Positions 1 through 37,513 of a DNA stretch of 37,513 bases are shown here, piece by piece (position 1 is the first letter of the stretch; every line of letters begins with the position of its first letter). Made by a program: the position numbers and the translations under genes. Under the pieces are notes generated by a model. The model ran no database searches and was not told the DNA's origin. It saw nothing but the letters and a program-made list of their open reading frames with translations. Origin of the DNA: Myxococcaceae bacterium (lineage in GTDB: Bacteria; Myxococcota; Myxococcia; Myxococcales; Myxococcaceae); the NCBI GenBank assembly GCA_016926755.1, contig JAFGNZ010000133.1, positions 1 to 37,513 of the forward strand, written 5' to 3'.

Positions 1-638
1 CGGCCGAGGTGACAGATGCCGAAGCGGGCCCCCGGACCGTAGAGCTCGAACTGGCTCCCCTCCGGGATCACCTCGGAGGCGACGTTCACGACACCACGCC
101 AGGAGGTCCGTCCGCCGTACCGCGACCGCACCTCCGGGAGCAGCCGCTGGCGGACGGCCGAGTGCAGCCCGTCCGCGCCGATGAGACAGTCCCCCCTCAC
201 CTGCTGGCCATCGGCGAAGGTGACGCGCACCCCCTCCCCCTCTCCGTGAAAGCCCGTGCAGGCGGCGCCCAGGTGCACCACGCCCGGCCCGAGCGCCCGC
301 AGCAGCACCTGCTGGAGCTCCGCGCGGAGCAACCCCACCGTCGGCTGGCCCACCTCCCGGCACAGCTCCTCCACGGCCAGGCGGGAGAGCACCTTGCCAT
401 CCCACCGGTGCAACACCGTCTCGCGCCACGCGGCCCCCGCGCCAGCCACCTCCCGGGCCAGCCCCAGCGCCTCGAAGGCCCGCATCGCGTTCGGCCAGAG
501 TGAGAGCCCGGCGCCGAGTGGCCGGTAGGCCTCGGCCCGCTCGTACACCGCGACCTCGAGGCCGGCTTGACGAAGCGCGATGGCGGCACACAGCCCCCCC
601 ACTCCCCCGCCGATGATGACGACTCCGCGTGATGGCAT
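1..638 (-). CDS. FAD-dependent monooxygenase (PHBH/UbiH-like), 3' end outside window
   Basis: The first 212 residues of a flavoprotein hydroxylase read on the minus strand from an ATG at 636-638; the C-terminus lies beyond base 1. A dinucleotide-binding motif (GGGVGG, residues 10-15) follows the first beta strand, an acidic residue in the VYERAE segment would bind the ADP ribose, and GADG at 154-157 is the second FAD-contact motif of class A flavoprotein monooxygenases. The start is supported by a purine-rich GGAGGAGGG about 6 bases upstream. Such enzymes use NAD(P)H and O2 to hydroxylate aromatic or polyketide-like substrates; the substrate cannot be told from this half. The small ORF at 678-923 ends 39 bp upstream on the same strand, so the two may be co-transcribed. 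Confidence 0.9.
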   Translation of the reverse strand, partial: MPSRGVVIIGGGVGGLCAAIALRQAGLEVAVYERAEAYRPLGAGLSLWPNAMRAFEALGLAREVAGAGAAWRETVLHRWDGKVLSRLAVEELCREVGQPTVGLLRAELQQVLLRALGPGVVHLGAACTGFHGEGEGVRVTFADGQQVRGDCLIGADGLHSAVRQRLLPEVRSRYGGRTSWRGVVNVASEVIPEGSQFELYGPGARFGICHLG

Positions 639-677
639 GAAGCCCTCCTCCGTTGCATCGAGGACGCTCCCCGGCGC

Positions 678-923
678 TCAGGAGCAACTCGGCCCCCGGA
701 GATCCCCTCTCTTGGGCTCACCATAGCCCGTGGCGAAGCGGCCTCGCATCCGCATGTGCAGCTCGGCCGCGGCGCGGGTGCGGAGGGGCACGTGGATGTG
801 GCGCTGGTGCACCTCGACGAACTCCTGGCTGGCGCCCACCTTCCCGAGGAATTCGAGTGTCTCCCGCAGCGCCAGCTCCACTGCCTCGGAGTTCGCGCTC
901 CCGCTCCCGCTGCGCCGGTGCAC
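678..923 (-). CDS. Small hypothetical protein upstream of the monooxygenase
   Basis: An 81-aa ORF starting at a GTG (921-923) and ending 39 bp before the monooxygenase start. I do not recognise a family. The middle looks like real protein, with a predicted helix (ELALRETLEFLGKV), then an alternating basic/hydrophobic stretch rich in His and Arg (VHQRHIHVPLRT, LHMRMRG). There is no signal peptide or membrane segment. The shared strand and close spacing suggest an operon with the monooxygenase. The start is uncertain because the region before it has only a weak GGGTGG, and an internal GTG could serve instead. GC-rich DNA produces many spurious ORFs, so this remains a moderate call. Confidence 0.45.
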   Translation of the reverse strand: MHRRSGSGSANSEAVELALRETLEFLGKVGASQEFVEVHQRHIHVPLRTRAAAELHMRMRGRFATGYGEPKRGDLRGPSCS

Positions 924-995
924 CCACCCGTCAATATGGGATACTCCAGACTGCGACGCCCAGGCTCTCTCCGGCGACGCACTCGGAGGGGAGAC

Positions 996-3701
996 ATGCT
1001 GGCCACCGTGAGATTCCTTGCAGGGATGGGGCTCCTGCTGCCCTGGGTAGCATTCGCCCAGCCTTCACCCACGCCGGCTCCAGCGCCGGCGCCTCGGATG
1101 TGCCCCTGCCCAGAGGGCACGCCAGGCTCCGAGACAGGAACGGGAACACCCACGACAGCGGGGACGGGCACCGCCACGGCTCCGACGTCACCGCCCGGCG
1201 CGCCCCCCACCGCATCGACCCCCTTCATCGAGCCCGTGCTCGGCGCCAACGCCATCACCCTCGGCTGGAAAGACAGCTATCTCTTCCCCTCGGCCAGCAC
1301 CTTCAACCCGAGCGTCCGCGTCGGCGTGCTGCGCCCCGACCTCTCCTTCGACCTGCGCCTGGGTTTCTCCACCGCCATCGCCCCCTTCAACGACTTCTCG
1401 GGGTTGACCTCCGTGTCGCTCGACGCCGAGGTGGGGACGTGCCCCTACAGCCGTGGAGAGGACCGCGTCTGCGGCTCGGCGGGCCTGGGCGGAGGCCTGC
1501 TGCTGGGCAACCCGTCCGGCCTCGCGGAGGGCGACCTCACGCCCACTGCTTCCCTCTCGATCGGTGTGGGCCTCAAGCGCTACCTGGACCCGAACTTCGC
1601 CGTCGGCGTGGAGTGCGGCGCGCGCACGCAGCTCGGCTTCTTCTCGGACGGCTACACGGACATCTCCACCGGCCTGTACGTCGCCTTCACGGGCACCTGG
1701 CTGGAGCCGTGGGGATGGACCCTCGCCTCTCGAACCCGCGAGAGCGCGCCGCCCCCCCTCGCGTCGACACCTCCTCCGGAGCAGACGCCGCGGAGCACGC
1801 CGGGCGCCACTCCCTCCTACGGCACCAGCTCCCGGCCCTGCATCACCTATGTCACCGACGGCTGGTTCTCTCCCACCCAGGCCGTCTGGCAAGACGACCC
1901 GAGCTTCGAGGATCGGCCTCGCAAGCAGCTCACCCGCAGGCCCGGCACCGACGTCGTCTACGACGCCGAGCTCCCCATGGTGAAGGACAAGGACACGCTG
2001 CTCTTCGGCGTGCATCACTACCGCCTCAACGGGCAGCAGGTCATCGTGGACAGCCGGGACTTCATCGTCCTCAAAGGGATGACCAACTGCACCGTCCCAG
2101 TGCCGGTGAAGATGAAGTTCACGCTGCGCAACGCGGCCGGGTCCAAGCCCATCTACACCAGCCCGACCGTGGCCCAGGTGCCGCTGGAGGGACCGCCCGC
2201 CCCGCAGTACTCACCGTGGGAGGTCAAGCTCCCCGTCCGCGAAGGCCTCCCGCCCGACCAGCCCTTCAAGTTCGACATCGCCACGAACCACCAGATCGTC
2301 GCCGAGCTGATCCGCGAGACGGGAGCGCCCACCGGGCTGCAGATGTCCACCGTCACCGACGCGGTGCCCACGCAGGGGCCAGTGGTCCACTTCGTGCCCG
2401 TCATGCTCACCCCCCCGAAGGACGCCGCGGCCGAGGAGTCCCTCCGGAGTCGCACCGAGGGGATCGTCACCGACTCGGCGAAGTACATCCCTGACCTCTT
2501 CCCCCTGCGGGCGGGAGGACTGCCCACCCAGCAGAAGGTCATCCGCAACTTCATTGACAAGGAGATCGGCTCGAAGTGGTTCCGGGCTCGCCGGATCGAT
2601 GCGATCGTGGCCGAGCTCAACGACTCCCTCGCCTCCTCCGCCTTCCTGGACGGCGCGGGCCGGGTAGTGGCCGTGCTGGAAGAGAAGGACTTCGAGTCCA
2701 TCTTCGGCTCGGGCGCTGCAGGCATGACGGTCAAGTCGAGCGTGACCGCCACGCCCCGGCACCCGAGCCCCAGGAGCGGCCTGGCCCGAACGCTGTCCTG
2801 GAAGGTCATCCTCATGCCCTCCTTCGAGACGTGGGACACCGTGGCCCATGAGCTGGTGCACAGCCTGCCCGAGGGCTGGGCTGGCGATGAGATGGAGGAG
2901 GAGTGCGGGCGCGACTACCACAACAAGAAGGACCCCATCGCCAACGGCGAGGCCATCACGCTCGGGGGTATCCCGAGCACTCGCGAGCGCCAGGCCGGCA
3001 TGGTGCCGGTGATGGGCCCCTCCACCTTCCGGCAGATCTGGATCACTCAGTGCACCTACTCCCACCTGCTGCAGCAGCTTGCGGGCGCGCCGCCGGATCC
3101 CCCGGTGCTGCTGGTGCGCGCCCTCCTGACGAAGGAGGGGGGAAAGGTGAAGGGCGAGCTGCGGCCCATGTATGAGCTGATGGGGTATTCGGACGTGGCG
3201 GCGGGCAAGGGCGGCGCGTACGCCGTCATCCTGCGGGATGCGAAGGGCGCCGAGCTGGGTCGCTACCCGCTGTCGCCGCGCTGGAATGACATCGAGACGA
3301 AGGCACCGCGCTCGATCGTCTCGCTGGCGTTCCGGGTGCCCGCGCTGCCGGAGCCCGCGGCGGTGGAGTTGGTCGGGCCTGGCGGCATGTTGGACCGCGA
3401 GCAGCTGAGCGCGAGCCCCCCCGCGCTGCAGATCCTCACGCCCGCCCAGGGAGAGCGCGCGAAGCTCGAGCACGGGCGGGTCCGCGTCACGTGGAAGGCG
3501 CAGGGCGAGCAGGATCGCAAGCTGCTGTACTCGATCCTCTACTCCTCGGACGGAGGCGCGCACTTCGAGACCCAGGCCTTCGAGCTGGAGTCGGCCACAT
3601 TCGATGTGACGATCGACCCCCAGGCGAAGGACCACCGGGTGAAGGTGATCGCCACCGACGGGACGCGCAGCAGCGAGGCGATCATCCCTCTGCGGCCGTA
3701 G
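996..3701 (+). CDS. Secreted protein: barrel-like domain fused to HExxH metallopeptidase-like domain
   Basis: A 901-aa protein. The ATG at 996 follows a GGAGGGGAG ribosome site and gives a signal peptide (LLLPWVAFAQ, cleavage near residue 22). The longer open frame upstream lacks a signal. Order: signal; Pro/Thr-rich linker with two Cys (about 23-75); a segment of alternating strands resembling myxobacterial outer-membrane barrels (about 84-243); another Pro-rich linker; a strand-rich middle; HELVH at 618-622, which matches the zinc metallopeptidase motif HExxH; and a beta-sandwich-like C-terminus (about 800-901). Acidic residues cluster just after the motif (D631, E632, E634-E636), and one could be the third zinc ligand, but I cannot assign it. 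A role as an outer-membrane or surface peptidase is inference. An alternative is an inactive relic with a chance HExxH. It stands alone, diverging from the monooxygenase pair. Confidence 0.75.
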   Translation: MLATVRFLAGMGLLLPWVAFAQPSPTPAPAPAPRMCPCPEGTPGSETGTGTPTTAGTGTATAPTSPPGAPPTASTPFIEPVLGANAITLGWKDSYLFPSASTFNPSVRVGVLRPDLSFDLRLGFSTAIAPFNDFSGLTSVSLDAEVGTCPYSRGEDRVCGSAGLGGGLLLGNPSGLAEGDLTPTASLSIGVGLKRYLDPNFAVGVECGARTQLGFFSDGYTDISTGLYVAFTGTWLEPWGWTLASRTRESAPPPLASTPPPEQTPRSTPGATPSYGTSSRPCITYVTDGWFSPTQAVWQDDPSFEDRPRKQLTRRPGTDVVYDAELPMVKDKDTLLFGVHHYRLNGQQVIVDSRDFIVLKGMTNCTVPVPVKMKFTLRNAAGSKPIYTSPTVAQVPLEGPPAPQYSPWEVKLPVREGLPPDQPFKFDIATNHQIVAELIRETGAPTGLQMSTVTDAVPTQGPVVHFVPVMLTPPKDAAAEESLRSRTEGIVTDSAKYIPDLFPLRAGGLPTQQKVIRNFIDKEIGSKWFRARRIDAIVAELNDSLASSAFLDGAGRVVAVLEEKDFESIFGSGAAGMTVKSSVTATPRHPSPRSGLARTLSWKVILMPSFETWDTVAHELVHSLPEGWAGDEMEEECGRDYHNKKDPIANGEAITLGGIPSTRERQAGMVPVMGPSTFRQIWITQCTYSHLLQQLAGAPPDPPVLLVRALLTKEGGKVKGELRPMYELMGYSDVAAGKGGAYAVILRDAKGAELGRYPLSPRWNDIETKAPRSIVSLAFRVPALPEPAAVELVGPGGMLDREQLSASPPALQILTPAQGERAKLEHGRVRVTWKAQGEQDRKLLYSILYSSDGGAHFETQAFELESATFDVTIDPQAKDHRVKVIATDGTRSSEAIIPLRP

Positions 3702-3934
3702 CACGGCTGCCGCCATGTCGCACCAGCCCCGCCTTCGCTCGCTGGAGAGCGAGGGGGCGAGCAAGGGCGCCGTTGTCTCGTTGGAAGTCTTTCGCTCGTG
3801 ACCGCGTGAGCCCTTGCTTGTCCAGGGCATCTCCACGCTCTGTTTACACCGGACATGTATCATGAAAACGCGCTTCATGGCGCGCCGCGGCGATCACACC
3901 GACGCACGGATTCATTCTCCAAGGGAACGCCTTC

Positions 3935-6900
3935 ATGTTGGACATCCCGGGCTACAAGGTTCTTGGGACGATCAGGGCAACGAGCTCCAACGCGCTGTTT
4001 CATGCGGTGCGCGAGGCCGATGGGCTGCCGGTCATCATCAAGACGCCGATGATGCCCTCTCCAGGGCCGCGCGAGCGCGAGCGGTACCGAAGGGAGTTCG
4101 GCATCCTCCAGCGGCTGAGGGACGTGAGGGGCGTGGCGCGGCCGTATGCGTGTGAGCGAATCCACGAGCGCCCCGTGCTGCTGCTGGAGCGGGTGCACGG
4201 CGAGGCGCTGTCGGAGGCGGTGGGCCAGCCGATGGAGGTGGCGCGATTCCTGACGCTGGCCGTCTCACTGGCCGCGACGCTGGCGGAGATCCACAGCCGG
4301 AACGTGATCCACAAGGACATCAAGCCGTCGAACATCATCCTCGAGCCGAGCGGGGAGGCGCGGCTGATCGACTTCGGGGCGGCGACGCTGCAGAAGGTGG
4401 AGCACCTGGACGCGGCGCCCGGGAACATGATCGAAGGGACGCTGGCGTACATGTCGCCGGAGCAGACGGGGCGGATGAACCGGGTGGTGGACTACCGCAC
4501 GGACTTCTACTCGCTGGGCGCCACGTTCTACGAGCTGCTGACGGGCCAGCGGCCCTTTCATGGCAGGGATGCGCTCGAGTGGTTCCACGCGCACATGGCG
4601 CAGCCCCCGAAGCCCCCGCACGAGCTCAATGCGCAGGTGCCGCCAGCGCTGTCGGCCATCGTGCTGAAGCTGCTGGCCAAGGTGGCAGAGGAGCGCTACC
4701 AGAGCGCCGAGGGGCTGAAGGCCGATCTGGAGCGGTACCGCGGGGGGCTGGAGCGGAGCGCACCGGGCGGGTTCTCGCCCGGAGAGCACGACACGCCCAA
4801 CCGGTTCCAGCTGCCACAGCGGCTCTATGGACGAGAAGTCCAGGTCTCCGCCCTGCTCCAGGGCTTCGAGCGGGTCATGAAGAGCGGGAGGCCGGAGCTG
4901 TTCCTGGTGAGCGGCTACTCGGGCATCGGCAAGTCTTCGGTGGTGCACGAGCTGCACAAGCCGGTGGTGCAGCGACGGGGCTTCTTCCTGAGTGGGAAGT
5001 TCGACCAGTTCCAGCGGGACATCCCCTATGCCACCCTGGCGCAAGCCATCCGCGGGCTGGTGCAGCAGCTGCTGGCGGGAACGGACGAGGAGCTCGCGGG
5101 CTGGCGCGAGCAGCTGATCCGGGTGTGGGAGGGCCAGGGTCAGGCCTTGGTGGACCTGGTGCCGCAGCTGGAGGTGGTGGTCGGCAAGCAGCCGCCGCTG
5201 CAAGAGGTCTCCCCTTCCGAAGTGCAGCTGCGCTTCCAGCGCGTGGTCCGTCAGTTCCTGGGAGTGTTCGCCACCGCTGAGCACCCGCTGGTGGTGTTCC
5301 TGGATGACCTGCAGTGGGCGGACCTGGCCAGCCTGAAGCTCATCCAGCAATTGCTGTCCCAGCCGGAGACGCCGCCGGTGCTGTGGATCGGCGCGTACCG
5401 GGACAATGAGGTGAACTCGGCGCACCCGCTGGTACCGGTGCTGGAGGAGGTGCGCAAGGCCCAGGCGCGCCTCACCGACATCCGGCTGGAGCCGCTGAGC
5501 TTGAAGCAGGTGGAGCGGCTGGTGGGGGACACGCTGCCAGGAGCGACCGAGGAGCTGGTCGTTCCCCTCTCGGGGCTGGTGCACGAGAAGACGGGAGGCA
5601 ACCCCTTCTTCCTGCTGCAGTTCATGGTGACGCTGAGCCAGGACGGCCTGCTGGTGCGCATGCCCGGCGGACGCTGGCGGTGGGATCGGGAAGGGGTGAG
5701 GGCTCATGGCTACTCGGACAACGTGGTGGACTTCATGGTGGGCAAGCTGCGCCAGCTGCCCGCCGGGGCGCAGCAGCTGCTGAGGCTGGCGGCGTGCGTG
5801 GGCAACGTCTGCTCGCTCCAGCTGCTGGGCACCCTGGCTGGCATGGGGGAGCCGGGCGAGGTGGAGCAGGGGCTCGAGCCCGCGCTCCAGGAGGGCCTGC
5901 TGGTGCGCGTGGGCCCGGAGCAGTACCGCTTCTTCCACGACCGGATCCAGCAGGCGGCCCACTCCCTCATCTCGGAGGAGGAGCGCGAGGCCATCCACCT
6001 GAGGATCGGCCGGCTGCTGCTGCGGAGCCTGTCCCCAGAGCAGCTGCGCGAGAACATCTTCGACGTGGTCAGCCAGCTCAACGCCGGCGTGGACCTGATG
6101 GACGAGCCCACGGAGCGCCACGAGGTGGCGCGGCTGAACGCCGAGGCCGGCGCGAAGGCCGAGGCCGCGGTCGCGGTCGGTCCCGCCGTCGCCTACTTCA
6201 GCGCGGCCTTCGCGCTCATCCCAGGAGCTCCCTGGGAGACGGACTACGAGCTGGCCTTCCGTGCGTGGCTCGCCCGGGCGAGGTGCGAGTTCCTCAACAA
6301 CAACCTCGGCACCGCGCTCCAGCTGGCGGAGGAAGCCTGCACCCGGGCACGCCATCGCGCGGACACCACGGCCGCCTCCTGCCTGAAGAGCGACATCCGT
6401 ATCGCAACGGGAGATGTCCTGGGATCTATTCAGTGCATCCTGGACACCCTGGCGATGCTGGGGAAGCCCATGTCCCTGCGCCCCACCTGGGAAGAGGCGA
6501 GAGCGGCCCATGAGGAGGTGTGGGAGTTGTTGGGAGAGCGCTCCATCGAGAGCCTCATCGACATGCCGCCCATGGTCGATCCGGACATGAAGTTGTTGAT
6601 GGATGCTCTCGCCACGATCTTCTCGAAGGCCTACGTCACCGACCTCCACCTCTTCATCGTCACCTCGAGCCGGATGATCTCGCTCTCCCTGCGTCACGGC
6701 TTCACGGCGACGGCAGTGGCAAGCTTCGCATGGTTCGGGATGGTGACCGGCAAGATCTTCAAGCGCTACCAGCAGAGCCATGCCTGGAGCGTGCTCGCAC
6801 GTGCGCTCGTCGATCGGTACAACCTCTCGTCCTACCGCGCGCTCGTGCTCCTCGGCGCGCACTGTGAGGCCCTCTGGACCCGGCCCATGTCCGAGGTGCA

Positions 6901-9229
6901 GGAGCTCATCCTCGGCGGGTTCCATCACGGGCTCCAGTCAGGCGACTTCTACATGGGCACCCTCTGCAGCCATGCGTACATCGCGAACCGCATGTGCATG
7001 GGGCAAAACCTGGAGGACGTCCTGCAAGAGGCGCTGGCGCGCAGCGAGTTCGCGCACAAGGCCGGAGGCCTGGATTCACAGGACCTGTTCCTCTGCTTCA
7101 TCGCCGCCATGCGGCAGCTGCGTGGGGACACGCTCTCGTTCGGAACGATGAGCGGGCATGGCTTCGATGAGCAGGCCTTCGAGGCAAGGATGACGCCCGC
7201 ACGCATGGGCACGACGCGCGCCTGCTACTGGGTCATCAAGCTTCAGGGGCGCTTCCTGTGCGGCGCCTACCGGGAGGCCCGCGAAGCGGCGGAGAAGGCC
7301 TCTGAGGTCCTCTGGTCCGTGCATGGCAACATCGCATCGAGGGAGTTCCACCTCTACCGCGCCCTCACGCTGGCCGCGTGCTTCGAGGAGGCCACACCCG
7401 AGGAGCAACGCGCGTCTCTCGAGGCCATCCGGGGCGGCCTCCAGCTGCTGGCGGAGCTGGCGGAGAACCGCCCTGATTCCTTCCGCGCGCCCGAGCGGAT
7501 GGTGGCCGCGGAGCTGGCTCGTCTCCAGGGGCGGCCAGATGAGGCGACGCGCGCCTACGAGGAGGCCCTCCGGGTGGCCCGAGAGAATGGTGCCCCCCAT
7601 TTCCTCGGGCTGGCCAGCGAGCTGGCGGCGAACTTCTGGCGCGCGCGGCAGGCACCCATCGTCGCGGATGGCTTCGCGCGCGAAGCTCGCGCGGCGTACC
7701 TGCAGTGGGGAGCGCTGGCCAAGGTCCAGCAGCTGGACACCCTGTGGCCGAGCCTCGCGGCCTCGAGGACCGCCGTGGACGCCGAGACCAGCAGCAGCAC
7801 GGACTCGACGCGGATCGACGCGCTCACGGTGGTGAAGGCGCAGCAGGCCATCTCCGGGGAGATCGAGCTGGAGCGGCTGGTGACGACGCTGATGGCGGCA
7901 GCCATCGAGAATGCCGGGGCCCAGCGCGGAGCGCTGCTGCTGCCGAACGGGGACACGCTCTCGGCGGCGGCCATCTGCAATGGCTCGCCGGGGAGCCTCA
8001 CCGTCGAGGTGGGCAAGGACTCCTCCCAGGAGCTGCCGTGGACGGTGCTGTCGTACGTGAAGCGCTCCCGAGAGCATGTGCTCATCGGAGATGCGTCCAA
8101 GCCGCACCCGTTCTCTGGAGACGAGTACCTGGCGCGAGGCGCGGCGCGGTCGGTGCTGTGCCTGCCGTTGATGAGGCGGGAGCAGTTCTCCGGAGCGCTG
8201 TACCTGGAGAACAACGTGGCGACCGACGCGTTCAGCCCGGGGCGGCTGGCGCTGCTGGGCCACCTCGCCTCACAGGCCGCCATCTCCATCGAGAACGCGC
8301 GACTGTACGCGGCCGTGCAGAGGGCGCGTCAGGAGCTGAGGCAAGCCAATGACGCGCTGGAGCAGCGCGTGGAGGAGCGCACCAGCGAGCTGAAGCAGGC
8401 GCAGGCGCGGCTGGTGGACACGGCGCGAGCGGTGGGGATGGCGGAGGTGGCCTCCAACGTGCTGCACAACGTGGGCAACGTGCTGACCAGCGCGGTGATC
8501 AACCTGGAGATGATGCAGCGGGCGGTGGGCGCCTCGAGAGTGGGGCGCATGAAGCAGGCGACGACCCTGCTGCTGGAGCACCGGCAGGAGCTGTCGAGCT
8601 TCCTCGCGCCGGGAGCGCGAGGCGGGCACCTGCCGGAGTACCTGGCGGGGGCGGTGGATGAGCTGATGAAGGAGCAGACAAAGCTGGTGGAAGACATAGA
8701 CGCGATGGGGCGGCACATCGAGCACATCCGCGCCATCGTGCAGGTGCAGCAGACGTACGCGAAGAGCTCCCTGATGGCGGAGGAGTGCGACCTGAGGCAG
8801 CTGATCGAGGACGCGCTGAGCGTCCAGATGGCGGCCTTGCAGCGCCACGGCGTGTCCGTCGTGCGCGAGCTGCCACCGGTGCTCAAGGTGAAGGTGGACA
8901 AGCACAAGGTGCTGCAGATCCTGATCAACCTCATCAGCAACGCGAAGTACGCGCTGGACGCGGTGCCAGAGGGGGAGCGTCACCTGAGGGTGAGGCTGAT
9001 GGCGGAGGGCCGGCGCGCGCGCATCCAGCTGGAGGACAACGGGATGGGGATCTCGGCGGAGGCGCGAGAGAAGCTGTTCTCGCACGGGTTCACCACGCGC
9101 AAGGACGGGCACGGCTTCGGGCTGCACTCGAGCGCACTGGCGGCGCAGATGCTGGGAGGGCACCTGACGCTGGAGAGCGAGGGGCCCGGCAAGGGCGCCC
9201 TGGCCACACTGGAGCTCCCGCTCTCCTAG
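3935..9229 (+). CDS. Trifunctional Ser/Thr kinase–AAA ATPase–GAF–sensor histidine kinase
   Basis: A 1764-aa cytoplasmic signalling protein with no membrane segments. Ser/Thr kinase, about 1-270: lysine K36, catalytic loop HKDIKPSN at 126-133 (D128), DFG at 146-148. An AAA/STAND-type ATPase follows, with Walker A GYSGIGKSS at 327-335 (K333) and Walker B ending in D457-D458. A long helical, TPR-like region fills about 700-1280. A GAF sensor domain lies at about 1300-1450 and is followed by a coiled coil. The histidine kinase part has a probable phospho-acceptor H1511 in LHNVGN, an N-box with N1669, a G1 box DNGMG starting at D1701, and HGFGLH. This architecture is known from myxobacteria and cyanobacteria, and all catalytic motifs appear intact. 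The start follows AAGGGA. No response regulator is adjacent, so its phosphorelay partner is probably encoded elsewhere. Confidence 0.95.
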   Translation: MLDIPGYKVLGTIRATSSNALFHAVREADGLPVIIKTPMMPSPGPRERERYRREFGILQRLRDVRGVARPYACERIHERPVLLLERVHGEALSEAVGQPMEVARFLTLAVSLAATLAEIHSRNVIHKDIKPSNIILEPSGEARLIDFGAATLQKVEHLDAAPGNMIEGTLAYMSPEQTGRMNRVVDYRTDFYSLGATFYELLTGQRPFHGRDALEWFHAHMAQPPKPPHELNAQVPPALSAIVLKLLAKVAEERYQSAEGLKADLERYRGGLERSAPGGFSPGEHDTPNRFQLPQRLYGREVQVSALLQGFERVMKSGRPELFLVSGYSGIGKSSVVHELHKPVVQRRGFFLSGKFDQFQRDIPYATLAQAIRGLVQQLLAGTDEELAGWREQLIRVWEGQGQALVDLVPQLEVVVGKQPPLQEVSPSEVQLRFQRVVRQFLGVFATAEHPLVVFLDDLQWADLASLKLIQQLLSQPETPPVLWIGAYRDNEVNSAHPLVPVLEEVRKAQARLTDIRLEPLSLKQVERLVGDTLPGATEELVVPLSGLVHEKTGGNPFFLLQFMVTLSQDGLLVRMPGGRWRWDREGVRAHGYSDNVVDFMVGKLRQLPAGAQQLLRLAACVGNVCSLQLLGTLAGMGEPGEVEQGLEPALQEGLLVRVGPEQYRFFHDRIQQAAHSLISEEEREAIHLRIGRLLLRSLSPEQLRENIFDVVSQLNAGVDLMDEPTERHEVARLNAEAGAKAEAAVAVGPAVAYFSAAFALIPGAPWETDYELAFRAWLARARCEFLNNNLGTALQLAEEACTRARHRADTTAASCLKSDIRIATGDVLGSIQCILDTLAMLGKPMSLRPTWEEARAAHEEVWELLGERSIESLIDMPPMVDPDMKLLMDALATIFSKAYVTDLHLFIVTSSRMISLSLRHGFTATAVASFAWFGMVTGKIFKRYQQSHAWSVLARALVDRYNLSSYRALVLLGAHCEALWTRPMSEVQELILGGFHHGLQSGDFYMGTLCSHAYIANRMCMGQNLEDVLQEALARSEFAHKAGGLDSQDLFLCFIAAMRQLRGDTLSFGTMSGHGFDEQAFEARMTPARMGTTRACYWVIKLQGRFLCGAYREAREAAEKASEVLWSVHGNIASREFHLYRALTLAACFEEATPEEQRASLEAIRGGLQLLAELAENRPDSFRAPERMVAAELARLQGRPDEATRAYEEALRVARENGAPHFLGLASELAANFWRARQAPIVADGFAREARAAYLQWGALAKVQQLDTLWPSLAASRTAVDAETSSSTDSTRIDALTVVKAQQAISGEIELERLVTTLMAAAIENAGAQRGALLLPNGDTLSAAAICNGSPGSLTVEVGKDSSQELPWTVLSYVKRSREHVLIGDASKPHPFSGDEYLARGAARSVLCLPLMRREQFSGALYLENNVATDAFSPGRLALLGHLASQAAISIENARLYAAVQRARQELRQANDALEQRVEERTSELKQAQARLVDTARAVGMAEVASNVLHNVGNVLTSAVINLEMMQRAVGASRVGRMKQATTLLLEHRQELSSFLAPGARGGHLPEYLAGAVDELMKEQTKLVEDIDAMGRHIEHIRAIVQVQQTYAKSSLMAEECDLRQLIEDALSVQMAALQRHGVSVVRELPPVLKVKVDKHKVLQILINLISNAKYALDAVPEGERHLRVRLMAEGRRARIQLEDNGMGISAEAREKLFSHGFTTRKDGHGFGLHSSALAAQMLGGHLTLESEGPGKGALATLELPLS

Positions 9230-9239
9230 AGCACCGAAC

Positions 9240-9271
9240 GGCGGGCGGTTGAGAGGCCTCAGCCTCCCGCC
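9240..9271. terminator. Hairpin between two convergent genes
   Basis: An inverted repeat lies between the kinase stop and the calpain stop: GGCGGG (9240-9245) pairs with CCCGCC (9266-9271), and GGTTGAG (9247-9253) pairs with CTCAGCC (9258-9264) with one G-U pair, around a four-base AGGC loop. Its position suits a shared terminator for the convergent genes, and it overlaps the last codons of the protease gene. No T-run follows on either strand, so intrinsic termination is uncertain. Confidence 0.4.
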
Positions 9272-10641
9272 ACGGCCATGAACGGGAAGTTCTTCACGAA
9301 GTCCTCGAGCTTCATCTCGAAGATGCCGTCGTTCTTCCCATCATTGCCGGGCTCGGAGCTGCCCCAGGGGTTGCGCAGCTCCACGTAGCGCTGGCCGCTC
9401 TCGTCCGTCCGCACCCCGAGCACACTGTAGGCGTGGTTGGCGTACGTGCCCTCCGCCGGATCAAACGTGCCCACGAACATGGGCCGCCCCTGGCCGTCCG
9501 CCGCCTGGATGCGGTCGTAGACGGTGTCCGCCCCCGTCGCCGGGCCGTAGTACGCCACCGTCGGCCGGCCGCTCACCAGCGTGGGGGTGTTGAAGTAGGT
9601 CGTGTTCTCGTCTCCCGCGAGCGCCGAGTAGCTCCCCGCATGCGCGGCCGCCGCCTTCTCGACGATGGCCACCCACTTCTGGTTGTCGTCGTACCCGGCA
9701 TGGGGCGGCGTGGGCAGGTCGCCCGTCACCCGGACGAACGTCGGCTCCAGCTTGCCCTGGTCGTTCGTGTCGTAGAGCCGCACGGTGTACGTGCCGTCAT
9801 GGTTGTCCTGCACCATGTCCCGCGCCGCCTCGGGGCTGAGCGAGGCCACCGAGGCCATCAGGTAGCAGTCCCCCAGCGTGGCGCTCTGTTTCACGTCCTG
9901 CGAGGGCTGCGGCCCGGAGCCCCACAGCGGGCCCGAGGTGGGCTGGTAGGTGGCGTCCGGCGGGTTGGCCGCCACGGGCAGCGAGCTCGCCTCCGGGAAG
10001 GGGGCGGCCGGCGGCGGCGTGTTCATGGCCTCATCGATCTTCTGCTTCAGCGCCTCGCCGCCCGGCACCTTGTCGCTGAGGGCCTCGCCCGCGACGACGA
10101 GGATGCCGCGGGCCATCAACTCGCCGGCCTTCAGCAAGTCCTGCGGCTTGTCCACGTAGGGCCGGACGTTGTCCACCACGTCCTTGCCCACCACCTTCTC
10201 CGCCACATCCAGCGCCTTGTTGGCCGCGTCCTTGAGGAACTGCCCCACGTCCTCCGGCTTCGGCGGCGCCAGCGGCTTCGTCGCCTGCTGGGCGACGTCC
10301 ACCACCGTCTTCACCACGTCCTTCGCCTTGTTGGCCGCGTCCTTGAGGAACTGCCCCACGTCCTCTGGCTTCGGCGGCGGCAGCGGCTTCGTCGCCTGCT
10401 GGGCAACGTCCGCCACCGTCTTCACCACGTCCTTCGCCTTGTTCACCGCGTTCTCGAAGGCGTCCCCGAGGTTGAGCCCCCTGGGCTTCTTCTCCTGGGG
10501 CTTGGAGGTGGTCCCGGTCCTCTCCTGGGACTTGGAGGTGGTCCCGGGCTTGGAGGTGGCCGGCGCCTTCGTCGTGGTGTTCGTCGTCGCCTTGGGAGTG
10601 CTGGTGGACTTCGCGCTTCGAGAGATGGGGCTGCTGGCCAT
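9259..10641 (-). CDS. Calpain-family (C2) cysteine protease with N-terminal repeats
   Basis: A 460-aa protein. The C-terminal half carries the full calpain triad in order: C259 in LGDCYL, H403 in NHAYSV and N424 in RNPWG, each in its typical family context. The N-terminal third is low-complexity Ser/Thr/Lys, then two near-identical 37-aa units containing KPEDVGQFLKDAA and DVVKTV, and a third partial unit, probably amphipathic helix. No signal peptide is visible, so it is either cytoplasmic or exported by a non-Sec route. The ATG at 10639-10641 has GGAGGA at good spacing. Calpains in eukaryotes are calcium-regulated; no EF-hand is seen here. It stands alone, convergent with the hybrid kinase and divergent from a small lipoprotein gene. 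Substrates are unknown. Confidence 0.9.
   Translation of the reverse strand: MASSPISRSAKSTSTPKATTNTTTKAPATSKPGTTSKSQERTGTTSKPQEKKPRGLNLGDAFENAVNKAKDVVKTVADVAQQATKPLPPPKPEDVGQFLKDAANKAKDVVKTVVDVAQQATKPLAPPKPEDVGQFLKDAANKALDVAEKVVGKDVVDNVRPYVDKPQDLLKAGELMARGILVVAGEALSDKVPGGEALKQKIDEAMNTPPPAAPFPEASSLPVAANPPDATYQPTSGPLWGSGPQPSQDVKQSATLGDCYLMASVASLSPEAARDMVQDNHDGTYTVRLYDTNDQGKLEPTFVRVTGDLPTPPHAGYDDNQKWVAIVEKAAAAHAGSYSALAGDENTTYFNTPTLVSGRPTVAYYGPATGADTVYDRIQAADGQGRPMFVGTFDPAEGTYANHAYSVLGVRTDESGQRYVELRNPWGSSEPGNDGKNDGIFEMKLEDFVKNFPFMAVAGG
10214..10435. repeat. Two 111-bp tandem repeats inside the calpain gene
   Basis: Units at 10214-10324 and 10325-10435 match at almost every base and preserve the reading frame (37 codons each). 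A partial third unit continues at both edges. Such in-frame repeats can expand or contract by recombination and would alter the length of the helical N-terminal arm of the protease. Confidence 0.9.
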
Positions 10642-10813
10642 GGGGATTCCTCCTCCGTAATCATCGTAATGTTATCCCGAAAAGTTGCCGGTCCGCAGCA
10701 GGCGCCCGCGCATCAGCCCGGGAATGCCCGCACGAGCACATCAGCAAGTGGGATGCCACCACGCGGGCCCTGACGTCACTCCGCTGTCCGCGCGGCAGCG
10801 ATATGCTGCCTCC

Positions 10814-11104
10814 ATGAGGAACCTACTCTTCGGTGTGATCGGCTCGGCACTCTTCGTGATGGCTTGCTCCACGCTCACCCTGGACTCTCCCGGTCGTCCC
10901 AACAGCGCCAGCGCCATGAAGACCTCCCAGCAGGATCAGCCCAAGGATCCTCACGATTTCGTGGCGGATCCCACGATCGGCAGCGCCCCTCCCCAAAACA
11001 CCACCGAGAAGCCGCTCTGCCATCTGCAGTGCGGTCCCAACATGCGCTGCGACACCTCCGGCTTCGTCGAGCGCTGCGTGCGCGACGAAGAGCAGAAGCC
11101 ATAG
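10814..11104 (+). CDS. Small Cys-rich lipoprotein, hypothetical
   Basis: A 96-aa protein with a short signal peptide ending in a lipobox-like VMAC, giving lipid-modified C18. After a polar linker rich in Gln, Asp and Pro, the C-terminal 30 residues hold four cysteines (C69, C73, C79, C88) that could form two disulfides or bind a metal. I do not recognise the family; the CxxxC then CxxxxxxxxC pattern resembles small EGF-like or knottin-like secreted folds, but this is only a resemblance. The ATG at 10814 is chosen because the signal peptide starts there; the longer open frame begins with non-signal sequence. No clear Shine-Dalgarno precedes it. It diverges from the calpain gene across a 172-bp spacer. 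Confidence 0.7.
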   Translation: MRNLLFGVIGSALFVMACSTLTLDSPGRPNSASAMKTSQQDQPKDPHDFVADPTIGSAPPQNTTEKPLCHLQCGPNMRCDTSGFVERCVRDEEQKP

Positions 11105-11214
11105 CCGCGAGCCCCGCGAAGCGGACCGAAGCGACCGCGCTCGACGCGCTCGGCGGCCGCGTGCTTTAGCGGACCGGTGAGCCGCAAGGGCAGGCCCCTC
11201 GGAGAAAGGCCGCG

Positions 11215-12210
11215 CTATTTCCGGCCCGCGCCGCCCGCGCCCGTGAGCCGCGCCAGCAGCTTCGGATCGTCCGGCAGCAGGCCCGCCTTGGGCAGCCGCG
11301 TGAGGAGATCGCGCCAGCGCGCGTCCAGCTTGAACGTCTTCTGGAAGAGCGGGATGGCCTCGTCCACCCGGTTCACGTTGACCAGCGACACCGCGTGCCA
11401 GAACACCATCTCCGCGTTGCCGGGGGCCAGGGCCTCCGCGCCGGAGTAGTGCTCCAGCGCCGCCTGGGTGTCATTGCGCTCGATGGCCAGATCCCCCTCG
11501 TTCATCAGGTTGTACGCGCGCTGGAGCGTGAGCAGCCGCCTCAGCTCCACCAGCGGCTTCGGGTGATCATCCACGCGAATGTCGAACTTGCGGTCCACCC
11601 AGGACTTCCCGGTGGGCTTGCCCGAGACGACGATCAGGGCCGCGGACTGCTTGCCGCGGATGTCACCCCCGGCGGCCTCGGCGGCCTCGAGCGCGGCCAT
11701 CATGCGCGCCGCGAGATCCCCCTTCGTCTCCCGGAACGCCTTGGCCATGGCGGGCCAGACGGTGTCCCTCTCCATCATGTTGGCCTGGACGGAGAAGTTC
11801 TCCCCCACCACGTGGCCCGCGGCGACGATGCACCGCTCGCCCGTGTGCGCGGCCACCCGGCCCTGCGCGTCAATCATCGCCACCTGCCGCACGGCGCTCC
11901 CGCTGTCCGCCACCAGCAGGCCCTTGAGCGCATCCGGAGCGGCCCGACCCGCACGCATCAGGTCCAGCCCGAGCTTCCCGTAGGACGGATCCACGAAGGA
12001 CTGCGTGGCCACCGCGCCGACGCCCGCCTCGGCCCAGGCGACGATGGGGCCCACGGAGAACCAGTGGGACTGCACCGCCACGCCCAGCTCTCCCGTGGCG
12101 GGATCGCGCGCGACGATGGAGTAGGTGTTGACGGGGCGCCGAGGCATGGGCGGCTCGGAGGCGAGCGCTGGCGTGGCGAGCAGGGCGAGCAAGAGGGCAA
12201 GGCGCGACAT
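11215..12210 (-). CDS. DUF1028 family secreted protein with TPR-like C-terminus
   Basis: A 331-aa protein. The ATG at 12208-12210 begins a signal peptide (LALLLALLATPALA, cleavage near residue 17) and has GGGAGGATT upstream; the longer open frame is not a credible start. Residues from about 28 (NTYSIVARDPATGELGVAVQ) to about 230 match the DUF1028 family, which has an Ntn-hydrolase-like fold and a conserved early SxVxxD and later VWPAMA segment. The remaining 100 residues are helical and TPR-like (RAYNLMNEGDLAIERND, then AEMVFWHAVSL). Function of the family is not established; a periplasmic hydrolase role is only suggested by fold. It converges on the small lipoprotein gene and diverges from the pseudouridine synthase gene. 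Confidence 0.88.
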   Translation of the reverse strand: MSRLALLLALLATPALASEPPMPRRPVNTYSIVARDPATGELGVAVQSHWFSVGPIVAWAEAGVGAVATQSFVDPSYGKLGLDLMRAGRAAPDALKGLLVADSGSAVRQVAMIDAQGRVAAHTGERCIVAAGHVVGENFSVQANMMERDTVWPAMAKAFRETKGDLAARMMAALEAAEAAGGDIRGKQSAALIVVSGKPTGKSWVDRKFDIRVDDHPKPLVELRRLLTLQRAYNLMNEGDLAIERNDTQAALEHYSGAEALAPGNAEMVFWHAVSLVNVNRVDEAIPLFQKTFKLDARWRDLLTRLPKAGLLPDDPKLLARLTGAGGAGRK

Positions 12211-12374
12211 GAATCCTCCCGGGGGCGACGAGGGTTGGGAGGGTGAGCGAGCGGGCATGCCGCCGCAAGCCCATTCAGCAGCGCTCGCCAGGCAGACGGG
12301 GGAGGCGGCTCGAAGCAGCCCTCGGCCCGGAGATCCGCCCACCGCGCCTCGCAGCGGCTACAGTGCCGCCCCCC

Positions 12375-13205
12375 ATGGCCCGCAAGCCCCCTCCCCGCCG
12401 GTCCTCCGCCCCCCAGGACAAGCCCCCAAGCCGAAGCCGCTGGGAGGGCAAGGCGAAGCCTGACTGGCTATCGCGTGCGCTCGCCCGCGCCGGCGCCATG
12501 CCTCTCCACGAGGCAGAGGAGGCCATCAAGTCCGGGCGGGTCACCCTCAACGGCCGCGTGGTGCAGCAGCCCCTCGCCCCAGTGCCCGAGGGCGCCGTGC
12601 TCCGCGTGGACGGAGTTCCGATCCAGCGCGAGGTGGAGACACGGGTGCTGGCCTTCCACAAGCCGGCGGATCTGCTCACCTCCACCGTGGGACAGCACGG
12701 CACGGGCACGGTCTACGAGGTCCTCCTGCCCCAGCTCCCCGATGAGCTCTCCCGCTACACCTGGCATGCCATCGGCCGGCTGGATCGGGGCACCACGGGG
12801 CTCCTCCTCTTCACCAATGACGAGAAGCTGGTGGCCCACGTCACCTCCCCGGAGACGCACCTGCCCAAGCGCTACGTGGCCACCGTGCAGGGCACGGCGG
12901 ACGAAGAGAAGGTCGAGCCCCTGCGCCGAGGTGTGCTGCTGGAGGACGGCCCGACGCGGCCCGCGAAGGTGAAGATCCGGGACGCCCACACCGTGGAGGT
13001 CTCCATCACCGAGGGCCGCCACCACCAGGTGAAGCGCATGCTCGGCGCGGTGGGGCTGCCCGTGCGCGCGCTGCACCGCGAGGCCGTGGGCGAGGTGGTG
13101 CTGGACGTGCCGGAGGGCACCTTTCGCCTCCTGACGCCCGAGGAGATCTCCCAAGGGCTGCGCTTCAGCGGCGCCGGCGCTGAGCGCACACACGGGCAAC
13201 ATTGA
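12375..13205 (+). CDS. rRNA pseudouridine synthase, RsuA/RluB family
   Basis: A 276-aa enzyme that isomerises uridine in ribosomal RNA. An extended basic, Pro-rich leader (about 1-28) is followed by an S4 RNA-binding domain (about 30-75, with SRALARAGAM and SGRVTLNG). The catalytic domain carries GRLDRGTTG with the nucleophilic aspartate D137, and the family motif GRHHQVKRML lies near the C-terminus. The first ATG in a suitable place is at 12375, in a C-rich context without a clear ribosome site. The site specificity (16S U516 for RsuA, 23S sites for RluB/E/F) cannot be decided by eye. The gene is divergent from the DUF1028 gene and is followed in the same direction by a possible leader ORF and the transhydrogenase. 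Confidence 0.93.
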   Translation: MARKPPPRRSSAPQDKPPSRSRWEGKAKPDWLSRALARAGAMPLHEAEEAIKSGRVTLNGRVVQQPLAPVPEGAVLRVDGVPIQREVETRVLAFHKPADLLTSTVGQHGTGTVYEVLLPQLPDELSRYTWHAIGRLDRGTTGLLLFTNDEKLVAHVTSPETHLPKRYVATVQGTADEEKVEPLRRGVLLEDGPTRPAKVKIRDAHTVEVSITEGRHHQVKRMLGAVGLPVRALHREAVGEVVLDVPEGTFRLLTPEEISQGLRFSGAGAERTHGQH

Positions 13206-13276
13206 TCCACCGAAGCGCTCCCGGCTGGGCTATGCCTCGGGCCTCCACACCCGCCTGCCCTGACGAGGAACAGACG

Positions 13277-13342
13277 ATGCAGCGGCCCTACCGCTCCCGC
13301 TGGCCCACCCTCCTTCCCCTCAACGAGCACCTCGGGCCCTGA
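13277..13342 (+). CDS. Possible 21-aa leader ORF before the transhydrogenase
   Basis: A short ORF (MQRPYRSRWPTLLPLNEHLGP) with AGGA a few bases before its ATG. Its TGA (13340-13342) is two bases from the ATG of the transhydrogenase (13345), giving TGAGCATG. The transhydrogenase has no strong ribosome site of its own, so translation may be coupled. This could be chance; only the ribosome site and tight junction support it. Confidence 0.3.
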   Translation: MQRPYRSRWPTLLPLNEHLGP

Positions 13343-13344
13343 GC

Positions 13345-14748
13345 ATGGCCGCGGACTACGATCTGGTGGTGCTGGGCTCGGGCCCGGCGGGCGAACATGG
13401 CGCCGTGCAGGCCGCCCGGCTGGGCAAGCGCGTGGCGGTGGTGGAGCGCGAGCCCGTCCTCGGCGGCACCGCGGCCAACACCGGCACCCTGCCCTCCAAG
13501 ACGCTGCGCGAGACGGCGCTCTACCTCTCCGGCTACCGCGCGCGCGGCCTCTACGGCGTGGAGTCCACCCTGCGCCGCGAGGCCACGGTGTCCGACTTCC
13601 TCTACCGCGAGCGCCGGGTGAAGGAGATGGAGCGCCAGCGCATCGGCCAGAGCTTCCAGCAGCACGGCGTGGAGGTGGTGCAGGGCACGGGCTCGCTCGC
13701 GGACGCGCACACCGTGGTGGTGCAACACCCGGGGCTGCCCGAGCGCCGGCTCACGGGCGAGCACCTCCTCATCGCCACCGGCTCCTCCCCCTACCGGCCC
13801 CCGCTCTACCCCTTCGGCGATCCCCGCGTGCACGACTCGGACGAGATCCTCGACCTCACCGAGCTGCCACGCGCCATGGTGGTGGTGGGCGCCGGAGTGA
13901 TCGGCTGTGAGTACGCGTGCATGTTCGCCGCGCTCGGCATCCCCGTGACGCTGGTGGAGCCCCGTGCGGAGCTGCTGTCCTTCCTGGACGACGAGTTCTC
14001 CGCGCTGCTGCGCCAGCGCATGGAGGCGCTCGGGGTGCGCATGCGCCTGGGGCACTCGGTGGAGGCCATCCAGGTGCCGGAGAGGGCCACCGAGCCCATC
14101 CGGCTGACGCTCTCCGGAGGCGAGGCGCTGGAGGTGGACCAGGTGCTGGTGGCCTCGGGCCGCACCGCCAACACCCGCGGGCTCGGGCTGGAGGCGCTCG
14201 GCATCACGCTGGGCCCCCGCGGCCACGTGGAGGTGGGCCCCGCGTACCAGACGGCCGTGCCCCACATCTTCGCCGTGGGAGACGTGATCGGCTTCCCCGC
14301 CCTGGCCTCCACCTCCATGGAGCAGGCCCGCGTGGCGGTGCTCCACGCCTTCGGCAGGCCGCACACGCCCTCGCCCATCCTGCCCTACGGCATCTACACC
14401 ATCCCCGAGGTCTCCATGGCCGGGGAGACCGAGGAGGCCCTCCGCGCCAGGGGCATCCCCTACGTGGCGGGCCGCGCCCCGTTCCTCACCAACCCGCGCG
14501 GGCAGATCATCGGCGAGGCGCATGGGCTGCTGAAGCTGCTCTTCCACCGCGAGAGCCAGAAGCTGCTGGGCGTGCACGTGCTGGGCGAGCAGGCCTCGGA
14601 GCTGGTGCACGTGGGCCTCACGGCGCTGGTGGCCGGGGCCGGCGCGCAGCTCTTCGTGGAGACGTGCTTCAACTACCCCACCCTCTCGGAGGCCTACAAG
14701 GCGGCCACCTGGGACGCGCTCCACCAGCTCCAGGCCGGCGCGCGGTGA
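13345..14748 (+). CDS. sthA: Si-specific soluble NAD(P) transhydrogenase
   Basis: A 467-aa flavoprotein of the pyridine nucleotide-disulfide oxidoreductase fold, the usual length for SthA. It would move hydride between NADPH and NAD+ in the cytoplasm. Seen: N-terminal FAD motif GSGPAGEHGA (about 11-20); GTAANTGTLPSK where disulfide reductases have CxxxxC; NAD(P) motif GAGVIGCEYA (about 179-188); FAD motif HIFAVGDV; and a dimerisation domain ending in FNYPTLSEAYK. The absence of the redox disulfide separates it from lipoamide dehydrogenase and mercuric reductase and fits SthA, although here neither cysteine remains (E. coli SthA keeps one). The start ATG overlaps the leader ORF junction. It converges on the hypothetical gene at 14761. 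Confidence 0.88.
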   Translation: MAADYDLVVLGSGPAGEHGAVQAARLGKRVAVVEREPVLGGTAANTGTLPSKTLRETALYLSGYRARGLYGVESTLRREATVSDFLYRERRVKEMERQRIGQSFQQHGVEVVQGTGSLADAHTVVVQHPGLPERRLTGEHLLIATGSSPYRPPLYPFGDPRVHDSDEILDLTELPRAMVVVGAGVIGCEYACMFAALGIPVTLVEPRAELLSFLDDEFSALLRQRMEALGVRMRLGHSVEAIQVPERATEPIRLTLSGGEALEVDQVLVASGRTANTRGLGLEALGITLGPRGHVEVGPAYQTAVPHIFAVGDVIGFPALASTSMEQARVAVLHAFGRPHTPSPILPYGIYTIPEVSMAGETEEALRARGIPYVAGRAPFLTNPRGQIIGEAHGLLKLLFHRESQKLLGVHVLGEQASELVHVGLTALVAGAGAQLFVETCFNYPTLSEAYKAATWDALHQLQAGAR

Positions 14749-14760
14749 GCGGAGGGCGGC

Positions 14761-15105
14761 TCAGCGGGACTGCTTGAGGCTGCCCACCGTGAGCCCCGTC
14801 ATCTGGGGCGCCACGCGGTTGATGCCATCCGCGGACGAGCGGGCCAGCGTCTTCGCGGGCGCGGCGAGGGGGCCTGCGGGCGCGGCCTTCTCCTCCCCGG
14901 CCGCTCCCCTGAGCAGCTCCCGCACGCGCTGCCACCGGGCCTTCTCCTCGGAGATCAGGCGGCTGAGCTCCTCGCGCGCAGCGGGATTCTCCAGCTCGCC
15001 CGCCGCGGCCGCCACCTTGTCGAGGAACGGCATCAGGTAGCCAAAGTCCCTGTCGAATGCCTCGGGGTTCGCCACGTGGTCCTCCGCCGTGAAAAGGGGC
15101 GCCAC
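14761..15105 (-). CDS. Conserved-looking hypothetical protein
   Basis: A 114-aa protein, GTG start at 15103-15105, preceded by a G-rich GGGGTAGG. I do not recognise a family. The N-terminal 70 residues look like two or three amphipathic helices (FDRDFGYLMPFLDKVAAAAGEL, then a charged EELSRLISEEKARWQRVRELL that could form a coiled coil). An Ala/Pro linker and a polar tail follow. No signal peptide or membrane segment is seen. It converges on the transhydrogenase with a 12-bp gap, and the NTF2-like gene lies upstream on the same strand 51 bp away, so the two may form an operon. Confidence 0.6.
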   Translation of the reverse strand: MAPLFTAEDHVANPEAFDRDFGYLMPFLDKVAAAAGELENPAAREELSRLISEEKARWQRVRELLRGAAGEEKAAPAGPLAAPAKTLARSSADGINRVAPQMTGLTVGSLKQSR

Positions 15106-15156
15106 CCTACCCCATCCCCAGGCGGAGAGGGGAGCGGCCGCGCCTCCGAGTGTCCG

Positions 15157-15519
15157 CTAGCCGTGGTACACGCGCGAGGCGACGATCTGGCCTGCCTTCA
15201 CCTCCAGCACCTCGGCCACCGGCAGGGGTGGCTCTCCCGGGGCGTGGCGCAGGTACTCCATGAAGACGCGGTCCGCGTCCGCCGTGAGCGCCGTCTCCTC
15301 GTACCGCAGCCCTGGCAGCCGGGCGATCGCCTCCCTCCACCACCGCTCCAGCGCCTGCCGGCCCACCAGCCTGCCGCCCGTCTCCGGGTGCAGCACCCGG
15401 ATCTTCGGCGAGGTGTGGGTGGCATCCTCGGCGTACAGCGCTACCAGCGCCGCCACGTCGTAGGCGTTGAAGGCGCGCAGCCAGGCCCGCGCCAGGGAGA
15501 AGTTTTCGGTCGCACCCAT
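15157..15519 (-). CDS. NTF2-like/SnoaL-like protein
   Basis: A 120-aa single-domain protein with the SnoaL/NTF2-like cone fold pattern: an N-terminal helix (ARAWLRAFNAYDVAALVALYAEDATH), a short linker (GRLVGRQALERWWREAIARLPG), then four strands ending in IVASRVYHG. This family covers polyketide cyclases, isomerases and ligand-binding proteins; the aspartate in the AEDA segment is common to the group, but substrate cannot be told. The ATG at 15517-15519 is preceded by GAGGG about 7 bases away. It diverges from the EF-G gene over a 212-bp spacer. Confidence 0.85.
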   Translation of the reverse strand: MGATENFSLARAWLRAFNAYDVAALVALYAEDATHTSPKIRVLHPETGGRLVGRQALERWWREAIARLPGLRYEETALTADADRVFMEYLRHAPGEPPLPVAEVLEVKAGQIVASRVYHG

Positions 15520-15731
15520 GGTTGAAACCCTCGGAAACGCACGGCGGCCCCCCGCCCTGCAACAGCCAGGCCTCCTCTATATAAAAGGAGGGAGCCGGAT
15601 CGGTAGGCGGGGGTGGGAGCCCGTAGGCCCCATCGAGATGCGGATTTGGCTGGAAAGTTCAACCTATGGGAAGTAGAGGCCCCGCCTGCCCTGTTCCCTG
15701 AGGCGTTTTTCAATAGAAGAAGGACCGGATC
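15520..15731. promoter_or_regulatory. Divergent intergenic region with an AT-rich patch
   Basis: This 212-bp spacer must hold the promoters for the NTF2-like gene (minus) and EF-G gene (plus). An AT-rich TATATAAAA at 15578-15586 is conspicuous in this GC-rich context, but no -35 hexamer at 16-18 bp spacing is convincing. A T-run (15706-15710) and AAGGA before the EF-G GTG are also visible. The region is the likely regulatory site; the exact promoter is not resolved. Confidence 0.35.
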
Positions 15732-17846
<2,115 letters not shown>

Positions 17847-17882
17847 CCCGCGGGGCGACAAGACAGATCCCAGCAGCACAGG

Positions 17883-17920
17883 GAGGGCGCCTCGCGGGTG
17901 GAGGCGCCCTCTGCCTTTTT
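17883..17920 (+). terminator. Rho-independent terminator of the EF-G gene
   Basis: A perfect 11-bp stem (GAGGGCGCCTC, 17883-17893, pairs with 17901-17911) around a 7-base loop, then TGCC and a T-run at 17916-17920. It lies 37 bp after the EF-G stop and separates it from the helicase gene. Confidence 0.92.
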
Positions 17921-17966
17921 CAGGCCCCGCCACCGCGCGGGCGCCGCGCACCCGCGACAGGAAATC

Positions 17967-19424
17967 ATGACTTTTGACGAACTGAAGCTCTCTGAAGCGC
18001 TGCTGCGCGCCGTGAAGGCCGAGGGCTACACCATCCCCACCCCGATCCAGACGCAGGCCATCCCGCCCGCGCTCGAGGGCCGGGACGTGCTCGGCTGCGC
18101 GCAGACGGGCACGGGCAAGACGGCGGCCTTCGCGCTGCCCATCCTCCAGCGGCTCACCCAGGGGCGCCCGACGCCCCCCGCGCAGGGCCGCCCCATCCGC
18201 GCGCTCATCCTCACCCCCACGCGCGAGCTGGCCAGCCAGATCGGCGAGAGCTTCCAGGCCTACGGGCGCTTCACGAAGCTGTCGTGGGCGGTGATCTTCG
18301 GCGGCGTGGGCCAGAACGCCCAGGAGCAGGCGCTGCGGCGCGGCGTGGACGTGCTGGTGGCCACCCCGGGCCGCTTGCTGGATCTGATGAGCCAGGGGCT
18401 CGTCTCGTACAAGGCGCTCGAGGTGTTCGTGCTGGACGAGGCGGACCGGATGCTGGACATGGGCTTCATCCATGACGTGAAGCGCGTGATCGCCGCGCTG
18501 CCCCCCAAGCGGCAGACGCTCTTCTTCTCCGCGACGATGCCGCCGGAGATCCAGGCGCTCTCCAAGAGCCTGCTCAAGGATCCGGCCCGCGTGGAGGTGG
18601 TGCCCCAGTCCACCACGGCGGAGAAGGTGGATCAGCGGCTGTACTTCGTGGAGCGGGAGCAGAAGCGGCACCTGCTGGTGCACCTGCTGGGCGACGCGGG
18701 GATCCGGCGCGCGCTGGTGTTCACCCGCACCAAGCACGGCGCCAACCGGGTGACGAAGCAGCTGGCGGCCGCGCGCATCTCCGCGGAGGCCATCCACGGC
18801 AACAAGAGCCAGAACGCGCGCGAGCGGGCGCTGGACGCCTTCAAGGACGGGAGCTGCCGCGTGCTGGTGGCCACGGACATCGCCGCCCGAGGCATCGACA
18901 TCGAGGGCATCACCCACGTCATCAACTTCGATCTGCCCAACATCCCCGAGTCCTACGTGCACCGCATCGGCCGCACCGGGCGCGCGGGGGCGGCGGGCAC
19001 CGCCCTCTCCTTCTGCGACACGGAGGAGCGCGCGTACCTGAAGGACATCGAGCGGACCATCCGGCGCCACGTGCCGGTGGTGGCGGATCACCCGTTCCGC
19101 TCCGGGCAGTCGGCCCCGGCGCCCACGTCGCTGGACGCGGCGCAGGGCGGCCAGCGCGCCCAGGGTGGCCAGCGGCCCCAGGGCGGCGCGCAGCGCTCCG
19201 GCGAGGCGCGGGGAGGCGGGGCCCAGGCTCACGGCCCTCGCGGCGAGGGGCGCAGGCGGCGGCGGGGCCGTGGCGGCTCCGGCGCCCAGGGCGGCGGTGC
19301 ACGGCAGTCACAGGGCCAGCACCGGGGCTCGGAGGGGCGGAGCTCCTCGGGCCAGGCTCCCGCGCCGGCTCCGGCCGCGCGTCCGGCGCCTCCTCCGGTT
19401 CGCACCGCCCCGAAGTGGCTCTGA
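17967..19424 (+). CDS. DEAD-box RNA helicase, RhlE-like
   Basis: A 485-aa ATP-dependent RNA helicase. Motifs in order: Q-motif with TPIQTQAIP, Walker A AQTGTGKT at 45-52, PTRELA, TPGR, DEAD at 157-160, SAT, then the second RecA domain with [11 protein letters not shown] and HRIGRTGR starting at H332. The core is followed by about 100 residues of low-complexity Gly/Gln/Arg/Pro with a basic RRRRRGRGG patch, an RNA-binding tail typical of RhlE/CsdA-like helicases and possibly linked to cold or ribosome-assembly roles. The ATG at 17967 is preceded by AGGAAA; the open frame extends upstream but would run into the terminator. The ABC-F gene follows 21 bp downstream, so they may be co-transcribed. 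Confidence 0.95.
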
Positions 19425-19445
19425 GGTTGAGGTAAAGAGGGCCCC

Positions 19446-21374
19446 GTGACCCTGCTCCGCGCCGCCAACGTCCAGCTCACCTTCGGCAGTCGTACCGTCT
19501 TCCAGGGGCTCACCCTCACCCTCGAAGAAGGTGAGCGCGTGGGCCTGGTCGGGGTGAATGGCTCGGGCAAGTCCTCGCTGATGAAGATCCTGGCGGGGGT
19601 GGCGCGCTCGGACGCGGGGGAGCTGCAGCTGCGGCGCGGGGCCCGCGTCACCTACCTGCCCCAGGAGCCCGAGTTCCCCGAGGACGCCACGGTGGCCTCG
19701 GAGCTGTCCGTCTCGCAGGGGCCGCTGAAGGAGGCGCTCGCGGCGCACGCGGAGCTGAGCCGCAAGCTGGAGTCCACGCCCGCGGAGGCGCAGGGCAGGC
19801 TGCTGGAGCAGCTCTCCGCGCTGGCGGACCGCATCGAGCACCTGGGCGGCTGGGACACGGAGCACCACGCCAGGATGCTGCTGGATCGGCTGGGCGTGAA
19901 GGACTGGGAGCGGCCGGTGGCGCAGCTGTCCGGCGGCCTGCGCAAGCGCGTGGCGATCGCCCGGGCGCTGCTCACGCGGCCGGACCTGCTGATGCTGGAC
20001 GAGCCCACCAACCACCTGGACGCGGACACGGTGGACTGGCTCGAGGAGGAGCTGGACAAGCTCCCCGGCGCGCTGCTGCTGGTGACGCACGATCGCTACT
20101 TCCTGGACGGGCTGGTGGATCGGATCGTCGAGATCCAGCCTGGCGAGGGCGTCGTCTCGTACCCGGGTAACTACGAGGCGTACGTGGAGCAGAAGCTGGT
20201 GGCGCAGGAGAACGCGGCCCTCGCCCAGCACAAGCGCGAGCGGTGGATCGCCCAGGAGGTGGCGTGGCTGCGGCGCGGGCCCGAGGCGCGGCGCACCAAG
20301 AGCAAGGCGCGCATTGACCGGGCGCGCAAGCTGATGGCGGAGCGGGGCTTCGAGCGGCCCAAGGTGGCGGCGCTCCAGGTGATGGCGGCCCCGCGGCTGG
20401 GGCACACCGTGATCGAGGCGGAGGGGATCCAGAAGTCCTTCGGCGAGCGGACCGTGCTGAAGGGCGTGGACTTCCGGCTGCAGCGCGGCGAGCGCGTGGG
20501 GCTGGTGGGGCCCAACGGCGTGGGCAAGACGACGTTCCTGCGCGTGCTGCTGGGCGAGCTGCCGCCGGACGGCGGGAAGCTCGTCATCGGCAAGAACACG
20601 AAGGTGGCGTACTACGATCAGACCCGGGCCTCGCTGGATCCGGAGCAGACGGTGTACGAGGCCGCCTCGAAGGGCGAGGACTGGGTGGAGATGGGGGACA
20701 AGAAGATCGCCCTCCGGGACTACCTGGACGACCTGCTGTTCCCGGTGCCGATGCAGCGCCAGAAGGTGGCGGCGCTGTCGGGCGGTGAGCGCAACCGGCT
20801 GCTGCTGGCGCGGCTCTTCCTGGAAGGCGCCAACGTGCTGGTGCTGGACGAGCCCACGAACGATCTGGACATCGTCACCCTGAACATCCTGGAGGGGCTG
20901 CTGCTGGGCTTCACCGGGAGCGTGCTGCTGGTGACGCACGATCGGTACTTCCTGGACAAGGTGGCCACCTCCATCCTGGCCTTCGAGGGGGAGGGGCGCG
21001 TCACGCGCTACGAGGGCAACTACGCCATGTACCGGCGCCTGAAGGCGCAGGCGGAGGCGGCCAAGGCGGCGGAGGCCCCCGTGGCCGCGCCGAAGAAGGA
21101 GGCCCCGGCCGCCCCCTCCGAGGCTCCGAAGGCGGCGAGGAAGCCCGGGAAGCTCTCGTACAAGGAGCAGCGGGAGCTGGAGGGGATGGAGGCGGCGATC
21201 GAGGCGGCCGAGGGGCGCAAGGCGGAGCTGGAGGCGAAGCTGGGGGATCCGTCCGTCTACAGCAGCGCCTCGAAGGTACCGGAGCTCCAGCGAGAGCTGG
21301 AGGCAGCGACGACCGAGGTGGATCGGCTGTACGCGCGCTGGCAGGAGCTCCAGAACCTCGTCAGCGGCACCTGA
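19446..21374 (+). CDS. ABC-F ATPase, Uup-like
   Basis: A 642-aa soluble ABC-F protein with two ATPase cassettes and no membrane domain. Cassette 1: Walker A GVNGSGKSS at 36-44 (K42), signature LSGG, Walker B MLDEPTNHLD. The interdomain linker (RTKSKARIDRARKLM) is the basic P-site tRNA interaction motif region. Cassette 2: GPNGVGKTT, LSGGERNRL, VLDEPTNDLD. A long C-terminal tail is Ala/Pro-rich, then coiled coil (from about 570), as in Uup, which binds DNA and ribosomes. ABC-F proteins act on stalled ribosomes. The start is GTG at 19446 with GAGG upstream. It ends 1 bp before the stop of the convergent permease gene. Confidence 0.93.
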   Translation: MTLLRAANVQLTFGSRTVFQGLTLTLEEGERVGLVGVNGSGKSSLMKILAGVARSDAGELQLRRGARVTYLPQEPEFPEDATVASELSVSQGPLKEALAAHAELSRKLESTPAEAQGRLLEQLSALADRIEHLGGWDTEHHARMLLDRLGVKDWERPVAQLSGGLRKRVAIARALLTRPDLLMLDEPTNHLDADTVDWLEEELDKLPGALLLVTHDRYFLDGLVDRIVEIQPGEGVVSYPGNYEAYVEQKLVAQENAALAQHKRERWIAQEVAWLRRGPEARRTKSKARIDRARKLMAERGFERPKVAALQVMAAPRLGHTVIEAEGIQKSFGERTVLKGVDFRLQRGERVGLVGPNGVGKTTFLRVLLGELPPDGGKLVIGKNTKVAYYDQTRASLDPEQTVYEAASKGEDWVEMGDKKIALRDYLDDLLFPVPMQRQKVAALSGGERNRLLLARLFLEGANVLVLDEPTNDLDIVTLNILEGLLLGFTGSVLLVTHDRYFLDKVATSILAFEGEGRVTRYEGNYAMYRRLKAQAEAAKAAEAPVAAPKKEAPAAPSEAPKAARKPGKLSYKEQRELEGMEAAIEAAEGRKAELEAKLGDPSVYSSASKVPELQRELEAATTEVDRLYARWQELQNLVSGT

Positions 21375-21375
21375 G

Positions 21376-23829
21376 CTACTCGGCCCGCAGCGCCACCAGG
21401 GGGTCCACGCGCGAGGCCCGGTACGCCGGCAGCCACGTGGCCACCAGGGCCACCGCCAGCAGTCCCCCCGGCGCCACCAGGAACACCATCGGATCCTTCG
21501 TGCTCACCTCGTACAGGAGGTGTGAGAGCAGCCGCGTGAGCCCGAAGGCGCCTGCCACGCCCAGCGTCACGCCCACCAGCACCGGAGCCATCCCCTGCCG
21601 CAGGACGAGCCACACCACCTGGCGAGGCGTCGCCCCCAGCGCCAGCCGCACCCCGAGCTCCTGGGTCCGCTGGTTCACCAGATAGGACAGCACGCCATAA
21701 ATGCCCACCGCGGCCAGCACCAGCGCCAGGCCCGCCATCAGCCCCAGCAGCAGCGTGCTGAAGCGCTGCGGGCCGAGCGCGCGTGAGACGATCTCCTCCA
21801 TGCTCACCACGTCCGTCACCGGCTGCTGCGCGTCCACCGCATGGATCTCTCGCAGCACGGCCGTGGCGAGCAGCTCGTCAGCCTCCGCTGCGCGGACGAC
21901 GAGGCTCTGCGACACCAGCCGCACGGCCATCGTCAGGTATGGCGCGGGCATCTGCCCCAGCGGGATGTAGACGATGGCAGGCGGCTCCTCCTCCAGCCCC
22001 CCCTCGAGGACATCACGCACCACGCCGATGATCTCCCGAGGCGCCGGATCGCCGTACGGCGCAATCTCGCGCCCGAGGAGGATTCGCGCCCCGATCGGAT
22101 CCTGCCCAGGCCAGTAGCGGCGCGCAGCCGCCTCATTGATGACCGCCACAGGCGCGCTGCCCTGCTTGTCCAGGTCGTCCACGAGCCGCCCCCGCACCAG
22201 CTCGATCTTCAGGGCGGGGAAATAGCCGCCCGTCACGGGCCGGTAGAGCACCTCCCCCACCCGCTCGCTGATGACCTCCCCGCGCTCGTACTGCTGGATG
22301 ACGATGTCCTGCCTGGCGCCAGTCTCGAAGGGCAGCGACAACGCGAACCCCACCGCCTCCGCACCGGGGAGGGCCCGCCCCCGCTCCAACACTCGCTGGA
22401 CGAAGGCCCCGTACGCCTCGGGGTTGCCATAGCGCTTCTCGGGGAGGGAGAGCTTCATCGTCAGCACACCCTCCGGATCTATCCCCGGAGAGACGCCGCG
22501 CAGCAGGACGAAGCTCTTCACCAGCAGCGCGGCGCTGATGAGCAGGATGACCGCGAGCGCCACCTCGCTCACCACCAACAACCGTCGGGTGCGGCTCCCT
22601 GCCGGCCCGGAGGTGGCACGCGAGGAAGTCACCTGCTGAAAGCCACGCGGATCCAGCTGGGTGGCATGCCATGCCGGCAGCAGCCCGAAGAGCAGGCCCG
22701 TGAGGACGGACACGCTCAGGGTGAACACCAACACGGAGCCATCGATGTGGACCTCTTCCAGCCGGGGAACCTCCCTCGGCACCAGCGCGAGCAGCATGGG
22801 CAACATCCAGCCCGCCAGCACCAGCCCCAGCACACCTCCCATCCCGGAGAGGAGGACGCTCTCGGTGAGCAGCTGGCGGGCGATGCGGCCGGGGCTCGCC
22901 CCCAGCGCCGTCCGCATGGCCAGCTCACGGCCTCGCGCCGCGGCTCGCGCGAGCTGCAGGTTGGCCAGGTTCACGCAGGCGATCAGGAGCACCGCCACCA
23001 CCGCGCCCAGCAACATCAACAGCGCGGGCCGCACCTTCTGTACCCCCTGGGACTGAAGCTCGCTGGCATCCCACCAGTGCCCGGCAGGGACCGCGGCCGG
23101 GCGGCTCGCACGAAGCTGCTCTCCCTGCGCCTTCACCAGAGAGGCCACCTGCCCCGGCTCCGCCTCCGGCTTCAACCGGCCCACCACCGAGAGGAAGTAC
23201 GCATTCTCCGTGCTCGCCAGATCAAGCTGGAGCGGTATCCAGAGCTGCGCATGCTCCGGGTACTGGAACCCGGGTGGCGCGACGCCGACGATGGTATAGG
23301 CCTCACCGTTGAGGGTGAGGGACTTGCCCAGGACCTGCGGGCTCCCCCCAAAGCGGCGCTGCCACAGGCCATGGCCCAGCACCACCACCCGCGGCCCGCC
23401 TGGCACATCCTCCTGGGGCATGAAGCCGCGGCCGAGTGCAGGCGAGGTGCCCAGCACCTCGAAGAATGACTGCGTCACCCGCCCCCCCAATACGCGCTCG
23501 GGAAGGCCGGCTCCGCTCAGGTTGAAGCCGCTGTTCATCGTCGGCCAGGCCGCCAGCTGGGAGAACGGTTGGGCCTGCCCGGACAGAAAGACCAACTGGG
23601 GGACGGAGAAGGGGCCAGCCCCCCCGGCCGGGTCGCGGCGCACCATGTAGAAGAGGCGCTCGGGCTCCGGAAAGGGCAGCGAGCGCAGCAGCACCCCGTT
23701 CACCACGCTGAAGAGGGCCGTATTCACCCCGATGGCCAGGGCCAGCGTGAAGATGGCCACGACAGTGAACCCTGGGCTCTTGCGGAGGATGCGGACGGCG
23801 AAGCGGAGATCGTCGCGCAGCTCGGCCAT
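21376..23829 (-). CDS. MacB/FtsX-like orphan permease (ADOP family), copy 1
   Basis: An 817-aa membrane protein. N-terminal [17 protein letters not shown] then a first transmembrane helix and the MacB periplasmic core domain (about 50-250), a first FtsX-type permease unit (about 275-390: [32 protein letters not shown]), a second periplasmic domain, and a second FtsX unit near the C-terminus ([26 protein letters not shown]). No ATPase domain is fused and no MacB-type ATPase is adjacent, which matches acidobacterial/myxobacterial 'duplicated orphan permeases'. Efflux or lipoprotein-related transport is plausible but unproven. It starts 75 bp after the stop of its collinear twin, probably in one operon, and its stop lies 1 bp from that of the convergent ABC-F gene. 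Confidence 0.93.
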   Translation of the reverse strand: MAELRDDLRFAVRILRKSPGFTVVAIFTLALAIGVNTALFSVVNGVLLRSLPFPEPERLFYMVRRDPAGGAGPFSVPQLVFLSGQAQPFSQLAAWPTMNSGFNLSGAGLPERVLGGRVTQSFFEVLGTSPALGRGFMPQEDVPGGPRVVVLGHGLWQRRFGGSPQVLGKSLTLNGEAYTIVGVAPPGFQYPEHAQLWIPLQLDLASTENAYFLSVVGRLKPEAEPGQVASLVKAQGEQLRASRPAAVPAGHWWDASELQSQGVQKVRPALLMLLGAVVAVLLIACVNLANLQLARAAARGRELAMRTALGASPGRIARQLLTESVLLSGMGGVLGLVLAGWMLPMLLALVPREVPRLEEVHIDGSVLVFTLSVSVLTGLLFGLLPAWHATQLDPRGFQQVTSSRATSGPAGSRTRRLLVVSEVALAVILLISAALLVKSFVLLRGVSPGIDPEGVLTMKLSLPEKRYGNPEAYGAFVQRVLERGRALPGAEAVGFALSLPFETGARQDIVIQQYERGEVISERVGEVLYRPVTGGYFPALKIELVRGRLVDDLDKQGSAPVAVINEAAARRYWPGQDPIGARILLGREIAPYGDPAPREIIGVVRDVLEGGLEEEPPAIVYIPLGQMPAPYLTMAVRLVSQSLVVRAAEADELLATAVLREIHAVDAQQPVTDVVSMEEIVSRALGPQRFSTLLLGLMAGLALVLAAVGIYGVLSYLVNQRTQELGVRLALGATPRQVVWLVLRQGMAPVLVGVTLGVAGAFGLTRLLSHLLYEVSTKDPMVFLVAPGGLLAVALVATWLPAYRASRVDPLVALRAE

Positions 23830-23861
23830 GCCCGGACGATCGCACGTCCCGGGAGGAAAGG

Positions 23862-23888
23862 CACTCCCCGGGAGCGTGAACCGGGGTG
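23862..23888. other. Inverted repeat between the two permease genes
   Basis: CACTCCCCGG (23862-23871) pairs with CCGGGGTG (23881-23888), allowing one bulge or mismatch. It sits in the 75-bp spacer between tandem permease genes on the minus strand. It could attenuate transcription or protect mRNA ends; no T-run follows, and it may have no function. Confidence 0.3.
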
Positions 23889-23904
23889 TCAGCCTCCCCG
23901 GCGG

Positions 23905-26358
23905 CTAGTCCGCCCGCAGTGCGACCATCGGATCCACGCGCGAGGCCCGGCGCGCCGGCAGCCACGTGGACACCAGGGCCACGCCCACCAGCACCACCGG
24001 CGCCGCGACGAAGGCCACCGGATCCAACGCGCTCACGGCATACAACAGACGCTCCAGCAGCCGCGTGAGCCCGAAGGCCCCCACCACCCCCAGCGCCACT
24101 CCCACGCCGACGGTGGACAGCCCCTGCCCCAGCACGAGCCGCACCACCTCGCCGCGCGTGGCCCCCAGCGCCAGGCGCACGCCGATCTCCCGCGTCCGCT
24201 GGTTCACCAGGTAGGACAGCACGCCGTAGATGCCCACCGCGGCCAGCACCAGCGCCAGGCCCGCCATCAGCCCCAGCAGCAGCGTGTTGAAGCGCTCGGA
24301 GCCCAGCGAGCGCGCGACGACCTCCTCCATGCTCACCACGTCCGTCACCGGCTGCAGCGAGTCCACCGCCCAGATCTCCCGCTGCACCGCCGCCGCCAGG
24401 GGCGCGGTGTCCCCCTTGGCGCGCACCAGCAGGCCCTGCGGCAGCAGGCGCACCAGCATCGTCGAGAGCCCCGGAGCCATCTGCCCCACCGGGAGGTAGA
24501 GGATGGCGGGGGGCTCCCGCTGCAGGCCCACCTCGCGCACGTCGCGCACCACGCCGATGATCTCCCGAGGCTCGGCATCCGCGAGCTGCGGCACCGAGTG
24601 GCCGACGCGGATGCGCTGGCCAATGGGATCCTGCCCGGGCCAGTACTTGCGCGCCGTGGCCTCGTTGATGATCGCCACGGGCGTGCTCCCGTGCCGATCC
24701 GTGTCGGTGAGCAGCCGCCCGCGCACCAGCCCGATCTTCAGCGCCTCGAAATAGCCGGGCATCACCGGCCGATAGTGCGCGAGCCCCGTCCCCTCTTCGC
24801 TGTCGGGCCCCTGGCTGCGGCCCTCGATGGCGAAGTCCATGTCGGCGCCAGCCCCGAAGGGGAGCGAGGGCGCGAAGCTCGCCCCCTCCACGCCAGGCAG
24901 CGCCCTCACCCGCTCCAGCACGCTCCGGCCGAAGGACTCGAGGGCCTCCGGAGCGCCGTAGCGCGCCTCGGGCAGGGAGAGCTTCATCGTCAGCACGTCC
25001 TTCGGCTCGAAGCCGGTGGCCGTGCCGCTGAGGCTCGCGAAGCTCTTCACCAACAGCGCGGCGCCCACGAGCAGGATGACGGCGAGCGCCACCTCGCTCA
25101 CCACCAGCAGCCGCCGCGTCCGGTTCCCCGCCGGCCCGGAGGTGGCACGCGCCGCGCTCACCTTGAGCGAGCCCTGCAGATCCGCCCGCGCGGACTGCCA
25201 CGCGGGCAGCAACCCGAAGAGCAGGCCGGTGAGCACCGACACGCCCAGGGTGAAGGCCAGCACGCTGCCGTCGATGTGCACCTCGTCCGGCAGGGGCAGC
25301 CCCTCCGGCGCGAACGCCAGCAGCGAGGGGATGGCCCACGAGGCCAGCAGCAGCCCCAGGGCGCCGCCGAGGCCGGAGAGGAGGACGCTCTCGGTGAGGA
25401 GCTGGCGGATGATGCGGCCGGGGCTCGCCCCCAGCGCGGTGCGCACGGCCAGCTCCCGCTCCCGGCTGGCGGCCCGCGCGAGCTGCAGGTTGGCCAGGTT
25501 CACGCAGGCAATCAGCAGCACCAGCCCCACCGCGCCCAAGAGCACCAGCAGCGCCGGCTTCACCTGCCGGGTCTCCAGGAACTGGAGCTGCCCTGCCCCC
25601 ATCCACTGCTCCGCGCGCACCGCGCCCGAGCGGCTCGCGCGCAGCTGCTCGCCCTGCACCTTCAGCACGGAGTCCACCTGCGAGGGATCCACCCCGCGCC
25701 TCAGCCGGCCGATGACCACCAGGTAGCTCGCATCCTCCGTGCTGGCCGGATCGAGCTGCGCGGGAGTCCAGAGCTGGGCGCGCTCGGGGTGCTGGAAGCC
25801 GGGCGGCGCGACGCCGACGATGGTGTAGGGCTCGCCGTTGAGGGTGAGGGAGCGGCCGATGATGTCCGCGCTCCCCCCGAGGCGGCGCTGCCACAGGCCA
25901 TGGCTCAGCACCGCCACCCGTGCCCCGCCTGGCACGTCCTCCTCCGGCAGGAAGCCCCGGCCCAGCGCGGGCTGGATGCCCAGCACCTCGAAGAACGGCT
26001 GCGTCACCCGCGCCCCCAGCACGCGCTCGGGCAGGCCGTCCCCGCTCAGGTTGAAGCCGCTGTTGAGCGCCGGGTAGGCCGTCATGCCCGAGAACGGCTG
26101 CTCCTGCCCGGCCAGGAAGGTGTACGCGGGGACGGAGAGCGAGGGGATGATCCCGTCCACATTGCGGCGCACCACCTGGAAGAGCCGATCGGGCTCCGGG
26201 AAGGGCAGCGGCCGCAGCAGCACCCCGTTCACCACGCTGAAGATGGCCGTGTTGGCCCCGATGGCCAGCGCCAGCGTGAGGATGGCCACGGCGGTAAACC
26301 CCGGGCTCTTGCGAAGAACGCGGGCGGCAAATCGGAGGTCTTCAAGCAGTGCGGCCAT
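23905..26358 (-). CDS. MacB/FtsX-like orphan permease (ADOP family), copy 2
   Basis: Also 817 aa, collinear with the downstream copy and highly similar by eye along its whole length, including the N-terminal LRKSPGFT, the shared [14 protein letters not shown] of the first FtsX unit and [11 protein letters not shown] of the last. The two differ mainly in the periplasmic domains (for example residues about 220-270) and near 290-300. The ATG at 26356-26358 is preceded by a GGGGAG. It is the upstream gene of the pair. The duplication likely arose in tandem, and the divergence in the periplasmic parts suggests different partners or substrates. As with the other copy, no dedicated ATPase is beside it; the ABC-F gene upstream is divergent and is not expected to serve as one. 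Confidence 0.93.
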
Positions 26359-26479
26359 GGGCTCCCCTGTCCGGTAGGCTTCCTACGCACCACGGAAAAA
26401 CCGATTGCAGAGGCCTGCCCTCGGCGGCCCGGCCGCTGGGGGAAGCCTGGGGCCACACCGCGCGTTGCAGGCCAGCCCC

Positions 26480-26507
26480 TTCACAGGCCCCGCGTCTGTG
26501 CTAGGTA
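26480..26507 (+). promoter_or_regulatory. Possible sigma-70 promoter for the ABC-F gene
   Basis: TTCACA at 26480-26485, a 16-bp spacer, and TAGGTA at 26502-26507 with a TG one base upstream (extended -10). Transcription would begin about 22 bp before the ATG at 26537. Match is good at -35 and poor at -10. Confidence 0.3.
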
Positions 26508-26536
26508 GGCCGCCCCCTTACCTCTCCAGAATCCCC

Positions 26537-28159
26537 ATGATCCGGCTCGACAACATCGGCAAGCAGCACGGCCAGCAGATCCTCTTCATCGAAGCCTCCG
26601 CCCAGCTCAACCGGGGGGAGAAGATCGGCCTGGTCGGCCCCAACGGCGCGGGCAAGTCCACCCTCTTCCGCATGATCATACAGCAGGAGCACCCGGATGA
26701 GGGCCAGGTCTCGGTCGACCGCGGGGTGAGCATCGGCTACTTCGACCAGGATGTGGGCGAGATGGCCGGGATGACGGCCGTGGCCGCCACCATGGAGGGC
26801 GCCGGCCCGGTCGCCCAGGTCGCCGCCGAGCTCAAGGAGCTGGAGGCCGCCATGGCCGACCCCGAGCGCATGGATGAGCTGGACAAGCTCATCGAGCGCT
26901 TCGGCGTGGTGCAGGGCCGCTATGAAGAGCTGGGCGGCTACGCGCTCGAGGGGCGCGCGCGGGAGATCCTCGCGGGCCTGGGCTTCACCCAGGAGATGAT
27001 GGACGGGGATGTGGGCGCGCTGAGCGGCGGGTGGAAGATGCGCGTGGCGCTGGCCCGCATCCTCCTGATGCGGCCGGACGCCATGCTGCTGGACGAGCCG
27101 AGCAACCACCTGGACATCGAGTCGATCATCTGGCTGGAGAACTTCCTCAAGGGCTACGAGGGCGCCCTGCTGATGACGAGCCACGACCGCGCGTTCATGA
27201 ACCGCGTGGTGACGAAGATCATCGAGATCGACGGCGGCAACCTGACGACGTACTCGGGCGACTACGAGTTCTACGAGCGGCAGCGCGCCCAGAACGAGCG
27301 CCAGCAGCAGGCGCAGTTCGAGCGCCAGCAGGCCATGCTGGCCAAGGAGCTGAAGTTCATCGAGCGCTTCAAGGCGCGCGCCTCGCACGCCGCCCAGGTG
27401 CAGAGCCGGGTGAAGAAGCTGGAGAAGATCGAGAAGGTGGAGCCGCCCAAGCGCCGGCAGACGCTCGTCTTCGAGTTCCAGCCCCCCCCGCGCTCGGGCG
27501 ACGACGTGGCGAAGCTGGAGCAGGTGGTGAAGGGCTACGGCCAGCGCCGCATCTACGACGGGCTGGACTTCCTGGTGCGCCGGGGCGAGCGCTGGTGCGT
27601 GATGGGGGTGAACGGCGCCGGCAAGTCCACGCTGCTCAAGCTCATCGCCGGCGAGGCCCAGCCGGATGACGGGGCGGTGACGGTGGGCTCCAGCGTGAAG
27701 ATGGGCTACTTCGCCCAGCACGCCATGGAGGTGCTGGCGCCGGAGGTGACGGTGTACGAGTCCCTGGTGAACCGCTTCCCGCGCGCCTCCCAGGGCTCGC
27801 TGCGCGCGCTGGCCGGGTGCTTCGGCTTCTCGGGGGAAGAGATCGACAAGAAGTGCCGGGTGCTCTCCGGCGGCGAGAAGGCGCGGCTGGTGCTGGCGCA
27901 GATGCTCTACGATCCGCCCAACTTCCTGGTGCTGGACGAGCCCACCAACCACCTGGACATGGCCACCAAGCAGATGCTCATCACGGCGCTGGCCAACTAC
28001 GAGGGCACCATGCTCTTCGTCAGCCACGACCGGCACTTCCTGGCGGCCCTCTCCAACCGGGTGCTGGAGCTGACGCCCGAGGGCGTGCACCAGTACGGCG
28101 GCGGCTACACGGAGTACGTGGCGCGCACGGGCCAGGAGGCCCCGGGCCTGCGCCACTGA
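26537..28159 (+). CDS. ABC-F ATPase, second copy (distinct subfamily)
   Basis: A 540-aa soluble protein with two ATPase cassettes: Walker A GPNGAGKST at 34-42 (K40), LSGGWKMR, MLLDEPSNHLDIE; then GVNGAGKST, LSGGEKAR, LVLDEPTNHLDMA. A long Gln/Arg-rich interdomain linker (about 245-320) holds charged helices (RQRAQNERQQQAQFERQQ) that would reach the ribosomal tRNA site. It lacks the extended C-terminal coiled coil of the Uup-like protein at 19446, so the two belong to different ABC-F subfamilies. ABC-F members rescue stalled ribosomes or confer antibiotic protection; no proof here that it does the latter. The ATG at 26537 lacks a strong ribosome site. It diverges from the permease pair. Confidence 0.93.
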   Translation: MIRLDNIGKQHGQQILFIEASAQLNRGEKIGLVGPNGAGKSTLFRMIIQQEHPDEGQVSVDRGVSIGYFDQDVGEMAGMTAVAATMEGAGPVAQVAAELKELEAAMADPERMDELDKLIERFGVVQGRYEELGGYALEGRAREILAGLGFTQEMMDGDVGALSGGWKMRVALARILLMRPDAMLLDEPSNHLDIESIIWLENFLKGYEGALLMTSHDRAFMNRVVTKIIEIDGGNLTTYSGDYEFYERQRAQNERQQQAQFERQQAMLAKELKFIERFKARASHAAQVQSRVKKLEKIEKVEPPKRRQTLVFEFQPPPRSGDDVAKLEQVVKGYGQRRIYDGLDFLVRRGERWCVMGVNGAGKSTLLKLIAGEAQPDDGAVTVGSSVKMGYFAQHAMEVLAPEVTVYESLVNRFPRASQGSLRALAGCFGFSGEEIDKKCRVLSGGEKARLVLAQMLYDPPNFLVLDEPTNHLDMATKQMLITALANYEGTMLFVSHDRHFLAALSNRVLELTPEGVHQYGGGYTEYVARTGQEAPGLRH

Positions 28160-28250
28160 CCGGAATTCCGGGGCCGCGTCTTTTCCGCGTGCGACGCGCT
28201 ACGTTGGCAATAGAGTGCGCGCGTCGCCTCGCAACGAAAGACACGCGCCG

Positions 28251-29156
28251 ATGTCCCGTCACACCCTGCTCTCCCTCTCTGTCTTCACGCTGTCGCTCCT
28301 CTCCACCCCCTCGCTCGCGCAGTCGCGCCTGCCGGCCTTCGATCTGGAGCGGCTCCAGTTCGATCCCGGCGCGCTCGGCTCGCTCGTCGTCGGCACGGGC
28401 CGCACGCTGGAGCAGGGCGTCTTCCGCGGCTCGGTCCAGATCCAGTACGCCCAGCAGCCCCTCACCTTCCAGGATCGGTGGGATCCCCAGACGGGCGAGG
28501 CGCTGGTGGAGGGCAAGTTCACCACCCACCTCACCGCGGCCTACGGCGTGCTGCCCTGGCTCGAGGTGGGGGCGCAGGTGCCGTTCATCCTCAACCAGAC
28601 GGGCACGCGCACGTTCGAGGCGCTGCCGCCCGCCAAGACCGGGCTGGGCACCCCATGGCTGGGGGTGCGCGCCGGCGTGCTGAGCATGAAGAACGGCGCG
28701 CCGCTGAACCTCGCGCTGGACGTGTCGGCCGGACTGCCCGTGGGCAGCGGCGAGGCGCTCGCGCGGGATGACTTCGCCGTGTACCCCCGCCTCCAAGTGG
28801 GCTTCCAGGCGGAGTGGTTCCAGCTGGGCCTCGAGGCCGGCACCTTGCTGCGCTCGGAGACGGACATCACCCCATACTCGAACCGGCCCAACGACGTGAT
28901 CGGCAACGAGCTGCGGCTGGGGGGCACGGTGACGTCCCTGGGCGGCAAGAAGACGCGCGGCGAGCTGAGCGTGCTGCTCGGGCTGCCCCTCTCGGGGGGC
29001 CGGATCAACACCGAGGTGCTCCTGGCCATCCGCCGCCACGTCCTGCCCTGGCTGGACCTCTACGTGCTCGGCGGCCCGGGGCTGGGAGTGGCCCTGGATA
29101 CCCCCGCCTTCCGCGTCATCGCCGGCGCCTCCTTCTCCAACGGCCTGATCGACTGA
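28251..29156 (+). CDS. Outer-membrane beta-barrel protein, hypothetical
   Basis: A 301-aa protein. The ATG at 28251 begins a signal peptide (LLSLSVFTLSLLSTPSLAQS, cleavage near residue 24). The rest is a run of alternating strands with aromatic girdle residues, periodic glycine and an ending in an apolar strand (ASFSNGLID), typical of myxobacterial outer-membrane barrels that in other proteins are fused to OmpA domains; none is fused here. No transport substrate can be inferred. The stop is 6 bp before the sigma factor start, so the two are very likely co-transcribed. Bases 28824-28893 occur almost identically again at 34367-34436. Confidence 0.8.
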   Translation: MSRHTLLSLSVFTLSLLSTPSLAQSRLPAFDLERLQFDPGALGSLVVGTGRTLEQGVFRGSVQIQYAQQPLTFQDRWDPQTGEALVEGKFTTHLTAAYGVLPWLEVGAQVPFILNQTGTRTFEALPPAKTGLGTPWLGVRAGVLSMKNGAPLNLALDVSAGLPVGSGEALARDDFAVYPRLQVGFQAEWFQLGLEAGTLLRSETDITPYSNRPNDVIGNELRLGGTVTSLGGKKTRGELSVLLGLPLSGGRINTEVLLAIRRHVLPWLDLYVLGGPGLGVALDTPAFRVIAGASFSNGLID

Positions 29157-29162
29157 GCCGCC

Positions 29163-29969
29163 TTGGAGCCGCTGCGCGCCGCACGCGAGGCCTGGCCCGG
29201 GATTGAGATCGATCCGGAGCAGTTCGCCGCGCATGTGGAGTCCCTTCGACGAGCGGGCGGAGGCTCGCCGGAGCATCTCGCCGATGTGTACCTGGCCTTC
29301 GCGGCCACGCAGGGCCATGCGGCGGCGCTCCGCGCCTTTGACGAGCACCTCCTGGCGGGGATCACCCCCGCCGTGCGCGGCGTGGACACCGCGGAGGACT
29401 TCATCGCCGAAGTGCGCCAGGTCTTGCGCGCGCGACTCCTCGTCGGGACCGGGGATGCGCCGCCGCGCATCGCCGAGTACAAAGGGCGCGGTCCCCTCCT
29501 GGCATGGGTCCGTATCGCGGCCGTGCGCGTCGCCCTGAACCTGAAGCGCGCCGAGGCGCCGGCGGCCGCCGCGGAGGACCTGCTGGGAGAGCTGGCGGCG
29601 AGCGAGCCGGATCCCGAGCTCCGCCACCTCAAGACCCTCTACCGCGCTGAGTTTGGCGCCGCGCTCCGCGAGGCCCTCGCGGCGCTCTCGGAGCGGCAGC
29701 GCGTGCTCCTACGGCTCCACTACGTCGATGGGCTCCGGCTGGCGCGGATCGCGAGGCTCTACCAGGTGCATGAGTCGACCGTCTCCCGGTGGGTGAGCAG
29801 CGCGGTCGACACGGTGTCCCTGAGCGCGAGACGTCGGCTCATCGAGCGCCTGGCCCTCTCGCCCTCCAGCTTCGACAGCGTGGCGCGCATGGTGCAGAGC
29901 CACCTGGATCTGAGCATCCGTCGCCTCCTGGGCGGTGCTGTTGGCTCCTCCGATCCCGGCACGTCCTGA
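29163..29969 (+). CDS. Sigma-70 family (ECF-like) sigma factor, TTG start
   Basis: A 268-aa RNA polymerase sigma factor of an atypical myxobacterial type. The C-terminal region 4 is clear: LSERQRVLLRLHYVDGLRLARI (about 174-195), then a helix-turn-helix (ARLYQVHESTVSRWV, about 197-211). Region 2 (about 75-130) is divergent and is recognised mostly from its WVRIAAVRVALNLKR end. A C-terminal extension of about 55 residues is unusual. The TTG at 29163 is 7 bases after the previous stop, without a clear ribosome site; internal GTG codons are possible but would remove conserved N-terminal sequence. Because it directly follows an outer-membrane protein, it may report on envelope state; a kinase with an anti-sigma-like zinc motif lies two genes on. 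Confidence 0.85.
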   Translation: MEPLRAAREAWPGIEIDPEQFAAHVESLRRAGGGSPEHLADVYLAFAATQGHAAALRAFDEHLLAGITPAVRGVDTAEDFIAEVRQVLRARLLVGTGDAPPRIAEYKGRGPLLAWVRIAAVRVALNLKRAEAPAAAAEDLLGELAASEPDPELRHLKTLYRAEFGAALREALAALSERQRVLLRLHYVDGLRLARIARLYQVHESTVSRWVSSAVDTVSLSARRRLIERLALSPSSFDSVARMVQSHLDLSIRRLLGGAVGSSDPGTS

Positions 29970-30043
29970 GCCTCGCGGCTCCGCCTCCGATCTTTTTCCG
30001 CAAGATTTTCCCGGGGCCGTGTCCTGGGGGCATGGAGGTGCTC

Positions 30044-31402
30044 ATGTCCTCGAGCCACATACGGATGCAGTCCCAGGGTCGTGTCGCGATGTCGGTCTTC
30101 CTCTGCTGCCTGATCGGCCTGGCCGCCAGCGGGTGTGGGAAGGAGGAGTCGGACGGCGCCGACTCGTTCATGTCCTCCGTGGAACAGGCCGCTTCCACGA
30201 GCGGGGGAAGGGTCCTCGAGGCCACACGGGAGGAGGTCGCCAGCGAGGTGTACCACTACAGCCTCCTGCTGCGGGTGGGAGACACCCCCAATGCCCGCCT
30301 GCGGCTCCACCGGGTGGTGCGGGAGCAGGCCCCGTGGCGGCCACGGCCGACGCGGCAGGCCGTGCTGCTGCTCCACGGCGACTTCTCCACCTTCACGTCC
30401 AACTTCGTTCCATCGCCACTCCAGGCCGAGCGCCCATCCGGCCATGGCCTGGCCGTGTACCTGGCCAGGCAGGGGATTGACGTGTGGGGTGTGGATCGCC
30501 GGTGGAGCACGGCTCCCTCGGAGGGAGCCTCCCTCTCCGATTTCGCCGGCATGGGGTTCGCGGCGGCGATCGACGACGTGGGGCGCGCACTGTCGTTGGC
30601 GCGAGCGCTGCGCGGCCTGACCGGCTCGGGTTCGGATCGAATGATCCTGGCCGGCTTCAGCCGCGGCGGACACCTCGCGTATACCTACGCCGCCGCGGAG
30701 GCGCGGCGACCGCTGGCCCAGCGCCACATCAAGGGACTGGTCCCCATCGACATCTACGCGGTGATCGCGCCTGGGGATGAGGCGCTCCGAGAGGGGGCGT
30801 GCGCTCGGAGCAACGAGGAGCGCGCCTGGCTCCAAGCGGGCCTGTACGACAGCGATAACAGCTGGTTCATCGATCTCGGCACGCTCGCCTCCTCCGCGCC
30901 CTCCGAGCCATCACCGCTCCTCGAAGGCTTCACCAACCGCGGCGCCCTCCTGGCCTTCGCATCACAGACCTACTGGCTCTACGCTCCCCAGCCCAACTAC
31001 CACCTGGCGGGCGGCGTGCTCACGGACGGCGTGCCCACTGCGCTGCGCTACTCGCCCGAGGCGGTGTTCGCCCAGTGGCTCGCCAGCGCGCCCCGTCATC
31101 AAGCGCTGGCCGAGATCGCCGACAGCGACGCGCTCTTTTGTGGCGAGGCGCCCCTGCCGGTGGCCAGCTCCCTGGGTGAGATCCAGGTTCCGCTCTTCTA
31201 CCTGGGGGCCGCGGGCGGGTTCGGTGATCACGGCGTGTACTCGACAGCGCTCGTCGGCTCCACCGACGTCTCCACGCACATCGTCCGCCGGCTGGAGGCC
31301 GCCCGCGAGGCAGAGGACTTCGGCCACGCGGACCTGCTCTACGCTGACGACGCGCCCGCGCTCGCGTGGCACCCGCTGGCGGCGTGGATCCTCCAGCATT
31401 GA
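30044..31402 (+). CDS. Lipoprotein alpha/beta hydrolase
   Basis: A 452-aa lipid-anchored serine hydrolase. ATG 30044 is chosen over two nearby ATGs because GGAGG lies 5 bases upstream. The signal peptide ends in LAASGC, giving a lipid-modified cysteine near residue 27. The nucleophile elbow GFSRGG places Ser206; LLLHGDFS upstream forms the oxyanion strand, and the VDRRW strand follows. A late LAWHP segment could hold the catalytic His; acidic residues just before it (YADDAP) are candidates for the third residue. The substrate is unknown; esterase or lipase is likely. It sits between the sigma factor and the kinase, with only 74 and 50 bp spacers, suggesting an operon. Confidence 0.88.
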   Translation: MSSSHIRMQSQGRVAMSVFLCCLIGLAASGCGKEESDGADSFMSSVEQAASTSGGRVLEATREEVASEVYHYSLLLRVGDTPNARLRLHRVVREQAPWRPRPTRQAVLLLHGDFSTFTSNFVPSPLQAERPSGHGLAVYLARQGIDVWGVDRRWSTAPSEGASLSDFAGMGFAAAIDDVGRALSLARALRGLTGSGSDRMILAGFSRGGHLAYTYAAAEARRPLAQRHIKGLVPIDIYAVIAPGDEALREGACARSNEERAWLQAGLYDSDNSWFIDLGTLASSAPSEPSPLLEGFTNRGALLAFASQTYWLYAPQPNYHLAGGVLTDGVPTALRYSPEAVFAQWLASAPRHQALAEIADSDALFCGEAPLPVASSLGEIQVPLFYLGAAGGFGDHGVYSTALVGSTDVSTHIVRRLEAAREAEDFGHADLLYADDAPALAWHPLAAWILQH

Positions 31403-31452
31403 GGAAGCGGCCGGCCGCTCCCGGCGAGATGGCCTGATCTAGGATACGCCGC

Positions 31453-34185
31453 ATGGCAGGCTGCATCGCCGAGGATGACCTCCTCTCACTCGTTCAGGGC
31501 CAGCGCCCCCTCGGGGACATGTCCTCCCTCGAGGCCCACCTCGCGGACTGCCCCGCGTGCAGCGCCCTGCTCGCCACCCTGCTCTCGAACTCGAGCAGGG
31601 AGCAGGCGGGGGGCTGGGGCAACCTCGCGGGGCGCTCGCTCGGCCCCTACCGGCTGGACGTCCAGATCGGCGCAGGCGCGGCGGGCGAGGTGTACCGCGC
31701 CTGGGACCAGCGCCTGAACCGGCATGTGGCCGTGAAGGTGCTATCGCCACGCGTCGCTGACTCGCCGGAGCAGATACGCCGCCTGGAGGCGGAGGGGCGC
31801 GCGGCCGCGGCGATTGCCCACCCCAACGTCGTCACCGTGCATGACGTCGGCAGCCTCGACGGCATGCCGTTCATCGTGAGCGAGCTGATCGAGGGCGAGT
31901 CCCTGCGGAGCCTCATCGACCGTGGCGCCCTCCCCCGAGCGCGGGCACTCCAGCTGGGCCTGCAGCTCGTCCGCGGCCTCGCCGCCGCGCACGCGCGAGG
32001 CGTCGTGCATCGGGACCTCAAGCCTGAGAACCTGCTGGTGACCCGGGAGGGGACGCTGAAGATCCTCGACTTTGGCCTGGCCAGGCTCACGGAGACGAAC
32101 CCTGGGCAGGAGCTCGATGCGACCCAGCCCGGCACGGTGCTCGGGACCGCGGGGTATCTGTCGCCCGAGCAGGCTCGGGGCGAGCCCGCAGACGCTCGCA
32201 GCGATCTCTTCTCCGTGGGGGCCATCCTCTATGAGCTGCTGAGCGGCCAGCGTGCGTTCGGTGGAGCCACCTTCGCCGAGCGCCTGTCGTCCGTACTGCG
32301 CGACACGCCCCAGCGCCTGGACGCCGAGGCCCTCGGCGCTGCGCTCCCGGTGGTGGCCCGGTGCCTTGAGAAGGACGCGAGCCGCCGCTGCCAGTCCGCG
32401 CAGGATCTCGCGTGGGTCCTGGAAGGCCTGATCAACGCCTCACAGGCCCCGGAGGCACCGGCCCTTCCCCGCTCGTCGCGAGCCGGGCCAGCACGGCCCC
32501 TCCCGCGCCGCTCCTTGTTGATAAGCATGGCCGCGAGCGGAATCGGCGGTGCCCTGCTGAGCCAGGTGCTGGTGCCCCGGCAGCCTCCCGTCTCCGCCAG
32601 GGTCCATCCGGCCTACCAGCAGCTGACCTACCGCCATGGCCGCCTCACGAGTGCCCGGTTCACCCGCGATGGGGGCAGCGTGGTGTACGCAGCCGCGTGG
32701 GATGGGCAGCCGCTGTCGGTCTACACCTCCCGGCTCGGTGGCGGAGGGACGCGCCCGCTGGCGCTGCCGTCCTCGGATGTGCTGGCGATCTCGTCCCGTG
32801 GCCAGCTCGCGCTGTGTCTCGGGCGCCGGTACGTCGCGGGGTTCCATACCCACGGCCAGCTCGCCATCGCTCCTCTCGAGGGCGGGGAGCCGCGGATCCT
32901 CGCGGACGCAGTGCAGGAGGCCGACTTCACCCCCGACGGACATGAGCTGGCGATCATCCGGCGAGGCGGCGACGGCTTCCGCCTCGAGCTGCCCCTGGGC
33001 AACCCCTTGTTCGAGACCCGGGGGTGGCTGAGCCACGCACGCCTCTCTCCCGAGGGTGAGCGGGTGGCGTGTCTCCTGCACCCCTCTCCAATGGACGATC
33101 GCGGCTCGCTCCTGGTCATCGAGCGCGGCACCGGCGCGGCGCGCGCGATCTCCGACGGGTGGAGCAGCATCGCCGGGCTGGCGTGGGAGCCCGACGGACG
33201 CGGGCTCTGGTTCACCGCGGCGAAGAGAGGCAGCAACAGCGCGCTCCGCTCCGTGTCCCTGGAGGGCCGAGAGGCGTTCATCGCGGAGACGACCGGCCGC
33301 CTCCGCCTGCATGATCTCTCCCAGGCGGGGCTCGCCCTGGTCACGCATGACACCTGGCGCATGCGCATGATGGTCCGAGCGCCAGGCGCGAGCGGCGAGG
33401 CCGATCTCTCGTTGTCAGATATCTCGCTGGCCGGAGACCTGTCGGCCGACGGGAGCACGCTCGTGTTCGGCGAGTTCGGCGACATCGAGCTGGAGAGCGG
33501 TAGCTACCTGCGGCCGACACATGGCGGCTCCGCGCTCCGACTCGGGGCCGGGCATCCGGCCTCCCTCTCCGCGAGTGGCCGTCACGTCCTCGCGGTCATG
33601 GGCGGCACACCGTCTCGCGTGCTCATCCACTCCACCTCAACGGGCGAGCAGCAAGAGCTGTCTCTCGGGCCCATCCATGAGGTGCTGGGCGTGCGGTGGA
33701 GCGGAGACGATCAGCTCGTCCTCGTCGGGGCTGTCCGCGAGCGCCCTCCCAGGCTCTGGCGCGTGGCCAGGAAGGCCGGCGCTCCCACACCGCTCACGGA
33801 CGAGGGGCTCTTCGGGCACTGCCAGGTGAGCCCGGATGGGAAGCACGTGGCGTTCATCGCCGCGGACGGCCGGTGCCTGCTGCTCCCCGTCGATGCTCCG
33901 GGCGCCGTCCAGGTCATCCCCGGCAGCTACCGCGACGAACAAGTCTGCGGCTTTCGCGTGGGTGGCTCGGAGCTGTTCGTGCGCAGCCTCGCGCTCCCCA
34001 TCCGCATCCGGCGCGTGGCCCTCAGCACCGGACACTCTGTGCCACACGCGGAGATACTCCCGCCCGCGCTGGGACTGAAAGGGGTCGACTCCTTCGTCCT
34101 GAGCGCCACGGGGGAGGCGTACGCCTACAGCTATGGTCAAGAGCTCAACCGGCTTTATGCCATGCGCCGCCGGGTGCCGGCGTGA
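31453..34185 (+). CDS. Ser/Thr protein kinase with N-terminal zinc motif and C-terminal beta-propeller
   Basis: A 910-aa membrane kinase. Residues 1-45 carry HxxxCxxC (H29, C33, C36), the signature of zinc-binding anti-sigma domains. Kinase at about 68-330: K95, HRDLKPEN at 186-193 (D188), DFG at 206-208, and GTAGYLSPEQ. A transmembrane helix at about 355-375 (LLISMAASGIGGALLSQVLV) puts the C-terminus in the periplasm. Residues about 395-900 are PD40/TolB-like propeller repeats (for example FTRDGGSVVYAAAWDG, LSPEGERVACL, VSPDGKHVAF). Family knowledge: anti-sigma and kinase domains fused in this way occur in myxobacteria and planctomycetes. The likely partner is the sigma factor at 29163. The ATG at 31453 follows TAGGAT, a modest ribosome site. 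The 3' end meets a rearranged stretch. Confidence 0.93.
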   Translation: MAGCIAEDDLLSLVQGQRPLGDMSSLEAHLADCPACSALLATLLSNSSREQAGGWGNLAGRSLGPYRLDVQIGAGAAGEVYRAWDQRLNRHVAVKVLSPRVADSPEQIRRLEAEGRAAAAIAHPNVVTVHDVGSLDGMPFIVSELIEGESLRSLIDRGALPRARALQLGLQLVRGLAAAHARGVVHRDLKPENLLVTREGTLKILDFGLARLTETNPGQELDATQPGTVLGTAGYLSPEQARGEPADARSDLFSVGAILYELLSGQRAFGGATFAERLSSVLRDTPQRLDAEALGAALPVVARCLEKDASRRCQSAQDLAWVLEGLINASQAPEAPALPRSSRAGPARPLPRRSLLISMAASGIGGALLSQVLVPRQPPVSARVHPAYQQLTYRHGRLTSARFTRDGGSVVYAAAWDGQPLSVYTSRLGGGGTRPLALPSSDVLAISSRGQLALCLGRRYVAGFHTHGQLAIAPLEGGEPRILADAVQEADFTPDGHELAIIRRGGDGFRLELPLGNPLFETRGWLSHARLSPEGERVACLLHPSPMDDRGSLLVIERGTGAARAISDGWSSIAGLAWEPDGRGLWFTAAKRGSNSALRSVSLEGREAFIAETTGRLRLHDLSQAGLALVTHDTWRMRMMVRAPGASGEADLSLSDISLAGDLSADGSTLVFGEFGDIELESGSYLRPTHGGSALRLGAGHPASLSASGRHVLAVMGGTPSRVLIHSTSTGEQQELSLGPIHEVLGVRWSGDDQLVLVGAVRERPPRLWRVARKAGAPTPLTDEGLFGHCQVSPDGKHVAFIAADGRCLLLPVDAPGAVQVIPGSYRDEQVCGFRVGGSELFVRSLALPIRIRRVALSTGHSVPHAEILPPALGLKGVDSFVLSATGEAYAYSYGQELNRLYAMRRRVPA

Positions 34186-34192
34186 CGCGTCG

Positions 34193-34369
34193 TCAGCGGC
34201 CGCATGCCCTGTCCATGCTCCGTGTCCACCAGCGGCGCGAGTTTGCTGCCACCTGCCGAGCTGCGTCCTCGGTGGCTCCGAGGCGCTTCAGCTCCCGGTA
34301 GATGGTTGTTCCCCGCTTCCACTGCTTGAGTTGCACCATGCGTAGCCGGTGGCGGATCCACTCGTCCTG
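34193..34369 (-). pseudogene. Fragment of a group II intron reverse transcriptase/maturase
   Basis: The minus strand encodes DEWIRHRLRMVQLKQW, then RGTTIYRELKRLGAT and AANSRRWW, which match the maturase-specific domain (thumb-side) at the C-terminal end of group II intron-encoded proteins. The reverse transcriptase core, the usual final LGVPRLS-like segment and the intron domains V/VI are not seen. Reading from 34369, the match ends abruptly where the outer-membrane-gene fragment begins. This is a remnant, not a functional element. It shows that a group II intron once lay in or near this site, or that a piece was carried in by recombination. Confidence 0.85.
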
Positions 34370-34436
34370 GGCCTCGAGGCCGGCGCCTTGCTGCGCTCGG
34401 AGACGGACATCACCCCGTACTCGAACCGGCCCAACG
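34367..34436 (+). repeat. 70-bp near-copy of the outer-membrane protein gene (28824-28893)
   Basis: Bases 34367-34436 match 28824-28893 at 68 of 70 positions, one difference being silent and one changing Thr to Ala. The fragment would encode LGLEAGALLRSETDITPY and the next residues in the same sense as the source gene, but has no start or stop context. It lies directly against the maturase remnant on one side and 1 bp before the beta-helix gene stop on the other. It is a remnant of a second barrel gene or a recombined piece. Confidence 0.95.
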
Positions 34437-34437
34437 G

Positions 34438-36501
34438 TTACTGCACCCGATCCAGAAGCCCCATGCTCTGGTACGGCGAGCCCGGAGCGAGCCGCACGTC
34501 GTCCGGCGGATAGCCAAGGTCCTCCCAGATCTGTGGGGCCGTGCCGGGAACCGTCCCCGTGATCGAACTGCCGCTGATGTTGCGGTACATGACCCCCAGG
34601 TGCATCACGTAGTCTCCCGGCGGGTAGTACACCGGCGTGCTCGGGTCCGGGCAGCGGCCGCATGTCGCGGTCCACATCTCGACGCGCAGGTAGTCGAAGT
34701 CGGGCGGAAACCCGAAGTCGTTGAAGGCGACCGGGGCGACCGTTCCGCGAATGTTGCCGCTGGCCACCACGTTACCGGAGGATCCGTTCTCGCCCGCGAA
34801 GCGATTGGTCAGGTTCAAGCTCATGTCGAAGCGGTTGTCCTGGAGGACAACGGGGTTCTGCGACATGGCGATCCGGAACAGGTGATTGGGTTGGATCTCG
34901 TCGGGATACACCTCCGGCCGTTGCCAGCTGAATCCACGGAAGAAGTTCCGCTCGAAGCGATACGCGGTGATGCCATCCTGATCGCCGCCCAGATATGCCC
35001 CCAGCCCGCGGAACGACGAGTAGTAGTTGTCATGCAGCGTCAACACGTCGCCAGCGGCGTGGCTGTCGCCGTCTCGCACCTGGGCGAAGAACGAGATCAA
35101 CGATCCCGCCGCCCCGATGAAGACGTTGTGGTGGATGGCGCCACGTCCGTAGCGGACAGCGATCTGGGTATTGTTGTCCTGCCAGCGCTGGAACGCGTCC
35201 TTCCAGTCGATGGCCGAGAGCGCGAAGACGTTGTTGTGAACGTTGGTGCCGTCGCCGAGCTGCCCAAGCTGCAGCGCTTCCGTAGCGGTTCGTAGCACCC
35301 GGCAGTTGGAGATCTCGAGGTTCTCCACCGGGTGCTGCGGGGGGGCCTGCGTGCTTCCGATGTAGAAGCCCTCGCTGCCGGTGTCGTGGATGTAGAGGTC
35401 GTGCAGCCACACGTTGCGCATGACCGCGGTGCCGTTGTTGTCGGTCTTCATGTTGATGCCAGCAAAGCCAACTTCCCGGATCTCCACGTACGACACCTCG
35501 AAATCCGTGGCCCCTCCCCCGATGGCCAGGCCGCTGTTCGACCGCCCCAGGTAGAAGTCGTCATCCATCAGGATGCCGTACGTGCCGCGCGTGTTGCTGT
35601 AGTTGTTCCCCTTGTGCCCGCGGAAGCCGGCGTCACCCGTCTGCGCGCCGGCATCGTCCTCGCCGGTCAGGATCCAGTGGGAGCCACCGCCCAGGGCGAA
35701 CAGGTAGTAGTGCCCGAGACCTCCGACGCGGACCTGGCCTCCCTTGTTGGTGATCACCAACGGCCGTGCTGGGCTGCGCGCCGGCAGGTTGCCGATGTTG
35801 ATGAAGGCGTAGTGTCCGGCAGACAGGTAGAGCCGATCGAGCGTGGACCAATCGACGGCGGGATATGTCTGCTGAATGTTGGGAAGATACAGCTTGCCGT
35901 TGGCCGGATACGGGAGGGTGAAGGTGTTCAACTGCGCGGTCGTCTTCCAGCCGAGGATCGCGTACTCCTTCGCGCGGTTGCTCATCACCGATGGAGAGCG
36001 GCAGAGCAGATAGCGAGCTCGGGGGGTGAGCACGCTCGCGCTCAGGTCCCGGTCTCGTATCCACGGCTCCTGCGAACCGGTGGACAGGCCCTGCGCGGTG
36101 TTGAAGTTCAAGCGGGTCTCGGTCATGCCGCTGTCGTTGACCGTGTCGACATCGTCATCCCACCAGAGTTCGGAGTACGGCGTCTGATCGCCGACGCTGA
36201 AGGTGCGGTACCGGGTCCAGGTGGAGCTGATCCTCACCGTGGCCCACTCGGGTCCAAAGTCGATGTAGCCGACTCGACCGGCGTAGTAGGGCGCGTCGCG
36301 CCCGCCGGTCCCGCCCACCGGCTGGCCAGCGCTGTTCAGCGTGGGCTGAGCGTCGAACGCGAACTGCATCGGGAAGTAGGCGCTCCCGGTAGCTGCGCCG
36401 GCGGCGATCGGCGTCAGCACCTGCACGGTCTGCGCGGACGCGGAGAATGCAACAACGCCACTGATGACGGCGACAGCGACAAGTGATCCTGGCCTGGCCA
36501 T
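34438..36501 (-). CDS. Secreted right-handed beta-helix protein with C-terminal carbohydrate-binding-like segment
   Basis: A 687-aa secreted protein. Starting at ATG 36499-36501 gives a textbook signal peptide (MARPGSLVAVAVISG, cleavage ASA|Q near residue 24) with GGGAG 5 bases upstream; the open frame extends 32 codons further but lacks such features. The centre (about 220-560) is a parallel beta-helix of NosD/pectate-lyase type with repeated short Asn/Gly-rich turns (ILMDDDFYLG, VEIREVGFAGI, LYIHDTGSEGFYIG, IHHNVFIGAAG). The last 60 residues (YPPGDYVMHLGVMYRNI then GTAPQIWEDLGY) resemble CBM5/12-like chitin-binding modules. A polysaccharide lyase or glycan-binding role is inferred. It is monocistronic, and its stop abuts the repeat fragment. 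Catalytic residues cannot be assigned by eye. Confidence 0.85.
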   Translation of the reverse strand: MARPGSLVAVAVISGVVAFSASAQTVQVLTPIAAGAATGSAYFPMQFAFDAQPTLNSAGQPVGGTGGRDAPYYAGRVGYIDFGPEWATVRISSTWTRYRTFSVGDQTPYSELWWDDDVDTVNDSGMTETRLNFNTAQGLSTGSQEPWIRDRDLSASVLTPRARYLLCRSPSVMSNRAKEYAILGWKTTAQLNTFTLPYPANGKLYLPNIQQTYPAVDWSTLDRLYLSAGHYAFINIGNLPARSPARPLVITNKGGQVRVGGLGHYYLFALGGGSHWILTGEDDAGAQTGDAGFRGHKGNNYSNTRGTYGILMDDDFYLGRSNSGLAIGGGATDFEVSYVEIREVGFAGINMKTDNNGTAVMRNVWLHDLYIHDTGSEGFYIGSTQAPPQHPVENLEISNCRVLRTATEALQLGQLGDGTNVHNNVFALSAIDWKDAFQRWQDNNTQIAVRYGRGAIHHNVFIGAAGSLISFFAQVRDGDSHAAGDVLTLHDNYYSSFRGLGAYLGGDQDGITAYRFERNFFRGFSWQRPEVYPDEIQPNHLFRIAMSQNPVVLQDNRFDMSLNLTNRFAGENGSSGNVVASGNIRGTVAPVAFNDFGFPPDFDYLRVEMWTATCGRCPDPSTPVYYPPGDYVMHLGVMYRNISGSSITGTVPGTAPQIWEDLGYPPDDVRLAPGSPYQSMGLLDRVQ

Positions 36502-36791
36502 GAGCGCTCCCAGAGGAGAGCGGACGATACGGAGGCGCTCCATCAGCGACATCGTCCTGCGAGCCACCTGAAAGAAAGGCGACACGCACCGGCCCATGCC
36601 CGTTCGGAATCAGACTGCCGGAGTCATGGCCCTGGGGAGCCGTGTCGCATGAGGGAGAGGTCGGTGTACGACGATGTGCGACCGCAAAGATGTGTCGGCG
36701 CGGTGGAAACTTTCGATGAGGTGAGGCGGAGAATTCTTACAGGTAGGCAGCTTCCCTCACACACGCCTGCCACGCTCAAAGGAGGAGAGTC

Positions 36792-37064
36792 ATGTTCGTG
36801 ACCGCCTTTATCCACTTCATGGTCTCCACCTTCATGAGCGGAGTCCGCGCCACCACCGGGCAGGAGCTGAAGTGGCTTGCCAGCGCGCCGGTGGAGCTGC
36901 AGCGCCAGATGCGGGTGCAGATCGAGCTGCAGAAGGAGCAGGAGCTGGTCCAGATGCTCGTGCGGACCTTCGACGCGATCTGCGGGTGGCAGAAGGAGGA
37001 AGAGGCCCTCCGGAGCAGCGCGCGGGGGAGCAACCAGACGCGCGTCCGGTACTCGAGGGCCTGA
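36792..37064 (+). CDS. Small coiled-coil hypothetical protein
   Basis: A 90-aa protein with a strong AAAGGAGGAG ribosome site 5 bases before the ATG. I do not recognise a family. The first 22 residues are hydrophobic (FVTAFIHFMVSTFMSGV), either a short anchor or an amphipathic helix. Residues about 33-73 (APVELQRQMRVQIELQKEQELVQMLV) form a likely coiled coil; the tail is polar and basic. The strong ribosome site and the heptad pattern make it a real gene. It diverges from the beta-helix gene over 290 bp, in which I see no confident promoter; the GAATTCTTACAGG at 36731-36743 could contain a -10. Confidence 0.7.
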   Translation: MFVTAFIHFMVSTFMSGVRATTGQELKWLASAPVELQRQMRVQIELQKEQELVQMLVRTFDAICGWQKEEEALRSSARGSNQTRVRYSRA

Positions 37065-37110
37065 GGTAAAGCGAGGGCGGAGCCGAAGGAGGAGCGGACG
37101 CCGCGCCGCG

Positions 37111-37256
37111 TCACCGCTGGGAGCGAGGCTTGCGCGCTTTCACACTCCGGCCACGCTTGCCCGTCTTGCGTGCCGCCGGCTTGGGGGTGGGCCCCCGCGC
37201 GAAGAGCTCCTGAGTGGACTCCACCGTCGCTGCCTTGCGCAGCCAGATCTTGAGCT
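37111..37256 (-). pseudogene. Unidentified basic C-terminal fragment
   Basis: The minus strand holds about 48 codons ending in a stop at 37111-37113 (from QLKIWLRKAATVESTQ to a Lys/Arg-rich KTGKRGRSVKARK tail). It resembles the C-terminal tail of a DNA-binding or mobile-element protein, but I recognise no family. Its 5' side stops where kinase homology begins on the other strand, so it looks like a fragment joined by rearrangement. A chance ORF cannot be excluded. Confidence 0.3.
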
Positions 37257-37513
37257 GGGCGAGTCTACCAGGCCGTGCCCGTAGACAATCCCCACGCCCA
37301 CCCCGTCGCACTCAAGCTCGCCCTGCTCCCCAGGGATCCTCGCTTCGCGCGCGAGGTGGAGCTGCTCTCGTGCACCCGACACCCCAGCATCCCCCGCCTG
37401 TGGGACCAGGGGGAGTGGCTGCACCCGGGCGGCACGCTCTACCCGTTCCTCGTGATGGACTGGGTGGAGGGAGTGCCGCTGTATGACCAGGCACGGCAGA
37501 GCAATCCCTCCTC
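37257..37513 (+). pseudogene. 5'-truncated Ser/Thr protein kinase, continues past window
   Basis: The frame from 37257 reads GRVYQAVPVDNPHAHP, VALKLALL with the ATP-anchoring lysine, then REVELLSCTRHPSIPRLWD and YPFLVMDWVEGVPLYD. These are the glycine loop end, strand 3, helix C region and hinge of a Ser/Thr kinase N-lobe. An in-frame TGA at 37251-37253 lies just upstream, and there is no ATG or ribosome site before conserved sequence begins, so the first part of the gene is missing. The C-lobe, outside the window, may be intact. A start at an internal GTG would omit the glycine loop. Confidence 0.75.

Follow-up and report, generated by a model that had tools for sequence, protein, structure and literature searches.

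The sigma factor SIG and the membrane kinase KIN, encoded in a 37,513-nucleotide stretch of Myxococcaceae DNA (the window), are probably a sigma factor and a membrane anti-sigma factor that doubles as a receptor-type Ser/Thr kinase. The homology of the KIN N-terminus to zinc anti-sigma (ZAS) domains, the recurrent pairing of the two genes and the single clade formed by the ZAS-bearing propeller kinases suggest, as the preferred reading, that SIG is held by KIN as its own anti-sigma kinase. Myxobacteria are rich in Ser/Thr kinases, and the sequence rule described below links, in most of the examined loci, one kinase with one sigma factor and proposes that the kinase itself is the anti-sigma factor. 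The ORF listing for positions 28251–34185 contains four genes on the + strand, OMP, SIG, HYD and KIN, with spacers of 6 nt (OMP–SIG), 62 or 74 nt depending on the HYD start (SIG–HYD) and 50 nt (HYD–KIN), which confirms the four co-oriented, closely spaced genes of the preliminary description.

SIG (29163..29969, + strand) is a member of the ECF-type sigma factor family Sig-70_gmx1 (TIGR03001, NCBIfam), with a score of 244.2 bits against a curated cut-off of 154.6, and its earlier designation as ECF-like is thereby borne out. The family model covers the sigma factor alone. A SIG profile built from 19 sequences found AlgU and RpoE in the PDB, and the top rows of a Foldseek search with the SIG model are ECF sigma factors, the best being AlgU in complex with MucA (E 5.3e-3), with 0 matches at E 0.001. 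The gene starts with TTG, the first in-frame start past the OMP stop and 6 nt downstream of it. The match covers profile positions 23–243 of 244, and with the first 22 positions missing the start of SIG is therefore unusual.

KIN (31453..34185, + strand) consists of a ZAS domain, a Ser/Thr kinase domain (Pkinase, 151.7 bits), a probable transmembrane segment and a propeller-like exported domain, and in its AlphaFold2 model helices at the N-terminus are followed by a kinase fold and, over residues 387–905, an all-beta region. The kinase domain (31648..32397, + strand; Pfam residues 66–315) carries the Hanks-type motifs VAVKV at 92, HRDLKPEN at 186 and DFG at 206, and KIN is also PknB-like, below the curated cut-off. 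The PADLOC matches of KIN are to kinase models (PD-T4-6 and others) and lie over the kinase domain alone; they are therefore uninformative on its function, and a defence system was rejected as a candidate. As to the remaining receptor features, export is predicted and the probable transmembrane segment (32515..32571, + strand; residues 355–373) is weak, being moderately hydrophobic with a hydropathy of 1.7 compared to 2.0–2.8 in four relatives (L121, L137, L140 and L148). The propeller-like domain (32611..34167, + strand) has relatives of 28–43% identity and matches the Gmad1 propeller at 20.7 bits against a cut-off of 20.5, and the best 50 Foldseek matches listed for the KIN model comprise kinases only and no propeller.

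Class I ZAS domains combine an Hx3Cx2C motif with an upstream Cys or His ligand at a fixed distance. The HxxxCxxC noted earlier at the N-terminus of KIN is real and is part of C4-x24-H29-x3-C33-x2-C36 in the segment 31453..31608 (+ strand). Its anti-sigma-like character was borne out by a ZAS profile (46 rows) that finds RslA (1.5e-6), DdvA (1.8e-4) and ChrR (4.2e-4) and matches the entries 3hug, 8rlz, 2q1z and 2z2s at E 1.5e-6 to 5.2e-4. RsiW is found at E 0.11 only, outranked by entries for a CHAT protein (0.0085) and for ferritin (0.091), and the single-sequence zf-HC2 score of KIN lies below the Pfam cut-off (15.8 of 22.2 bits). The gap between the Cys or His and the motif His is 24 residues in 77/77 ZAS kinases, and this extra ligand position, 25 residues N-terminal to the His, aligns with a His of ChrR. 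By its profile relation to solved ZAS/ASDI anti-sigma factors, the KIN N-terminus is classed as a class I zinc anti-sigma domain. KIN thus shares with this group (RsrA, ChrR, RslA, RsiW) the N-terminal domain, as seen from the matches to RslA, DdvA and ChrR, and the pairing of its gene with that of an ECF sigma factor, but differs in the fusion of the ZAS domain to a complete Hanks-type kinase, followed in the window by an exported propeller.

Pairing of a sigma factor with a ZAS kinase is the rule in the examined myxobacterial loci. A kinase with C/H-x24-H-x3-C-x2-C ahead of its kinase domain, in a frame starting or ending within 2 kb, occurs in 77 of 86 gmx1 sigma loci, 80 of the 86 having been chosen by hand, mostly by closeness to SIG, among the matches listed. 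One locus beyond these 77 (L192) has its ZAS kinase on the opposite side of the sigma gene; six are kinase-less in the fetched flanks, one has a distant kinase that lacks the motif and in one the kinase is cut by the contig end. A kinase is also absent from 4 of 12 named gmx1 loci, so a gmx1 sigma factor can exist without a local kinase. In the genome of the window, five gmx1 sigma factors score over the cut-off (SIG and four paralogues), and each adjoins, or lies one gene from, an HxxxCxxC kinase. As a control, of the 30 kinases with the highest scores in this genome only one has the motif upstream, itself a gmx1 neighbour (on contig C243); these 30 are the best of 153 Ser/Thr kinase matches and not a random sample, and the other four gmx1 partners fall outside them.

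Across the 77 pairs, the distance correlation is 0.89 for sigma and ZAS domain, 0.82 for sigma and kinase domain and 0.78 for the ZAS domain and its own kinase domain, and the partial correlation is 0.71 versus 0.43, values that rest on short, related sequences with no outside control. Among the 36 members examined of the propeller-kinase family, 14 have both the ZAS domain and the sigma neighbour, one has the ZAS domain only, 21 have neither and none has the sigma neighbour only, and the ZAS-bearing kinases form one clade (support 99/96). The recurrence of motif and sigma neighbour in most of the examined loci argues for more than chance. That SIG and KIN are unrelated and the zinc motif incidental is extremely improbable: the 153 kinase matches in this genome speak for such an accident, but, within the limits of the sampling, they are outweighed by 77/86 loci compared to 1/30 kinases and by the single clade that ZAS domain and sigma neighbour share in the propeller-kinase family. 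Hence the regulatory pair of SIG and a zinc-motif kinase, as suggested in the preliminary description, is supported by the loci, the ZAS homology and the clade. The check by synteny of homologues that it proposed was passed in the main by this pair and failed by the barrel and the hydrolase.

In the proposed mechanism, the ZAS domain of KIN would bind SIG and hold it at the inner membrane face. The propeller, predicted to be exported, may sense the state of the envelope, probably together with the co-encoded lipoprotein, and the signal would pass through the transmembrane segment and change the kinase activity. Phosphorylation of a putative target, either the ZAS domain, the linker or SIG, would then loosen the complex, and the freed SIG would join RNA polymerase. 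The parts of this explanation that can be read from the sequences are the ZAS homology, the pairing, the clade uniting ZAS domain and sigma neighbour, and the intact catalytic motifs. According to the literature cited below, M. tuberculosis SigH is likewise an ECF sigma factor controlled by both a ZAS anti-sigma factor (RshA) and a Ser/Thr kinase (PknB); there the two are separate proteins, whereas in KIN they would form one polypeptide.

Alternatively, KIN may act as a classical membrane anti-sigma factor from which SIG is freed by regulated proteolysis or by zinc or redox chemistry of the ZAS domain, with the kinase domain serving another pathway. Both routes have parallels in the same sources, where RseA undergoes cleavage and the zinc of some ZAS anti-sigma factors senses the redox state. 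However, the catalytic motifs are kept in the ZAS kinases (HxDxKxxN in 77/77, DFG in 76/77), while the C-terminal parts of the scanned representatives vary widely (TPR, nSTAND, pil_N or propeller), and this alternative is considered unlikely. If SIG is indeed held by its own anti-sigma kinase, receptor, kinase and anti-sigma factor would be joined in one protein with a freely swapped C-terminal part, and the wiring from kinase to gene expression would become testable in a laboratory species, Myxococcus xanthus, in which a homologous pair is present (strain AM003 record).

An activation resembling that of ECF43 sigma factors is equally unlikely. Here, KIN would phosphorylate SIG and supply a missing negative charge in region 2.2, with the zinc domain docking but not inhibiting. 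Sigma–kinase gene pairs of this logic are described for EcfP/PknT of Vibrio parahaemolyticus and EcfK/PknS of Xanthomonas citri, in which an ECF43 sigma gene lies beside a Ser/Thr kinase gene as it does here, and the active-site motifs of the ZAS kinases are intact. By the same accounts, ECF43 sigma factors no longer have the acidic residues of the DAED stretch, which reads STTA in EcfP. In contrast, the position that corresponds to the final acid of DAED is E or D in 86/86 gmx1 sigma factors, and the preceding position is D or E in 61/86. In SIG, one of the 25/86 that keep the last acid only, this residue is E83, three before the conserved Gln in the register of the AlgU/RpoE profile alignment. 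Assignment of SIG to ECF43 was therefore rejected on the retained acid, despite the nearby Ser/Thr kinase. A possible further difference from PknT and PknS is the anti-sigma domain of the gmx1-linked kinases. The background on ECF43, ZAS redox sensing, RseA and SigH derives from a group of sources (PMC8999054, PMC13147305, PMC7406223, PMC8103513, PMC2887360, PMC6213207). In the accessible parts of the open literature searched, no account of gmx1 sigma factors with ZAS kinases was found, and the ECF re-classification may name the group.

Between SIG and KIN lies HYD (30032..31402, + strand; ATG at 30032 or 30044), a lipid-anchored alpha/beta hydrolase with a lipobox (..LAASG-C35, codon 30134) and a nucleophile elbow (GFSRGG, Ser codon 30659), in keeping with the lipoprotein hydrolase annotated before. 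Its profile finds the esterase 2rau (E 8.4e-8), Ser206, Asp408 and His428 (numbered from 30044) are invariant in 17/17 aligned sequences, and the Abhydrolase_3 match of 18.7 bits is below the cut-off of 25. HYD homologues occur in 62/195 genomes. A gmx1 sigma factor is present in 0/19 fetched HYD homologue loci and, compared by eye, none of the listed homologue places except the window is near a listed propeller-kinase place, and HYD was rejected as a conserved partner. In 13/13 sigma-linked propeller-kinase relatives, the middle position is taken by an SMP-30/NHL-like protein. An exported protein between sigma and kinase is thus common to these relatives, but it belongs to a different family from the hydrolase, and the middle gene is a slot with exchanged contents in which HYD fills the place that relatives give to another protein. 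With the slot protein of the relatives drawn from another family, the earlier idea of a hydrolase product as the signal loses support and has found none.

In SIG-X-KIN cassettes, the middle protein X resembles the kinase's own tail in sequence in 18/23 (the single pair that was scanned shares a pilus-N domain), and an SMP-30/NHL-like protein lies beside a propeller-tailed kinase in 4/23. A propeller-plus-hydrolase layout is known from S9 peptidases. These features can be combined in a tentative and rather doubtful extension, namely a whole myxobacterial class with anti-sigma factor and receptor kinase in one protein, in whose SIG-X-KIN subclass the exported X would be a ligand or titrator resembling the exported domain of the kinase; in the window, HYD facing the propeller would rebuild the S9 layout from two proteins, and KIN would read the occupancy of HYD directly.

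OMP (28251..29156, + strand), an outer-membrane-barrel-like protein, is judged to be a neighbour and not part of the module, since a sigma factor or ZAS kinase adjoins its orthologues in 0/8 fetched loci; its membership, as claimed earlier, is not supported. Compared to the TraB outer membrane exchange protein, OMP scores 29.2 bits, below the cut-off of 700, over profile positions 32–290 of 522. A circuit of all four genes, with barrel, sigma factor, hydrolase and kinase acting together on a signal produced by the hydrolase, draws on their co-orientation and short spacers and on the SIG start only 6 nt past the OMP stop, by which SIG may share the OMP transcript. The behaviour of the OMP orthologues and HYD homologues, the different slot protein in all 13 sister cassettes and the rearranged junction at which the cassette sits behind OMP nevertheless make it very unlikely. 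A consensus scan of 28150–34450 gave 0 promoters and 0 terminators, and Rfam gave 0 matches at gathering score in 28000–37513. In a FastTree phylogeny, SIG groups with the sigma factor of locus L199 (0.82) and not with those of the 13 sister cassettes, on a weak backbone (0.144), and this separation from the sigma factors of the sister kinases counts against a simple vertical history. The rearranged junction is marked by a 70-nt copy (34367..34436, + strand) of OMP positions 28824–28893 at 97% identity. At the right edge of the cassette, outside the module, lies a remnant C-terminal piece of a group II intron maturase (34196..34375, − strand; GIIM 21 bits, cut-off 23).

The four open reading frames of the preliminary description were all recovered on the forward strand by ORF calling in the window, whose contig (C215) belongs to a 9.6-Mb genome. 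The first (28251-29156) encodes a barrel-like protein that matches zero Pfam families at E 0.1 and, at 29.2 bits, falls far short of the TraB model's cut-off of 700. The second (29163-29969) is a member of the Sig-70_gmx1 family (TIGR03001, 244.2 bits; cut-off 154.6), hereafter gmx1 sigma. The third (30032-31402) encodes a lipoprotein hydrolase with a lipobox directly preceding Cys35 and a weak Pfam match to alpha/beta-hydrolases. Its profile matches one solved esterase, 2rau (E 8.4e-8), and Ser206, Asp408 and His428, unchanged across all 17 homologues aligned, form a putative catalytic triad. The fourth (31453-34185) encodes a kinase composed of an N-terminus resembling class I zinc anti-sigma (ZAS) domains, a PknB-like kinase domain, one modest transmembrane segment and an all-beta part of ~520 residues.

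The sigma factor and the kinase belong together. Five gmx1 sigmas of the same genome score above the TIGR03001 cut-off, and in all five cases a Ser/Thr kinase with HxxxCxxC ahead of the kinase domain is adjacent or one gene off. Across the phylum, with the best 13 candidates scored per genome, gmx1 sigmas occur at E <= 1e-25 in at least 109 of 195 genomes (at least 108 above the cut-off), and at E 1e-25 in none of 14 control genomes. The 86 sigma loci examined comprise the window, the four paralogues, one locus in genome G014 and 80 loci picked by us among the matches listed, mostly close relatives of the window's sigma. In 77 of them, a kinase frame within 2 kb of the sigma carries Cys/His-x24-HxxxCxxC just ahead of the kinase domain, compared to 1 of the 30 best-scoring among 153 kinase matches in the window's genome, so that the proposed pairing is in the main borne out by synteny in other myxobacteria. 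The sole motif-bearing control kinase is itself the gmx1 neighbour on contig C243, the other four partner kinases falling outside these 30. Two loci have a near kinase without the motif (L192, with a motif-bearing kinase on the other side of the sigma, and L197, cut by the contig end), one has a sole, distant kinase without it, and six have no kinase within the flanks examined. Four of these six (L136, L139, L142, L155) represent one locus type, in which the sigma is flanked by an alanine-racemase-like gene on one side and a small phosphatase-like gene on the other (gene names assigned from sequence), and the kinase is retained in loci with similar gene lengths and order. A ZAS kinase was also found in 8 of 12 loci from named genomes, including Myxococcus xanthus AM003 and three Labilithrix/Myxococcales MAGs, although these are not an independent sample, as four lie on contigs equal in length to ones already counted (L270/L150, L271/L143, L275/L151, L277/L135). 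Further kinases without the motif lie nearby in two MAG loci, and the flanks examined around the gmx1 sigmas of L272, L273, L274 and L276 gave no kinase match.

A profile of the first 52 residues of the kinases (46 rows), searched against the PDB, matched RslA (3hug, 1.5e-6), DdvA (8rlz, 1.8e-4) and ChrR (2q1z, 4.2e-4) best, followed by a CHAT protein (8rot, 0.0085), a ferritin entry (3vnx, 0.091) and RsiW (5wuq, 0.11). By sequence homology, the zinc domain of the kinase is an anti-sigma domain. Over the 77 sigma/kinase pairs, the distance correlation is highest between sigma and ZAS domain (0.89), with 0.82 for sigma and kinase domain and 0.78 for ZAS and its own kinase domain; the partial correlations are 0.71 for sigma-ZAS given the kinase and 0.43 for sigma-kinase given ZAS. 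For comparison, a published analysis reports a correlation of 0.82 in ECF/ASDI pairs against 0.5-0.6 in its own negative controls (PMC7406223). An ECF43-like scheme for gmx1 sigmas is argued against by the acid ending the DAED stretch, which all 86 gmx1 sigmas retain as either E or D (profile-based register), although the window's sigma keeps only one acid of the stretch. In the favoured anti-sigma scheme, the ZAS domain probably holds the sigma, a signal is probably received by the exported domain, and the kinase activity probably loosens the hold. Each element of such a system is already known; the literature searched contained no account of a sigma family with an anti-sigma/kinase fusion as its usual partner, with the main re-classification paper outside the search and priority unsure.

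The exported propeller has at least 48 homologue places in at least 34 of 195 genomes (E 1e-30; best 7 candidates scored per genome). Of the 48 listed, 36 were examined, the window among them (L262 was dropped as too short and 11 were left out). The ZAS motif together with a sigma within 3.5 kb is found in 14, neither in 21, the motif without a sigma in one (L248, beside a shortened SGL-like gene) and a sigma without the motif in none. This association (Fisher 4e-9) is not readable as independent events, because the 15 ZAS-bearing propeller kinases form a single clade (support 99/96), with the window's kinase as its deepest branch. Elsewhere in this genome, another gmx1 partner kinase (L040, contig C243, 3849-7787, minus strand) carries nSTAND1 and FGE-sulfatase domains and no propeller.

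Our gene caller found 23 loci with a protein X encoded between co-oriented sigma and kinase genes. In 18 of these, a small X resembles the tail of its own kinase (shuffle z 9.6 to 26.1); in L147, the one pair scanned, both contain the pilus-N domain PF13629. In all 13 sigma-linked propeller relatives, X is SMP-30/NHL-like, as judged by similarity to X of L121 (Pfam scan of X from L121 and L137), with a lipobox in the four sequences read (L121, L137, L140, L148) and an extra frame placed in between by the gene caller in three of the 13. Compared to these relatives, the window alone has a hydrolase in the slot. Simple alignment gave no match between X and propeller in four tested cases or the window (z -0.8 to 1.9). 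A partner encoded alongside the receptor is thus a real theme, its identity being exchanged. Homologues of the hydrolase occur in 62 of 195 genomes, and none of the 19 loci examined with flanks (of 21 places outside its own genome, two weak ones being left out) has a gmx1 sigma there, so that the hydrolase, proposed as a module member, is not a conserved partner; a kinase-like frame lies somewhere in the stretch around it at L045, L047, L054 and L057.

The barrel likewise drops out of the proposed module. Homologues of it are present in 45 of 59 genomes, with as many as 13 in a single one, and neither a sigma nor a ZAS kinase adjoins them at the 8 loci examined among the 9 best places outside its own genome; at L113, L114 and L116 a kinase is present but farther away. 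In genome G020 the gene order is ABC-F, barrel, conserved block, and G002 has the same order but with a PtuA/PtuB (Septu) pair inserted between barrel and block (L113, 8643-10569), whereas in the window's genome the block sits on another contig, its first gene being 94% identical. To the right of the kinase gene lies what remains of the C-terminus of a group II intron maturase (34196-34375, minus strand; GIIM 21 bits, cut-off 23). A 70-nt piece of the barrel gene (28824-28893) recurs with 97% identity at 34367-34436, 181 nt past the kinase stop, the two copies bracketing the cassette. In our interpretation, the cassette is accessory and occupies a site of rearrangement behind the barrel gene. 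The position behind the barrel orthologue, which holds a Septu defence system in the sister species G002, is a candidate insertion hot spot. Beside the displaced block, at L247 2070-7592 (contig C373), a gene for a PNP_UDP_1-TPR protein (60.7 bits to a PADLOC 'Effector' model) adjoins one that encodes LodA (L-lysine oxidase) domains. In the window, a 719-aa frame on the minus strand (34438-36597) weakly matches a right-handed beta-helix (14.1 bits, cut-off 25.9).
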